Shown here piece by piece: positions 1 to 56,711 of a stretch of 56,711 nucleotides of DNA; position 1 is the first letter of the stretch, and the number at the start of each line of letters is the position of its first letter. The notes under the pieces are model-generated. The model saw nothing but the letters and a program-made list of their open reading frames with translations. It searched no databases and was not told the DNA's origin. The stretch covers positions 1 to 56,711 of the forward strand of contig NZ_JACJRV010000047.1 in the NCBI RefSeq assembly GCF_014697475.1. The letters are read 5' to 3'. The position numbers and the translations under genes were made by a program. This DNA comes from Nostoc sp. FACHB-152. Its GTDB lineage: Bacteria; Cyanobacteriota; Cyanobacteriia; Cyanobacteriales; Nostocaceae.

Positions 1-459
1 CGAACTCTAGCTAGTGCCACTGCCAAACTCAACCTCTGCTTCATCAGGCTCATGATTAAGAGGCTTGCAGGTTCTTCCTAAGATGTCAAATGGGTTCTAT
101 AGAATGAAAAACCAAGTTTTCATAAACTTTCAAATGTTTATTTTGGACAAAATATCTTGAGTGTAGATGTTGCTGTTTGCCCTCCTCTCATTACAACTAC
201 CAATGACGTAAATCATTAAGGATACAGATGCTCCCTTTGCTAAGAGAGCATCTGTTTACAGAAATTCTGTTAATTTATAATATTTGAGACTTACAGCTAG
301 TAACTCTGACAATAGTTAGAGATTTATGCAACAAACCTGTGTATAGGTTTAAAAAATAGCTCATAATAGCTTTCTTAAGCCATAAATGCAGAGATGAGAC
401 AAGTTACAAGGTTTTACCCTTTGTAAAGAAGCTTGTGAATTTTACTTTAAAAACAGCTA
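1..459. other. Gene-free left edge
   Basis: No open frame here has a convincing start, ribosome site and length. A minus-strand ATG at 53-51 opens a frame that leaves the window after about 17 residues and could be the first codons of a gene to the left, but no ribosome site supports it. The only clear structure is the hairpin at 224-255, described separately. Confidence 0.5.
224..255. terminator. Perfect 10-bp hairpin, possible terminator
   Basis: ACAGATGCTC at 224-233 pairs perfectly with GAGCATCTGT at 246-255 across a 12-nt loop. There is no strong T-run on either side, so it could be a weak bidirectional terminator or a structured element. The gene it would serve is probably outside the window. 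Confidence 0.4.
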
Positions 460-487
460 AACCCAACATTGATAAAGTTGTTGGGTT
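460..487 (-). terminator. Terminator of the rpmH-yidC cluster
   Basis: AACCCAAC at 460-467 pairs perfectly with GTTGGGTT at 480-487. Read on the minus strand the hairpin follows the stop codon of the last gene of the cluster by about 40 nt and is followed by TAGCTGTTTTT. This fits a Rho-independent terminator ending the rpmH-rnpA-yidC-jag-yceD transcript. Confidence 0.7.
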
Positions 488-528
488 CTATGCTTCTTAT
501 TGTTGATGCTGTGATTTATTACCAAAGC

Positions 529-1035
529 TTATCCCGGAAGCTGTTTTTTTAACGCTTCCAACCCAGCCCAACGGTTATCAACAGGCTTATCTGAAATATC
601 ATTAGCACTGCTCAAAATACCTGGGCAATTAAGGTCACACAGCTGACGCTGAGGTATTTCTAAACACATTTGCTCGTACAACCATTCGCTAGGATAAAAA
701 TAGCCATTGGGTGAGATAGTTTCTACCAAATCTTCCATAGCCACTTCTCGCTCTAAAGGCAAGTCTTGTGCTTGACTTGCATCTTCATCCAACCAAATAA
801 CTTCTTTGGTGTTTAGCGCCAATCTGTGATTGTACTGCTGCAAACAGCGGTTACAAGTACAAGTAATGATTGTTTCTGCCTTGCCAGTAACTTCTAGGTA
901 GTTACCGTGATGTTGAACACGTAAGCGACCGCGAACGGGTGTCAATGTTTCCAGTCCGGGCAGAAACTCTGTCACTTGAATTTCCTCTGTCCGCTCCGGG
1001 GCTTTGGTTAGCTGCGGAATAAAAATTGCGTCCAT
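529..1035 (-). CDS. YceD/DUF177 family protein
   Basis: 168-residue protein of the DUF177 (YceD) family. Members are linked to accumulation of the large ribosomal subunit RNA and are usually encoded beside ribosomal protein genes. Visible marks are the central paired cysteines CTCNRCLQQY (about residues 59-68), the acidic tract after them, and a second cysteine pair CDLNCPG near residue 135. It is the last gene of the minus-strand cluster, 112 nt after jag and just before a hairpin terminator, so it is probably co-transcribed with ribosome and RNase P genes. The start ATG at 1035 gives the usual MDAIFIPQLT beginning. Family assignment is firm; the role is taken from the family. Confidence 0.85.
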   Translation of the reverse strand: MDAIFIPQLTKAPERTEEIQVTEFLPGLETLTPVRGRLRVQHHGNYLEVTGKAETIITCTCNRCLQQYNHRLALNTKEVIWLDEDASQAQDLPLEREVAMEDLVETISPNGYFYPSEWLYEQMCLEIPQRQLCDLNCPGILSSANDISDKPVDNRWAGLEALKKQLPG

Positions 1036-1147
1036 AGGATTTGTGAGGCATCCTCACGAAAACTGATGTTACAAATCAGCAAAATTGCTGAAGTTAGATA
1101 TCTATTTTAGCTCTTGGAGCAGTCGAAATTATTGACTGGGTGAGCTT

Positions 1148-1663
1148 TCATAATTTCAGAGCCGAACGAACAACTAGATGACGATGTGGTTCTTTGCCGC
1201 GACTGAATGTTTCCAAATCAGAAAATTCCTTCAAGAAGGTATGGATTTGCCGTCGTTCAGCTGAACTGAGGGATTTTATTTCCACTTCTCTACCGGAAGT
1301 ACGTACTTCATTGGCTGCATCTTCAGCTAAGGCACGAATTTCTGCTTCTCTTCTCACCCGATAACCATTCAACTCAATGGTATAAGATGCTTGCTCTTCC
1401 TGTGGTTGGTTCAGGTTAAGAACAGAATTTGCGAGATACTGAATCGCATCTAGTACAGAACCATCAGCACCAATGAAAATTTGGATTTGCGTTGGTGTTA
1501 AGTTGGTTTCGTCAATCGTCAACCAGTAATTATCTGGTTCTGGGGAATCTTCATCTTGAAACTGGGCTATTTCTAAATTGCCCCGGATATCAGCAGAGAC
1601 ACCAGTGAGTTCTAGCAGTGATTTTAACCACTGCTGACCTCGCTGCATGGAACTATTACTCAT
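1148..1663 (-). CDS. khpB: Jag/KhpB-type KH-R3H RNA-binding protein
   Basis: 171-residue cytoplasmic RNA-binding protein of the Jag (SpoIIIJ-associated, KhpB/EloR) family. The KH part spans roughly residues 55-105 and carries the GxxG loop as IGADGS. The R3H part spans about 115-171, with the signature arginine and histidine in AERRQIHTFL. The Jag-N domain of Firmicutes homologues is absent, as usual for cyanobacteria. The stop of yidC lies only 4 nt upstream (1667), so the two are translationally linked; the yidC-jag order is conserved in many bacteria. In other phyla the protein binds many mRNAs and small RNAs and affects cell elongation; its cyanobacterial role is inferred only. Confidence 0.92.
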   Translation of the reverse strand: MSNSSMQRGQQWLKSLLELTGVSADIRGNLEIAQFQDEDSPEPDNYWLTIDETNLTPTQIQIFIGADGSVLDAIQYLANSVLNLNQPQEEQASYTIELNGYRVRREAEIRALAEDAANEVRTSGREVEIKSLSSAERRQIHTFLKEFSDLETFSRGKEPHRHLVVRSALKL

Positions 1664-1666
1664 CTA

Positions 1667-2809
1667 TTAACCTGTAGCCTTTTTCTTAGAACTTTTTGGC
1701 TCAAAAGGTAATGACTTTTGTTCGGTGACTGCTTCTTTCTCCTGCGTAGCTACAATTTTTTGTAATTCCTCTGGTAAGGGTTCGCGGGAGAGCAGATAAG
1801 TTTGCAAAGTCTGGAAAATATTACCAATTACCATATACATCAGCACCCCAGCCGGTAAGGGGAAGAACAAAAACATCCCAGAAAAAATAACTGGGGTAAT
1901 TTTGTTGACTGTATCCTGTTGTGGGTTGCCGCCACTGGAGTTCTGCCCAGAAAGTATTTGGCTAACGTAAAGACTGATCCCAAAGAAAATCACCATAGCA
2001 ACGATATCCCAGTGGATAGTACCGTCGGGATCAATTGCACCAACTCTGCCTAAAGCATCAATGAAGAGGAATCCTTTATCTGCTGCCAGTCCGGGAATTG
2101 TACCTTGAAGGGTGACATCTCCTGGCTGCAAGGCTTCAATATTACCTTGGGCATCGATTTTGATTCTTTCTTCACCTTTGGTAATTTTCCATTCGGGAGT
2201 TAGCTTTGTTTCTGGGTGTTCGGTTAATAAGACATCAAAAGGTTTACCTTCTAATGTCTGATATTGTATTTTTGTTTTTTCTCCCACTGATAGTTTGTTA
2301 CCACCAGGGAGGATAGCAGTTACTTTATGGTGTTCCCCATCAGCAACATAAATGTTTTGGGGGGCAGTAGCAAAAGCTTGGGGTTGAATTCTTTCAATTT
2401 GTTCAGCAGGAAAGATTTGCAGGTTAACAGAGTAGTTAACTCCAGCAAAAGGTGATCCCCGTAAAGTGGCAAACAGAGCTAACAATACAGGCATTTGCAA
2501 AAGCAGTGGCAAACATCCTGCTAAGGGGTTGCCAAACTCCTTTTGGACGTTCATCATTTCTTCTTGCTGCTTTTGCGGGTCGTCCTTATAACGCTCTTTG
2601 ATTTCTGCCATCCGCTTTTGCATCAGAGGTTGCACAATTCGCATCCGCCGCATATTGCGGATTGAACCAGCACTCAGGGGATAGAGCGCAAAGCGGACTA
2701 TCAATGTCAAGGCAACGATCGCCAATCCATAGCTCGGCAAAATGCCGTAGAAAAAGTCTATGATTGGCAACATTACGTTGTTTGAGAGGAACCCGATACC
2801 AAAATCCAT
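1667..2809 (-). CDS. yidC: YidC/Oxa1/Alb3 membrane protein insertase
   Basis: 380-residue insertase that places proteins into the plasma and thylakoid membranes, alone or with SecYEG. The N-terminal hydrophobic segment is followed by the conserved block [21 protein letters not shown] (cytoplasmic coiled hairpin, residues about 47-95), then [21 protein letters not shown] and the late helices around 270-345. The tail is basic (KSSKKKATG), suiting ribosome contact. Between the second and third helices (about 120-250) lies a non-cytoplasmic insert that reads like a bacterial Ig-like (Big2) fold, with [12 protein letters not shown] and [19 protein letters not shown]. It forms one cluster with rnpA and jag. 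A 229-nt spacer with short repeats separates it from the gene upstream. Confidence 0.97.
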
Positions 2810-2917
2810 TATTCTGAATTCAACCTGAGGTACTGTAAATTTAACTGAATCTAATTTATCTAAATCGTGATTCGGCTGCGACTATATCTCGCTACGGATA
2901 GCCGCACCAGGGCGAAA

Positions 2918-3030
2918 GTTGGGAGTGGGGAGTGATGTGTAGGGAATGGTATGAGTTTTTGATAAGTGGGAAGTTTTGAATTTTTTATCTTATACAGAAT
3001 TCCCTACTTCCTACTCCCTATTCCCTACTT
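2918..3030. repeat. Heptanucleotide short repeats in inverted arrangement
   Basis: GGGAGTGGGGAG and GTAGGGAAT (2921-2947) face ATTCCCTAC and related TCCCTACT copies (2998-3028), so the spacer between the PH-domain gene and yidC can fold into a long imperfect hairpin. This is the STRR type of repeat common in Nostocales. It sits inside an apparent operon and could affect mRNA processing. Confidence 0.6.
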
Positions 3031-3038
3031 CCCATTTT

Positions 3039-3425
3039 TTATTTAGCACCAGTGTAGGTGGGGTTTTTAGTGGTGATTCTTTCAGTGATGTAGTCATATA
3101 CTTCACGAAACTTGGGAATTGCCCGCATTTCTAAACGACTGCCATTTCTGAGGGTGACTACCATATCGCCCCAGATGCCTATGCCACGGGGAACTTTAAC
3201 GATGTTGACAATTTCTGAATAGATAATGTCAGTGCGATCGCGTCCCATCCAACCCCCAGTTACGGAAATCCTGCGGTCTGTAATGCGATAACGTAGCCAC
3301 AATGCTCTGACAATTGCCCCAATTGTTAAGGGAATAGCCACAACAGTTAGTCCAAGCAGTAAATTGAGAATTAAGTCCCCAATGTGTGGCCCGCCTTCAT
3401 AATAAACTTCTTCACGAATGCCCAT
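3039..3425 (-). CDS. PH-domain (bPH2/DUF304-like) membrane protein
   Basis: 128 residues. A hydrophobic hairpin (residues 16-42) is followed by a bacterial PH-like fold: RYRITDRRISVTGGWMGRDR, then DIIYSEIVNIVKVPRG and VVTLRNGSRLEMRAIPKF. That succession of short strands is typical of DUF304/bPH2 proteins. The start overlaps the end of rnpA by 14 nt, so translation of the two is probably coupled. Function is unknown. The conserved place between rnpA and yidC suggests a link to membrane protein biogenesis, but that is inference. Confidence 0.85.
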   Translation of the reverse strand: MGIREEVYYEGGPHIGDLILNLLLGLTVVAIPLTIGAIVRALWLRYRITDRRISVTGGWMGRDRTDIIYSEIVNIVKVPRGIGIWGDMVVTLRNGSRLEMRAIPKFREVYDYITERITTKNPTYTGAK

Positions 3426-3828
3426 TTAATACCTCAGTTTGTGCCAACAACTGCTTTAATTCTTGCAGAAATTGTTGGCTTCCGCACTCTTGTTCTGCTG
3501 CTGTTGGTTTTACAACAAATACTAACCGCCATCCTGGTGCTAATTTTGGCAACAACTGATGCAAAGCTGCTGTCATTTGACGCTTAATTCGGTTACGCAC
3601 TACTGCCTTTTTACTGACTTTCGTGCTGATTGATATACCAATTTTTGTACTAACAACTTTGGAATTAGTTGCTAGTGTAGTTGTGGCAGCATCCAAAGAA
3701 AGATCTTCGGAAAACTTTGGTCGTAAAGCTCTCAATGTGAAATGAGAACTCTGCCGCCGAATTCCTTCTCGGAAAACTGCCTGAAAATCTTGACGAGATT
3801 TGAGTCTATTCGCCTTAGGCAAAGCCAC
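3412..3828 (-). CDS. rnpA: Ribonuclease P protein component
   Basis: 138-residue basic protein that binds the catalytic RNA of RNase P and helps it cleave the 5' leaders of precursor tRNAs. It begins MALPKANRLKSRQDFQAVF, the usual opening, and carries the RNR signature in KAVVRNRIKRQMTAALHQLL (about residues 75-95), followed by the RLVFVVKP strand. It starts 25 nt after the stop of rpmH, the near-universal bacterial order, and overlaps the next gene by 14 nt. A short low-similarity insert (about 40-65) lies between the first helix and the central strands. Confidence 0.97.
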   Translation of the reverse strand: MALPKANRLKSRQDFQAVFREGIRRQSSHFTLRALRPKFSEDLSLDAATTTLATNSKVVSTKIGISISTKVSKKAVVRNRIKRQMTAALHQLLPKLAPGWRLVFVVKPTAAEQECGSQQFLQELKQLLAQTEVLNGHS

Positions 3829-3853
3829 AGCTGCTCTGGTTGCTGAAAATGCT

Positions 3854-3988
3854 CTAAACGCTCAAACGATGACGGCCTTTTCTTCTTCTAGCCCTAATTA
3901 CATTTCTGCCATCTGGTGTCCGCATTCTGGCACGAAATCCTGAGGTTCTTTTTCTCTTACGGCAAGTGCCGCCTAGCGTTCTTTTCAT
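3854..3988 (-). CDS. rpmH: 50S ribosomal protein L34
   Basis: 44-residue, strongly basic protein translated from the minus strand. It begins [20 protein letters not shown], continues through [20 protein letters not shown] and ends RLSV. This is the complete L34 sequence pattern. The ATG at 3988-3986 is preceded by AGAGGA about 9 nt upstream, a good ribosome site. It is the first gene of the rpmH-rnpA-PH-yidC-jag-yceD cluster. The spacer upstream to the DUF2808 gene (115 nt) contains AT-rich, promoter-like sequence (CATAAT on the minus strand near 4010). Confidence 0.97.
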
Positions 3989-4103
3989 ACTGTTGTCCTC
4001 TAAGGCGATTATGATAAAAAGTCACAATCTATAATCTTACCATCGTCTATAGTCAAGAGTCCATAAAATTAATTCTATTAACTATTGACCGTTGACGCTT
4101 GAT

Positions 4104-4658
4104 TCAACTGATACTCAAAATCCAAGATCCCAAATAACGCAATAGTGGCACATCGCCAGGCGAAAGAACTTGACAGTTGAAATAGTAAACGCCACCAAAG
4201 GATGGATTCTGCACGTTAGATAACACTAAATCGACTCTACTGCCTGCTGGGACAGGTTCTTGAGGAAATATTTCAATTACTCGACCTTCTTTATCCCATT
4301 TAACTTCTGAAAGGGGTACTTTTTTGCCTTTCACTCGGACTTCTATTTTTTTAGGATCAAAACTTCCTTTGTAGTATTTAGGATAGGTAATGGCAAATTG
4401 AGCAACTGCCAATTTCATCTTTTGTTGGGGAATTTTTAGAATATATCTATCTCTACTGTTAGTCTGTCCACCAAAATCTAAGCGGAAGGGTAGCTGATTT
4501 TCTGATTTGACACCGCTAAATAGTGTGAGTCCAGGTAAGCTTTGACCTAAAGCTGTAGTAGTCAAGCCAGTCAGCAGACAGCTACTTACTACTAAAGCCG
4601 TAAATACTGCCAAGTGTGGCTTACGTCGCTCAGAATTGCCCCCAAGTAAACGTTGCAT
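4104..4658 (-). CDS. DUF2808 exported protein
   Basis: 184 residues, member of DUF2808, a family largely confined to cyanobacteria. A hydrophobic N-terminal segment (about 17-38) ending TTALGQS looks like a cleavable signal peptide, so the protein is probably periplasmic or luminal. The conserved core reads YILKIPQQKMKLAVAQFAITYP, VRVKGKKVPLSEVKWD and IFPQEPVPAGSRVDLVLSNV, a beta-rich fold; it ends VYYFNCQVLSPGDVPLLRYLGSW. It lies upstream of rpmH on the same strand (115-nt gap) and may have its own promoter. Function unknown. Confidence 0.85.
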   Translation of the reverse strand: MQRLLGGNSERRKPHLAVFTALVVSSCLLTGLTTTALGQSLPGLTLFSGVKSENQLPFRLDFGGQTNSRDRYILKIPQQKMKLAVAQFAITYPKYYKGSFDPKKIEVRVKGKKVPLSEVKWDKEGRVIEIFPQEPVPAGSRVDLVLSNVQNPSFGGVYYFNCQVLSPGDVPLLRYLGSWILSIS

Positions 4659-5393
4659 AGTTAAGCTCCTCTACCAGATATAGCTTTATTTATGTAAACA
4701 CCTAAGTTTAGTATTCTTAACTAAACTTTACTACTGAATTCTTGACATTGGACGATAACTTAAAACAAAAAGTGCCGTCACTCATAAAATAATCGAGTCT
4801 CAACTCAAAAAATCGCTGAAATTTACTGTCACTATTTGCTAAAAAATTAAGCTTTTGAATTTTGTATTTTTCTGCTTGCTGTCTAAAAAAAGGTGAATAT
4901 ATTACTAAATATGTACAAGTGTATCTAATTTTGATGTCTTTGTCATAAAAATTGATCCAGGCTATTAGCGATCGCCAAGGAAATTAAGCTAGATTGAGAA
5001 AAATAAGGTGGCATTACAAAAAGAGTAATCTTTAAAAATTACCTAAAATTATTAAGCTTTCAAACTTTTACAATATTGCAATATGTAAGTAAGGCAAAAT
5101 TTTCAAATTCCGAAAACAAGCTAAAGACAAAGACCTACACTAAAGAATCAACCTAGGATTGGCAGTATGTGAACCTATGGGTCACTATCAGTAAGCGTGA
5201 CCAAATCCAAAAAGCAAAGTTAGGCTTTGTCTGCATCAGCAAGAGTAGGAAATATCAAGGTCAAGGTTCAATCTACAAGCAAAGCGCGATCGCGCTGCAA
5301 TAAGTGCAGATCCACTATCAGCGTGGAAAATTCCTAAACCAAGGAAAATTGCAAATTTTGCAGATATGTAAGTATTTATCTTTAGGAGATTTC
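4659..5393. other. Long spacer before the pnt operon
   Basis: About 735 nt of AT-rich sequence between two divergent genes. No open frame here looks coding, and no tRNA or strong hairpin was seen. It contains HIP1 octamers near 4968 and 5285. It presumably carries the promoters of both the DUF2808 gene and the transhydrogenase operon, but no clear -35/-10 pair could be fixed by eye. Confidence 0.5.
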
Positions 5394-6569
5394 ATGAGAA
5401 TAGCAGTTGCTAAAGAAATAGAAGTTTGTGAACGTCGTGTGGCATTAAATCCTGACACCGTTGCCCGATTAGTAAAACAGGGTTTAGAGATATGGGTAGA
5501 AAAAGGTGCAGGAGAGCGATCATTTTTTAGCGATTCTGACTATGAAGCAGCAGGAGCAACAATTATTAGTGATGCTGCTCAATTATGGAATCAAGCAGAT
5601 ATTTTACTTAAAGTAAGTCCACCGCAAGAGCGAGAAGATGGACGTTCTGAAATTGATTTACTAAGAGAAGGATCTGTCTTAATTAGCTTTCTGAATCCTT
5701 TAGGAAATCCGGTAGTAGCGCAGCAGTTAGCTAACCGTAAAGTTACAGCTTTGAGCATGGAATTAATTCCCCGCACCACCAGAGCGCAAAGCATGGATGC
5801 ACTCTCTTCACAAGCATCATTAGCAGGTTACAAAGCTGTATTAATTGCCGCCGCCGCATTACCAAAATACTTCCCGATGTTAACAACAGCAGCAGGTACA
5901 ATTGCCCCAGCTAAAGTATTTATTATGGGTGCAGGTGTTGCAGGACTGCAAGCGATCGCCACAGCTAGACGCTTGGGAGCAGTAGTAGAAGCCTTTGATA
6001 TTCGTCCCGCCGTTAAAGAAGAAGTCCAAAGTTTAGGCGCAAAATTTGTTGAAGTCACACTAGACGAAGAAACCACCGCAGCAGGTGGTTACGCCAAAGA
6101 AATTTCTGAAGCTAGCAAACAACGCACCCAAGAAGTTGTCGCTGAACACGTCAAAAACGCTGATGTGGTAATTACTACCGCCCAAGTTCCTGGAAGACAA
6201 GCACCAAGACTAGTTACAGAAGAAATGGTAGCTCAGATGAAACCAGGTTCAGTAATTGTCGATTTAGCTGCTGAACAAGGTGGTAACTGCGCTTGCACAG
6301 AACCCGGCAAAGATATTGTTTGGAATGGTGTAACGATTATTGGCCCGATTAATCTACCTTCATCTATGCCAGTCCACGCTAGCCAATTGTATTCCAAGAA
6401 CCTGACATCTTTACTGCAACTATTAATTAACAAAGAAAAAGCTTTGCAAGTAGACTTTGCCGACGACATCATCGATGCAGCTTGCATTACCCATGCAGGT
6501 GAAATTCGCAATCAACGAGTCAAGGATGCGTTACAAGCTATCAATATTCAACAACCAGCAGTTAATTAG
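5394..6569 (+). CDS. pntA: NAD(P) transhydrogenase subunit alpha, part 1
   Basis: 391 residues. This is the NAD(H)-binding domain (dI) of the proton-translocating transhydrogenase, which couples hydride transfer between NADH and NADP+ to proton flow. Marks are MRIAVAKEIEVCERRVALNP at the start, LLKVSPP, the RTTRAQSMDALSSQA loop and the Rossmann motif GAGVAGLQAIATARRLGA (about 182-199). The start at 5394 is chosen because AGGAGAT stands just before it and the family begins MRIAV; an in-frame upstream extension exists but is not family-like. As in other cyanobacteria, alpha is split into two genes, with the membrane part encoded next. Confidence 0.96.
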   Translation: MRIAVAKEIEVCERRVALNPDTVARLVKQGLEIWVEKGAGERSFFSDSDYEAAGATIISDAAQLWNQADILLKVSPPQEREDGRSEIDLLREGSVLISFLNPLGNPVVAQQLANRKVTALSMELIPRTTRAQSMDALSSQASLAGYKAVLIAAAALPKYFPMLTTAAGTIAPAKVFIMGAGVAGLQAIATARRLGAVVEAFDIRPAVKEEVQSLGAKFVEVTLDEETTAAGGYAKEISEASKQRTQEVVAEHVKNADVVITTAQVPGRQAPRLVTEEMVAQMKPGSVIVDLAAEQGGNCACTEPGKDIVWNGVTIIGPINLPSSMPVHASQLYSKNLTSLLQLLINKEKALQVDFADDIIDAACITHAGEIRNQRVKDALQAINIQQPAVN

Positions 6570-6572
6570 AGG

Positions 6573-6700
6573 TTAGGGACTAGGGACTAGGGACTAGGGA
6601 TTAGAGGCTAGGGACTATGGGCTAGAAATAAGCAAATTGTGCTTGAATCTGCCCATAACTTTAGAACTAGTTTTTTAATCTACATCTAGCCTCTAACCTC
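6573..6700. repeat. GGGACTA-type heptanucleotide repeats between the two pntA genes
   Basis: GGGACTA occurs in three or more near-perfect tandem copies (about 6573-6600) with variants after it. AGAGGTTAG (6567-6575 region) and TTAGAGGCTAG (about 6600-6611) can pair with CTAGCCTCTAACCTCT near 6686-6701, so the spacer can form a hairpin inside the operon. It ends just before the ribosome site AAGGAG of the next gene. Confidence 0.65.
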
Positions 6701-6721
6701 TCACATAAGGAGTTTTTCAAC

Positions 6722-7015
6722 ATGACAGACGCATTACTTGCAGCTTTGTTTGTATTTGTGTTGGCATCTTTTATTGGCTTTGAAGTCATCAATAAAGTGC
6801 CACCGACGCTGCACACACCTTTAATGTCAGGCTCAAACGCGATTTCTGGTATTGCAGTACTTGGAGCGATTGTGGCTGCGGGTGCTAGAGAAACAAATAT
6901 CTCGGTAATTCTCGGTTTGATTTCGGTGGTGTTAGCCACAGTTAACGTCGTCGGTGGATTTTTAGTCACCGATAGGATGTTGCAAATGTTTAAGAAAAAG
7001 GAGATTAAGGCGTGA
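6722..7015 (+). CDS. NAD(P) transhydrogenase subunit alpha, part 2 (membrane)
   Basis: 97 residues forming the short membrane half of the split alpha subunit (PntA2 type). Three hydrophobic segments can be seen (about 3-20, 37-55, 60-85), with the conserved loop VPPTLHTPLMSGSNAISGI between the first two. The ending MLQMFKKKE is also family-like. AAGGAG precedes the ATG by 10 nt. It overlaps pntB by 4 nt (GTGA), so translation of the two membrane subunits is coupled. Confidence 0.95.
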   Translation: MTDALLAALFVFVLASFIGFEVINKVPPTLHTPLMSGSNAISGIAVLGAIVAAGARETNISVILGLISVVLATVNVVGGFLVTDRMLQMFKKKEIKA

Positions 7016-8418
7016 GCGACTTTTTACCAACTGGGATTCAGCTGACGTATTTAGTCGCTGCATCTTTATTCATTTTGGGTTTGAAAAAGCTGGGATCACC
7101 GGCGACAGCGCGGAATGGGAATGTGATTGCAGCAGTAGGAATGCTGTTGGCAATTGTCGCCACCATGCTGGATCAACACGTATTAAACTACGAAATGATT
7201 TTGTTAGGCTTGGCAATTGGTTCGGCGATTGGTGCGATCGCAGCCTACAAAGTCCAGATGACAGAAATGCCCCAAATGGTTGGTTTACTAAATGGTTTGG
7301 GCGGTGCAGCTTCCGCACTAGTTGCCGTTGCAGAATTTTGGCGGTTGTTAGATAGTTCTCAACCCATACCCCTGGATGTCAACATTTCCATGTTGTTGGA
7401 TGTGTTAATTGGTGGTGTCACCTTCACAGGTAGTTTTCTAGCCTTTGCTAAGTTACAAGGTTTAATTAGCGGTTCCCCAATTACATTTCCATTTCAACAA
7501 CCATTTAACCTGTTACTGCTGGGTGCTTATCTAGCTGGTAGTGCTTACTTAATCGTCACACCAGATAGCTTACCTATATTCTTGGCAGTAGTTGCAGTTT
7601 CCTTGGTGCTGGGTGTGATGTTCGTCATCCCGATTGGTGGTGGCGATATGCCTGTAGTCATTTCGCTGTTAAACTCCTTATCGGGGATCGCCGCCGCCGC
7701 CGCTGGGTTTGTGGTGATGAACAATATGTTAATCATCGCTGGCGCATTAGTAGGAGCTTCCGGGATCATCCTCACCGAGATTATGTGTAAGGCAATGAAC
7801 CGTTCTCTATTCAGCGTGCTGTTCAGTGCTTTTGGTTCAGTGAGTGCAACTGGCGGCGGTGCTGCTGGTAGTAGTACAACCGATCAAAGTGTTCGCAGCA
7901 TTGATCCCGAAGAAGGCGCGATGATGTTGGGTTATGCGCGTAGCGTGGTGATTGTACCGGGTTACGGTATGGCAGTTGCCCAAGCGCAACACAGCGTAAG
8001 AGAATTGGCAGATCAACTAGAACGCATGGGTGTAGATGTTAAGTATGCTATTCACCCTGTAGCTGGGAGAATGCCTGGACACATGAACGTCTTGCTGGCT
8101 GAGGCAAATGTACCTTATACCCAGTTGTATGACATGGATGATATTAATCCTCAATTAGAACAGGCAGATGTAGCTTTAGTAATTGGGGCTAATGATGTGG
8201 TAAACCCTGCGGCGCGTAGCGATACTAATAGCCCAATTTATGGGATGCCGATTTTGGAAGTAGATAAAGCCAAGCACACAATTGTAATTAAGCGCGGTAT
8301 GAGTGCAGGTTTTGCTGGTGTAGATAATGAGTTGTTCTACAAAGATAAAACCACAATGTTGTTTGGTAGTGCGAAAGATATGGTTGCGAAGTTAGTTTCT
8401 GAAGTAAAGCAACTTTAA
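7012..8418 (+). CDS. pntB: NAD(P) transhydrogenase subunit beta
   Basis: 468 residues. The N-terminal two thirds holds the membrane proton channel (dII), with many helices between about 8 and 265 and glycine-rich loops such as GLLNGLGGAASALVA. The C-terminal third is the NADP(H)-binding domain dIII: VIVPGYGMAVAQAQHSV, AGRMPGHMNVLLAEA, VIGANDVVNPAA and IKRGMSAGFAGVDNELFY. The length is normal. The start is a GTG overlapping the stop of the gene before. The three pnt genes form one operon; in cyanobacteria the complex sits in the thylakoid membrane and helps supply NADPH. Confidence 0.97.
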   Translation: MSDFLPTGIQLTYLVAASLFILGLKKLGSPATARNGNVIAAVGMLLAIVATMLDQHVLNYEMILLGLAIGSAIGAIAAYKVQMTEMPQMVGLLNGLGGAASALVAVAEFWRLLDSSQPIPLDVNISMLLDVLIGGVTFTGSFLAFAKLQGLISGSPITFPFQQPFNLLLLGAYLAGSAYLIVTPDSLPIFLAVVAVSLVLGVMFVIPIGGGDMPVVISLLNSLSGIAAAAAGFVVMNNMLIIAGALVGASGIILTEIMCKAMNRSLFSVLFSAFGSVSATGGGAAGSSTTDQSVRSIDPEEGAMMLGYARSVVIVPGYGMAVAQAQHSVRELADQLERMGVDVKYAIHPVAGRMPGHMNVLLAEANVPYTQLYDMDDINPQLEQADVALVIGANDVVNPAARSDTNSPIYGMPILEVDKAKHTIVIKRGMSAGFAGVDNELFYKDKTTMLFGSAKDMVAKLVSEVKQL

Positions 8419-8589
8419 CGAACCGCAGAGGCGCAGAGAGCGCGGATTAAAAAATTAAAGAGTTGGCTTGCCTTGGGAGTGTAATGCTTCTAAGGCAAGT
8501 TTTTAATTGGGAAATTAGCCCAAGCATAGGCGCAAAGGACAGAAAATGTATTAGTTATAACCCACCTTCCGCACCCAAATTAGTTACCT

Positions 8590-8970
8590 TCACCCTAAAC
8601 TCAAGATTCCTGCTGAAAAATTTACAGATAAAGGCAAAATTCTCAACCACTGTAGACCTAAAAGAGGTTCAGGTATGCCATCACTAGCTAAAACAGGAAT
8701 AATGTAGTCCTGTTCATCCAAACTTATTTTGCCTTCATATATATTGAAGAAAGCTTCTCCTCTTGCCATTTGCATAATGCTATTACGTTGAATTAAAGGC
8801 CATCCTATACTTTCAGCATCTTGTATATCAAGTGCCAACCAGCCAGAGGTAAATCCTGTGTCTAATAAAACCTCGATAGGGTAGTTGTCTCCATCAAACG
8901 AAATTATCTCTACATCGAAAATTAGCTCTCCAATCTCACCAAATCTCCCCAAAATCATATCCGTCCACAA
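8590..8970 (-). CDS. Retropepsin-like aspartyl protease family protein
   Basis: 126 residues. The segment VLLDTGFTSGWLALD (about 33-47) matches the catalytic D-T-G loop of clan AA (retropepsin-like) proteases, and EPLLGLQWLRIL (about 102-113) matches the C-terminal LLG-helix block of small bacterial members. There is no signal peptide. Its start lies inside the end of the gene upstream (16-nt overlap), so the two are translated together. Small soluble proteins of this kind are common in cyanobacteria; their substrates are unknown. The family call is good, activity not shown. Confidence 0.75.
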   Translation of the reverse strand: MWTDMILGRFGEIGELIFDVEIISFDGDNYPIEVLLDTGFTSGWLALDIQDAESIGWPLIQRNSIMQMARGEAFFNIYEGKISLDEQDYIIPVLASDGIPEPLLGLQWLRILPLSVNFSAGILSLG

Positions 8971-9272
8971 GTACCTGTTTCATTGAGACGGAACGTAACA
9001 AGCCAACCAGTAGGATATTTTTGGCGTGCTTTTTTGTCAGCAATATTTTCATCTAGATCAATAAAATAATCACCACTGTTTGGTTCAATCACAATAAAAC
9101 AGTTGTAATGTTCATCTATTAATTGCGGACAAACTTGATCAAAAATAACACGAGCTTTTTGTCCACGAGCATTATTTTCTGCTTTCCGTTTAGCTAATTC
9201 TTCTGGTGGTATTGTAAACTCTGGAAAGATTCTTCCTAGTTGACGGCGGCGCACGGGTTTTGTATTAGTCAT
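8955..9272 (-). CDS. Hypothetical protein, partner of the aspartyl protease-like gene
   Basis: 105 residues, family not recognised. The N-terminus is basic (KPVRRRQLGRIFPEFTIPP), followed by a charged helix (EELAKRKAENNARGQKARVIFD) and a beta-rich C-terminal part with IVIEPNSGDYFIDLDE and the ending GWLVTFRLNETG. The N-terminal helix followed by a small domain recalls antitoxin-like or adaptor proteins, but nothing specific is visible. It overlaps the downstream protease-like gene by 16 nt, a tight coupling that argues for a shared function. Confidence 0.65.
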   Translation of the reverse strand: MTNTKPVRRRQLGRIFPEFTIPPEELAKRKAENNARGQKARVIFDQVCPQLIDEHYNCFIVIEPNSGDYFIDLDENIADKKARQKYPTGWLVTFRLNETGTCGRI

Positions 9273-9355
9273 AGTTGCTTTAATTTTGTTTATCTTTTGG
9301 TGTTTATCTTAGCAAGAATATTGGTGCGATCGCTCCAGTTATGATAGTTCATTAA

Positions 9356-9646
9356 CTATTCGTCAATCCACTTTTGATAGCCGCAATTAACTAAAAGTTG
9401 TTTTAACTTAGTAATATCTTCAGCTTTGGGAATATCAACTGACTGTACTCGGTATACATCATTGAGTACCACACTATAGTCTTTACCAATGTAGTAGGCG
9501 ATAACTTCGGCTACGTTTCTATCTGACATTTCCTCACTTAGTAATGCTAAAAGGACTTCATAATTTTCTTCTTCAATTCCATTAGGAAAAGCACATTGAA
9601 TTAATCTATAGGTGCTTTGTAGATGGGGCGGAATAGTTATTTGCAT
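9356..9646 (-). CDS. DUF3349 family protein
   Basis: 96 residues. The layout FPNGIEEENYEVLLALLSEEMSD, then a helix (VAEVIAYYIG), then VDIPKAEDITKLKQLLVNCGYQ agrees with the DUF3349 pattern known from actinobacteria and cyanobacteria, an all-helical small protein with no known activity. It begins 2 nt after the stop of the PIN-like gene, so the two are co-translated. That arrangement, a small helical protein with a PIN-like nuclease, resembles a toxin-antitoxin pair, though here the presumed toxin comes first. The assignment rests on pattern recall without a search. Confidence 0.65.
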   Translation of the reverse strand: MQITIPPHLQSTYRLIQCAFPNGIEEENYEVLLALLSEEMSDRNVAEVIAYYIGKDYSVVLNDVYRVQSVDIPKAEDITKLKQLLVNCGYQKWIDE

Positions 9647-9648
9647 AA

Positions 9649-10053
9649 TTAATTACCAGTTAACGGAAAAGGTGGATGAATATATACGAGAAAATCCACG
9701 CCTTGAGCAGAAGCGGCTCTAACAGCTTTTGTATCTGCTGTTGTGGTCACAATACCTAATTGATCACCTGTACCTAAAATAATAATATCGCTTATTCCTA
9801 ACCTTCTTGTTGGCTGTAGGTTTAAGGCTCTAGGTGATGGGTTATCTGGAATTATGGTTACTTTTTGCAAAAATCTTCTAGCTCTATCCTGTTCTAATAT
9901 TCCACCAATACTTTTGACTATATTAGTGAACTCACCAAAAGCAGTTTGAGTCATTAGCATTTTTTGAGCATTTATATATTGTCGCAACAAGTAACGGACA
10001 GAAGAACCTTCTGCAATGAAAGCTATAGCCGTTACAGTATCTAGATTCACCAT
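9649..10053 (-). CDS. PIN-domain-like protein, possible toxin ribonuclease
   Basis: About 134 residues from the ATG at 10053. The acidic residues fall where PIN-domain ribonucleases place them: an aspartate at the very start (MVNLDTVTAIAF), a glutamate in TAFGEFTNIV, an aspartate in ISDIIILGTGDQLG and one in TTTADTKAV. PIN proteins cut RNA with a metal held by these residues and are often VapC-type toxins. The start at 10053 puts the first aspartate at position 5, as in the family; an upstream in-frame TTG at 10071 lies one base from a GGAGGG stretch and seems too close to use it. It is followed after 2 nt by the DUF3349 gene. Confidence 0.6.
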   Translation of the reverse strand: MVNLDTVTAIAFIAEGSSVRYLLRQYINAQKMLMTQTAFGEFTNIVKSIGGILEQDRARRFLQKVTIIPDNPSPRALNLQPTRRLGISDIIILGTGDQLGIVTTTADTKAVRAASAQGVDFLVYIHPPFPLTGN

Positions 10054-10371
10054 GTTATGGTTAAACTTCAAACCCTCCGGTTGATTGAATCTTAAAATTT
10101 ATATATTTTCCAAGCCCAAGTACATATAAATTTACAAGTTTGATGCTTTTGTATTGCCATGTAAAATAAGCAAAATTTTTAAATCAATAAAAAAGTAGAT
10201 AATTCATGAGTGTTTTCATTTGTCGGCTTTATGTAAATTTGACAGTATATATTTGTTGAGTATAAACATAATTTTGCTTTTGAAAAAGTAATAAAAAAAA
10301 CATATGAAGGAGGCAACATAATATTTATACATATCTCAATAAATTTACAGTCATTCCTCATCTGAGAAAGA
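10054..10371. other. AT-rich spacer in the accessory island
   Basis: About 320 nt between the PIN-like gene and a remnant. A 73-codon minus-strand frame crosses it, but its composition (many Ile, Phe, Cys, Tyr) and the absence of a ribosome site make it unconvincing. No repeat or hairpin stands out. Confidence 0.45.
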
Positions 10372-10551
10372 CTAGTTCCTTGCTGCTTCTGTGACCACAT
10401 CTGTATCTAGCTTTAATCTTTCTGCTATTTGCTGAATACTTAACCCTAGTTCTAGCAAAAGTGGCACCATTTTTAACTTAGCTTGTATTTCTCCTTTTTC
10501 AAACGCTTCTTCATAAACTTTGGTGTTCCGAATCAGGTTTAAATTCAACAT
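10372..10551 (-). pseudogene. C-terminal remnant of an Rpn/PD-(D/E)XK transposase-like protein
   Basis: A 59-codon frame beginning MLNLNLIRNTKVYEEAFEKG and continuing through KLKMVPLLLELGLSIQQIAE to RLKLDTDVVTEAARN. This is the usual C-terminal tail of cyanobacterial Rpn-family (recombination-promoting nuclease / putative transposase) proteins: a charged helix followed by a short helix-turn-helix-like segment. The N-terminal nuclease domain is missing, and the upstream DNA is AT-rich with stops. It is therefore most likely the end of a decayed gene, although an ATG and a weak GGAAG sequence remain and a short peptide could still be made. Confidence 0.55.
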
Positions 10552-10825
10552 GGTTTTTACTTCCTAACAACTTAGATTAGAAAACTTAAAATTGTTTGCT
10601 AGAAACTAATACAATTGAGTGTGATAATAATAAGTTTTATGGTTATAAGTAATTTTACGATAATTCTCTAAAAATAACACCCACTTAATAAGCGTAAAAA
10701 TTCGGAGGCACAGGGATAAAATTACGGAGATGATGTAATTTAGGATGCACAGCAACTTATTTATGTAGCCATTAAAAATAAGTTTCTTGCAATTACATCT
10801 TAACTAGTCTCATCTATTACAAAAT

Positions 10826-11962
10826 ATGGATTTTATTGATCAAATAAAAGCTGTATCTCAGCAAATTCCAAAACTAAAAGAGCAAGTATTGACTGAAGAA
10901 GCTACCAAAAACGCTTTTGTAATGCCTTTCATTAATGCACTAGGGTATAACGTTTTTAATCCAACAGAAGTTTGCCCTGAGTTTACGGCTGATGTACCTG
11001 GTTTAAAAGGAGAAAAAGTAGATTATGCAATTAACATGAATGGTGTTCCTATCATTCTTATTGAATGTAAATGGTGTGGTGCGAGTCTAGAACATCCAAA
11101 ACATAGCTCACAATTACACAGATACTTTCACGCTACAGAAGCTAAGTTTGGTATCTTAACTAATGGTATTCTCTATAGATTTTATACTGATACAGAGAAA
11201 ACTAATGTTATGGATGAGAAACCATTCTTTGAGTTCAACATGATGGATTTTAATGAATCTATGGTGAATGAGCTTAAACGGTTTTCTAAAATAGCGTTTA
11301 ATCCTGAGCAGATGGCAGATTTTGCCAAAAATCTTCTTTACACAAAAGAGATTAAGCGACTTATGGCAGAGCAGCTGACTGAACCCTCGCCGGAATTTGT
11401 TAAATTTTTTGCTAGCCAAGTATATACAGGAAGATTAACTGTATCAGTCACAGATAAATTTACAGAAATTACAAAGCGTTCTCTCAAGGAATTTATTAAT
11501 GATCGAATCACAGATAGATTAAAATCAGCTATTGATCTTCCTGATACTATGACTACAGGAACACAATCTACCGCTAATCAAGATACAGAAGTAGATATAG
11601 AAGCAGATTCTTCCTTATCTGGAAATGAAGTTCCTATCACAGAGGAAGAAATGCAAGGGTTTTTAATTGTTAAGGCTATTTTACGAGAAGTTATTGATAT
11701 TAGCCAACTTAAATTTAGAGGCACAAAAAACTATTTTGGAATTAACCTTGATAATAAGGTATCTAAAACTGTTTGCCGACTCTGGTTTAAGTCAAGTAAA
11801 AAATATATCGGCATTATTGATGTGGATGGGAAAGAAGCTAAAAAATCCATTTCGAGTCTAGATGAGATTTATGGATTAGTAGAAATTCTAAAAGATAGAG
11901 CTAAATATCTAACTCAAAACAGTGTAAAGCAGCCAAAATCAGTAGAGTTATATGAGTCATAG
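10826..11962 (+). CDS. HsdR N-terminal-type restriction endonuclease homolog
   Basis: 378 residues. The N-terminal 150 residues match the nuclease domain of type I restriction subunit R and its stand-alone relatives: TKNAFVMPFINALGYNVFNP, then VDYAINMNGVPIILIECKW, giving the D...E-x-K active site of the PD-(D/E)XK fold, then SQLHRYFHATEAKFGILTNG. The middle (160-240) is helical and charged. The C-terminal part (about 275-365) has strands that may bind a ligand (VCRLWFKSSKKYIGIID). No helicase domain and no hsdM or hsdS gene is nearby, so it acts alone or is an orphan. It may be a defence nuclease; the target is unknown. Confidence 0.8.
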   Translation: MDFIDQIKAVSQQIPKLKEQVLTEEATKNAFVMPFINALGYNVFNPTEVCPEFTADVPGLKGEKVDYAINMNGVPIILIECKWCGASLEHPKHSSQLHRYFHATEAKFGILTNGILYRFYTDTEKTNVMDEKPFFEFNMMDFNESMVNELKRFSKIAFNPEQMADFAKNLLYTKEIKRLMAEQLTEPSPEFVKFFASQVYTGRLTVSVTDKFTEITKRSLKEFINDRITDRLKSAIDLPDTMTTGTQSTANQDTEVDIEADSSLSGNEVPITEEEMQGFLIVKAILREVIDISQLKFRGTKNYFGINLDNKVSKTVCRLWFKSSKKYIGIIDVDGKEAKKSISSLDEIYGLVEILKDRAKYLTQNSVKQPKSVELYES

Positions 11963-12023
11963 TTATCTATGATTTCGTCTAAGGTTCAGGGGAATAACAG
12001 TCTAGCTATAGCAACAAATAAAG

Positions 12024-12058
12024 AAAAACGGTAGAGGATAAATTTCTCTACCGTTTTT
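12024..12058. terminator. Bidirectional terminator between the HsdR-like gene and clpC
   Basis: AAAAACGGTAGAG at 12024-12036 pairs perfectly with CTCTACCGTTTTT at 12046-12058 over a 9-nt loop. The A-tract before and the T-tract after mean it can end transcription on both strands, serving the convergent genes on either side. Confidence 0.9.
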
Positions 12059-12093
12059 GAATTTTTATTTGAGAATCAAATCCCAAACTTTAA

Positions 12094-14565
12094 TTACGAC
12101 TCAACACCTTGAGGCATTAATTCTCGGCGCTGTTGAGAACTAACTTGCACGTTGCCGTTTTCATCAACATCAACTAGGGCGATATCGCCATCTTTGATGC
12201 GACCAGACAGAATTTCTTCTGCTAGGCTATCTTCCAGCAAGCGCATAATTGCCCGGCGTAACGGTCTTGCACCGTAGCTTGGGCTGTAACCTTCTTGGAT
12301 GAGGCGGTCTTTGAAGCGTTCGGTGACTTCTAAGGTTATGCCTTTTTCGGTCAATCGACCAAACACTTCTTTGAGCATGATGTCGGCGATTTCGGTAACT
12401 TCGGCCTTGCTCAATTGACGGAAGACGATAATCTCATCTAGACGGTTGAGGAATTCTGGACGGAAGTACTGTTTCAGTTCTTCGTTGACCAAGGAGCGAA
12501 TACGGTTATACTGCGATTCGCTTTGATCTTCGGCAAACTCGAAGCCGATACCGCCGCCGCCTTTTTCAATTACCTTGGAACCGATGTTGGATGTCAAAAT
12601 CAGCAAGGTGTTCTTGAAGTCAACGGTGCGACCTTTGGCATCAGTTAACCGACCGTCTTCTAAAATTTGCAGCAGCATATTGAAGACATCGGGGTGGGCT
12701 TTTTCGATTTCGTCGAATAGCACCACGGTATATGGACGACGGCGTACAGCTTCGGTTAATTGACCGCCTTCGTTATAACCAACATAACCAGGAGGCGAAC
12801 CAATCAGTTTGCTGACGGTGTGACGTTCCATATATTCCGACATATCCAGGCGGATCATTGCTTCTTCAGAACCGAAGAAGTAAGAAGCCAAGGATTTTGC
12901 CAACTCTGTTTTACCTACACCAGTCGGCCCGGAGAACACAAAGCTAGCAATTGGTCGATTGGGGTTCTTCAAACCGACACGCGCGCGGCGAATTGCCCGT
13001 GAAACTGCTTTCACAGCATCTTCTTGACCGATTAAACGCTGATGCAATGTGTCTTCCATGTGCAGCAGCTTCTCGGATTCAGATTCGGTGAGTTTGTTCA
13101 CCGGAACACCTGTCCAGGAGGCGACGATGTGAGCAATGTCTTCTTCGGTAACTACGGGTTCTACGCCGTCACCGCTAGCACCGTTGGTTTTGCTTTGTGC
13201 GATCGCCCGGATTTCGGCTTTGATTTCCATTTCTCGATCGCGCAGTTCCCCGGCTCTGTCAAAGTCTTGGGAACGCACTGCATCATCTTTTTCTTTTAAG
13301 ATTTGGCGCAGTTCTTTATCTAACTCTTTGGCTGCGGGAGGCAGTTGGGAGTTGATTAACCGCACGCGCGAACCTGCTTCATCAATCAAGTCGATGGCTT
13401 TATCTGGCAAGTAGCGATCGCTGATATAACGGTCAGACAATTTCGCTGCTGCGACTAAAGCTTCATCAGAAATTTTCAACTTGTGATGTTGCTCGTAGCG
13501 ATCGCGCAATCCATGCAATATTTCTATAGTTTCATCGACTGTCGGTTCACCTACCATCACTGGCTGGAAGCGGCGTTCTAAGGCTGCATCGCGCTCGATA
13601 TGTTTGCGGTATTCGTCGAGGGTGGTTGCACCGATACATTGCAATTCACCTCTAGCCAATGCTGGTTTGAGGATGTTGGCTGCGTCGATGGCACCTTCGG
13701 CTGCACCTGCACCAATTAGGGTGTGTACCTCGTCAATCACCAAAATGACGTTACCCGCAGAGCGGATTTCATCCATGATTTTCTTGAGGCGTTCTTCAAA
13801 TTCACCCCGATATTTGGTACCTGCTACCAGCAAACCGATATCTAGTGTGACTACGCGTTTGTCTTCCAGGATGTCGGGGACATCTTTGTTGGCAATACGG
13901 CTCGCTAAACCTTCAGCGATCGCAGTTTTACCAACCCCTGGTTCACCAATCAGCACTGGGTTATTTTTTGTCCGGCGACCCAAGATTTGGATTACACGCT
14001 CAATTTCTTTCGCGCGTCCTACGACTGGATCAAGTTTATTATCCGTCGCCATCTGGGTTAGGTTCGAGCCGAATTCATCCAAGGTAGGAGTCTTCGTGCG
14101 TCCCGATTGCCCGGTCGCCGAAACCTCTGCTGTTTCTCCCAGCATTCGGATGACTTGGGTTCTTACCTTAGATAGATCCACCCCAAGGTTTTCTAGCACC
14201 CTGGCTGCTACACCTTCCCCTTCCCGGATCAGGCCCAACAGCAGATGCTCGGTGCCAATGTAGTTATGCCCTAATTGGCGCGCTTCTTCTAGGGATAGTT
14301 CTAGAACCCGCTTTGCCCGTGGCGTAAACGGAATTTCCACGGCCACAAAGCCTGAACCCCGGCCTATGATTTTTTCTACTTCAATACGGGCATCTTTGAG
14401 ATTGACACCCATTGATTTCAGCACCTTGGCCGCAACTCCTGTGCCTTCCCCGATTAGACCCAAGAGGATCTGTTCGGTTCCCACAAAGTTGTGGCCTAAA
14501 CGGCGGGCCTCTTCTTGGGCCAGCATGATTACCTTAATGGCTTTTTCTGTGAAGCGTTCAAACAT
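12094..14565 (-). CDS. clpC: ATP-dependent Clp protease ATP-binding subunit ClpC
   Basis: 823-residue Hsp100 unfoldase that feeds substrates to ClpP-type peptidases. Domains in order: double Clp-N repeat (about 1-145); first AAA+ module with Walker A GEPGVGKT and Walker [11 protein letters not shown]; the UVR/coiled middle domain ([17 protein letters not shown]); second AAA+ module with GPTGVGKTE and [11 protein letters not shown]; and the peptidase-docking loop GGIGFEF. The start at 14565 ([15 protein letters not shown]) is the family start; a longer in-frame form adding 16 residues is unlikely. It stands alone with its own terminator. Clear orthologue of the essential cyanobacterial and chloroplast ClpC. 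Confidence 0.98.
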
Positions 14566-14996
14566 GGCATTTTTCCCATCACCTGCGTCGTGCCGGTACG
14601 CTGATTTTAGCACAGGCTAAGGTTTTGGGTGTCTGTATCACAAATAATAGACATCCAAAGAATATTACTTAAATTGATGGATGAGGTTATCAACTACTTA
14701 TAAGTTTTGCTGCGGCTACTATGTTGAGGAGCTTTAATTTACTAGCTTTTGAGCTTGGATTGTAAATACTTAGCCGCTGGTAAACATATATTAATTTTAC
14801 CAGTCACAAATACTAATTGTTAGCACAATTTGACTCTCAAAGTCAAAATTTTTATGAAAATATTTTATTTACAAATATAAAAAAATAAATTGATTAAATA
14901 TTCTAATGATTCAAATGTTGTTATTGGTCATTGGTCAATAGCTAATAGTCATTAGTTATCCCTTCTGCCCCTCTGCTCTCTTGATCCCCGTGTTAA
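14566..14996. other. Spacer upstream of clpC
   Basis: 431 nt, AT-rich (especially 14840-14905), without a convincing frame. GGTCATTGGTCAATAGCTAATAG-type heptanucleotide repeats lie near 14930-14960, next to the end of rimI. The clpC promoter and 5' leader should be here. No HIP1 site or long hairpin was noticed. Confidence 0.5.
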
Positions 14997-15545
14997 CTAA
15001 TTAATTAACTGCCAAGAAAATTGGCTTAACTGTTTGCTAACAGTCGTATGCCAATGATCTAAAGTTTTTTGAAACTGTGGATACTGTAAATCTGATAGCC
15101 AAAGAATCAAGGCATCCTCGCCGTTATCTTTGTAATAACCCCGTCGCCGCCCAGCAGTTTTAAAGCCAAATTTCTGATATAAGGATATAGCGGCAACGTT
15201 AGAAGCTCTGACTTCGAGGGTGGCACGCTCTAAACCGCGATCGCAAGCTGTCTTCAACAGAGCATACAATAAAGCCTGTCCCAAACCTTGACGGTGGTAT
15301 TGGGGATGAATCGCCAATATTGTGATGTGGGCTTCGTCTAAAATCGACCAAAAGCAGCCCATACCTAAAAGTTTAATGCTAGACAATGGCGAAAACAAAC
15401 CCAGTAATTCGCTGTTAGGACTGTCCAACTCTCGTTGGTAGCCTTCTATTGTCCAAAGTCCGCCAAAACAAGCTCGATCTAGTTCTAAGATTGCACTCAG
15501 GTCATCTTTTGTGAGCGATCGCAATTTTAAGTCTGATGAAATCAC
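14997..15545 (-). CDS. rimI: Ribosomal protein S18-alanine N-acetyltransferase RimI
   Basis: 182-residue GNAT acetyltransferase, expected to transfer an acetyl group from acetyl-CoA to the N-terminal alanine of S18. The acetyl-CoA loop is HPQYHRQGLGQALLYAL (Q/RxxGxG/A), followed by LEVRASNVAAISLYQKFGF and the RRGYY block, all standard RimI features. I place the start at the GTG at 15545 (VISSDLKLRSLT), the family-like beginning. A longer frame up to 15626 would leave only 11 nt to the divergent lysA gene and adds residues not typical of the family. Confidence is high for the family, moderate for the start. Confidence 0.85.
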   Translation of the reverse strand: MISSDLKLRSLTKDDLSAILELDRACFGGLWTIEGYQRELDSPNSELLGLFSPLSSIKLLGMGCFWSILDEAHITILAIHPQYHRQGLGQALLYALLKTACDRGLERATLEVRASNVAAISLYQKFGFKTAGRRRGYYKDNGEDALILWLSDLQYPQFQKTLDHWHTTVSKQLSQFSWQLIN

Positions 15546-15637
15546 ATTTATTTGGATAAGATTACAAGGCCTTTGTAAACTGAAAATCGGGAGACTTCCT
15601 CGCGCCCTTAATTTGTACAAGGACAATTTATATAGTT

Positions 15638-17041
15638 ATGGTATCGACTCACCCCACTGAGGTTCAACTTACTGGTAATCAGTATTTATCTCAAAAGCTC
15701 AACCCAAACGCAACTATTTCGCCTAACCAGCAACTATTACCATTAACAGCTAAAGTTAATAGTGATGATTGCTTGGAAATTGGTGGGTGTGATGTCACAA
15801 CCCTAGTTCAACAGTTTGGTTCACCTTTATATATTTTAGATGAAGAAACACTCCGTTCGGCTTGTCGGCAATACCGAGATGCTTTTAAGCAATACTACAA
15901 AGGTGAATCCCAAGTATTGTATGCTTCTAAGGCGTGGAATTGTTTAGCCGTTTGTGCGATCGCAGGTTCTGAAGGTTTAGGAATCGATGTTGTCTCTGGC
16001 GGCGAACTTTACACCGCTTTAACTGCTGGCGTTAGTCCTGAGAAAATTTACCTACACGGCAATAATAAATCGCAGTCAGAGCTAGTTTTAGCGATTGCAT
16101 CTGGTGTCACGATTGTCGTGGATAACTGGCAAGAATTGCACACATTGGTGGCATTGAGCCAAAACAGCCAGCCAATTCGGATTATGCTGCGGTTAACTCC
16201 TGGTATTGAATGCCACACCCACGAATATATCCGCACGGGACACTTAGATAGTAAATTTGGCTTTGACCCTAACGACTTAGATGAAGTATTTACCTTTGTT
16301 AGCAAGCAACCTTCCCTAAACTGCGTAGGATTACACGCTCACATTGGTTCACAAATTTTTGAACTGCAACCCCATCAAGATTTAGCGGCTGTGATGGTGC
16401 AGTGGTTCCGAGATACTGCTAAGTACGGTTTAAACTTAACTGAACTAAATATAGGTGGTGGGTTAGGGGTTTGCTATACAGAATCAGATGATCCACCCAG
16501 TATTGATGAATGGGTAAAAGTAATTTGCGAAGGTATTCAAGAAACTTGTACTGCGGAAAACTTGCCTTTACCAAAGCTATTATGTGAACCAGGGCGATCG
16601 CTGATTGCGACATCTTGTGTCACTGCTTATACCATTGGCGCAACAAAAGTAGTACCAGAAATTCGTACCTACGTATCTGTTGATGGCGGGATGTCAGATA
16701 ATCCCCGACCAATTACTTACCAGTCAGTTTATCGTGCCGTAGTTGCCAATAAAATGTCTGCTCCTGTAAGTGAAACAGTTACAATTGCTGGTAAACATTG
16801 TGAATCAGGCGATATCCTAATTAAGAATGCCCAACTGCCAAAAACTGAATCAGGAGATATTCTCGTAGTTATGGCAACGGGTGCTTACAATTACAGTATG
16901 GCATCTAACTACAACCGCTTACCCCGACCCGCAGCAGTCGTAGTCGCAAATAGCGAAGCGAATTTGATTTTGCAACGCGAAACTTATCAAGATTTGATTC
17001 GACAAGATTGCCTACCAGAAAGACTAAAAATTAGTCATTAG
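15638..17041 (+). CDS. lysA: Diaminopimelate decarboxylase
   Basis: 467-residue PLP enzyme that removes CO2 from meso-diaminopimelate to give L-lysine, the last step of the pathway. The PLP lysine lies in VLYASKAWN; other marks are HGNNKS, HAHIGSQI, the phosphate-binding GGGLGVCY, CEPGRSLIA and the substrate loop ATGAYNYSMASNYN near the C-terminus. The first 45 residues form a leader of low conservation before the enzyme core. It is divergent from rimI and followed 92 nt later by cdaA and then uppS, an order kept in many cyanobacteria. Confidence 0.97.
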   Translation: MVSTHPTEVQLTGNQYLSQKLNPNATISPNQQLLPLTAKVNSDDCLEIGGCDVTTLVQQFGSPLYILDEETLRSACRQYRDAFKQYYKGESQVLYASKAWNCLAVCAIAGSEGLGIDVVSGGELYTALTAGVSPEKIYLHGNNKSQSELVLAIASGVTIVVDNWQELHTLVALSQNSQPIRIMLRLTPGIECHTHEYIRTGHLDSKFGFDPNDLDEVFTFVSKQPSLNCVGLHAHIGSQIFELQPHQDLAAVMVQWFRDTAKYGLNLTELNIGGGLGVCYTESDDPPSIDEWVKVICEGIQETCTAENLPLPKLLCEPGRSLIATSCVTAYTIGATKVVPEIRTYVSVDGGMSDNPRPITYQSVYRAVVANKMSAPVSETVTIAGKHCESGDILIKNAQLPKTESGDILVVMATGAYNYSMASNYNRLPRPAAVVVANSEANLILQRETYQDLIRQDCLPERLKISH

Positions 17042-17047
17042 TTATTA

Positions 17048-17097
17048 GTCAGAAGTCAATAGTCAAAACCAATGACCATTGACTATTGACTTCTGAC
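17048..17097. repeat. Perfect 19-bp inverted repeat between lysA and cdaA
   Basis: The 19 bases at 17048-17066 (starting GTCAGAAGTC) are the exact reverse complement of 17079-17097, with a 12-nt loop. The arms are built from GTCAATA-type heptanucleotides. It begins 6 nt after the lysA stop. There is an A-run after it on the plus strand, not a T-run, so it is not a normal terminator for lysA and may act on mRNA processing or stability. Confidence 0.85.
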
Positions 17098-17133
17098 AAA
17101 AAAGTATTATAGACAGAAAGAAATCCAGATGTC

Positions 17134-18057
17134 ATGAGAGATTGGTCAAAGCATTGGCTGACAAACCTAGGATGGTCGCAGTCCTTGCTATTTAGGACTC
17201 TGGATATTGTATTGGTGCTGGCGCTGACTTACATGATACTAGTTATTATTAATGAGCGCCGAACATTGTGGATGGTGCGTGGATTCATTATATTAATGCT
17301 GGCATCGGCACTCAGTGGTAGTTTGGGTCTACCACTACTAAATTTTGTCTTAGAAAAATTAGTGATTGGTTGTGCTGTGGCGATGGCGGTGGCGTTACAA
17401 TCAGAGTTTCGCCGATTTTTGGAACAATTAGGACGTGGGGAATTACGTCAGTTGTTTCAAACCTCCAATTTAACAATCCCCAAATCTGATAGTGTGATTG
17501 ATGAAATTGTGGAAGCGGTTAAAGAACTTTCAAAAAACCGAATCGGAGCTTTGCTAATTTTGGAAACCACTGGCCCAATTGACGAGCGAGACTTTTCTGT
17601 GCCTGGAGTTAAGCTGAATGCTGATGTTTCTAAAGAACTGATACAAACAATTTTTCAGCCGAAAACTTTGTTACACGATGGGGCGACTTTGATTCGTGGC
17701 TCACGGATTGTATCATCAGGTATAATTTTACCACTTTCGGGACGCACAGCCTCGCGCCAGTTGGGTACACGCCATCGGGCCGCGATGGGGATTACGGAAC
17801 GGGTCGAAAATTGTATTTGTGTGGTTGTATCGGAAGAGACGGGTTCTATTTCCTTAGCGGAACGGGGAACCCTAAATAGACCACTGACAATTAGAAAACT
17901 TAAAGAGTCTTTAGAGGCTCGATTATCTCCAACTGTAGATCGGGAAGCCGTAGCTCCGGGTTTATTGAGTTGGGTGCGTCAGATTGGTAGTAAGGCACTA
18001 GTACTGGTTTCACGTTTACTCGGATTACCATCGACCGCTTCTCGAGATAAAAAATGA
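17134..18057 (+). CDS. cdaA: Diadenylate cyclase CdaA
   Basis: 307 residues. Three hydrophobic segments at the N-terminus (about 20-95) are followed by a DAC domain with the catalytic signatures DGA ([11 protein letters not shown]) and RHR ([11 protein letters not shown]), and [11 protein letters not shown]. The enzyme joins two ATP to form c-di-AMP, a messenger tied to potassium and osmotic balance and, in cyanobacteria, night-time survival. Its length and topology are CdaA-like, not DisA-like. The ribosome site before the ATG at 17134 is weak. uppS overlaps its stop by 4 nt (ATGA). The usual CdaA partner CdaR is not next to it. Confidence 0.93.
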
Positions 18058-18803
18058 CTGTACAACACACTGATTTGGAATATTTGCCCCCTGACTTAAA
18101 AAAAGAACTACTACCCAAACACGTTGCAGTGATTATGGATGGCAATGGTCGATGGGCGAAACGTCAGGGTTTACCGCGAATTATGGGGCATAAGCGCGGT
18201 GTCGATGCTTTAAAAGATTTGTTACGTTGTTGTAAAGACTGGGGGATTCAGGCACTTACTGCTTATGCTTTTTCCACAGAAAATTGGAAAAGACCTCAGG
18301 AAGAAGTAGATTTTTTGATGACTCTATTTCAAGTAGTTTTACGCCAGGAACTACGGGAAATGGTTGAGGAAAATGTGCAAATTCAGTTTGTCGGCAATTT
18401 GCAAGCTTTACCGCGCTCGCTTCAAGAAGAAATTACCCGTTCAATGGAGGCTACTAAGAATAATCGCAGTATTCGGTTTTCTGTGGCAACTAATTATGGA
18501 GGACGGCAAGAAATTTTACAAGCTTGTCGCGCGATCGCTCAAAAAGTCGAGCAAGGTATCCTCAAACCTGATGAAATTGATGAAACGGTATTTGAAAGTC
18601 ATCTGTACACAGCTGGAATTGCTGACCCCGATTTATTAATTCGTACTAGCGGTGAAATGCGTCTGTCAAATTTCCTTCTCTGGCAAATGGCTTACGGGGA
18701 AATCTATATTACTGATACTCTTTGGCCAGATTTTGACCGTACTGAGTTTCATCGTGCTTTGTGTGCATATCAGCAACGAGAGCGAAGATTTGGCAAGGTG
18801 TAA
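18054..18803 (+). CDS. uppS: Isoprenyl transferase (undecaprenyl diphosphate synthase)
   Basis: 249 residues, cis-prenyltransferase that adds isopentenyl units to farnesyl diphosphate to give the undecaprenyl carrier for peptidoglycan. Signature blocks: [14 protein letters not shown] (substrate Asp and Arg), [39 protein letters not shown] and [19 protein letters not shown]. The start codon overlaps the stop of cdaA, implying translational coupling between c-di-AMP synthesis and cell wall lipid supply. Confidence 0.96.
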
Positions 18804-18807
18804 CAAA

Positions 18808-18860
18808 GGGAGTTGGGAATGGGGAATAGGGAGTAGGGATATTTACCACTCCCAACTCCC
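18808..18860. terminator. Repeat-derived hairpin between convergent uppS and DUF3143 genes
   Basis: GGGAGTTGGGA at 18808-18818 pairs perfectly with TCCCAACTCCC at 18850-18860. The arms consist of GGGAGTT/GGGAATA heptanucleotide repeats. It lies in the 68-nt gap between two convergent genes, so it could stop or insulate both transcripts despite lacking a T-run. Confidence 0.6.
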
Positions 18861-18871
18861 AACTCCCCAAT

Positions 18872-19144
18872 TTACGGGCCAGAAAACACAGCTTGTTCTA
18901 TATCTTCCCGGCTGAGGGAATACTTAAATGAGCGTTGGATATCTTGGCTATTTTCTCCAGCTTCTATATATCTAACTACGATTTGTTCAATATCCAGCCA
19001 GAGTTCAGCTTGCCAACTAGGCCTTTGTAAATGCCAGCAATGAAGTTGTGTTTCATCTTGTTGACAGCCTTGGTCTTTTAACCACTGCTCAATTTGGGGC
19101 AGTGGATGATTATATAAAGGTGTATCTGCTGGAAGAAGGGACAT
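18872..19144 (-). CDS. DUF3143 domain protein
   Basis: 90 residues, DUF3143 family, essentially cyanobacterial and plastid-lineage. The pattern LYNHPLPQIEQWLKDQGCQQD, then HCWHLQRPSWQAELWLDIEQIVVRY and FKYSLSREDIEQAVFSGP covers the whole domain. It is a small soluble protein of unknown role. It lies downstream of the J-domain gene on the same strand (96-nt gap containing GGGACAG repeats), a pairing often seen in cyanobacteria, so a shared role in protein folding is possible. Confidence 0.88.
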   Translation of the reverse strand: MSLLPADTPLYNHPLPQIEQWLKDQGCQQDETQLHCWHLQRPSWQAELWLDIEQIVVRYIEAGENSQDIQRSFKYSLSREDIEQAVFSGP

Positions 19145-19240
19145 AAGAATTTAGGTTGTGATATGGAAAACAGTTTATAGCAGGGGACAGGGGACAGGGG
19201 ACAGGTTACAGAGTTAAAAACTTTATGGTGTTTAATTTTT

Positions 19241-19825
19241 TTATATGTTGATATCCTCTGATAAATTTGCAGATGAAAAGTTAAAACTTTGAATTTCCTC
19301 ACAGCTAGGTGATTGCGATAGATAAGAAATTGGCTTTTCGACTTTGGTGACTGGTTGTGGTGCTTGGGTTTGGAAAGCAGCTTCACCACGTGCAAATCCG
19401 ATCGCGATTGCGAGTAATAAACATCCCACAAAGGTTAGCCCAAGGATAAATAAAGCAAAGATTTCGCCAGAAGAAAGCGGGCGATCGCTTGCATCTAAGT
19501 AAGCGGATTTAGAGTAATCGTAAGAATAACGTACTGGACGATTCAAGTCAGCAGGTGCTTGAATCACACCAAAGCGGGAATAGCCGATTTTCAAGTCATA
19601 GCTGAGTCGCCGTTCAGGATGGCTAAGGGTTGCGTAGGCTTCATTAATCTGCTGGAATTTAGTAGTAGCAAGAGTAGCAGGTAATTCTGTAGTGTCAGGA
19701 TGGTAGCGTTTGCTCAATTCCCTATAAGCACGACGAATATCAATCACCGATGCTGAGGGATGCAGTCCTAGCAGGGAGTAGTATGTGGTACCACTGCTTT
19801 GTGGCTTTGCCCCGTTTTGATTCAC
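19241..19825 (-). CDS. J-domain (DnaJ-like) membrane protein
   Basis: 194 residues. The J domain (about 14-82) has the HPD tripeptide in RELSKRYHPDTTELP and the helix I start TYYSLLGLHPSASVIDIRRAY, so it should stimulate an Hsp70 (DnaK) partner. A single transmembrane helix follows (about 121-143, FALFILGLTFVGCLLLAIAIG), then a polar tail of about 50 residues. There is no zinc-finger or G/F-rich region, so this is a type III J protein anchored in a membrane. It is divergent from surE (111 nt apart) and upstream of the DUF3143 gene. Confidence 0.92.
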   Translation of the reverse strand: MNQNGAKPQSSGTTYYSLLGLHPSASVIDIRRAYRELSKRYHPDTTELPATLATTKFQQINEAYATLSHPERRLSYDLKIGYSRFGVIQAPADLNRPVRYSYDYSKSAYLDASDRPLSSGEIFALFILGLTFVGCLLLAIAIGFARGEAAFQTQAPQPVTKVEKPISYLSQSPSCEEIQSFNFSSANLSEDINI

Positions 19826-19936
19826 GGCTGTATGAGTTACTTTGCAAGCGAGTTTTTTTTAATATTGTAAACCTCCTACTTGCACTAAATCCGAACCCAC
19901 CATCGTAATCGCATCTCCAAGGGACTACAAATACTT

Positions 19937-20617
19937 ATGACTATCATATTAACTAACGATGACGGCATTGACGCTCCTGGAATTAAAGCTTTAATGCAAG
20001 CTGTCAAAGGTAAAAATACTATTATTGCTGCGCCTAAAGACCATCAATCTGGCTGTGGTCATCAAGTTACCACAACTCGCCCGATTACTGTCCACAGGCG
20101 TTCTGAGACAGAATATGCGATCGCCGGTACACCTGCCGATTGTGTGAGAATTGCAATATCACAAATTAGCCAAGATATTAAATTTGTCTTATCAGGAATT
20201 AATGCTGGTGGCAATTTAGGGGTAGATGCTTATATATCGGGAACTGTGGCTGCTGTGCGGGAAGCTGCTATGAATGGTATTCCCGGAATTGCGATTTCTC
20301 ACTATCGCAAAGCCAAGCAAAATTTTGATTGGGAATTGGCAGCAAAATTAACTGCTGAGGTAATAAATGATTTACTTCAGCGTCATCTAGAACCAGGCTA
20401 TTTTTGGAATGTAAATTTACCACATCTACAGCCAGGAGAAACAGAACCCAAGATGATATTTTGCCAACCTTGCAATAAAGCTTTACCGATTAATTATCGT
20501 GTGGATGGCGATGATTTTTATTATGTTGGGGAATACGGTAAACGCGATCGCACTCCCGGCAGTGATGTGGATGTCTGTTTTTCTGGCAATATTGCTATTA
20601 CTCAGTTAAGAGTTTAA
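19937..20617 (+). CDS. surE: 5'/3'-nucleotidase SurE
   Basis: 226 residues, phosphatase that releases phosphate from nucleoside monophosphates. The metal site is at the N-terminus (ILTNDDGIDAPGIKAL) with the usual partner serine and asparagine in KDHQSGCGH and SGINAGGNLG. GTPADCVRIAI and SGTVAAVREAA are also conserved. The C-terminus is complete, ending VDVCFSGNIAITQLRV. It stands alone downstream of a divergent J-domain gene. The substrate range in cyanobacteria cannot be judged from sequence. Confidence 0.95.
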   Translation: MTIILTNDDGIDAPGIKALMQAVKGKNTIIAAPKDHQSGCGHQVTTTRPITVHRRSETEYAIAGTPADCVRIAISQISQDIKFVLSGINAGGNLGVDAYISGTVAAVREAAMNGIPGIAISHYRKAKQNFDWELAAKLTAEVINDLLQRHLEPGYFWNVNLPHLQPGETEPKMIFCQPCNKALPINYRVDGDDFYYVGEYGKRDRTPGSDVDVCFSGNIAITQLRV

Positions 20618-20812
20618 ATACTAAATCAGAAAATTTTAGATTTTGGATTCTCTATTGATTCCGCCGATAAATCCGGGGTCTTTTCTACTAAGAATATCTT
20701 GCTAAGGTATCATTCCTCACACCATACACCCTTACACCAATACCTATCAAGATATCTTTCATCAGACTGGAAATCCTTATACCCTTATGCCAATTTATTT
20801 ATAGCGAGGGTT

Positions 20813-21130
20813 TTATCTTTTTTTAGTGACTTTAGTATCTGACCCTTCAATCAAAGATGTTAGCCTGTCTAAAGTTTGCGTGAGTTGAGTCAGTTTTTGC
20901 AAAGTATGATTTTGAGATTCAGCCAAGCTCTGTACTGTGCCACAGAGTGCAAAAATTTGGTTGCCTTGCTGCTGCAACTGTTTTCCTTGAGCTTCAACTT
21001 GCACGCTTAGATAATCTACTCTTTCCGCGAGGCTTTCAATTGTCTCAGTAGTAGTAAGTACTGCTTCCCCAATTTGTTCAACAATTGATTCTAAGCGATT
21101 AACTTTAACTTCGACTCCACCTGAAATCAT
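20813..21130 (-). CDS. Small coiled-coil protein
   Basis: 105 residues, not assigned to a named family. Almost the whole sequence has heptad spacing of hydrophobic residues (VNRLESIVEQIGEAVLTTTE, LAERVDYLSVQVEAQGKQLQ, LAESQNHTLQKLTQLTQTLD), predicting one long coiled coil ending in a basic tail TKVTKKR. Short proteins of this kind are frequent in cyanobacteria beside unrelated genes. No membrane segment. The spacer upstream contains two perfect hairpins (21303-21357). Confidence 0.7.
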   Translation of the reverse strand: MISGGVEVKVNRLESIVEQIGEAVLTTTETIESLAERVDYLSVQVEAQGKQLQQQGNQIFALCGTVQSLAESQNHTLQKLTQLTQTLDRLTSLIEGSDTKVTKKR

Positions 21131-21515
21131 GTCTTTACCACCTCATCATAAAATATTAGTCCTCAGTGCCTCATTCCTTTTTTATTCATGTTGATGTACA
21201 TAGTTAATAATTACTACGTACATTCTGCAATATATATTAGCTAAGGTTATTTCTAATACATTATTTATTTAAGAGTTTATTACCCTGAGCAAGTAATAAT
21301 TTCTCAAACAAAGTGTTTGAGATGCCTAACTTATGGAATTAATTAGTGATTAATTCCAAATATTGCAGAATTTCTTGTACATATTAACTAAACTTAATCA
21401 ACTTCCCAAAGATATATTTTGTAGAATTTACGTAAGTTTTACAAAGTCATCTGTAGCGAAGTTGGGGCTTTCTCAAGCCTATAACCGTTCACTATCACAC
21501 CAAAATGTAATTTAG
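21131..21515. other. Spacer with twin hairpins
   Basis: 385 nt with no coding frame. CTCAAACA/TGTTTGAG (21303-21310 with 21314-21321, 3-nt loop) and GGAATTAAT/ATTAATTCC (21335-21343 with 21349-21357, 5-nt loop) are two perfect hairpins 13 nt apart. They lie after the HupE-like gene and before the coiled-coil gene on the minus strand, with no T-run. Confidence 0.7.
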
Positions 21516-22136
21516 TTAATTAAAAGAGCCTTGCAAGAACACAATACTAACAGCGCAGATAGCAAAGCCTACAAAACTTATAATTCTTGGCACAGTACTT
21601 GAGACTTCAAGTGTATCGCCAATTTTTTTAGAACTCATAACTACTGCATACTGTGTCAAAATAGCACCAAAAATATAGAATCCTGAAGTTATTGTGTCTG
21701 CTCCAACAATTGATTCACTACTAAAATAACCTTGAAATAACCCAGCGATCGCACTGAAGAGAAGTAGGATTAAAAATTTCGGTTGTGGTATCAACAGCAT
21801 GACACCAAAAGCCACGTTGGTAATGGCGATCGCAATCTCTATACCAGGTACACTTATTTGCGATAGGTGAATTACTGTGCCTAAAATGGCTGCTAATACA
21901 AATGAGATAGCTATCCAACTACTGCTAACCATCCGCGCAGCAAGTAAACCAATAGCAATGATACTAACAAAATTACCAAAGCTGAGTACAGGCTCTGCCA
22001 TTCCCCACAAAAAGCCGTCCCCAGGGTTAGATATCACATGATGAGAAGGTAGCCCACTCCATAAACTCAGCAGACTAATCAAAACTAAAGCAGCGATCGC
22101 ACCAACAAGGCGATCAAATAACTTATCCTTAAGCAT
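21516..22136 (-). CDS. HupE/UreJ family membrane protein
   Basis: 206 residues with about six hydrophobic segments. The block ILGTVIHLSQISVPGIEIAI followed by ITNVAFGVMLL and SAIAGLFQGYFSSESIVGA fits the HupE/UreJ family. Those proteins are encoded near hydrogenase or urease genes and linked to nickel (or cobalt) entry. In typical members a histidine-rich HG-H motif lies where this protein has LFQGYFSSE, so the metal ligands differ and transport cannot be assumed. It follows the ethylene-receptor-like kinase on the same strand after a 114-nt gap. Confidence 0.7.
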   Translation of the reverse strand: MLKDKLFDRLVGAIAALVLISLLSLWSGLPSHHVISNPGDGFLWGMAEPVLSFGNFVSIIAIGLLAARMVSSSWIAISFVLAAILGTVIHLSQISVPGIEIAIAITNVAFGVMLLIPQPKFLILLLFSAIAGLFQGYFSSESIVGADTITSGFYIFGAILTQYAVVMSSKKIGDTLEVSSTVPRIISFVGFAICAVSIVFLQGSFN

Positions 22137-22250
22137 AACAATTTACTCAATTAGTTTTTTGGTACTTTATACTGCCCAATTACCAAAAAAAACTAACATT
22201 ATACTTACTTATAAAAATAAGCCAGCCTGTAATCTATAACCCAGGAAATA

Positions 22251-23543
22251 TTAACCAGAAGTTATGCATATCGGAATTTGCAGTAAAAACTCTGTTCCCT
22301 GCATTGGTGCCGAATTACACTTTAGTTGACCACCGTAATTCTCGACGATGTGATGGCTAATCCACATTCCCATATTTGACCCTGATGTCATATCTTGAGT
22401 AGCCAAGAATGGATCAAATATTCTTTGTTTTTCTGTTTCTGTCATCCCACAACCGTTATCAGCAATCCGAATCATCACAGAATGGTTATTGACAACTTTG
22501 GTAGAAATATGAATTTGGGGATTTCTAGCTATTATTTGTTCTTTATTAGTGTTGTTTGATGTCTGATAACTATGTATTGATTTTTTCAAACCATCAATGG
22601 ATTGATTGAGAAGATTGATAAAAACTTGGTTGATTTGTCTGGGATAACACTCAACCTTTGGTAAATCTCCATATTCCTTGATAACTTCGATTTCAGGATA
22701 GTTAACTGTACCTCGCAAACGATTTTGCAAAATTATAAGCGTGCTATCAATTCCTTCGTGAACATCAACTACCTTTAATTCAGATTCGTCTAATCGGGAG
22801 AAATTTCGTAAAGATAAAACTAATTTGCTGATGCGATCTGCCCCTATTCTCATAGAAGATAAGATTTTTGGTAAGTCTTCCTGAATAAAATAGAAATCTA
22901 TATTTTCAGTAGCGGCTTGAATCTCTGATGCTGGATTAGGATATTTTTGCTGATAAAGTGCAATTAATTCCAGCAAATCGCCAGCATAGTTTTTGATGAC
23001 ATTAGTATTGCCAGAAATAAAATTAATCGGATTATTAATTTCGTGAGCTAGACAAGCAACTAATTGCCCCAAAGAAGAGATTTTTTCAGTCTGAATTAGT
23101 TGTGCTTGAGTGGTTGCAAGTTCTTTTAAAGCAAGTTTGAGTTTGCTGTTAGCGGCTTCTAATAGTGCTGGACTTGGTAAAGCTAAAGCTTGAGGAATTA
23201 TTGGTAGTAAGACAAGGGCTGTGTAAACCGATATAAAAGCCGTAAAAGCTTTGACAGTACCAGACAGCCAGTAGGCGGGATGCCAAAGTGTCCAGATGTC
23301 CAACAGATGGGTTGTACCGCAGGAGACAATAAAAATTCCAAACAATACCAGTAATGATTTGAAAGGTAAATCCTGACGTTTACGGACAAAGTAAAGCAGG
23401 GCAATTGGGATAGAATAATAGGCGAGAGCAGTTAGCGCATCTGATAAGATATGCAGCCAAACTAAACCTGGTTTCCAAAGGTAGCAATGGCCGTGTGGAA
23501 TAAATGAGCCATCAGTAAAAAATCCTTGAATCAATTGCAACAT
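22251..23543 (-). CDS. Ethylene-receptor-like sensor histidine kinase
   Basis: 430 residues from the ATG at 23543. The N-terminal three-helix domain reads like plant ETR1: LSDALTALAYYSIPIALLYF then FGIFIVSCGTTHLLDIW. The residues needed for copper and ethylene binding in ETR1 (Asp25, Tyr32, Pro36, Cys65, His69) appear here as Asp35, Tyr42, Pro46, Cys75 and His79, all shifted by ten. A coiled linker (about 125-155) leads straight to the kinase core with no GAF domain: H-box CLAHEINNP (His167), G1 ADNGCGMT. The N-box reads NLLNQSIDGL, with Gln where the metal-binding Asn is expected, and the last G-box reads GSNMGMWIS, so ATP binding may be weakened. An upstream ATG at 23600 would add 19 residues. 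It lies right after an ABC exporter gene. Confidence 0.88.
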   Translation of the reverse strand: MLQLIQGFFTDGSFIPHGHCYLWKPGLVWLHILSDALTALAYYSIPIALLYFVRKRQDLPFKSLLVLFGIFIVSCGTTHLLDIWTLWHPAYWLSGTVKAFTAFISVYTALVLLPIIPQALALPSPALLEAANSKLKLALKELATTQAQLIQTEKISSLGQLVACLAHEINNPINFISGNTNVIKNYAGDLLELIALYQQKYPNPASEIQAATENIDFYFIQEDLPKILSSMRIGADRISKLVLSLRNFSRLDESELKVVDVHEGIDSTLIILQNRLRGTVNYPEIEVIKEYGDLPKVECYPRQINQVFINLLNQSIDGLKKSIHSYQTSNNTNKEQIIARNPQIHISTKVVNNHSVMIRIADNGCGMTETEKQRIFDPFLATQDMTSGSNMGMWISHHIVENYGGQLKCNSAPMQGTEFLLQIPICITSG

Positions 23544-23623
23544 GAGGAACGAGTATATTTTTGTCAGTAATAAACGAAAAATTATACTCGCTTCATACAA
23601 ACATCGTCTTCAGTAATAAAACT

Positions 23624-25375
23624 TTAACGTAGCAACTCTTCAACTTGATGTTGACTCCATAAATTTCTATAAAGACCTTCTTCTTGAAGGAGTTCTACGT
23701 GATTACCAGTCTGGACAATTTTACCTTTGTCCATCACTAAAATTCTATCTGCGGCGGCTGCTGCTGATAACTGATGAGTAATAAAAATTACTGTTTTACG
23801 GACAGTACCACTAGAAAGATTTTTAAGAATTTTTGTGGCTGTTTGATTATCAACGCTAGATAAAGCATCATCCAAAATTAAGACTGGGGCATCAACTAGC
23901 ATGGCTCTAGCTAAAGCTGTACGTTGCCTTTGTCCACCAGAAAGGGTAATACCACGTTCCCCAACGATGGTTTCGTATTGTTGGGGAAAATTCGTAATTT
24001 CTGAATGAATCTGAGCCATTTTAGCTACAGATTCTACATATTCTTGCTCTCTAGCGGGATCACCGTAACGAATATTATTTTTGATGGTGGTGCTGAAGAG
24101 AAAACTGTCTTGGGGGACATAAGCGATCGCACTCCGCAAATCTGCCAATGCTATTTTGGTAATATCTACCCCGTCTAAAAATAATTGTCCTGGGCCAATA
24201 TCTAATAATCTGGGTAAAGCATTTGCCAATGTGGATTTCCCGGAACCAATTGCGCCAACAATAGCCACGGTTTCCCCTGGCGTAATTGTAAAGTTGAGAT
24301 TATCTAAAGCAGATGTAGTTGCATCAGGGTAAGTGAAGCTGAAGTTTTTGGCGGTAATTTCTCCTTTAACTTCTGCTAGAGATAAATTTACAGTGTCAGC
24401 TGTATCTTCAATTTTAGGTCTGACGCTGAAGATTGATTCTAGACGATCAATGCTGACTTCACCCCGTTGATAAGTAGTAATTGTGAAGCCTAACAAAGCA
24501 GTGGGAAATACCAGACGTTCAACATAAATAAGTAGTGCTAAAAAATCGCCAACTGCTAGACTTCCTCCAGAAATACGGACTGTTCCTAACCAGATGATAA
24601 TTAAGGAACTGATATTAGCTAAACCACCAATCAAAGGAAACAAAATATTGCGGCTTTTTGCTAGTTGCAGGTTTGCTGTTAATAGCTGCTGATTTTTCTT
24701 AGCAAAAGCACGACGCTCGTTTTCTTCTTGGGCGTAGATTTTAATCAGGGCAATACCGCTAATATCCTCTTGAATCAGTTCACTCATATCAGAGAGTTGC
24801 TCTTGCACAGTTGCTTGTTGTTTGCGGAGGCGATTACTAAACAAATGCACCATCAAGAACATGAAGGGATACACTGCTAATGAATATAGTGTCAGATCTA
24901 CACTAATTGTTAGCATCACAGGCAGTGTTAAAAGGTAGGCAAAGAAGGTATTTGCCAAACTTAAAACGGCAAAACCCAACAACCGCCGAATATTTTCGAC
25001 ATCGCTAGTAGCCCGACTAATCAAATCCCCAGCAGTGTTAGTGGCAAAATAAGCTGGCTCTAGCTTTAATAAATGTTCAAAAATTCTTTGTTTGAGGTCA
25101 AATTCTACCTGTCGCCCTACCCCAAATAACCAGATCCGCGATGCCATACGGATGAGCCACATTGCTGTACTCAACAAAATAATGATGACTACATAATGTA
25201 TTAGTTGGCTCCAGTTAAATTCAGTAGAGAGTTTATCAACACAGGCGCGAATTAACCAAGGAATATAAACGCCCAAACCATTGACAGACAACAAAGCAAA
25301 AATGCCTAATGTTGCCTCTACCCAGTGGGGACGTAGGTAAGCACCAAGTTTAGCAAGTCGTCGAGATTGTGCCAT
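23624..25375 (-). CDS. ABC exporter, permease-ATPase fusion
   Basis: 583-residue half-transporter of the MsbA/MdlB type, working as a dimer. Six membrane helices (about 20-300) include the coupling-loop region VEFDLKQRIFEHLLKLEPAYF. The nucleotide-binding domain has Walker A GAIGSGKST, Q-loop YVPQDSFLF, signature LSGGQRQR, Walker B PVLILDDALSSVD and the switch histidine in FITHQLS. The substrate cannot be told; lipids, peptides and drugs are all possible for this family. The sensor kinase gene begins 80 nt downstream (or 23 nt if its longer start is used), suggesting co-transcription. Confidence 0.93.
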   Translation of the reverse strand: MAQSRRLAKLGAYLRPHWVEATLGIFALLSVNGLGVYIPWLIRACVDKLSTEFNWSQLIHYVVIIILLSTAMWLIRMASRIWLFGVGRQVEFDLKQRIFEHLLKLEPAYFATNTAGDLISRATSDVENIRRLLGFAVLSLANTFFAYLLTLPVMLTISVDLTLYSLAVYPFMFLMVHLFSNRLRKQQATVQEQLSDMSELIQEDISGIALIKIYAQEENERRAFAKKNQQLLTANLQLAKSRNILFPLIGGLANISSLIIIWLGTVRISGGSLAVGDFLALLIYVERLVFPTALLGFTITTYQRGEVSIDRLESIFSVRPKIEDTADTVNLSLAEVKGEITAKNFSFTYPDATTSALDNLNFTITPGETVAIVGAIGSGKSTLANALPRLLDIGPGQLFLDGVDITKIALADLRSAIAYVPQDSFLFSTTIKNNIRYGDPAREQEYVESVAKMAQIHSEITNFPQQYETIVGERGITLSGGQRQRTALARAMLVDAPVLILDDALSSVDNQTATKILKNLSSGTVRKTVIFITHQLSAAAAADRILVMDKGKIVQTGNHVELLQEEGLYRNLWSQHQVEELLR

Positions 25376-25686
25376 TCCAGCAGTTTTGCAACTTAATCAT
25401 CGTAAACCTACAAAATGTAGGTTGATATTTTATCGAGAAAAATCAAACTAAGGTTATATGACTAGGGGATGAATCAACAGGATTTTTATCTGGATTCAGG
25501 CTTTTTGAGAGCGTGAATCAGGAAAAGTGATGTTTTTATGGCAATAGCCAAGGTCGTTAGGATTAATGATCAAACTTAGACAATAAAAGACTTTGAACTC
25601 TATAACCTGTCACCTATCACCTGTTACCTGTTACCTATCCCCTGCTATACCTCCTACCTTGACCTTAAGTTTAGGAATGTTTATTG

Positions 25687-25724
25687 AACAATTAGGTGGA
25701 AGTTTAAATTACCACCTAATTGTT
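25687..25724. terminator. Perfect 13-bp hairpin
   Basis: The 13 bases AACAATTAGGTGG at 25687-25699 pair perfectly with CCACCTAATTGTT at 25712-25724 around a 12-nt loop, followed on the plus strand by TTGTGAATTTT. It stands alone in a spacer 312 nt from the exporter start, so it is either a second terminator for the gene to its right (minus strand) or a structured element of unknown role. Confidence 0.6.
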
Positions 25725-25861
25725 TTGTGAATTTTGCATTCTGGATTTTGCTTCAATTGAAGTTCAGCATTTAATTCTACTATCTTTACCTTCAAGGTAT
25801 ACCCTTGAAAAAGCGGCAAGTTGCCCCAAAGAAATCTGCTTAAACTTCTGAGTTTTTAAAT

Positions 25862-25895
25862 AAGGCCAGCCACCAGGGCATAGTGTTGTGGCCTT
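25862..25895 (-). terminator. Terminator of the 25.9-26.6 kb membrane protein gene
   Basis: AAGGCCA at 25862-25868 pairs with TGGCCTT at 25889-25895. Read on the minus strand it starts 22 nt after the stop codon and is followed by ATTTAAAAA, a plausible intrinsic terminator. Confidence 0.65.
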
Positions 25896-25916
25896 GTTAA
25901 TTTTACTTTTTTAAGT

Positions 25917-26621
25917 TTAGGACTGGCGACCACGTAAGAAAAAGTAAACCTGGTTGAGATAACTTTCCCAAACTTGAGTTGTGAGTTGTAGTGTTTCGGC
26001 ACTAGGTACAAAATCCTCTAGCCGCAAACCGCGTTCCCGAATTTGCTGAGGATTTTGTAAGAGGTAAGGTGGGATGTTGAGATTTAAGGATGCGATCGCT
26101 GTACTGTCTATTTGGCTATCTGAGAGAATAGTGTCTCCCATTAAATCATTAGTTGTCGTTGTTGGTGCTGATGCGATGAGTATTTCGGGTGCAGCCGCAT
26201 TGGGCAGATAATGACTGACAAATGTCGGATTTGCTAGAGTGAGATTAGTTGTTGTGGCGATCGGTGTTCTCAGTAAGAAGTAAGCGATCGCTGGTGTACT
26301 AGACAATAGCAGGATTGTCAACGCCCAACCAATTAAATATCCTCCTGGTTTATCTATTCCACCGCCCTTAATTTTTTGGGCGGCAAAAATCATCATTAAT
26401 ATTGATGCTCCCAAAGGTTTGAGGGGAAATGATATTACCCTCCACAAAGATGCGACAGCTGGTTCATTGGGGTTAACAAACGATAAAGCTAAAACAACCA
26501 GAATAATTGCTAAGACTAATCGCCCAGCAAAAGTTCCTTGAGGATAGAACCTCTGAAACAAAGAATAAACGATAGTGCCAATCAGCAGCCACAGCAGTAC
26601 CCGGCTTAACAATATGAACAT
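25917..26621 (-). CDS. Membrane protein of unknown function
   Basis: 234 residues, family not recognised. Hydrophobic segments at about 4-20, 32-49, 60-80 and 95-116 make a four-helix membrane part. A long exported or cytoplasmic region of about 115 residues follows, first rich in Thr, Ala and Asn (TTTNLTLANP, APTTTTNDL), then with the better-conserved-looking block RERGLRLEDFVPSAETLQL and TTQVWESYLNQVYFFLRGR. A single gene with its own terminator. In its leader GAGGC and GCCTC could pair just before the start codon. Confidence 0.6.
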   Translation of the reverse strand: MFILLSRVLLWLLIGTIVYSLFQRFYPQGTFAGRLVLAIILVVLALSFVNPNEPAVASLWRVISFPLKPLGASILMMIFAAQKIKGGGIDKPGGYLIGWALTILLLSSTPAIAYFLLRTPIATTTNLTLANPTFVSHYLPNAAAPEILIASAPTTTTNDLMGDTILSDSQIDSTAIASLNLNIPPYLLQNPQQIRERGLRLEDFVPSAETLQLTTQVWESYLNQVYFFLRGRQS

Positions 26622-27056
26622 AGTTTAACTCTCGAATTTTCTGAGGCGGTGAGCCAGTCAAGTTTTGGGAGCCTCTGCAATGCAGGGTCATTCCCTAACT
26701 TACTGACTAACCTGATAAAGGTCAGCCTTGGGTTTGGAGCAAGATGTATATTTGACCGTCAAATTGTAATCGCACTTTTACTTGAGAGCAAATATTACCT
26801 GCTTTACACCTAAAGACTACCGTCGTAGTGATTTTAGAGCAATTTTTTCACACTGCGTTCATTATTTATAATTTTCCCAGTGAGTCAAAAAATAGGGGTG
26901 TGAGGGTAGGTGTGAAGCAAGTTTGGCTACAACTCCTTTGTTTCTTAAGTTCCAACTTAGTTCTTTCCTATACACCCGCTCCTTTGGGGCTTGGTTATGT
27001 AGCATCAGTAGACTAGATTAGTTGAGTAATTGTCAACTCAGTGAGAAAAAATAATT
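26622..27056. other. Divergent spacer before galE
   Basis: 435 nt between divergent genes. A 62-codon plus-strand frame at 26828-27016 was not accepted because it lacks a ribosome site and runs over CACCCGCTCC-type repeat sequence. Promoters of both neighbours are expected here; none could be fixed. CTGACCTTTATCAGG and CTGCATTGCAG on the minus strand are short self-pairing stretches in the leader of the membrane protein gene. Confidence 0.45.
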
Positions 27057-28055
27057 ATGTCGTCTGAAAAGCCTAGCATTTTAGTCACAGGGGGAGCAGG
27101 ATATATTGGTTCTCATACGGTACTAGCTCTCAAGCAAGCCGGCTATGACGTAGTGATACTTGATAACCTGGTTTACGGTCATCGGGAGTTGGTAGAAAAA
27201 GTTTTACAAGTAGAACTTGTAGTGGGTGATACAAACGATCGCCCGCTACTGGATGACTTATTTAAAACCCGTAAGTTTGAGGCTGTAATGCATTTTTCTG
27301 CCTACGCTTACGTAGGGGAGTCAGTAACTGATCCAGCAAAATATTACCGCAACAATGTTGTGGGGACGCTGACCTTGTTAGAAGCAATGCTGGCTGCGTC
27401 AATTAATAAGTTTGTCTTTTCTTCTACCTGCGCTACCTACGGAGTCCCAGAAGTCCTACCAATTCCTGAAAACCATCCCCAAAACCCTATTAATCCTTAT
27501 GGTGCTACTAAGCTGATGGTAGAGCGGATTCTTGCTGATTTTGATGTAGCGTACAACTTCAAATCAGTGCGTTTCCGTTACTTTAATGCGGCTGGTGCTA
27601 ATCCTGATGGTTTGCTAGGTGAAGATCATAACCCAGAAACTCATTTAATTCCCTTAGTATTGTTGACAGCCTTAGGCAAACGCGAATTTATCTCTATTTT
27701 TGGTAATGATTATTCAACCCCTGATGGTACTTGTATTCGTGACTATATTCATGTTAATGATTTAGCCGATGCTCATGTTTTGGGATTGGAATATTTATTA
27801 AAAGGTGGCGATAGCGAGGTTTTCAATTTAGGTAATGGGAATGGTTTCTCTGTGCGCGAAGTAATTGCAGCAGCCCAGACAGTTACAGGATTGTCTATTC
27901 CCGTGAAAGAATGCTCCCGCCGTCCTGGAGATCCCCCTGTTTTAATTGGTAGCGCTGAAAAAGCCAGAAATATTCTCGGTTGGCAACCACAATACCCATC
28001 TATTCAAGATATTGTGAGCCATGCTTGGCAGTGGCATCAACAACGACATAAATAA
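27057..28055 (+). CDS. galE: UDP-glucose 4-epimerase
   Basis: 332 residues, short-chain dehydrogenase-type epimerase that interconverts UDP-glucose and UDP-galactose using bound NAD. The NAD loop is VTGGAGYIGSHTVLAL at the N-terminus. The catalytic Ser/Thr and Tyr-Lys lie in FSSTCATYG and NPYGATKLMVE. Substrate contacts include YFNAAGANPDG, HLIPLVL and TPDGTCIRDYIHVNDL, all typical of GalE. It probably supplies galactose units for lipids and exopolysaccharide. It stands alone, with a possible hairpin (28059-28120) containing GTGTAGG repeats after the stop. Confidence 0.95.
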   Translation: MSSEKPSILVTGGAGYIGSHTVLALKQAGYDVVILDNLVYGHRELVEKVLQVELVVGDTNDRPLLDDLFKTRKFEAVMHFSAYAYVGESVTDPAKYYRNNVVGTLTLLEAMLAASINKFVFSSTCATYGVPEVLPIPENHPQNPINPYGATKLMVERILADFDVAYNFKSVRFRYFNAAGANPDGLLGEDHNPETHLIPLVLLTALGKREFISIFGNDYSTPDGTCIRDYIHVNDLADAHVLGLEYLLKGGDSEVFNLGNGNGFSVREVIAAAQTVTGLSIPVKECSRRPGDPPVLIGSAEKARNILGWQPQYPSIQDIVSHAWQWHQQRHK

Positions 28056-28058
28056 AAA

Positions 28059-28120
28059 TCAGGGTTTAGACCAGGGTGTAGGGGTATAGGTGTGTAGGGT
28101 GTGAGTGACTAAAACCCTGA
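28059..28120 (+). terminator. Possible galE terminator enclosing short repeats
   Basis: TCAGGGTTT at 28059-28067 pairs with AAACCCTGA at 28112-28120. The long loop is filled with GTGTAGG/GGTATAG heptanucleotide repeats. There is no T-run, so it may instead stabilise the 3' end of the mRNA. Confidence 0.4.
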
Positions 28121-28170
28121 CCGACAAACCCTTACACCCACTCTCAACAATCAATATGAGTCCGTAAGTT

Positions 28171-28285
28171 CTAAATGTTATAACGTTGACTCTTAAGGTT
28201 ACGATATTAAGTCTTAACGCTAGAACATCAAGCCTTTAGATTACGATATTAAGCCTTAAAGTCACAACATTAAGTCTTAAGGTAA
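28171..28285. repeat. Degenerate 21-bp tandem repeat
   Basis: Five full 21-bp units start at 28171, 28192, 28213, 28234 and 28255, with a sixth partial unit at 28276. Each begins CTTAA (or CTAAA/CTTTA) and most end ATTAAG or a variant, so every unit can fold on itself. The period is exact although the units differ at several positions. It lies between galE and the end of a minus-strand gene. Confidence 0.85.
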
Positions 28286-28303
28286 AAGCGATCGCAGTTA
28301 AAA

Positions 28304-28906
28304 CTAACTTCTTGTCTTTTTAAAAAATGTAAAAGCGATCGCTATCAGTACCAAGATGGGAATAGCGATCGCCCACAATGGTAAAGTATTATTATTTTCC
28401 TGAGCTACATTACTATTGACATTTTGTGTATTTTGTGGATTAGCTGTACCAGCAGCCACAGTAACTTCAAACTTGAGTTCAAAAGGTTTAAATTTAGCTC
28501 CTTGTGCAGGCTTACCATTTAGCTGTAGTTCATAAAGCCCTGGCTTAGGAAAGGTAATTTCAGTTCCGGGAATACCTTGGAAGCGTTCTGCTGTGACTGG
28601 TTCTAAGGATGGTTCTAATAATGCAGGTTCTCCAGGGGTATAGGGTTGGGCATAAACTGCTAACTTGCAGTTACATTGCGCTAGAGGAATAACTTGCCCA
28701 CCTTTGCGAGTCAGAGCAAACCAAGCTTGTGTAGGTTCACCAGCACGAGGATTATCATTAGGTTCAAGATGCAGCGTCGCGCCTACATCTGCGGCTACTT
28801 GCACTTTATGCGCCAATACAGGCTGAATAGTAGTAATTACTGTAGCGATACAAAATAGCAAGAATATATATTTTTTGGCTTTTTTGTTTATTTGGTAAAA
28901 CTTCAT
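28304..28906 (-). CDS. Exported, membrane-anchored protein, partner of the SafE-like gene
   Basis: 200 residues. A signal peptide (about 13-32, ending PVLAH) is followed by a beta-rich periplasmic domain beginning HKVQVAADVGATLHLEPNDN, with a CNC pair in LAQCNCKLAVYAQPY, and by a linker (TANPQNTQNV) and a C-terminal helix LWAIAIPILVLIAIAFTFF with basic end. The histidines near the mature N-terminus and the Ig-like spacing recall copper-handling proteins such as CopC, but I cannot assign a family. It begins 24 nt after the SafE-like gene, so the two form an operon and may act together on a metal at the membrane. Confidence 0.7.
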   Translation of the reverse strand: MKFYQINKKAKKYIFLLFCIATVITTIQPVLAHKVQVAADVGATLHLEPNDNPRAGEPTQAWFALTRKGGQVIPLAQCNCKLAVYAQPYTPGEPALLEPSLEPVTAERFQGIPGTEITFPKPGLYELQLNGKPAQGAKFKPFELKFEVTVAAGTANPQNTQNVNSNVAQENNNTLPLWAIAIPILVLIAIAFTFFKKTRS

Positions 28907-28930
28907 CCTGACCCTGCTTGTGTCTTTAAC

Positions 28931-30130
28931 TTAACGCTTTGCCCAACGCAATAGTAAAACACCAAGGGTGGCAATTCCTAACACCACTGTTGCTAAGTTA
29001 TTCCCCCAAGTTGTTTGAGAACCTAGATAATGGGAACCAATTAACATCGTATGAAAGACACTCAAGATTAGAGCAGGCAAACTTAATAGATGTATCTGCC
29101 GCCAATGCTTACCCCAAGATTTCTGCAATGAGTCCCAACTAGTTAAAGCAGCTGGGGTCATTAATAGCAATGCTACAGCACCCGCAGCCATAGCCCAACG
29201 AAATTCTGCGGGAAAAAACCAAAAAGCGGCAAAATTCCATTGTAGGGAATGTTCAATCATGTGGACGGTGTGAACCACAGATAAGACAAAAGCTCCCACC
29301 CCGATAGCCCGACGATAACGCATTGGTGCTGCCCACCAGTTACTAATAGGACGAGCAATCAGAGCTAACATTAGACAAAATAAGGCGGCGTGTCCGGTGT
29401 AGTCTACCATTGTGTCGCCAGTCCGCAACAAGGTAATTGCGCCAATGGCAAGTGTTACCCAACCGCCTAAACGAAATAATTGACTGCGCCTGTCTTTGCT
29501 TACCAACGAGGTGGAAACGCCAACTCCAAGCATTGTGGGTAAGGTTCCTAAACCAAAAGCCAGCATAGTAGTTGCACCCATCCAGAGGTTGCTAGTTTCT
29601 GCGGCTTTGATTTGGGCTGCATATAGAAAGCCACAGGGCATTAAACCCCAAGTCATCCCTAAAATTATTGGTGTCCACCATTTGTCTTGAAAGGAAAGAT
29701 AAAGCATTCCTCGACTCAGGCGATCGTGTAAGCTGCTTTTTAGTAGAGGGTGTAATAGCGGAATCTGTGGCAACCAGTTGGGTTTGATTTGTCCTAAACC
29801 AAACCAAATCAGCATTACACCAGTAATAATAGCCATGAAGCGGCGAAAGTCACTGCCAATACCCGCTAGTTCTCCACCTCCCTGTAATATTGAACCTAAT
29901 GTAGCGATCGCAGCACCAACTAGGGCATAGCTTAACATTCGTCCAAGGTTCAATAAAAAGTGAAATTTTAATTGCTGTTGCCAACTAGCAGACTTTTCTG
30001 AAGAATTTGCTTGTGGCGTTGTCTGCTTTCCAGATAAGGAAAAAGCCACTGTTAACGGGCCGCACATCCCAAAGCAATGCCCAAAACTTCCTAGAAACCC
30101 TAGGATTGCAATTAGCCACAAATCTAACAT
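28931..30130 (-). CDS. SafE/UreH-type membrane protein with a ferric-reductase-like C-terminal part
   Basis: 399 residues. The N-terminal half (about 1-235) is a UreH_2/SafE domain: GFLGSFGHCFGMCGPLTVAF with the conserved H-x-x-x-x-C pattern, GMTWGLMPCGFLYAA, and GLGTLPTMLGVG. Proteins of this type are linked to copper or other metal supply and cytochrome assembly. The C-terminal half (about 235-399) carries histidines placed as in heme-binding ferric reductase-like membrane domains: VVHTVHMIEH and WRQIHLLSLPALILSVFH. A fused transporter and heme domain could couple metal movement with electron transfer. AGGA precedes the start. It is followed by the exported partner. Confidence 0.8.
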   Translation of the reverse strand: MLDLWLIAILGFLGSFGHCFGMCGPLTVAFSLSGKQTTPQANSSEKSASWQQQLKFHFLLNLGRMLSYALVGAAIATLGSILQGGGELAGIGSDFRRFMAIITGVMLIWFGLGQIKPNWLPQIPLLHPLLKSSLHDRLSRGMLYLSFQDKWWTPIILGMTWGLMPCGFLYAAQIKAAETSNLWMGATTMLAFGLGTLPTMLGVGVSTSLVSKDRRSQLFRLGGWVTLAIGAITLLRTGDTMVDYTGHAALFCLMLALIARPISNWWAAPMRYRRAIGVGAFVLSVVHTVHMIEHSLQWNFAAFWFFPAEFRWAMAAGAVALLLMTPAALTSWDSLQKSWGKHWRQIHLLSLPALILSVFHTMLIGSHYLGSQTTWGNNLATVVLGIATLGVLLLRWAKR

Positions 30131-30302
30131 ATTCCTAGGAGATAGGAGTTAAGCATAGGTGTAAGGGAGGCAGGTTAAGTATTGAATACTTATAACTTTC
30201 CCAATATGGAACAATATGCCAAATTCGTACCTCTGTCAAAAGACAAGCTGTCAAACTTTGCGTTTGCGCTACCCTAGGTCTGAAAGGCAGAGTTCAAGGC
30301 AA

Positions 30303-31337
30303 ATGAAAAAACGGATTTGGCTGGTGCTGTTGGCACTGGTGGCGGTGGTAATTATCGGTAGTCGAAGTAATGCATTTAACAGTTTTTTCTCACAACGTCC
30401 CTCAACAACAATTGATGAGAGAAGACCAATAGAACAAGTTCAACCACAGTCAAAACCGCTAATACAGGAAATTAGACAACAAATTTCGGCTGATAATTTG
30501 CTTGCCCATATTCAAAAGTTAAATTTTCCACGTTATACAACATTACAGCGATCGCTTACTCGTACATATATCACAACCCAATTAAAAAAATTAGGCTGGA
30601 AACCGCAGTTAGAAAAATTTGCTAACGGTGTAAATATTTTTGCCAAACGTTTAGGTACTGATAAAGCAGCCGGAGCGATTCTTGTTGCCGCACACTACGA
30701 TACAGTGCCAGAATCTCCTGGTGCTGATGACAATGCTACGGGGGTAGCTGTGGTATTAGAAGTTGCCAGATTACTTGGCTCTCAGTCCACACCACGGACT
30801 TTGCAGTTAGCTTTTTTTGACAAGGAAGAAGCCGGACTGTTGGGTAGTACAGCTTTTGTCTCTAAAACAAAACGGCTAGAAAATTTAAGTGGTGTAATTG
30901 TGATAGATATGGTGGGTTATGCTTGCTATACTTCAGGTTGTCAGCAATATCCGCCGGGTTTACCTGTAACTCAAACCAGCGACAAAGGCGACTTTTTGGC
31001 GGTGGTTGGTGATATGGAACATTTGCCTTTGCTGAATGCTTTTCAAGGTGAGAACTCAGCTAATTTGCCTTCAGTGTTGACAGTACCAATTCCATTAAAA
31101 GGGTTACTCACACCTGATACTCTCCGCAGCGACCATGCACCGTTTTGGTATCAGGGAGTAGGCGCAGTTTTGGTTACAGATACAGCTAATCTTCGTACTC
31201 CCCACTATCATGAATCTAGTGATCAGCTTGAGACTGTTGATCGCACTTTTTTTGCAGGCGCAGCGCAGATTGTTCTCAATACTACTACTGTTTTGTTACA
31301 GAAGCTTGATAGTCTAGCAACTCAACCGTCTGTTTGA
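30303..31337 (+). CDS. M28 family zinc peptidase
   Basis: 344 residues. A signal-anchor segment (MKKRIWLVLLALVAVVIIG) precedes a zinc aminopeptidase core: VAAHYDTVPESPGADDNATG (first His and bridging Asp), FDKEEAGLLGS (catalytic Glu pair), VIDMVGYACY and the late histidine in TPHYHESSDQLETVD. M28 enzymes remove N-terminal residues from peptides. The ATG at 30303 is chosen because it begins the signal sequence; an upstream in-frame ATG at 30216 would place 29 polar residues in front of it. Probably periplasmic. Divergent from the SafE-like gene. Confidence 0.9.
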   Translation: MKKRIWLVLLALVAVVIIGSRSNAFNSFFSQRPSTTIDERRPIEQVQPQSKPLIQEIRQQISADNLLAHIQKLNFPRYTTLQRSLTRTYITTQLKKLGWKPQLEKFANGVNIFAKRLGTDKAAGAILVAAHYDTVPESPGADDNATGVAVVLEVARLLGSQSTPRTLQLAFFDKEEAGLLGSTAFVSKTKRLENLSGVIVIDMVGYACYTSGCQQYPPGLPVTQTSDKGDFLAVVGDMEHLPLLNAFQGENSANLPSVLTVPIPLKGLLTPDTLRSDHAPFWYQGVGAVLVTDTANLRTPHYHESSDQLETVDRTFFAGAAQIVLNTTTVLLQKLDSLATQPSV

Positions 31338-31419
31338 TATTAAGTAGAGCCAGGCAATAGGGAAGAGGCAATAGATTTGTTTGAAACTCCTACACGGACT
31401 GCTATAAATTATCCAGATA

Positions 31420-31881
31420 TTACTTGATAGGTTTGGCTTGTGGGTAAGTCAAAGTCCAGTTCTGTTTATCGTTGAGTTGAAAGTACAAGCCTTGAAGCAT
31501 TAACCGCAAAGCGATGCGAGTTCTCAGGTAATACCTAATCAAATGAGTTCCTGGCTCGGCAAAAACATCATTATAGTTTTGGCTGTAACCAAATGGTTTG
31601 GAACAGTAGCTATCACCACCGGGAACTGTTAACACGAAAAATGGTGTTTGCTGATATTCGTCGGGAACCATAAAAATGCCATATACATGATGTTCGCCAA
31701 ACCAGGGCTGCACCACAATTTGAGAAGCCTGTACTGAAAATTTTTGGGTTGTTGATGCCAAAAAAGCTTTCCAGTTACATTGAGAGCCATTAACAGGCCA
31801 CCAAAGTGTAATGATTAACATCGAAAACAGCACAATCAAAATATAGATTATTTGGCGACGTATAGTTAGACAATTGTGCAT
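31420..31881 (-). CDS. Exported protein of unknown function
   Basis: 153 residues, no family recognised. A hydrophobic N-terminal segment (about 11-28, IIYILIVLFSMLIITLWW) is a signal peptide or anchor, followed by a soluble domain with VYGIFMVPDEYQQTPFFVLT, YCSKPFGYSQNYNDVFAEPG and RTRIALRLMLQGLYFQLN. There are three cysteines after the signal region. It stands alone, downstream on the minus strand of a 111-bp inverted-repeat element. Confidence 0.6.
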   Translation of the reverse strand: MHNCLTIRRQIIYILIVLFSMLIITLWWPVNGSQCNWKAFLASTTQKFSVQASQIVVQPWFGEHHVYGIFMVPDEYQQTPFFVLTVPGGDSYCSKPFGYSQNYNDVFAEPGTHLIRYYLRTRIALRLMLQGLYFQLNDKQNWTLTYPQAKPIK

Positions 31882-31951
31882 TTCGGATTTTGATCAGGTA
31901 TCTTTATCGTGCATCTGGTTACTATATCTAAGGTTGTACAGTAAAGATAAA

Positions 31952-32062
31952 GTTAGTAGACAGAAAACTTTCCTGAAAGGTCTATTTGAATTTAGGCAGA
32001 CTGCGTTTTCAAGGAAAAAAAAGCACTGGTAAAACTTATAAAAAAGTTTTCGGTCTACTAAC
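31952..32062. repeat. 111-bp element with 20-bp inverted repeats
   Basis: GTTAGTAGACAGAAAACTTT (31952-31971) and the reverse complement of 32043-32062 agree at 19 of 20 positions. The 71-nt centre has no coding frame. The size and structure resemble a miniature inverted-repeat element, but no target-site duplication was found at its edges, so a simple RNA hairpin is also possible. Confidence 0.65.
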
Positions 32063-32148
32063 GTTGTGTTCATCTTAGCGTTCAGCTTGCTTGTAGCTTA
32101 AAAGCGTTACGGGTTCGTTTAGAGACTAATAACATATCTACAAGTTCC

Positions 32149-32733
32149 TTAAAACTTTGGTATCAACCGCCATCTTTGATCTGAACTTCTACCACCATTG
32201 GGGTTAAATCCAGAGAGTTCGCAATCCCACAGTTGCAATGGAGTACCATTAGCGGTGGCTGGATTTCCAGTTACATCAATGCATTTGTTGGATAATTGAT
32301 TCTTGATAAATCCCGCGCCAATGTATTCCCACTTTTGATCTGTGGGACTACCGGTATTGGGGCTAAATCCAGAGAGTTCGCAATCCCACAGTTGCAATGG
32401 CGTACCATTGACTGTGCCTGGATCTGCTGCTACATCAATGCATTTGTTGGATAATACATTTCTAATAAATCCCCCACTAATGAATTCCCACTTTTGATCT
32501 GTGGGACTACCGGTATTGGGGCTAAATCCAGAGAGTTCGCAATCCCACAGTTGCAATGGCGTACCATTAACTGTGCCTGGATCTGCTGCTACATCAATAC
32601 ATTTGTTGGATAGTTCGTTAATTATAAAAATCCCGCTTCTGATTTGTGAATTAGCAGCTTGACTTGCCAGAATGCAAGTTACTACTGTTGCTACAAAGGA
32701 AATTGTGCTATGAAGTAGAATTCTTTTTTGCAT
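32149..32733 (-). CDS. Secreted ricin-B-type lectin with three near-identical repeats
   Basis: 194 residues from the ATG at 32733, which has GGAG at a good distance. A signal peptide (about 1-28, ending ASQAANS) precedes three repeats of about 53 residues, each with LSNKCIDV, NGTPLQLWDCELSGF and a QxW-like DQKW or DQRW. These are the hallmarks of the beta-trefoil ricin B lectin fold, which binds sugars. The three repeats make the three trefoil lobes, so the whole mature protein is one lectin domain without an enzyme. Repeats 1 and 2 are almost identical at the DNA level, pointing to recent duplication or conversion. Confidence 0.88.
   Translation of the reverse strand: MQKRILLHSTISFVATVVTCILASQAANSQIRSGIFIINELSNKCIDVAADPGTVNGTPLQLWDCELSGFSPNTGSPTDQKWEFISGGFIRNVLSNKCIDVAADPGTVNGTPLQLWDCELSGFSPNTGSPTDQKWEYIGAGFIKNQLSNKCIDVTGNPATANGTPLQLWDCELSGFNPNGGRSSDQRWRLIPKF
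32152..32619 (-). repeat. Three tandem 150-159-bp coding repeats in the lectin gene
   Basis: The units cover roughly 32461-32619, 32302-32460 and 32152-32301. The stretch from the cysteine codons to the WDCELSGFSP codons is nearly unchanged between the first two; the third (end) unit differs more. Confidence 0.85.
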
Positions 32734-33200
32734 GATTCTCCACGCTCTTATAGTAGTCATAAATCACTTCTGAATTAGTCCGCTTTTGCCAGTTGTAGAC
32801 AATTCAATAGACCGAAGTTTACGGGGCTTTAATTCTTACTTTTTGTCTATTTTTTTAACTTCTCTGAGAAAATAAAACCACAAACCTTCCTGAATTTAAA
32901 GCTTTAAGATTTTGCTTCAATTATTTTTTGTCGAGAGTGGCAAAATAGGGTTGAACTAAGGCTTACAAAAACAGTAAACAATCAATGAGTGAGCTTGCGC
33001 TATTCTAATAATTAGAAAAAAATTTTGAGGAACTTGTGAGTAATTAAAAAACTTTGTGCTTCTTAACATAATTTTTAGGTGAAATTCTGCTCTTGACTAT
33101 TATTTGAAGCTTGGAATTGCCCTTTTGACCTTCTCAGTATTCGTCAAATCTGAAAATATCCGTTATAGTGTCCCGTCAGGATGCATTGACTAAAATTTTT
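32734..33200. other. Divergent spacer between lectin and hydrolase genes
   Basis: 467 nt, AT-rich, holding the promoters of both neighbours. No frame, hairpin or repeat that stands out. The segment 33168-33200 could be coding if the GTG at 33168 is the real start of the hydrolase. Confidence 0.5.
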
Positions 33201-34850
33201 ATGAGAATGAATTGGCGAAGTCTAAATTTATTGGCTGGGTGCTTTTGTGCTATTGCTTTCGCAAAATTTTTGGGTGTAACTACATCTGCAAAGGCTGCTG
33301 AAACAGTTGTTTTGCGTTATGGCTTGTTAGCGGAATCTGTATCTTTGGCTGAGTTACAAAAAGCAGCAGAAATGGGGGACTTACCTAAAGATTTTAAAAT
33401 TTATGGAAAAAGTTTGTCTACACAACAGCGTCGCTTCTTAGTAGATACGCTGAGGAACCCAATTCCGATGGATGTTGTGACTGTTAATAGGTTGCTGAAT
33501 ACTCAGATTGGGACAACAATTCTCAATGATTTCTCTAAAGCTGTGGTTCGTAAAGATAAAGCTGGTGTACAAGCTATTAGAGCCGGATTAGTGTTAGGTT
33601 CGACTGCACCGCAGGGTTTTTCACTACTTAGTTTTATTGCTAATTATCCTAGTCAACGCCTGGAAATTGATCTACCCCAAGCTTTTAAAATTTCTAAGAG
33701 TCTGAATACGGGATTTTGGCAAACTCAACAATTTATGTTAGCGATCGCTCCCCTATTCAATCAACAAAAGCTACAGGTTTCTTTACCTTTTGACCCCAGC
33801 CAACCTGGTACAGATGCAGTACAAGTCCTGCAATACAATTGGCATGACCAACAGCGTAACCGTAAAATTCCTGTTGATGTTTACTGGTCATCTTCTGCAA
33901 CTACTGCAAAACCTGTAATTATTTTTTCTCACGGGTTAGGTTCTGTTCGCACTGATTTACGCTATCTTGCACAACATTTAGCTTCCTACGGTTATGTGGT
34001 GGCTGCTGTCGAACATCCTGGTAGTAATCAGACAAATACTGATTTTGGCTTTAAAGGTAAAAACAGACTCCTCAAACCGCAAGAGTTTTTAGAACGTCCT
34101 CAAGATATTAGTTTTGTTTTAGATGAATTAGCCAAGATTAACCAAACTGCTAATAATCCTTTAGCAGGAAAATTAGCAACTGATAATGCAATGATTGTTG
34201 GTTATTCTTTTGGTGGCGGAACAGCTTTAGCTCTTGCTGGTGCTGAGTTCCAACTTGATAAACTTAAACAACGCTGTCAGCAAAATTTAGCTATTTTCAG
34301 TTTAGGCGAAACTGCTCAGTGCGTTGCTCAAGAATTGCCAAAAAATAGTTATTTATTACGAGATAATCGCATTAAACAGGCGATCGCACTTAGTCCCACA
34401 ACTTCTTTGATTTTTGGTGAAACTGGTTTAACTAAGGTGCAAGTTCCAACTTTGATATTGGCAAATTCCGCAGATAAAACAACTCCAGCTTTGAGTGAAC
34501 AAGTTATGGGATTTCAAAAGCTGCCTACACCTAAATGGTTAGTTGGTGTACTGGGAGGTACTCATCTCAGCGTCAAAGACCCCAGCACTACTTTAGATCA
34601 AGTAGGAGTACCAAATACTCCTTTTAGCGGTGGCGAAGTTGTTGGAGATCAAGCCGCAGATGTTCGCAAGTTAGTAAAGACTATAGTTTTGGCAATGGCT
34701 GCACAGTTAACCCCAGAGGCTAAACAATATGCTATCTTTTTGACTCCTAATTATGCTCAGGCTGCTTCAACAAAAGCATTTCCGTTTCGCCTAGTTACAG
34801 AAATTCCTCCTGATGCTTTAAAAGTGCTGAAGGATTATGTAGAAAAATAA
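33201..34850 (+). CDS. Exported alpha/beta hydrolase with N-terminal DUF1400
   Basis: 549 residues. A signal peptide (about 1-33, ending ATTSAKAAE) is followed by the cyanobacterial DUF1400 domain (VVLRYGLLAESVSLAELQKAA through SFIANYPSQRLEIDL, about 35-160) and then an alpha/beta hydrolase related to platelet-activating-factor acetylhydrolases. The hydrolase part has the oxyanion strand VIIFSHGLGSVRTDL, nucleophile elbow GYSFGGGTAL, a late aspartate in LILANSADKTTPAL and the histidine in LGGTHLSVKDP. It is probably a periplasmic esterase or lipase. I use the ATG at 33201; a GTG at 33168 would add 11 residues before the signal peptide. Confidence 0.88.
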   Translation: MRMNWRSLNLLAGCFCAIAFAKFLGVTTSAKAAETVVLRYGLLAESVSLAELQKAAEMGDLPKDFKIYGKSLSTQQRRFLVDTLRNPIPMDVVTVNRLLNTQIGTTILNDFSKAVVRKDKAGVQAIRAGLVLGSTAPQGFSLLSFIANYPSQRLEIDLPQAFKISKSLNTGFWQTQQFMLAIAPLFNQQKLQVSLPFDPSQPGTDAVQVLQYNWHDQQRNRKIPVDVYWSSSATTAKPVIIFSHGLGSVRTDLRYLAQHLASYGYVVAAVEHPGSNQTNTDFGFKGKNRLLKPQEFLERPQDISFVLDELAKINQTANNPLAGKLATDNAMIVGYSFGGGTALALAGAEFQLDKLKQRCQQNLAIFSLGETAQCVAQELPKNSYLLRDNRIKQAIALSPTTSLIFGETGLTKVQVPTLILANSADKTTPALSEQVMGFQKLPTPKWLVGVLGGTHLSVKDPSTTLDQVGVPNTPFSGGEVVGDQAADVRKLVKTIVLAMAAQLTPEAKQYAIFLTPNYAQAASTKAFPFRLVTEIPPDALKVLKDYVEK

Positions 34851-35103
34851 TTAATAAATTTACTTATTGATGAAGTTGTTGGAATCTGTCGAGACGTTGT
34901 ATTGCAATGTTTCTATATTCGTATACAGATTTATATAAGTTTATGTTATGAAATAAGAATTAGAGCCAGGAGCAGATAAGAGGATGGAAAGGCTCTTAGT
35001 GTAATTGTTTGATTGTTATGTATCTTCATAAGCTATCTGAAAACAGACATTAAAGATATTTAACTTTTTTTGTCAATTTATGTTGACTTATCTTAATAAT
35101 CTT
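34851..35103. other. Spacer after the hydrolase gene
   Basis: Very AT-rich, without a coding frame. GAGCCAGGAGCAGATAAGAGG near 34962 is a purine-rich stretch of unknown meaning. It runs into the HLR1-like site and small RNA described next. Confidence 0.45.
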
Positions 35104-35121
35104 GTTACAGTTATTTACATA
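35104..35121 (+). promoter_or_regulatory. HLR1-type direct repeat (RpaB site)
   Basis: GTTACA at 35104-35109 and TTTACA at 35114-35119 are direct repeats whose TTACA cores start exactly 10 bp apart, followed by TA. This fits the HLR1 pattern of two (G/T)TTACA(T/A)(T/A) units separated by 2 bp, the binding site of the response regulator RpaB. It lies upstream of a TATTAAT (35171-35177) that could be a -10 element for the small RNA, a placing that would fit activation in low light. Confidence 0.6.
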
Positions 35122-35182
35122 AGTTAATAAATAAAGAAACAAATTCAATCATCGCTACTAAGAGAAAGGATATTAATTTGGC

Positions 35183-35291
35183 TTCTTTTGCAGTTAGCTA
35201 AGAACAACGGATTTCTGTATCGGTAACTCCCATCGACATTTGGACTTCTCCTAATCACCTCGGTCTAAACAACAGCCGAGGTTTTTTCTTT
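35183..35291 (+). ncRNA. Candidate small regulatory RNA, PsrR1 (SyR1)-like
   Basis: About 110 nt, no coding frame. From 5' to 3': a possible weak stem (AGTTA with TAACT, about 35192-35228), a pyrimidine-rich single-stranded stretch GGACTTCTCCTAATCACC (35242-35259), and an intrinsic terminator (CCTCGG 35258-35263 with CCGAGG 35276-35281, then TTTTTTCTTTT). CTTCTCCT is complementary to ribosome-binding sites (AGGAGAAG), the usual way an sRNA blocks translation. An HLR1-like RpaB site lies 62-79 nt upstream. PsrR1, which represses photosystem I and antenna genes and is controlled by RpaB, has this architecture. The identity is inferred; the exact 5' end is a guess from the -10-like TATTAAT. Confidence 0.6.
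35258..35291 (+). terminator. Orphan intrinsic terminator (end of the small RNA)
   Basis: CCTCGG/CCGAGG six-pair GC-rich stem with a 12-nt loop directly followed by GTTTTTTCTTTT-type T-tract. No protein gene ends within 400 nt upstream on this strand, which is the main reason to suspect a non-coding RNA gene. Confidence 0.9.
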
Positions 35292-35343
35292 TAATACCAA
35301 TTCCTATAGGAATCTGGTTTGATTACTGAACATACTGTAGTCA

Positions 35344-35391
35344 GGCAATAGGCAATGGGCAATAGGCAATAGGTAATAGGCAACAGGCAAC
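35344..35391. repeat. GGCAATA heptanucleotide repeats
   Basis: About seven tandem copies of GGCAATA with variants GGCAATG, GGTAATA and GGCAACA. Related arrays occur at 39568-39596 and, inverted, at 39719-39751. Typical STRR sequence of heterocystous cyanobacteria. Confidence 0.9.
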
Positions 35392-35413
35392 AGAAAAGAA
35401 GGCCGGTAACGAT

Positions 35414-35449
35414 GTACTGATTTTTTCAAAAACCAAATATGAGTTCTAT
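35414..35449 (-). repeat. Dispersed 36-bp repeat, copy 1
   Basis: Reverse complement begins ATAGAACTCATATTTGGTTT and ends AAAATCAGTAC. The same sequence occurs with few changes at 39375-39411 and 53578-53613 (plus strand). Confidence 0.8.
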
Positions 35450-35582
35450 AGAACTGTATTGGCTTATAAATCATCATTATTAGTCAGAATACGTTGACAA
35501 TACCGGAAATATTGGTATTTATTCCAACTTTTTTGGTATTGTCTTCTAAAGTTGACTCTACGTAATAATTTAAAAATTATCT

Positions 35583-36542
35583 ATGAGCAAGAAAAAATTT
35601 GTTACATGGATGGCTGGGGCAATTATTAGCTTAATAGTGGCGATCGCTTTCCCAACGTTAATTTCTGTACCAGTTACAGCACAGGCAGCACCGCCAACGC
35701 CCCAGTTTACAACAACCGTCACATCACCAAGTGCCACAGCAAGTTTGAGCGTTTACGCTGCGTCTAGTTTGTTAGAAGTGCTAACAGATTTAGAAAATGC
35801 CTACAACAATAGCACCAGCACACCGAAAATTAACTTTACGAATAGTCTAGATTCTTCCGGAATTTTGTTACAAAACATCAATTATGCACCAAACGAAACA
35901 GCTGGTATTCCTGATGTTTTCATTTCAGCAGCAACATCTCAGATGAACACGTTGCAAACTGCTGGGAAACTAGCTTCTGGTTGGCCGCAAAACATAGCTA
36001 GAAATAGGCTCGTCTTAATCAAACCTAATACATTTAATGCTCCTGCTCCCAAAGGCTCTACCGCGATTACGAATTTTAGTACACTGGTCAACAACTCATC
36101 TTCTAGAACTGGTATTCGCGGCATAGTTATAGGCAACCCCACAAGCGCCCCAGTCGGAGAGTATGCCCGTCAACTTTTAACTAACACCTCCAGTAGTTGT
36201 GGCGCAGGTACTTACAATACATTGCTGAATCGGCCAGTACCTAATAAATTGTATTTTGCTAGCAATGCACGTAACGTTTTAAGAGCAGTTGAAACTAAAA
36301 ACCTTGATGGTAATATCATTGATGCCGGTATAGTTTATGCAACCGATAAACAAGTTTCTACTCTCTCATCACAAGTAGGCTCATCTGCCCCTTCAAGCTG
36401 CCTCAGTACTCCCATTGTTTATCCAGAAGCTGTACTCAAAAGAACTAGAAGATCTACCTCTGCTAATGCCTTTGCTAACTTCCTTATTAATAATCAAGCA
36501 GCCAGAAATACTCTAACAAATCGTGGTTTTCTTCTACCTTAA
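35583..36542 (+). CDS. ModA-like exported substrate-binding protein (orphan)
   Basis: 319 residues, homologous to the ModA encoded at 43751 but longer. A signal peptide (about 1-35, ending TAQAAPP) without a lipobox cysteine makes it a soluble periplasmic protein. Shared blocks with ModA: LSVYAASSLLEVLTDLENAY, DVFISAATSQMNTLQTAGKL, NRLVLIKP, GNPTSAPVGEYARQLLT and STPIVYPEAVLKR. Extra loops contain two cysteines (SSSCGAGTYN and PSSCLSTP) that could form a disulfide, and the ligand pocket differs. No permease or ATPase gene is beside it. It may bind another oxyanion or share the ModBC transporter. Confidence 0.8.
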   Translation: MSKKKFVTWMAGAIISLIVAIAFPTLISVPVTAQAAPPTPQFTTTVTSPSATASLSVYAASSLLEVLTDLENAYNNSTSTPKINFTNSLDSSGILLQNINYAPNETAGIPDVFISAATSQMNTLQTAGKLASGWPQNIARNRLVLIKPNTFNAPAPKGSTAITNFSTLVNNSSSRTGIRGIVIGNPTSAPVGEYARQLLTNTSSSCGAGTYNTLLNRPVPNKLYFASNARNVLRAVETKNLDGNIIDAGIVYATDKQVSTLSSQVGSSAPSSCLSTPIVYPEAVLKRTRRSTSANAFANFLINNQAARNTLTNRGFLLP

Positions 36543-36636
36543 AAGCTGTATAAATTTCATAATTCTACAGATATTCACAGCATTTTTTCTATAACTTTTC
36601 TCTGCAAATAATTAGAGATATTCGGAATTACTTCTC

Positions 36637-37287
36637 ATGAAATTAACACACCCCTTGAAAGTAGTTGTGTCTGGTATCACCAGCACTGTTGTAAGTATTG
36701 CTTTTATTGCTGGTACTGGTATTTTTAAGGCACAAGCAGCAAATCTAGTGGTCAATGGAAAATTTACAGCAGATTCCCTATTAAACCCCAATGATTCTAC
36801 TCGGAATAATCCTTTTATTACAGGATGGTTTAATAGCACACAAAATGAAAGTTTATACACAAACTTTCTAGATAATTATACTGTTGATGATGCAGATCAA
36901 TCATCTTTGAGCGTGCGTCTTGCGGCATATCGCCCTGACTTTACTTATATTTCACAGAATTTAAATACTGTTATAGGTCAGAAATATAAATTGAGTTATT
37001 ACTTAGCTAATTCCGACGAAGACCAAAACAACACATTTCGGACTTATGTAGGCGGTAATTTGTTAGCTGAACAAGTTAATTTGCCTCTACAAGATTTTCA
37101 AAAATATGAGTATGATTTTGTCGCCACATCAAACTTTACTGAATTAAAATTTTCTAGTTATCAATTTTATGCTTGGTACAACTTAGATAATGTCAATGTC
37201 ACACCTGTACCTGAACCATCAATGATTGCTGGTATTGGAGTTTTAGTATTGATACCAATTTTACGTAAGCGCAAGCAAACAGCTTAG
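36637..37287 (+). CDS. PEP-CTERM sorting domain protein
   Basis: 216 residues. A signal peptide (about 1-34, ending IFKAQAAN) leads to a beta-sandwich domain of about 150 residues (LVVNGKFTADS, FITGWFNSTQN, YISQNLNTVIGQKYKLSYYL, LKFSSYQFYAWYNLDNVNV) that resembles DUF642/carbohydrate-binding folds. The C-terminus is a complete PEP-CTERM signal: VPEPSMIAGIGVLVLIPILRKRKQ (PEP motif, hydrophobic helix, basic end). Such proteins are thought to be processed by exosortase at the cell surface and tied to exopolysaccharide. It is followed by a strong terminator. Confidence 0.9.
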   Translation: MKLTHPLKVVVSGITSTVVSIAFIAGTGIFKAQAANLVVNGKFTADSLLNPNDSTRNNPFITGWFNSTQNESLYTNFLDNYTVDDADQSSLSVRLAAYRPDFTYISQNLNTVIGQKYKLSYYLANSDEDQNNTFRTYVGGNLLAEQVNLPLQDFQKYEYDFVATSNFTELKFSSYQFYAWYNLDNVNVTPVPEPSMIAGIGVLVLIPILRKRKQTA

Positions 37288-37294
37288 ACTTACT

Positions 37295-37319
37295 GGAGGA
37301 TTACTACTATCCTCCGTTT
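37295..37319 (+). terminator. Terminator of the PEP-CTERM gene
   Basis: GGAGGAT (37295-37301) pairs with ATCCTCC (37309-37315) around a 7-nt loop, followed by GTTTTCTGTT. It lies 8 nt after the stop codon. Confidence 0.85.
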
Positions 37320-37394
37320 TCTGTTGCAGAATCAGATGTACCAAGTCAAATTAACTACTTTATGTTTAAGCTAAAAGGCGAACAATTTTAGACT

Positions 37395-38579
37395 TCAGAC
37401 TTCAGACTTCATTTGGTTATCTAAGCGACGAAATAAATATAACCAAACTGGTAAAGAACTGTTAATCGCAATGAGTCTGACTAAATGACCTGTGGTCACA
37501 ATTTCCACATTATGATCTAAGGACAGGGAGACTAAAATCATTTCTGCGGAACCCCCTGGTGCTGTGACTAACAAACAAGTCAACCAGTCCCACGATGTTA
37601 AATGCATGGCTAGTATAGCAGCGATCGCTCCTGCAACCAGAGTCAAAACTACAGAGATAAGGGCATAACCTACAGTTCGTTTCCCAAAAGCAGGTTTTTC
37701 TCCCCAATACTCACCAATGGTAATTCCTAACAGCATTTGTCCCACTATATTAATTAATGGTTGAGGACTCAGGTGCATTTCACCCATAAAAGGTAGGCAA
37801 TGTAATAAAGAATTAAAAGCTATACCAATCAACAATGCGCCAAAAAAATCGCCGGCGGGAATTTTGAAGGCGATCGCCAAGTAAACTATTAATGCAGTTA
37901 ACAGCAAGGCTACGAATAGCAGTTCTAGCTGCGATCGCTCTAAACTGAGCAAAGTATATTTTATGGGAAGTGTTGCCGAATTCCAGTAATTACCAACTGC
38001 GCTTCTAGCAATGAAGGGAATTAGCAACACTACAGAAGTGACGCGAATTGCTTGCACTAACGCTACTAAGGTAACGTTTTTATTGTAATCTGCGGCAATT
38101 GATGACATAACTCCCACACCACCGGGAACTGTAGCCAGCATTGCTGTTAATAAGTTGGTTTTGCTGAAGCGGGAATAAAAATATCCAATACAGCTACCAC
38201 AAAGTAATAGAAATAAAGTCAGAACAATAAATATCGGAATCCCAGAAGCTAAATTAAAAAAATTACTATTGCTATTGGATAAACCAACCGTCAACCCGAC
38301 AAGTCCCATACCAACTTTTCGGGCAGTTCTGTTAGGTTTGGGCGTGTATTGATAAAATATGCGACATCCTTGAAGTATGACTGTACCTGCGGCAATACCA
38401 GCAAATATCCAAGCAATACCGCCAATGTGAAACTTTACCAAGCCTATACCTAGTGGTAATGCTAATAGCATTTCCAAAGCGAGAACAATTAGTTGGCGTA
38501 CAATTGGCTTTTGAGCAACAGTAAGGCTTTGATGGGAGGATTCCTCCTTATGGGCAATAAAACTAACAATTTGACTCAT
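37395..38579 (-). CDS. AbrB-family membrane transporter (AbrB duplication)
   Basis: 394 residues with roughly 10-11 hydrophobic segments. The protein has the internal duplication of COG3180: TAMLATVPGGVGVMSSIAAD in the first half and CLLVTAPGGSAEMILVSLSL in the second, each an amphipathic re-entrant-like block after GTVILQG or LLGITIGEYWG. Annotations of this family as AbrB transcription regulators are a naming accident; it is an integral membrane protein, possibly linked to ammonia or organic acid handling in other bacteria. Solitary gene, no substrate evidence here. Confidence 0.85.
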   Translation of the reverse strand: MSQIVSFIAHKEESSHQSLTVAQKPIVRQLIVLALEMLLALPLGIGLVKFHIGGIAWIFAGIAAGTVILQGCRIFYQYTPKPNRTARKVGMGLVGLTVGLSNSNSNFFNLASGIPIFIVLTLFLLLCGSCIGYFYSRFSKTNLLTAMLATVPGGVGVMSSIAADYNKNVTLVALVQAIRVTSVVLLIPFIARSAVGNYWNSATLPIKYTLLSLERSQLELLFVALLLTALIVYLAIAFKIPAGDFFGALLIGIAFNSLLHCLPFMGEMHLSPQPLINIVGQMLLGITIGEYWGEKPAFGKRTVGYALISVVLTLVAGAIAAILAMHLTSWDWLTCLLVTAPGGSAEMILVSLSLDHNVEIVTTGHLVRLIAINSSLPVWLYLFRRLDNQMKSEV

Positions 38580-38712
38580 TGATACAATTTTTTAAATTAA
38601 TTTAACTATTTACATAATTTCCGGCGATCGCATGACAGCACTATTAATAAAATTTAAACATAAGATTAAGTTTTGTTGCCATATAAAAAAATTATCTAAA
38701 TCACAATAAATA

Positions 38713-38734
38713 GTAGGAAACATTTGTTTCCTAC
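38713..38734 (-). terminator. Hairpin after the 114-codon hypothetical gene
   Basis: GTAGGAAAC (38713-38721) pairs perfectly with GTTTCCTAC (38726-38734) with a 4-nt loop; on the minus strand TATTTATTGTGATTT follows. It lies 53 nt after the stop of the gene at 38787. Confidence 0.7.
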
Positions 38735-38786
38735 AGATAAATTATGTTTCTCATGGAATTTTTAGCTGAGAAACCGCAAATAGCCT

Positions 38787-39125
38787 TTAGTCTTCATCCA
38801 ATGGGGGGAAAGCTTCCTCGAATTGCCACAATTCATCCTTATATTGGAGAAACCAATTACGAGTTGCGATAGTTAATTGTTCCCAAATAATTGTCCCTGG
38901 AATATCAGGGCAAGCATATCGATATTGTTGACCAAGCAATCTTAAATTTTCCTCTACGTCAACAGGAATACCAAACTCTTGCCAGTCAACTTCTATATAT
39001 CTTCCTGAAATTCCTGCTGCGGGGTCAAAAATTAATTGTGCAGCCCTAATTAAATCAGCAAAGTGGCGTGGTTTAAGGTCAGATATCTGCTGAATCTGAA
39101 GCGATTCGTTATAGTCTTGAGACAT
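38787..39125 (-). CDS. Conserved-looking hypothetical protein
   Basis: 112 residues from the ATG at 39125 (a GTG two codons upstream also opens the frame). It is acidic and soluble, with no signal peptide, no membrane helix and no motif I recognise. It has a regular pattern of helices (LKPRHFADLIRAAQLIF, PVDVEENLRLLGQQYR) and many aromatics near the C-terminus (ATRNWFLQYKDELWQFEEAF). Proper codon use and its own terminator argue that it is real. Function unknown. Confidence 0.6.
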   Translation of the reverse strand: MSQDYNESLQIQQISDLKPRHFADLIRAAQLIFDPAAGISGRYIEVDWQEFGIPVDVEENLRLLGQQYRYACPDIPGTIIWEQLTIATRNWFLQYKDELWQFEEAFPPLDED

Positions 39126-39454
39126 TTTCACTGGAGTTAAAAAAGTTTACCATTTCAGGAAATTACTGCCAGAGATTACTATCCCAATAGCTCTAGTTTA
39201 GCGCAAAGTATATAGAGCCTATCTTAATCAATTTTGACTTACTTAATATTTATGAATTATCTAACTCAGGATATAAATTTAGAGTAATAATTTACTCATG
39301 ATTGACGGTATCAAATATTAATAAATTTGCTAAATCGTTACTCATGTCTCTTATGCTACTTGATTTAGCTAGCTATAGGACTCATATTTGATTTTTGAAA
39401 AAAATCCGTACATTCTTAACTGCCTTCTTTGCAAGCATTTTGGAGGTAATAACT
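39126..39454. other. Spacer with a dispersed repeat copy
   Basis: 329 nt of AT-rich sequence. It contains copy 2 of the dispersed 36-bp repeat (39375-39411) shortly before a small gene. No other feature recognised. Confidence 0.5.
39375..39411 (+). repeat. Dispersed 36-bp repeat, copy 2
   Basis: Begins ATAGGACTCATATTTGATTT and ends AAATCCGTAC. It matches 53578-53613 directly and 35414-35449 inverted. It ends 43 nt before the small membrane protein gene. Confidence 0.8.
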
Positions 39455-39556
39455 ATGATGACAGCATTTTGGTTATTAGTTTTTGGTTTTATTTGGCTTG
39501 TTGGCTTATCTCTAATAGCAGAAATTTGGTTTGCTGAAGAAGAAGAGCAAATGTAA
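39455..39556 (+). CDS. 33-residue single-helix membrane protein
   Basis: Reads MMTAFWLLVFGFIWLVGLSL followed by IAEIWFAEEEEQM. One strongly hydrophobic helix of about 22 residues and a short, very acidic tail (AEEEEQ). TGGAGGTAATAACT before the double ATG gives a near-consensus ribosome site 8-12 nt away, the best in this region, and it ends with a normal stop. It resembles in size the small subunits of photosynthetic or respiratory complexes but matches none that I know. Which ATG is used is uncertain. Confidence 0.6.
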   Translation: MMTAFWLLVFGFIWLVGLSLIAEIWFAEEEEQM

Positions 39557-39567
39557 GCTGCTTAGGG

Positions 39568-39751
39568 CAGGCAATAGGGAATAGGCAACAGGCAATAGTA
39601 ATAAAATCCTTCCTGAAACCTGGATTAGTAGCACCATTATTTCTTGATGAGCAGAAGTAAAACATTTATTTCTCATCCTTCCCGTCTCGAAATATACATT
39701 TTAGGGATTTCCAACCCATAACCTATTGCCTATTGCCCATTGCCTATTCCC
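39568..39751. repeat. GGCAATA-type repeats in inverted arrangement
   Basis: GGCAGGCAATAGGGAATAGG (from 39566) and CCTATTGCCTATTGCCCATT (39722-39741) are inverted copies of the same heptanucleotide, so the spacer between the 33-residue gene and the Lin0512 gene can fold into a hairpin of roughly 180 nt. Confidence 0.7.
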
Positions 39752-39804
39752 TTCTTTAATTGCCCAATTGAGCGATAAAGTGAAAAGTGGAATATTCCTA
39801 GGAG

Positions 39805-40176
39805 ATGGCTGTGGGGCGTAAACGCTTAGTAATTGAGATGGGGATGGGTGTAGATCAGCACGGACAGGAACCCACTGTAGCGGCTGCAAGAGCGGTACGA
39901 AATGCGATCGCTCATAATGCTTTACCAGGAGTCTGGGAAGTTGCTGGTTTAAATGATCCTAATGAGATGATTGTCGAAGTTCAAGTCGCAGTCCCCTATC
40001 CTGAACAAGTCAGAACAGATGAAGTTTTAGCTGTACTACCTTTTGGTCGCAAAACTATCACTGTTGAGTCTGGAGGAATGGTTGTTCAAGGACGTGCTAT
40101 TCCCTCTCTCAATGATAAAAACGATGAGATGTTAATTGCGATCGCGGCTGTGACTGTCTTAGTTGAAAATGACTGA
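39805..40176 (+). CDS. Lin0512 family protein
   Basis: 123 residues of the Lin0512 family. It shows the family marks KRLVIEMGMGVDQHGQEPTVAAARAVRNAI, then VQVAVPYPEQV, VLAVLPFGRKTITVESGGMVV and NDEMLIAIAAVTVLVE. It is a small soluble alpha/beta protein with no demonstrated activity. It converges with the next gene (13-nt gap). Confidence 0.85.
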   Translation: MAVGRKRLVIEMGMGVDQHGQEPTVAAARAVRNAIAHNALPGVWEVAGLNDPNEMIVEVQVAVPYPEQVRTDEVLAVLPFGRKTITVESGGMVVQGRAIPSLNDKNDEMLIAIAAVTVLVEND

Positions 40177-40189
40177 AATTTATCTAAAC

Positions 40190-40465
40190 TTACTTTTCAG
40201 ATTTTTCACTATCCTCAACAGAACTAGAAATTGCAGCTAGGGGTTGGGTGGAAGCATCTAGCTGTGTTGTTTCTAGTGACGCAGTTGATGCAGTCATGGA
40301 AGTGTCGCTGAAGTAATAACCAACAAACTTGTCGTAGTTAGAAGCAACGGCTAAAAATGCTCCACCTAAAATATAAATGGGTAATGGTAGAGAAAAGTCT
40401 TTTAACCAGTCAAACAGTTCTGCTAACGCAAACAGTAGCACAAAGCACGCAAGCCAAACTCTCAT
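40190..40465 (-). CDS. Small membrane protein of unknown function
   Basis: 91 residues from the ATG at 40465, preceded by AAGGATG at a suitable distance (an in-frame upstream start would add 7 residues). Two hydrophobic segments (MRVWLACFVLLFALAELFDWL and LPLPIYILGGAFLAVASNY) make a hairpin, followed by a polar, Ser/Thr-rich tail of about 40 residues ending VEDSEKSEK. Similar two-helix proteins are common in cyanobacteria. No role can be proposed. Confidence 0.65.
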   Translation of the reverse strand: MRVWLACFVLLFALAELFDWLKDFSLPLPIYILGGAFLAVASNYDKFVGYYFSDTSMTASTASLETTQLDASTQPLAAISSSVEDSEKSEK

Positions 40466-40532
40466 GTTTTCATCCTTTGTTACCAAGCAACTCTACTAGT
40501 TTACTAATAGAGTCTATCTTCCGCATTTTAGA

Positions 40533-42695
40533 TTAGGCGATCGCTAAATTAGATAAGTTACCTTTATATCCACTAATCTCAATCACCGCATCTGTGAGGG
40601 CAGAAAAACCCTTAGTATCATCATTAAGCGCGAGAAAAGTTCGCTGATGATTATCTGTAGCTAAAATAAAAGTTGCTGCACCTTTAGCTGCAAAAGCAGT
40701 TGCAGTTAATACCTTTTCTACATCTGACAAATTCAGACTCGTAACAGTACCAAGTTGAACCACATTGCCAGCTGAAACCTTATTCACACCATCAATTTTA
40801 TCTTGGTCAATGTTGAGATCAGTAATCCTATCAAAGCGGGGCAACAAGGAATCACTCAAGCTGCTAAACACGAATTTATCAGCACCATGACCACCTATAA
40901 GGATATCACCACCAGCACCACCATTAAGTGTGTCACAACCTTTGCCACCAACTAGTTTGTCATTTCCAGCTAATCCCAAGAGTTTGTCGTTGCCGTTTTT
41001 GCCGACAATATGATCATTGCCTACATTACCTCTAAGGGTATCTTTGCAGTTGCCTCCATACAAGGTTTTACCCTGTACAGTTCCTTCTTTGGTAGTCTGG
41101 CTAATCAATTTTCCCTTGGTATCATACAAATAACTGGCAACTGCATCAATGATGCCATCACCGTTATTGTCTATATCTGCGGAAATCAACTTACCATTGG
41201 CATTGTAATTGTAAGTCGTAATTTCGTTACCAATGCCATCATTATTTTTATCTACTACTTGGGCAGTTAGTTTGCCTTGAGTATCGTAGCTGTAAGCAAC
41301 CACCTCGTCAACAAGGCGATCGCGATTATTATCAATCTCCTGTGATTTCAGCTTGCCGCTAAAATCGTAGATGTAAGTGCCAACTGCATCAATTACACCA
41401 TCATTGTTCTTGTCATAGCTGGCGGTTGTGCGTCCATAAGTATAGGTAGAGATGTCGATAGAATCAGCAATTCCATCGCCGTTTGTGTCAGAACTATAAG
41501 ATGTCTCGTTACCGTAAATATCATAAGTACGGGTAAAGACTCGCTCAACTATGCCATCGCCGTTATCATCATAGCTAGTTGATGTCTCATTACCCTTGGC
41601 ATCATAAGTATAGGTAGTGATAGAACTATACTTAGTGTCGCCATCATAATATTCAGAGCTAGAAGATGTCTTATTTTCATCGCTATCATAAGTATTGCTA
41701 AAGACGCGATCAACTATGCCATCACCGTCTTCGTCAATATTTTCTGATGTTTGATTACCCTTGGCATCATAAGTATAGGTGTAGACTCGTTCAGCTTTGC
41801 GATCACCATCATCATCATAGCTAGAGGATGTCACCTTACCATTTTCGTCATAAGTAGAAGTGGAGATTTCATCAAATATGCCGTTACCGTTTCTGTCAAT
41901 ACTTTCAGATGTCCGGTTGCCTTTAGTATCATAAGTAGAGGTTTTGACATAATCAATAATGCCATCATCCGCATAATCAATGCTTTCTGATGTTTGGTTG
42001 CCGTTGGCATCATAAGTATATGTCGTGACCGAAACATCATTATTCTCGCCTTTGTAGTCAACCTTTTGAGAAATTAAGTTGCCGTTGACATCATAGTTAT
42101 AACTAGTGATGCTATCAAAAGCCTCACCAACGGTGTCATAGTTTTGGTTTATCAGCTTGCCGTTGGCATTGTAAGTATAGGTAGTGACAGAATCTAATAA
42201 AGGAGGGCTGGTTTCACCAGCATAAACTTGTGCATCAATTATATCGTTGCCATTATACTCATATCTTTCAGATGTTTTGTTCCCGTTGGCATCATAAGTA
42301 GTAGTGTAGAATCGTTCAGCGATGCCATCGCCGTTGGTGTCAAAACTTTCAAATGTTTTGTTACCTTTAGCATCATAAATATAAGTGTAGACTTGCTCAA
42401 CAATGCCGTTGTCGTCGTAGTAAAAAGTTTTAGATATCCGGTTGCCATTGACATCATAGGTATAGGTGTTGGTAGTATCAGCTATACCGTCGCTGTTGTA
42501 GTCATGGCTATAAGATGTGCGGTTGCCATCGACATCATAGGTATAGGTTTCAGTATCGTTGTAGTAATACTTTTTGGATGTTGCGTTATAGGTGTAGGTA
42601 ATAACTGAGTCTGTTATCCCATCACTATTGTTGTCTACTTTCTCAGATATCAGCTTACCATCAGCATCATAAGTATAAGTTGTGGTTGAGGTCAT
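40533..42695 (-). CDS. Giant-repeat RTX protein with YD/EF-hand hybrid repeats
   Basis: 720 residues, no signal peptide. Residues 1 to about 540 are some 20 tandem repeats of about 27 residues. Each joins a YD-like strand (TYTYDANGNxTS) to a calcium-loop-like segment (DxNGDGIxD, the D-x-N/D-x-D/N-G spacing of EF-hand and dockerin loops). Residues about 545-600 are hemolysin-type calcium repeats (GNDKLLGLAGNDKLVGGKGC, DTLNGGAGGDILIGGHGADK), then a C-terminal region (DRITDLNIDQDKIDG to GNLSNLAIA) typical of type I-secreted RTX proteins. AGGA stands 10 nt before the ATG. It is probably exported by a TolC-linked ABC system and folds on meeting external calcium. No enzyme domain, so a structural or adhesive role is likely. 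Confidence 0.85.
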   Translation of the reverse strand: MTSTTTYTYDADGKLISEKVDNNSDGITDSVITYTYNATSKKYYYNDTETYTYDVDGNRTSYSHDYNSDGIADTTNTYTYDVNGNRISKTFYYDDNGIVEQVYTYIYDAKGNKTFESFDTNGDGIAERFYTTTYDANGNKTSERYEYNGNDIIDAQVYAGETSPPLLDSVTTYTYNANGKLINQNYDTVGEAFDSITSYNYDVNGNLISQKVDYKGENNDVSVTTYTYDANGNQTSESIDYADDGIIDYVKTSTYDTKGNRTSESIDRNGNGIFDEISTSTYDENGKVTSSSYDDDGDRKAERVYTYTYDAKGNQTSENIDEDGDGIVDRVFSNTYDSDENKTSSSSEYYDGDTKYSSITTYTYDAKGNETSTSYDDNGDGIVERVFTRTYDIYGNETSYSSDTNGDGIADSIDISTYTYGRTTASYDKNNDGVIDAVGTYIYDFSGKLKSQEIDNNRDRLVDEVVAYSYDTQGKLTAQVVDKNNDGIGNEITTYNYNANGKLISADIDNNGDGIIDAVASYLYDTKGKLISQTTKEGTVQGKTLYGGNCKDTLRGNVGNDHIVGKNGNDKLLGLAGNDKLVGGKGCDTLNGGAGGDILIGGHGADKFVFSSLSDSLLPRFDRITDLNIDQDKIDGVNKVSAGNVVQLGTVTSLNLSDVEKVLTATAFAAKGAATFILATDNHQRTFLALNDDTKGFSALTDAVIEISGYKGNLSNLAIA
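41080..42690 (-). repeat. About 20 coding tandem repeats of about 81 bp
   Basis: The period is close to 81 bp (27 codons), with occasional insertions (for example around residues 150-165) and degenerate units. Most units keep the codons for YDANGN and DGI. The DNA units are diverged, so the array is old rather than newly expanded. Confidence 0.8.
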
Positions 42696-42878
42696 AAGCT
42701 TATATTCCTGAATAAGGAAAGAAGGGAAAGCTACATCTTGAAATCTCCTAATAATTATGGTATTTTCTCTAACTCTATTGCGAACAATTTTTGTGCTAGT
42801 AGATAACTAGTAACAGCAAAAAGGCTATATAGTACGCAGATTGTATAATACCTGCTGTTGACTGAAATACATAAAAGA

Positions 42879-42908
42879 AAAGGCTCAAGTATTACTACTT
42901 GAGCCTTT
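42879..42908 (-). terminator. Terminator of the RRM protein gene
   Basis: The 13 bases AAAGGCTCAAGTA (42879-42891) pair perfectly with 42896-42908 around a 4-nt loop. On the minus strand the hairpin is followed by TCTTTTATG. It begins 28 nt after the stop codon. This is the clearest terminator in the window. Confidence 0.92.
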
Positions 42909-42936
42909 GCTAAATTAAATTAATTAGCTGATGAAC

Positions 42937-43254
42937 TTAGTAGCGGTTACGGTTGCCGTAGCCACCACCACGATTACCACCACCACCACCACCATAAGAA
43001 GAACCACGCTCTTCTCTAGGCTTGGCTTTATTGACTTTGAGGTCACGACCCATCCACTCTGCACCATCTAGTGCATCAATGGCTGCTGTTTCTTCAGCAT
43101 CGGAACTCATCTCTACAAAGGCAAAGCCGCGCACACGACCTGTTTCGCGGTCTGTGGGTATCTGAATGCGCTTTACAGAACCATATTCTGCAAAAACATT
43201 GTTTAGCGCATCTTGTGTAACTTCGTAAGAGAGGTTACCTACATAAATTGACAT
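42937..43254 (-). CDS. RRM-type RNA-binding protein (cyanobacterial Rbp)
   Basis: 105 residues: one RNA recognition motif (1-80) with RNP2 IYVGNLSY at the N-terminus and RNP1 RGFAFVEM, followed by a glycine-rich tail (GGGGGGNRGGGYGNRNRY). This is the cold-inducible Rbp type of cyanobacteria, cytoplasmic proteins that bind U-rich RNA and have been tied to thylakoid mRNA location and cold adaptation. Genes of this group often have a long regulated 5' leader; here inverted repeats lie in front (43265-43299). The terminator is strong. Confidence 0.95.
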   Translation of the reverse strand: MSIYVGNLSYEVTQDALNNVFAEYGSVKRIQIPTDRETGRVRGFAFVEMSSDAEETAAIDALDGAEWMGRDLKVNKAKPREERGSSYGGGGGGNRGGGYGNRNRY

Positions 43255-43264
43255 AAATAGTTAT

Positions 43265-43299
43265 CCGAAATCGCAAGTTTGCAGAGATTTAGATTTCGG
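43265..43299 (-). promoter_or_regulatory. Nested inverted repeats in the rbp leader
   Basis: CCGAAATC (43265-43272) pairs with GATTTCGG (43292-43299), and GCAA/TTGC (43273-43276, 43279-43282) lies inside. The structure begins 10 nt upstream of the start codon on the minus strand. It could be part of a temperature-sensitive leader, as known for cyanobacterial rbp genes, but this is only inferred. Confidence 0.45.
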
Positions 43300-43684
43300 G
43301 GAAAAGTCTGTAAATACCAAAAGGAAATGCCCATCAATACTAAAAACAAACGCTATCGCCGAATTAATTCTCACACCCCATTATTACACAGAATGCCACT
43401 CTTGAGAAAAAACTATAAAAAACTTAATAAAAAGATATATGGTAGAGAACAGGGTTGAAAGCCGCTTAGTGTTCTTGTTGTGATGATGAGATTTTGTTTG
43501 AACCTATCCGGTTGTTAGGTGAGTCTGCGATCGCTTTTAGGTTCAAATGTTGTAGCGATCGCTACAATCTACCAACTTATTGAGTATTAATCTAATCAGG
43601 GTAGTAGCTAATTATATAAAGCTTTTACATCAGCGATTCAAAAATTTTTAGATTTCTATGTATTTGCATAATTTTGATGTTTTC
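43300..43684. other. Divergent spacer between rbp and modA
   Basis: It contains two notable symmetric sequences. TTTGAACCTA (43497-43506) is inverted at 43538-43547 (TAGGTTCAAA). The 18-bp perfect palindrome TTGTAGCGATCGCTACAA at 43550-43567 is centred on a HIP1 octamer. A TACCAACTT half-site follows at 43570-43578 (see the modA operator). No coding frame. Confidence 0.6.
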
Positions 43685-43712
43685 TACCAACTTTTTAAAT
43701 GCTAAGTTGGTA
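43685..43712 (+). promoter_or_regulatory. Inverted TACCAACTT sites upstream of modA
   Basis: TACCAACTT (43685-43693) and AAGTTGGTA (43704-43712) are a perfect 9-bp inverted repeat with a 10-bp spacer, ending 38 bp before the modA start. A third TACCAACTT lies at 43570-43578. A shorter match, CCAACTT, lies at 35524-35530 before the orphan ModA-like gene. The arrangement looks like an operator for a dimeric regulator of the molybdate genes. A hairpin in the leader is the alternative reading. Confidence 0.5.
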
Positions 43713-43750
43713 AAAACCCATTAGTTGAAAAACTGGTAGAGAGATTTTCA

Positions 43751-44563
43751 ATGACTCGTAAACGTGTTTTGGCTTTTGCTTGTTGGCTATTATGTTGTTG
43801 CCTGTTAGTTGTGGGGTGTAGCCAAAAGACACCTAACTCTGTCTCAAATCCTAGCCCAACAACACAAACAACAAGTTTGACTATCTCTGCGGCCGCCAGT
43901 CTCAAAGACTCATTAGAAGCACTCAAGCCAATATATGCCAAGGAAAAACCAAACATTAAACTAGTCTACAATTTTGGCTCATCCGGTGCTTTGCAGCAAC
44001 AGATAGAACAGGGTGCAAAAGTTGATCTGTTCATCTCAGCAGCAACTAAACAGATGGATGCGCTAGAGAAAAAAGGTTTGTTAGTTGATGGTACACGTAA
44101 AAAGTTATTGAGCAATCAAATGGTGTTAATCACACCGCAAAATTCTACAGCAATATCAGATATTAAAGATTTAACTTCGCCTCGCATTAAAAGAATTGCT
44201 CTAGGTGAACCTAAGAGTGTACCTGCTGGACAGTACGCACAACAAGTTTTAACTTCATTAAAAATTGCTGACAAAATCAAAAATAAAGTTGTTTACGCTA
44301 AAGATGTACGTCAAGCTTTAAATTTTGTAGAGTCAGGTAACGCTGATGCTGGACTAGTTTACCTTTCAGACGCGAAAATTACCCCGAAAGTAAAAATAGT
44401 CACGATTGTAGAAGAAAGTACACATTCTCCAATTGTCTATCCAATTGCGGTACTCAAAAGTAGTAAAAATGTCGATGCTGCTAAGGAGTTTGAGCAATTC
44501 TTATTTGGTGGCGATGCTAAAACTGTTTTTGAAAAACAAGGTTTTACACTAGCAGGCAAGTAA
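43751..44563 (+). CDS. modA: Molybdate ABC transporter substrate-binding protein
   Basis: 270-residue lipoprotein: the signal peptide ends with the lipobox LVVGC (cysteine about residue 23), so the protein is tethered to the outer face of the plasma membrane. The oxyanion-binding core reads LTISAAASLKDSLEALKPIY, NFGSSGALQQQIEQG, DLFISAATKQMDALEKKG, ALGEPKSVPAGQYAQQVL and SPIVYPIAVLKSS, all typical of ModA. It is followed by the modBC fusion gene after 187 nt. Molybdate is needed for nitrate reductase and, if present, nitrogenase. Confidence 0.95.
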   Translation: MTRKRVLAFACWLLCCCLLVVGCSQKTPNSVSNPSPTTQTTSLTISAAASLKDSLEALKPIYAKEKPNIKLVYNFGSSGALQQQIEQGAKVDLFISAATKQMDALEKKGLLVDGTRKKLLSNQMVLITPQNSTAISDIKDLTSPRIKRIALGEPKSVPAGQYAQQVLTSLKIADKIKNKVVYAKDVRQALNFVESGNADAGLVYLSDAKITPKVKIVTIVEESTHSPIVYPIAVLKSSKNVDAAKEFEQFLFGGDAKTVFEKQGFTLAGK

Positions 44564-44750
44564 GACAGGAGAAATTTGATGACATCAAGATTTTTCGCCA
44601 TAAGAAAACGAACTGCTAAGGGCGCAGAGAACGCTAATAAAGAGAGAAAAGTCTAACAAAAATCAAATTTTAAAGACTACATCCAACCCTACAAATTTAT
44701 CCATTTATTTCTTGAAATTTGATTCATATCAACTAATTTGTAAGATTACT

Positions 44751-46556
44751 ATGCCACAGGATTTAACACCGCTTTGGATATCACTTAAAACTTCATTATT
44801 GGCAACTTTTATTACTTTTTTTGTGGGGATTGGTGCTGCTTATTGGATGCTAAGTTATCGCGGCAAAGTTAAATCTTTAATTGAAAGTATTTTTGTGGCA
44901 CCCTTGATTTTGCCGCCGACGGTTGTGGGCTTTTTATTACTACTATTTTTTGGCAAAAATGGCCCCGTAGGTAAATTAATGGAGTCTTTTGACATAACTA
45001 TTGTTTTTACTTGGTATGGTGCGGCGATCGCGGCTACTGTGGTTTCTTTTCCGTTAATGTATAAAACTGCGTTGGGAGCCTTTGAACAAATTGATCGCAA
45101 TTTGTTGAGAGTAGCAAGAACTCTGGGTGCAAGTGAATCAACAATATTTTGGAAAATTAGTTTACCTCTAGCCTTCCCAGGGATTTTAGCCGCCACGACT
45201 TTGGCCTTTGCCCGTGCTTTGGGTGAATTCGGGGCTACATTAATGCTGGCTGGTAATATTCCCGGACAAACCCAGACGATTCCAATGGCTATTTATTTTG
45301 CTGTAGAAGCAGGGGCGATGGATGAGGCTTGGTTTTGGGCGATCGCAATTATGGTAATTTCTCTGTCAGGGATTATTGGGGTGAATCTTTGGCAAGAAGT
45401 ACGAGAGAAGCGAGGGGAGAAGGGGAAGCGACGAGGAGAAGCGACGAGGGGGAGTAGGAGAGCAGAGGAGCAGGGGAGCAGGGGAGCAGGGGGGCTGTTT
45501 GTAGATATTGAAAAAAAATTGCCCAGTTTTCATTTGCAAGTATCCTTTAGTACAAATAAGCAAACACTAGGCTTATTGGGGGGTTCAGGTGCAGGAAAAA
45601 GTATGATCCTGCGGTGTCTAGCAGGAATTGAAACCCCAACTAAAGGGCGAATAGTTTTAAATGGTAGAGTTCTGTTTGACTCTGAGAAAGGAATTAACGT
45701 ACCTAGCCGCGATCGCCGCATTGGTTTTTTAGTCCAGAACTATGCACTGTTTCCTAACATGACGGTGGCGCAAAATATTGCCTTTGGTTTACCTAAAGGC
45801 TTATCTGCTGGAAGTATACGAGTACAGGTTGAAGAACAACTAAGCGCTATGCAACTAGAAGGATTAGGCGATCGCTATCCACACCAACTCTCAGGCGGTC
45901 AACAGCAACGCGTCGCCTTAGCTAGAGCCTTAGCCAGTCAACCAGAAGCATTACTTTTAGATGAACCGTTTTCGGCACTCGATACCCATCTGCGTAGCCA
46001 ATTAGAACAGCAAATGACGGAAACTTTAGCAGAATATCAAGGTGTAGCTTTATTTGTCACCCATAATATGGAAGAAGCTTACCGAGTTTGCCCTAACTTG
46101 TTGGTGTTGGAGCATGGTCAAGCAGTGCATTATGGTTCTAAATACGATATTTTTGAGCATCCTGCAACTATGAGCGTTGCTCAATTAACAGGCTGTAAAA
46201 ATTTCTCTCGTGCTGTTATTCAAGGAGCGCAACAGTTACAAGCTCTTGATTGGGGTTGTAACCTTGAAGTTCTCGAACCAATTCCTAGAGAATTGTCTTC
46301 CGTTGGTATTCGCGCCCATCAAATCATTTTTAGCCATGATTCATCCCAAGCCAACACCTTTCCCTGCTGGGTGGTAAGAACCAGTGAAACACCCCACCGG
46401 ATGACATTATTTTTAAAACTACATAGTTCTCCAAATAACCCTCACGACTATCACTTGCAAGCAGAGGTCTTTAAAGAAAAATGGGCGCAGATTAAAGATA
46501 AACCTTTGCCTTGGTACGTGCGTTTAGACCCTATGCGCTTGATATTGATGGAGTGA
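44751..46556 (+). CDS. modBC: ModBC fusion: molybdate permease-ATPase
   Basis: 601 residues. Residues 1 to about 215 are the ModB permease (five helices and the EAA loop region GAFEQIDRNLLRVARTLGAS). Residues about 250-601 are the ModC ATPase: Walker A GGSGAGKSM, Q-loop FLVQNYALFPNM, signature LSGGQQQR, Walker B ALLLDEPFSALD, switch HNMEEAYR, and a C-terminal extension instead of a full MOP domain. Fused modBC genes are known from cyanobacteria. The linker (about 219-249, EKRGEKGKRRGEATRGSRRA then EEQGSRGAGG) is encoded by GGGGAGCA-type repeats (45411-45494). I use the ATG at 44751 that starts MPQDLTPLWISL. Confidence 0.94.
   Translation: MPQDLTPLWISLKTSLLATFITFFVGIGAAYWMLSYRGKVKSLIESIFVAPLILPPTVVGFLLLLFFGKNGPVGKLMESFDITIVFTWYGAAIAATVVSFPLMYKTALGAFEQIDRNLLRVARTLGASESTIFWKISLPLAFPGILAATTLAFARALGEFGATLMLAGNIPGQTQTIPMAIYFAVEAGAMDEAWFWAIAIMVISLSGIIGVNLWQEVREKRGEKGKRRGEATRGSRRAEEQGSRGAGGLFVDIEKKLPSFHLQVSFSTNKQTLGLLGGSGAGKSMILRCLAGIETPTKGRIVLNGRVLFDSEKGINVPSRDRRIGFLVQNYALFPNMTVAQNIAFGLPKGLSAGSIRVQVEEQLSAMQLEGLGDRYPHQLSGGQQQRVALARALASQPEALLLDEPFSALDTHLRSQLEQQMTETLAEYQGVALFVTHNMEEAYRVCPNLLVLEHGQAVHYGSKYDIFEHPATMSVAQLTGCKNFSRAVIQGAQQLQALDWGCNLEVLEPIPRELSSVGIRAHQIIFSHDSSQANTFPCWVVRTSETPHRMTLFLKLHSSPNNPHDYHLQAEVFKEKWAQIKDKPLPWYVRLDPMRLILME
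45411..45494 (+). repeat. Short tandem repeat inside modBC
   Basis: CGAGGGGAGAAGGGG, GACGAGGAGAAG and three copies of AGCAGGGG run in frame through the linker between permease and ATPase. The sequence is the reverse complement of the CCCCTGCTC repeats found between genes at 46700-46750, so a spacer-type repeat lies inside a coding region. Confidence 0.85.
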
Positions 46557-46584
46557 TGTAATAGGGAGTGGTGAGTGGAGAAGA

Positions 46585-46613
46585 CCTCTTACAAAAGTAG
46601 TTTTTGCAAGAGG
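46585..46613 (+). terminator. Hairpin after modBC
   Basis: CCTCTTACAAAA (46585-46596) pairs with TTTTGCAAGAGG (46602-46613) with one mismatch and a short loop, 29 nt after the stop codon. There is no T-run afterwards; the stem itself holds a run of Ts. Confidence 0.5.
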
Positions 46614-46833
46614 TGGGAAAAGGGAAAAGGTTAAAGGGGAAGGGGAAAGGGGTAAAAGAAAACCTATGTGCTGGTCATTTGTCATTGGTCAAAATTCTCC
46701 CCTGCTCCCTGCTCCCTGCTCCTCTACTCTCCCGCTCCCCTGCTCCCAAACCTCCATTCCCCGTTAAAATTGAATGAGTTTTGTAACCGCCACTTTACAC
46801 AGCGCGGATAAGAGATAAATAAAATTGAAATTT
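46614..46833. repeat. Short repeats upstream of trpS
   Basis: GGGAAAAGG/AAGGGGAAAGG-type repeats (46615-46660) are followed by CTGCTCC/CCTGCTC repeats (46700-46750). The latter match, inverted, the repeats inside modBC. The trpS promoter should lie in 46755-46830. Confidence 0.7.
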
Positions 46834-47844
46834 ATGGGCAAGCAGCGTGTTCTTTCTGGAGTTCAACCAACAGGCAATTACCATTTAGGCAACTATTTGG
46901 GAGCCATTCGCAACTGGGTAGAAGGCCAGAGCGAATACGAAAATTATCTCTTTGTGGCTGATTTGCACGCGATTACAGTGCCACATGACCCCACTATGTT
47001 AGCATCTGATACTTATACCCTAGCTGCTCTCTATCTGGCTTGTGGGTTGGATTTAAATCATTCTACTATCTTTGTGCAATCTCATGTTTCTGCCCACAGC
47101 GAACTCACTTGGTTGCTTAACTGTATTACGCCGCTAAACTGGCTAGAAGATATGATCCAGTTTAAGGAAAAGGCTGTCAAACAGGGTGAAAACGTCAGCG
47201 CAGGTTTATTAGATTATCCTGTACTGATGTCCTCGGATATTTTGCTTTACCAAGCAGATAAAGTACCAGTAGGTGAAGACCAAAAACAGCACTTGGAATT
47301 GACAAGGGATATTGCAGCTCGGTTAAATCACTTATTTGGAAAACCAGATCAGCCTGTATTGAAGTTACCAGACCCTTTAATCCGTAAAGAAGGTGCGAGG
47401 GTGATGAGTTTGGCGGATGGAACACGCAAAATGTCCAAGTCCGATCCTTCTGACTTAAGCCGGATTAACTTGCTAGATACACCAGAGCAAATTCAATACA
47501 AAATTAAACGTTGTAAAACTGATCCAATTCGGGGTTTAACCTTTGACGATCCTGAGCGTCCAGAGTGTAACAACTTGTTAACGCTGTATATGCTGCTGTC
47601 TGGAAAGAGTAAGGAAGCGGTAACTGCGGAGTGCCAAGATATGGGCTGGGGACAATTTAAGCCATTGTTGACAGAAACAACAATTAATGCGTTAAAGCCA
47701 ATTCAAGAAAAATATCAAGCAATCATGGACGATCGCAGTTATTTAGAGTCTGTATTGCGTGATGGGAGAGAAAAAGCCCAAGCGATCGCTAATCAAACTC
47801 TAGCGCAAGTTAAAGCTGCTTTAGGCTATTCAATGCCTTTATAA
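46834..47844 (+). CDS. trpS: Tryptophanyl-tRNA synthetase
   Basis: 336-residue class I aminoacyl-tRNA synthetase that loads tryptophan onto its tRNA. It starts MGKQRVLSGVQPTGNYHLGN, where GNYHLGNY is the HIGH-type motif, and has the second signature KMSKSDPSD (about 195-203). LDYPVLMSSDILLYQ and VPVGEDQKQHLELTRDIA line the substrate pocket. The ATG at 46834 is preferred over an in-frame TTG three codons upstream. The C-terminus is complete. Confidence 0.97.
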   Translation: MGKQRVLSGVQPTGNYHLGNYLGAIRNWVEGQSEYENYLFVADLHAITVPHDPTMLASDTYTLAALYLACGLDLNHSTIFVQSHVSAHSELTWLLNCITPLNWLEDMIQFKEKAVKQGENVSAGLLDYPVLMSSDILLYQADKVPVGEDQKQHLELTRDIAARLNHLFGKPDQPVLKLPDPLIRKEGARVMSLADGTRKMSKSDPSDLSRINLLDTPEQIQYKIKRCKTDPIRGLTFDDPERPECNNLLTLYMLLSGKSKEAVTAECQDMGWGQFKPLLTETTINALKPIQEKYQAIMDDRSYLESVLRDGREKAQAIANQTLAQVKAALGYSMPL

Positions 47845-47902
47845 GGCTTTCGCTTTGAGGTGTGATTCGTAATACTCTGTAAGAAAGCAGACGATTAATT
47901 GT

Positions 47903-48832
47903 ATGTATCACACCCATAGCCCAACAGCTTTGAGTCTATTTCAAAAAGCCGCGCAAGCAGGCGAATTCTTAATTACCGCAGAGGTAGCACCTCCAAAAGG
48001 GGTAAATCCTTCCCACATGATTGAAATGGCGGCGACCCTTAAGGGGAGGGTTCATGCTGTCAACATTACTGATGGTAGCCGTGCTGTGTTGCGGATGTCA
48101 TCGCTAGTAGCTTCGGCAATTTTATTGCAAAATGGCATCGAGCCGATTTGTCAGATTGCTTGCCGCGATCGCAACCGCATTGCTTTGCAAGCCGACCTCA
48201 TGGGCGCTCATGCCTTGGGCATTCGTAATATTTTAGCTTTGACAGGCGACCCAGTAAAAGCAGGCGATCACCCCGATGCTAAAGCTGTATTTGATTTAGA
48301 ATCAGTGCGGATGCTGAAACTAATTCAGAAAATGAATCAGGGTTTTGATTGCAACGATAAACCCTTAACCGATGGTGCAACAAATTTATTTACTGGTGCA
48401 GCCGTAGATCCGCAATGTAGCAGTTGGTCAGGCTTGCAAACTCGCTTTGAACGCAAAATTGAAGCCGGAGCGCAATTTTTTCAAAGTCAATTAATCACTG
48501 ATTTTGAAAGGCTAGAAAAGTTTATGGACAAGATAGCTTCTGTCCATAACAAGCCAATTTTGGCAGGAATTTTTCTGTTGAAATCAGCAAAAAATGCCCA
48601 ATTTATTAATAGGTGTGTTCCAGGTGTAAATATTCCCGAACACATTATTGATAGATTAGCAAAAGCCAAAGACCCACTAGAAGAAGGTGTAAAAATTGCT
48701 GCCGAACAAGTTCAGACTGCGCGGCAATTATGTCATGGTGTCCACATGATGGCCGTCAAGCGGGAAGATTTGATTCCCAAAATTTTGGATTTGGCAGAAG
48801 TGAAGCCTGTTGATTTAGTTCTAGCGAAGTAA
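47903..48832 (+). CDS. Methylenetetrahydrofolate reductase family protein
   Basis: 309 residues with the MetF barrel pattern: FLITAEVAPPKGVNPSHMIE (catalytic Glu), VNITDGSRAVLRMSS, GIEPICQIACRDRNRIALQAD, NILALTGDPVKAGDHPDA and the end HGVHMMAVKREDLIPKILDL. It should reduce methylene-THF to methyl-THF for methionine synthesis. The sequence differs from E. coli MetF and is of the short type common in cyanobacteria and archaea. The electron donor may be different, and an FAD site cannot be confirmed by eye. It follows trpS after 58 nt. Confidence 0.88.
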   Translation: MYHTHSPTALSLFQKAAQAGEFLITAEVAPPKGVNPSHMIEMAATLKGRVHAVNITDGSRAVLRMSSLVASAILLQNGIEPICQIACRDRNRIALQADLMGAHALGIRNILALTGDPVKAGDHPDAKAVFDLESVRMLKLIQKMNQGFDCNDKPLTDGATNLFTGAAVDPQCSSWSGLQTRFERKIEAGAQFFQSQLITDFERLEKFMDKIASVHNKPILAGIFLLKSAKNAQFINRCVPGVNIPEHIIDRLAKAKDPLEEGVKIAAEQVQTARQLCHGVHMMAVKREDLIPKILDLAEVKPVDLVLAK

Positions 48833-49041
48833 TTCAAGTTAGGCGATCGCATTTTTTATCAAAGCAGCTGGTTAATTGCAGCTGCTTTCTTAATTTAATG
48901 AGTGTGGAGATTAAGAATAATTGGCTATGTTGGTCGTCATCTTCCTACCAAATATAAAACTTAGTAAAAAGAGAGCGATCGCCTCTCCTCCCCTTCTATT
49001 GCTAAACTAAAAAACAACCCTTACCTCTGCAAAGGTGTTTT

Positions 49042-49788
49042 ATGACCTCTGCAATCAATCAAACCACTGAAGAACTCACGCCTTTCCCAGATCATACGCA
49101 GCTACCTGAATCAGACGGCACTTTCGTGAAGAACTTTCAGGAACATCCCCAAAGTATTCTACTCACAGATTCGATTAAACCTGTATTGCAAAAACGGCAT
49201 CCTGATGGGCAATACTGTATTGGTCAAGATAGCGGTATCTACTGGCGCATGACTGATCCCCCAGAGAAAGGCGCAGAAGCACCGGATTGGTTTTATGTAC
49301 CAAATGTACCACCCTTGCTGGATGGACAAACACGACGCTCCTATGTATTGTGGCGAGAGTTTATCGCACCGTTAATAGCATTAGAATTTGTGTCTGGTGA
49401 TGGTAGTGAGGAGCGCGATAAAACTCCTTGGAAAGGTAAATTTTGGATTTATGAACAGGTGATTCATCCGGCTTTTTACGGCATTTATGAAGTAAGTAAA
49501 GCCAGCGTAGAAGTGTATAAATTAATTGGTGGGCAATATCAGTTATTAGCAGCAAATGAACGGGGACATTATACTATTGCACCCTTGGGTATTGAGTTAG
49601 GTATCTGGCAGGGAGAATACCATAATATGGAATTACCTTGGCTGCGCTGGTGGGATAGCGAAGGTAATTTGTTGCTGACTGGTGAGGAAAGAGCAGAACA
49701 GGAACATCAACGGGCTGAACAAGAACGCCAACGAGCCGATCGCCTGACTGAACAATTGCGATCGCTCGGTGTGGAGCCAGACGTATAA
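49042..49788 (+). CDS. Uma2 family (DUF820) putative endonuclease
   Basis: 248 residues of the Uma2/DUF820 family, a large cyanobacterial group with a PD-(D/E)XK-like fold and no proven role. It has the family blocks GIYWRMTDPPEKGAEAPDWF, PLIALEFVSGDGSEERDKT and KFWIYEQVIHPAFYGIYEVS. A charged coiled-coil tail (about 212-248, EERAEQEHQRAEQERQRADR then LTEQLRSLG) is typical. AAAGG stands before the ATG. It converges, with a 4-nt gap, on another member of the same family. Confidence 0.85.
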   Translation: MTSAINQTTEELTPFPDHTQLPESDGTFVKNFQEHPQSILLTDSIKPVLQKRHPDGQYCIGQDSGIYWRMTDPPEKGAEAPDWFYVPNVPPLLDGQTRRSYVLWREFIAPLIALEFVSGDGSEERDKTPWKGKFWIYEQVIHPAFYGIYEVSKASVEVYKLIGGQYQLLAANERGHYTIAPLGIELGIWQGEYHNMELPWLRWWDSEGNLLLTGEERAEQEHQRAEQERQRADRLTEQLRSLGVEPDV

Positions 49789-49792
49789 TGCA

Positions 49793-50461
49793 CTAAAGAG
49801 AATTTGGATCAATGCCTAATTCTTGCAGTTTTGCTGCCAAGCGATCGGCTCGTTGTGTCTGTTGATATGCAACTTCTTCTGGTGTGGGAACTAATTCAGC
49901 TTCCGCCGTAAAAAAGCGTAATTTATCTTGATCAATTCCTAAATATAAATCTAGCTGCTGACTCCATAACCAACCTTGTGCGTTAGGTTCTAATGGTTGA
50001 TACTTACCAGCCACCAAAACAAACCCTGCAAATTCTAAATTATTGGGGTCAAACCAGAAGTATTCAGGAGTGCGAAAGGTGTTCTGATAAATTTCTTTTT
50101 TTAAGCCTCTGTCTGTTGCGGCGGTAGAATCTGATAGTAGTTCGATAATCACATTGGGATATTTACCGTCTTCTTGCCAGACAACCCAGCTTTTACGGGG
50201 TCGGCGTTCTGTCCCCAACACTACCAAAAAATCTGGCCCGCGAAAATCTTCTGACTTGAGTTGGCGAGGGCTGTAGTAAATTGTAATATTACCAGAAACA
50301 TAAAAATCATTGCGGTTGCTCCACCACAACTCCAGACACTGAATCAGCAGCGTCATTTGTAATCGATGTAAGTCACTTTCCAACGGTGGTTCGTCACTAT
50401 ATAAATCCCCTGGGGGATTTATCACATCTTCCGTAGTTTCTAAATCTGGGGCAACAGACAT
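49793..50461 (-). CDS. Uma2 family (DUF820) putative endonuclease
   Basis: 222 residues. The core has IYYSPRQLKSEDFRGPDFLVV, YPNVIIELLSDSTAATDRGLK and YFWFDPNNLEFAGFVL, giving the D and E-x-L/K residues of the nuclease-like site, and a short tail TQRADRLAAKLQELGIDPNS. It faces the previous gene tail to tail, and their ends share the inverted 14-mer AACGAGCCGATCGC (49730-49743 and 49841-49854). These features suggest an inverted duplication, though the two proteins have diverged widely. Confidence 0.85.
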   Translation of the reverse strand: MSVAPDLETTEDVINPPGDLYSDEPPLESDLHRLQMTLLIQCLELWWSNRNDFYVSGNITIYYSPRQLKSEDFRGPDFLVVLGTERRPRKSWVVWQEDGKYPNVIIELLSDSTAATDRGLKKEIYQNTFRTPEYFWFDPNNLEFAGFVLVAGKYQPLEPNAQGWLWSQQLDLYLGIDQDKLRFFTAEAELVPTPEEVAYQQTQRADRLAAKLQELGIDPNSL

Positions 50462-50654
50462 GATTGCAACTATCTCATTGCTCTTAGTTTAGCGTAGCGG
50501 CAATGGCTGCACTGGTGGGATTGACCGTAAAATACAACAGGCTTTTTTAGCCTTTAGCACTAGCACTTAAATTTCACCGAAAACGATATGATTGCCTGAG
50601 CTAAATCAAATCTACAATAGGGATAGGCAATTATCGCTTCATTCCCGTAAAGTG

Positions 50655-51605
50655 ATGAAAAACAAAATCAAACCTGATTGGGCTGGTGAAAGCTTACTCT
50701 CCAAGTTCGTAAACCTGCTTATCCAGACTAAACCTGTTTACAATGTGATGAAACACCAAGCTAGGCAGGTATTAATTACAACAGCAGAAAAAAATGGTAT
50801 TCCCTGGCGCAAAAACGCTGAAGCCCTACAAGCACTGATGACAAAACAACTGCTTGGGTCTGTTACTAACCACGAAGTTGTATATCCCGAATACTACAAA
50901 GTACCATTTCATGCTTATGCTGAGGGTAATCTTTGCTGGGAAGCTGCTTTTGAAGCGGAGTCAGCTACCTATGCAATGGCTTTACGTGTCTGGCCGCAAG
51001 AAAACCTGAGTTGGGAAGCTGCCCATGCCAGACTTAGAGGCACTTTTCATGATGTTTTGGCAGCCTACGGCCCGGTACAGGTGAGAGAAGTTCTCGATAT
51101 AGGGTGTTCAATTGGTTTATCTACCTTGGCATTGCACCGTTACTACCAACAAAAACAAGAACAGCCAATTCGCACCGTTGGTCTAGATTTGTCACCATAT
51201 ATGCTGGCGGTTGCCAAAGCTAGGGATGTTAATCATGAAATTTCCCAGTGGGTTCATGCTAGAGCCGAAAATACAGGCTTGCCAGATAATTCCTTTGATT
51301 TAGTGACTCTCCAGTTTGTGTGTCACGAGTTGCCCAGCGATGCCAGTAAACAAATTTTTGCAGAAGCTATCCGGCTACTAAGACCAGGTGGTTATATTGC
51401 CTTGGTAGATAATAACCCGCGATCGCCTGTTATTCAAAACCTACCACCTGCCCTTTTCACTTTAATGAAAAGCACTGAACCTTGGACTGATGATTATTAC
51501 GGTTTCGATATTCAAGCCGCTTTACAGGAAGTAGGCTTTTCACCAACCATTGAAGTTGCCAGCGACCCCCGTCATCGAACGATTATCGGTAAAAAGCCAT
51601 TATAA
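50655..51605 (+). CDS. Class I SAM-dependent methyltransferase
   Basis: 316 residues. The N-terminal part (1 to about 140) is unfamiliar and helical, with VVYPEYYKVPFHAYAEGNLC and WEAAFEAESATYAMALRVWP. A Rossmann methyltransferase follows: motif I EVLDIGCSIGLSTLAL, motif II TVGLDLSPYMLAVAKA, post-motif SFDLVTLQFVCHELP and RLLRPGGYIALVDNN. I use the ATG at 50655 (MKNKIKPDWAGES); a TTG at 50592 would add 21 residues. The substrate is unknown. The N-terminal domain plus this core is seen in cyanobacterial proteins of unknown role. Confidence 0.85.
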   Translation: MKNKIKPDWAGESLLSKFVNLLIQTKPVYNVMKHQARQVLITTAEKNGIPWRKNAEALQALMTKQLLGSVTNHEVVYPEYYKVPFHAYAEGNLCWEAAFEAESATYAMALRVWPQENLSWEAAHARLRGTFHDVLAAYGPVQVREVLDIGCSIGLSTLALHRYYQQKQEQPIRTVGLDLSPYMLAVAKARDVNHEISQWVHARAENTGLPDNSFDLVTLQFVCHELPSDASKQIFAEAIRLLRPGGYIALVDNNPRSPVIQNLPPALFTLMKSTEPWTDDYYGFDIQAALQEVGFSPTIEVASDPRHRTIIGKKPL

Positions 51606-51816
51606 GTGCTAAGTAAGCTCTTAATTTTAGTGGACTGACCAAGCCCCGTTGGGGCGGGGTGTGGGGTGTGTGGGATAGGGGAAGAGACAGCCCCAACAAA
51701 GGGTGGGTCACAAGCCCACCAATGCGTCTTTCCTACACCCTTCTTCTTGACTTTTTGGTGGGATAGGCATCTTACATACACCACAAAAGTTATATTTATG
51801 CACTGTTTTCACTGGG

Positions 51817-52098
51817 TTACGCCAGTAGGTTTCCCTCGACAATCATTGCTTGTAATGGAGCAGGAGTTACTTGAGAATTTCTTACCGTTGTATATTCATC
51901 ACAATTCCACAATTTCACTGCATCCTCCCGTGACGGACACTCAAAAACTATTGTCTGCTGTGCCGGAGCAATATCTAAAGAGCTAACAGTAATCATTCGA
52001 CTACCATAGCGTTGGATAATTGGTTTTACACATTGGGCATACTGCTCAAACAACTGTGAATCACTGATGACATCTTGGATAACAAGATAAACAGCCAT
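51817..52098 (-). CDS. DUF1330 family protein
   Basis: 93 residues with the ferredoxin-like (dimeric alpha/beta barrel) pattern of DUF1330: MAVYLVIQDVISDSQLFEQYAQ, then KPIIQRYGSRMITVSS and TIVFECPSREDAVKLWNCDEYT. No catalytic residues are known for the family. It is a lone gene with a clear ATG. Confidence 0.85.
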   Translation of the reverse strand: MAVYLVIQDVISDSQLFEQYAQCVKPIIQRYGSRMITVSSLDIAPAQQTIVFECPSREDAVKLWNCDEYTTVRNSQVTPAPLQAMIVEGNLLA

Positions 52099-52604
52099 AC
52101 TCTGTTGTATTTATGAAAGTGATGTTAAATCAGGTTTAATTGAATAACCTTGCTCAAAAAAATCTTTTGTAGCCACCGATGACATATGGTTATCATATAT
52201 GTTAATGGTGTCACAACCATCCAAAATATTAAAATTCCACTTATAGTTTTCTTACGCAAGCTAGTTGTAGCTTACCTGTGACTGAGTACTACGAAGAAAC
52301 TACGCGGACAGATATCTTGCACCTACGGAAGACTAGCTACAAGTGCAAAGTCTGCCTAGCCTGTGGTAACGGCAAAGCTAAATGCAGGCTATGCAGGCGG
52401 TTGGTATCTTGTGTCAGCATAGCAACTTTTTTAATGGTGTTGGCTGTCAACTATAAACAACTCCATAAAGCACTGACGTAATACATAACTGCAATTGTGC
52501 GGAGCCTTGGATATCTCCAATTTACTAAATACCGCAAAAACACGGTTACATTCAATTACCCTTTTAAGCAAAACTGCAATCATTGAAGTTGTGAAGGTGC
52601 ATTT
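52099..52604. other. Spacer with an unconvincing cysteine-rich frame
   Basis: 506 nt. A plus-strand GTG-started frame (52278-52481, 67 codons) has the run CKVCLACGNGKAKCRLCRR. It lacks a ribosome site and a recognisable zinc-binding arrangement, so I do not call it a gene. No repeats or strong hairpins. Confidence 0.45.
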
Positions 52605-52916
52605 ATGAATTATTCTGCAATGCAAAATATCCAAGTCAGCCAGCAACTAAGTTCTGAGCCATTAGAAATGGCGGTAGCAGCAACAGAAATAGATTCAGTA
52701 ATGTTAGCTGAGAAACTGACCGAGTATGAAGTTCCCTTAAAGGTTTTGTTGCAAGCTCTAGCTATTGCTGCTTACGATGGTGCAGCTGCTATTCGCTACG
52801 CTGAACAATACTTAAATAAGCGTAACAAGCAAAAACAGATTCTATTAAGGTCTTTCTCTAATGCCAGACGAAAGAGATTTTTACAGAAACAGAATTTTTT
52901 TAGCTTAACTAATTAA
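52605..52916 (+). CDS. Hypothetical protein
   Basis: 103 residues, no recognised family. Helical throughout: MLAEKLTEYEVPLKVLLQAL and AIAAYDGAAAIRYAEQYLN, then a very basic tail KRNKQKQILLRSFSNARRKR. The tail could bind nucleic acid, but this is a guess. It has a clear ATG (AAGGTGCATTT before it) and is followed by another small gene on the same strand 113 nt later. Confidence 0.6.
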   Translation: MNYSAMQNIQVSQQLSSEPLEMAVAATEIDSVMLAEKLTEYEVPLKVLLQALAIAAYDGAAAIRYAEQYLNKRNKQKQILLRSFSNARRKRFLQKQNFFSLTN

Positions 52917-53029
52917 ATTTTTGCTGATCAAATCCCAAAAACTTAAGCTAATCATGATTGCTAAACAGAGTTAGCTAAATTAAATTTTTACTAGATAAAT
53001 CAACTAATAAATTAAGGATATAAATTACA

Positions 53030-53272
53030 GTGTCACAAGAAAACAAAGACAAATTTCTTTATACTCGTAATCATTATTACGGGAGAGTTAAACCAGAAAA
53101 CATAGCATTTAATGCCAATCTTCAAGAATTTTCTCAAAGAGTTGGCTATATTGTCAACCTAGAAACAGGTGGCAAGTTGCCTCCCGAAGAAGCTTTCAAT
53201 CAAATTGAAAAACTTTGGGAGAAGTTGCAACGTAGTAAACAGGGGCTAATGATTGGGATGGATAATAATTAG
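53030..53272 (+). CDS. DUF7219-like small cyanobacterial protein
   Basis: 80 residues starting at a GTG, with AAGGATA upstream. The pattern DKFLYTRNHYYGRVKPENIAF then NANLQEFSQRVGYIVNLETG and EEAFNQIEKLWEKLQRSKQ is that of a small protein family found widely in cyanobacteria (I recall it as DUF7219), sometimes mislabelled as a homocitrate synthase relative because of a distant match. Soluble, role unknown. Confidence 0.7.
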   Translation: MSQENKDKFLYTRNHYYGRVKPENIAFNANLQEFSQRVGYIVNLETGGKLPPEEAFNQIEKLWEKLQRSKQGLMIGMDNN

Positions 53273-53412
53273 AATTGAAAAATTGGATTTTTATACTTAT
53301 AAATATTGGCACTTTTCGCTGTAATTACTGTTGAGTACTTACAGCGAAATTTATTTTATTATTTATAATTTTTTGAAAATAAATCGGCTCCATTTAAGAA
53401 ATTTATTGATTA

Positions 53413-53440
53413 TATAGCCATCCTATTTGATTTACAAACT
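53413..53440 (+). repeat. 28-bp repeat flanking the GH2 gene, left copy
   Basis: Starts TATAGCCATCCTATTTGATT and ends TACAAACT. It matches the reverse complement of 55971-55998 at 26 of 28 positions. Confidence 0.8.
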
Positions 53441-53577
53441 GCTTATGGAGCCAGGCAATAGATTTGTTTGCAACTGATTTAGGGTTGCTATAACTTTTGA
53501 CTTCCGCTTTGCGGTACTAGTCTTTTACTCCCGTAGTCCCAATAACTATTGTGGTTGATACAAACGAAAACGGCTGC

Positions 53578-53613
53578 ATAGGACTCATATTTGATTTGGG
53601 AAAAAATCAGTAC
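53578..53613 (+). repeat. Dispersed 36-bp repeat, copy 3
   Basis: Begins ATAGGACTCATATTTGATTT and ends AAAATCAGTAC, matching copies at 39375-39411 and, inverted, 35414-35449. Confidence 0.8.
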
Positions 53614-53884
53614 GCTCAGACAAGGCTTATTTCGCACTCTCTACTCCCTGTCTACACAAGTAAATTCGGAAATCGAACCGGATTCTTATATCAGTGTTTG
53701 TCTAATTCTCTACTTTTGGTAGAAGTCAACCTAATCAAGAGATTTTTATAATAAAAATATCAAATAAAGTTACTCGTAAAACAAACAAATCGAAATTTTT
53801 ATTTACTTAAATTAATAGTTAATTTACGCAATATATGTATTTCTAATCCTAGAACAGAGAAATTTCAATAAACAAGAGGTTTTA

Positions 53885-55747
53885 ATGAAATTAGTAAATT
53901 TTGATAATAGTGGAGTTGAAATATCTGTTAAAAGCGATTATCAAAATGCTGATGACTGTAAAAAATTAATACATCCACGTCCACAGTTACAGCGATCGCA
54001 TTGGCAAAGCCTCAATGGTTTGTGGAAGTTTGCATATGATGACGAGGGAAAATGCATTCAACCCAGCGAACTCAAGCAATGGACTCATGTAATAAAGGTA
54101 CCTTACGCGCCTGAATCTATCAAAAGCGGCATAGGAGATCAAAATTTTCATCCCAATTGTTGGTATGAGCGGGAATTTGCTACACCAGAAGGTGATGGTA
54201 GATTACTATTGCACTTCGGTGCAGTAGACTACCGCGCTCGTGTGTGGGTAAACGATCAATATATAGCTGAACATGAAGGTGGACACACAAATTTCTCGCT
54301 CGATATTACCCATGTCTTGAATGACAGTGGCACCACAAAAGTTACAGTCTGGGCGCAAGATGATCCGCAAGACTTGGCCAAACCTCGCGGTAAGCAAGAT
54401 TGGCAATTAAAACCGCACAGTATTTGGTATCCGCGTACTAGCGGTATTTGGCAGACAGTCTGGCTTGAGCAAGTTGGTAAGACTTATCTTGGCCATCTGT
54501 GCTGGAATTCTGATTTTGAGCGATGGGAGGTTAGTGTTGAAGCGGCGTTAGCAGGTGATCTGCCTACCCACGGTGTCCAAATTAAGATGAAATTAAGCAT
54601 TGGCGATAAAGTCTTGGCGAATGATACTTATGAAGTGTTGAATGGAGAAATCAACCGCCGCATAGCACTTGGTGATCCGGGAATTGATGACTTCCGTAAC
54701 GAATTATTGTGGAGTCCAGAAAAACCAACGCTAATTGATGCCGAAATTCAACTTTGGAGTAATGGGCAGCTACTCGATGAAGTAAAATCTTACACCGCAA
54801 TGCGAACTGTCAGCATACAACGCGATCGCTTTATGCTTAATGGTCGCCCCTACTATTTACGTCTTGTTCTCGATCAAGGCTACTGGCCAGATACGTTAAT
54901 GACTCCACCCAGCGATGAAGCATTGCGGCGTGATGTAGAACTAATCAAAGCAATGGGTTTCAACGGAGTACGCAAACACCAAAAAATTGAAGACCCTCGC
55001 TTTTTATATTGGGCAGATGTTTTAGGTTTATTGGTATGGGAAGAAATGCCTAGTGCTTATCGCTTTACCCGCACAGCCGTAGAACGCATGACACAGGAGT
55101 GGACTGAAGTTATCAAGCGAGATTCTAGCCATCCATGTATTGTTGCTTGGGTGCCGTTTAATGAATCTTGGGGCGTGCCAAATTTAACCGAGACAGCAGC
55201 CCACCGCAACTATGTTTTAGCAATGTATCACTTAACCAAAACTCTTGATCCAACTCGGCCAGTGATTGGTAACGATGGCTGGGAAAGTACAGATACAGAC
55301 ATTTTGGCGATTCATGACTACGACACCAAGCCACAGCAATTACTTCGTCGTTATGGGCCGGAAATGAAACTGTCCGATATGCTCAATCATAAACGCCCTG
55401 GAGGACGTATCCTCACACTCGACAACTATCCCCACCAAGGGCAACCAATTATGCTGACAGAGTTTGGTGGTATTGCTTATGCGCCGGATGATGAGCCAAA
55501 CGCAGATAAGGCTTGGGGATACGAGCGCTGCTGGAGTATTTCAGAGTTAGAGATGAAATACACTGCCTTGCTCGAAACAATCAATAATATTGAACTGTTC
55601 AGTGGATTTTGTTACACCCAATTTACTGATACTTTCCAAGAAGCCAACGGTTTATTGTATAGCGATCGCACCCCGAAATTTCCCATTGAAGTAATCCGGG
55701 CTGCAACCCTCTCAGATGGAGGATTCTGTACTCCTAGTAGGTGTTAA
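53885..55747 (+). CDS. Glycoside hydrolase family 2 protein
   Basis: 620 residues. Domains in order: sugar-binding jelly roll (about 40-200; SLNGLWKFAYDDEG, CWYEREFATP), Ig-like domain (about 200-310), and TIM barrel (about 310-610). The acid/base glutamate is in WVPFNESWG and the nucleophile in IMLTEFGGIAYAPDD, as in family 2 beta-galactosidases, beta-glucuronidases and beta-mannosidases; HDYD and SGFCYTQFTD are also typical. No signal peptide, so it is cytoplasmic. The exact sugar cannot be read from the sequence. AAGAGG precedes the ATG. It sits between inverted 28-bp repeats. Confidence 0.9.
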   Translation: MKLVNFDNSGVEISVKSDYQNADDCKKLIHPRPQLQRSHWQSLNGLWKFAYDDEGKCIQPSELKQWTHVIKVPYAPESIKSGIGDQNFHPNCWYEREFATPEGDGRLLLHFGAVDYRARVWVNDQYIAEHEGGHTNFSLDITHVLNDSGTTKVTVWAQDDPQDLAKPRGKQDWQLKPHSIWYPRTSGIWQTVWLEQVGKTYLGHLCWNSDFERWEVSVEAALAGDLPTHGVQIKMKLSIGDKVLANDTYEVLNGEINRRIALGDPGIDDFRNELLWSPEKPTLIDAEIQLWSNGQLLDEVKSYTAMRTVSIQRDRFMLNGRPYYLRLVLDQGYWPDTLMTPPSDEALRRDVELIKAMGFNGVRKHQKIEDPRFLYWADVLGLLVWEEMPSAYRFTRTAVERMTQEWTEVIKRDSSHPCIVAWVPFNESWGVPNLTETAAHRNYVLAMYHLTKTLDPTRPVIGNDGWESTDTDILAIHDYDTKPQQLLRRYGPEMKLSDMLNHKRPGGRILTLDNYPHQGQPIMLTEFGGIAYAPDDEPNADKAWGYERCWSISELEMKYTALLETINNIELFSGFCYTQFTDTFQEANGLLYSDRTPKFPIEVIRAATLSDGGFCTPSRC

Positions 55748-55970
55748 ACAAATTCGCAATTCCTTGTTGTAACAGGGATTTAGTTAAAAGTTCTGATAAA
55801 TTAGGGTGTGTTAGCTTACGGCATAACACACCCTGATAAACGATAACTAAACTTTTCTCACGCAAAGGCGCAAAGGTATTTCATACTTTGATTCAGCAAC
55901 GCCAATATTTTTATAGCAAGCCTAGATGAGCTCCAAATAAACCTATTATCTATTGCCTGCCCCCACGAGT

Positions 55971-55998
55971 AATTTGTAAATCAAATAGGATTGCTATA
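55971..55998 (-). repeat. 28-bp repeat flanking the GH2 gene, right copy
   Basis: On the minus strand it reads TATAGCAATCCTATTTGATT then TACAAATT. It is inverted relative to the left copy at 53413-53440. Confidence 0.8.
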
Positions 55999-56022
55999 CT
56001 ATCGCCTCCTGCTATATTTCCC

Positions 56023-56649
56023 CTAGTTTGATTCTTGTTTCAGCGATGCGATATCAATCACAAAACGATACTTCACATCACTTTTAAGCATCCGCTCATA
56101 TGCTTCGTTAATCTTCTGTATCGGGATGAGTTCGATATCACAGACAATATTGTGTTCAGCACAGAAGTCGAGCATCTCTTGCGTCTCTTGAATTCCACCA
56201 ATGAGTGAACCAGCAAGCGAGCGGCGTTTAAAAATCAAATTAGCAATACTGGGTGATGGATGTGGATGTTCTGGTACACCAAGCAAGCATAGCGTACCAC
56301 CACGCTTGAGTAACTGAGTATATGCGTCTAGGTTATGCGATGCCGAAACCGTATCAAGAATGAAGTCGAAGCTGTTGATGTGCTTGTTCATCTCATCTTC
56401 GTTTTTGGAAATCACAACCTCATCGGCTCCAAGGCGTTTAGCATCTTCGGTCTTATCTGGCGACGTTGTAAACAGGATAGTATAAGCACCAAAAGCGTGA
56501 GCAAATTTTAGTGCCATATGTCCTAACCCACCCAACCCGACGATCCCAACCTTATCACCTTTGCTAACATTCCAGTAGCGCAAAGGCGAGTAAGTAGTAA
56601 TCCCGGCACATACAGCAGTTTCCTGTGTTATGAGGTACAGTAACAGCAA
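56023..56649 (-). pseudogene. 5'-truncated zinc-type alcohol dehydrogenase (CAD/YahK-like)
   Basis: The frame encodes the C-terminal 60% of a cinnamyl-alcohol-dehydrogenase-type enzyme: AVCAGITTYSPLRYWNVSKG, the NADP loop GLGGLGHMALKFAHAFGA, ILDTVSASHNLDAYTQLLKR and VKYRFVIDI at the end. The first 140-150 residues, with the zinc ligands, are missing. The first nine or so codons of the open frame (MLLLYLITQ) are not family-like, so similarity ends near 56622. The stretch 56623-56711 shows no ADH coding. A deletion or an insertion whose other end lies beyond the window is likely. As it stands the protein would be inactive. Confidence 0.75.
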
Positions 56650-56711
56650 TTAGTAAACCAGTTTCTTAAATGTTGAGGATTCATTAAGTTGAGTGCAACT
56701 GAGATAACTGT

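Follow-up and report, generated by a model that had tools for sequence, protein, structure and literature searches.

A PsrR1-family small RNA gene in Nostoc sp. FACHB-152 with apparent remnants of a psb34 transcription unit

The window analysed here is a 56,711-nucleotide stretch of the Nostoc sp. FACHB-152 genome, in which an intrinsic terminator stands with no protein gene before it. The first-pass annotation had read the locus as the local PsrR1 or a functional equivalent and had suggested a covariance-model comparison, which bore this out: in a cmscan run of the whole window against 4227 Rfam families, the PsrR1 model (RF02701) gave the sole match at the gathering threshold, and the match extended over model positions 1–79 of 79. 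Since 61.2 bits were reached against a cut-off of 42 over the full model, the window gene qualifies as PsrR1 under the curated Rfam model, and its assignment to the PsrR1 family of small RNA genes is supported at the level of sequence.

35203 to 35286, plus strand: PsrR1 core with terminator (RF02701; cmscan 61.2 bits, E = 4.1e-9).
35257 to 35291, plus strand: Rho-independent terminator, folding as an 8-bp stem with a 10-nt loop at 35257–35282, followed by a T-run.

The terminator, previously placed at 35258–35291, was recovered by folding; it is missing from the motif scan of the window, which takes loops of 3–8 only, the loop here being 10 nt. The CU-rich stretch described ahead of it was found as ACTTCTCCTAATCACC at 35244–35259, and the reported lack of a protein gene also held, the ORF list of the window containing no frame of at least 50 aa overlapping 35104–35291, and no ATG occurring on the plus strand within 35118–35291. 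Taken over its full length, the predicted RNA structure was not unusually stable (z −0.97). With a family model, R1, trained on 30 family elements of both forms (psb34-attached and ORF-less), the window core scored 76.7 bits, the window copy being among the 30 training elements.

The gene also has a candidate promoter of its own, with a site for the regulator RpaB.

35083 to 35111, plus strand: sigma-70-type core promoter TTGACT-N17-TACAGT (promoter scan and conservation; predicted start near 35118).
35104 to 35121, plus strand: HLR1 (RpaB site motif) GTTACAGTTATTTACATA, one mismatch to KTTACAWW-N2-KTTACAWW, overlapping the −10 box and the predicted start.

KTTACAWW-N2-KTTACAWW is the published HLR1 consensus (available text of PMC13421787), and the RpaB-type GTTACA/TTTACA repeats pointed out earlier were confirmed as this motif; at the motif level, with one mismatch at 35104–35121, the gene has the promoter with HLR1 that is looked for in a PsrR1. 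Sites in the promoter scan were no commoner in the window than in shuffles (6, shuffle mean 7.1), and it is conservation that carries the case: the same −35/−10/HLR1 arrangement was present in 25 of 30 family loci (absent in L005, L006, L042, L062 and L074), and among family elements the first HLR1 half is frequently GTTATATT, doubling as −10. This favours TTGACT-N17-TACAGT, with HLR1 over its −10 box, as the window promoter, and since the promoter common to relatives is the one at 35083–35111, transcription probably starts near 35118, with HLR1 at about −14 to +4. An HLR1 within −38 to +23 of the start is associated with repression in low light (available text of PMC13421787), and this predicted repressor geometry fits the high-light induction of PsrR1. 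Lack of conservation in relatives had been named beforehand as evidence that would count against a PsrR1 gene; core, terminator and HLR1-like site were kept there, with some relatives' copies lacking a recognisable HLR1.

The origin of the gene was approached through its relatives in the same genome. RF02701 had three places in this genome, the window (61.2 bits), contig C180 (34.6 bits) and contig C159 (33.3 bits), the latter two below the cut-off. Both of these lie directly after a 56-codon frame, identified by NCBIfam as Psb34, a photosystem II assembly protein (93.5 and 93.9 bits, cut-off 45), and each frame has a promoter in which an HLR1-like sequence, with two mismatches, lies about 210 nt upstream of the match. 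L002 (on C180) and L003 were not taken for chance matches, since each has psb34 ahead of it and an HLR1-like site in the promoter. Seven psb34 matches occur in the genome, three of them with an R1-type 3' end; the third of these, on C136, was found by model R1, and R1 matched neither the C130 nor the C109 copy.

Alignment of the window gene with psb34 matched at both ends, the middle of the frame being gone, and two remnants were located.

35064 to 35143, plus strand: promoter region homologous, by local alignment, to same-genome psb34 promoters.
35172 to 35201, plus strand: vestige of the psb34 C-terminal codons INLASFAVS plus stop, ATTAATTTGGCTTCTTTTGCAGTTAGCTAA (psb34-tail matrix score 15.98).

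Against the psb34 promoter of L002, 35064–35143 scored 91 (best of 300 shuffles 37), or 65 with HLR1 masked (shuffle maximum 31), and random 110-mers from the window reached at most 36. Every shuffle was beaten in 18 of the 20 psb34 promoters compared, and in 17 of the 20 with HLR1 masked, where L041 tied and L049 and L042 failed. The vestige, just ahead of the PsrR1 core, had the top score of all 113,364 positions when both strands of the window were scanned, using a matrix of 20 psb34 tails from other genomes that scored 32.9 to 45.7 themselves, apart from one misread frame (L033) included among them. By these alignments, the window gene retains promoter homology to psb34 and a vestige of its frame, a construction from a psb34 transcription unit that the first-pass annotation did not note. 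With no reading frame remaining and no ATG in 35118–35291, the window copy does not qualify as a 3'UTR-derived sRNA; the mRNA-plus-3'-end arrangement is present in paralogues such as L002. We regard it as highly probable that the gene is a stand-alone PsrR1 gene of the Nostoc group descended from a psb34 unit, with promoter, HLR1 and 3'UTR kept and the 56-codon frame nearly lost, and we infer the direction of change to be from the psb34 unit to the ORF-less gene.

PsrR1-like 3' ends of protein genes were then counted in wider surveys. Of the 243 genomes surveyed in the order, 51 had an RF02701 match at E 0.001 or better, 40 of them above the cut-off, with multiple copies in many genomes. In G128, G181 and G235, every copy recovered was a psb34 3' end. 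Of 104 compiled matches, 44 followed psb34, 3 pgr5, 4 a psb34–pgr5 pair and 53 neither, and above the cut-off (n = 73) the corresponding numbers were 31, 3, 2 and 37, so that a psb34 and/or pgr5 frame preceded 51/104 overall and 36/73 above the cut-off, with L042 classed as 'none' despite its psb34 and L038 counted as pgr5 though frameshifted. PGR5, a cyclic electron flow protein, was identified by NCBIfam at 125.1 bits (cut-off 50). Since RF02701 was built outside this analysis, the association with psb34 is not self-made, with the proviso that the seed of the model may contain such 3' ends. In a draw of 292 genomes across the phylum, own order included, 38 had a match, all 38 in that order. 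The model was silent in 14 of 14 control genomes, Synechococcus elongatus among them; since PsrR1 is reported from S. elongatus strains (available text of PMC6091082), the survey counts are low.

In the family, R1 matched in 51 of 60 genomes and psb34 was present in 59 of 60. Among 139 R1 matches, 77 lay at most 400 nt 3' of psb34 (75 within 16 nt), corresponding to an R1-type 3' end on 77 of the 150 psb34 genes among the matches listed, a count that is not independent because R1 was trained on both forms. HLR1-type promoters were seen on psb34 copies, and on some pgr5 copies, in many Cyanobacteriales. The psb34 (ssl1498) and pgr5 (ssr2016) mRNAs resemble the window gene in having an HLR1-type promoter and a PsrR1-like 3' end in many members of that order, and differ from it in keeping a protein reading frame. 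Four loci (L021, L043, L077 and L096) have psb34 and then pgr5 before the PsrR1-like end, and in such rows photosystem II assembly, cyclic flow and an antenna-repressing RNA may share one transcript. A match in a Butyrivibrio MAG (L148, 1 of 41 loci) was discarded as chance, having no psb34, no HLR1 within one mismatch and no T-run terminator in 70 bases.

The strongest rival account is an ancient, plain stand-alone PsrR1, with psb34 genes having captured the PsrR1 gene or its 3' end. Capture does not place psb34 codons with a stop immediately ahead of the RNA in genes that lack the ORF, yet these were seen in the window and in L018/L214, L226, L227, L228, L232, L238 and L240, and the homology of the promoters also argues against it. 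Of 62 R1 matches away from a listed psb34, 60 were retrieved (the window itself and G287:C239 were left out), and a psb34 tail was detected at p < 0.01 in 23 of the 60, as nearly intact frames (L225, L263), partial frames (L217, L219, L245) and short vestiges (L214, L227, L228, L232, L226). The remaining 37 failed p < 0.01 for the tail, some clear PsrR1 genes (L215, L220) included. The copy of a genome of the same genus (G265) had a decayed tail only (score −9.1, p = 0.08), and 4 of 8 ORF-less loci of the order survey (L005, L006, L009, L062) failed the 0.05 level. A parallel series involves pgr5: within a single genome (G024), PsrR1-like ends of the same kind follow a pgr5 frame that is intact in L035, frameshifted in L038 and internally shortened, with most of the frame gone, in L024, again against capture. 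In genus g68, the pgr5 tail DNGKKLGLLA plus stop was found in the three ORF-less copies examined (L010, L012, L019).

Synteny counts in favour of the capture account, since ORF-less copies form syntenic groups. The window copy is positioned after a 560-aa hydrolase gene, and this neighbour is common to the ORF-less copies of the own genome (G000), G265, G264, G249 and G278 and of seven named Nostocaceae loci. Among the 30 best hydrolase loci of the family, the element was present in 6 (L345 weak, 28.9 bits), and psb34 in none within the stretches covered; frame loss in place is thus putative, and a psb34 copy may first have moved to the hydrolase locus. In G094, an intact psb34 with a PsrR1-like end stands where relatives sharing its left neighbours have an ORF-less RNA: of its left row of five genes, within the stretches covered, L155 shares four in the same order, G273 and G201 three, L135 two, and L147 and G229 one, the relatives having one additional gene in between and the right side of G094 differing. 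In a tree of 96 elements (83 columns, state labels partly hand-assigned), the G094 copy clustered with three ORF-less copies (support 82/88), and 13 changes between the psb34-attached and ORF-less states were counted (bootstraps 11–14; shuffled labels 31.5), 4 of the 13 being forced by well-supported branches. Of the 60 R1 rows, the tree and motif set took those of at least 55 bits from genomes other than the 13 of the order survey; the partly intact L217, L219, L225 and L245 were hand-labelled psb34, and the 41-locus set (including L148) contributed 20 ORF-less rows, with L136 entered as psb34. L178–L184 were retrieved and left out.

The pairing core also bears on this alternative.

35230 to 35254, plus strand: conserved pairing stretch CCATCGACATTTGGACTTCTCCTAA, antisense to a Shine-Dalgarno-plus-ATG start region.

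In 33 ORF-less elements, namely those not fetched by the pairing motif, mean column identity was 0.85 over 35234–35243 and 0.79 over 35244–35254, with 0.63 in the 5' linker, and in 42 psb34 3' ends it was 0.76 and 0.73 over the same columns, with 0.76 in the linker. GACATT was kept in 20/33 ORF-less elements vs 5/42 psb34 3' ends (p 1.5e-5), most ORF-less rows having been picked at at least 55 bits, which biases them toward good cores. A core better kept in the ORF-less copies speaks for capture; set against the psb34 codons, the homologous promoters and the G024 series, the account is nonetheless unlikely, and descent from psb34 is preferred.

An sRNA starting near 35183, with HLR1 acting as an activator site, is improbable. 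It goes back to the TATTAAT that the first-pass annotation had taken for a −10-like box, which is present at 35171–35177 and overlaps the psb34 vestige; for this reason it was dropped as a promoter, and the conserved promoter at 35083–35111 has HLR1 over its −10 box. The reading that scarcely deserves credence is a decayed psb34 pseudogene whose 3'UTR was kept solely as a terminator, for which L003 (core missing) and L002 (core altered) could be cited. Against it stand the 61.2-bit match to a curated sRNA family and an ORF-less core that outlasts the preceding linker while the frame decayed; TTCTCC by itself was no better kept in ORF-less elements (23/33) than in psb34 3' ends (26/42).

Classically, psaL is a target of PsrR1. 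Start regions of 12 genes were tested for pairing, and the strongest predicted duplexes were apcF (−31.1 kcal/mol), pecA (−25.6) and cpcB (−25.0), with energies computed without accessibility and these three genes named by reading of their proteins. The background consisted of 88 start regions from the same genome, with a mean of −13.7 and a best value of −25.7, and apcF beat 88 of 88. The other 9 of the 12 start regions did not stand out, including psaJ (weak, −17.5) and psaL (−13.0, rank 0.49 against background), which was not supported as a target in this genome. Pairing with photosystem I and antenna start sites had been expected at the outset, with psaL, psaJ and cpc leaders suggested for target prediction; in the predictions the antenna genes apcF, pecA and cpcB stood out, and psaL and psaJ did not. 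The earlier reading was thus supported as to PsrR1 identity and revised as to the position of promoter and start and as to targets, complementarity in this genome being strong for apcF, cpcB and pecA and not for psaL. In relatives, apcF was usable in 25 of 29 loci (L365, L367, L368 and L370 were excluded, their starts being unrecognised), and 20 of the 25 fell below the 5% level and 9 below 1% (124 background regions), and cpcB showed moderate complementarity (3/30 below the 5% level), conserved coding and Shine-Dalgarno sequence being able by themselves to preserve part of such pairing. The PsrR1 targets given in the available text of PMC6091082, either predicted or demonstrated, include apcF, cpcA, cpcB and apcE.

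Under the preferred reading, descent from psb34, RpaB bound at HLR1 would in low light cover the −10 box and the start and block transcription, and in high light its release would allow an RNA of about 174 nt to be made. The core CCATCGACATTTGGACTTCTCCTA would then pair with antenna mRNAs around the Shine-Dalgarno sequence and the start codon, the best prediction being apcF, followed by pecA and cpcB, and would lower translation of these mRNAs. In relatives that keep psb34, one transcript would supply the photosystem II assembly protein together with the RNA sequence that represses the antenna. High-light induction of PsrR1 and a feed-forward loop with RpaB are described in the available text of PMC13421787, PMC12850537 and PMC6091082, and the same portions of PMC12850537 and PMC6091082 report that the induction is strong in Synechocystis and in S. 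elongatus UTEX 2973. The window gene resembles PsrR1/SyR1 (RF02701) of Synechocystis sp. PCC 6803 and Synechococcus elongatus in its full-length covariance match, CU-rich core, 3' terminator and promoter HLR1, and differs in predicted length (about 174 nt, against 131 nt in the available text of PMC6091082 and PMC6202907), in a 5' part derived from a psb34 gene, and in predicted targets in the antenna rather than psaL. As in 3'-end-derived sRNAs (cyanobacterial case in PMC8136909, available text), the RNA of psb34 3'UTR forms would share a transcript with a protein gene, processing there being putative; unlike them, the window gene is detached from the reading frame.

The locus carries a known RNA that the first-pass annotation had identified correctly, and its make-up points to a protein-gene origin, a link not found reported in the literature searched. 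A search made without Georg 2014 yielded no report joining Psb34 and PsrR1, searches on PsrR1 in Nostoc and on UTRs nothing on a psb34/pgr5 link, and a search on sRNA birth from pseudogenes no relevant precedent. PsrR1 and pgr5/ssr2016 appear as separate genes in the available text of PMC12850537 and in separate parts of that of PMC10743179, and pgr5 in a reference only in that of PMC13421787. We lean, with some reserve, towards a wider reading, in which PsrR1 is fundamentally a 3'UTR module belonging to high-light mRNAs under RpaB control, namely psb34, pgr5 and psb34–pgr5 mRNAs, and stand-alone genes were repeatedly born by frame loss, psb34 being the source in the Nostoc group and pgr5 the source elsewhere. 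If it is true, many cyanobacteria would repress antenna synthesis through the tail of a photosystem II assembly or cyclic-electron-flow mRNA; it suggests that cyanobacteria without a stand-alone psrR1 could draw PsrR1 control from psb34 and pgr5 3' ends, coupling antenna shut-down to photosystem II assembly and to cyclic electron flow. Bacterial small RNAs are rarely observed at the point of their origin; in this case related genomes contain intact, half-decayed and gutted versions of one gene, making the step from mRNA to regulatory RNA traceable in sequence and testable at the bench, and a gutted psb34 unit would be one way in which a regulatory RNA can be born.

Several minor observations were made alongside. 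Second PsrR1 copies in genus g68 (L040, L050, L051, L052, L054, L055, L057) lie about 40 nt after a gene of about 590 aa, by eye a subtilisin-like protease, with no HLR1 within two mismatches in the preceding 330 nt. In the own genome, the psb34 copy on C109 is within a longer open frame of 165 aa, and a weak extra element without psb34 (L224, G000 C68:89341-89430, R1 37.4 bits) is perhaps a decayed copy. Downstream of the terminator, at 35350–35395, the window has short tandem-like repeats of the GGCAATA/GGCAACA type.
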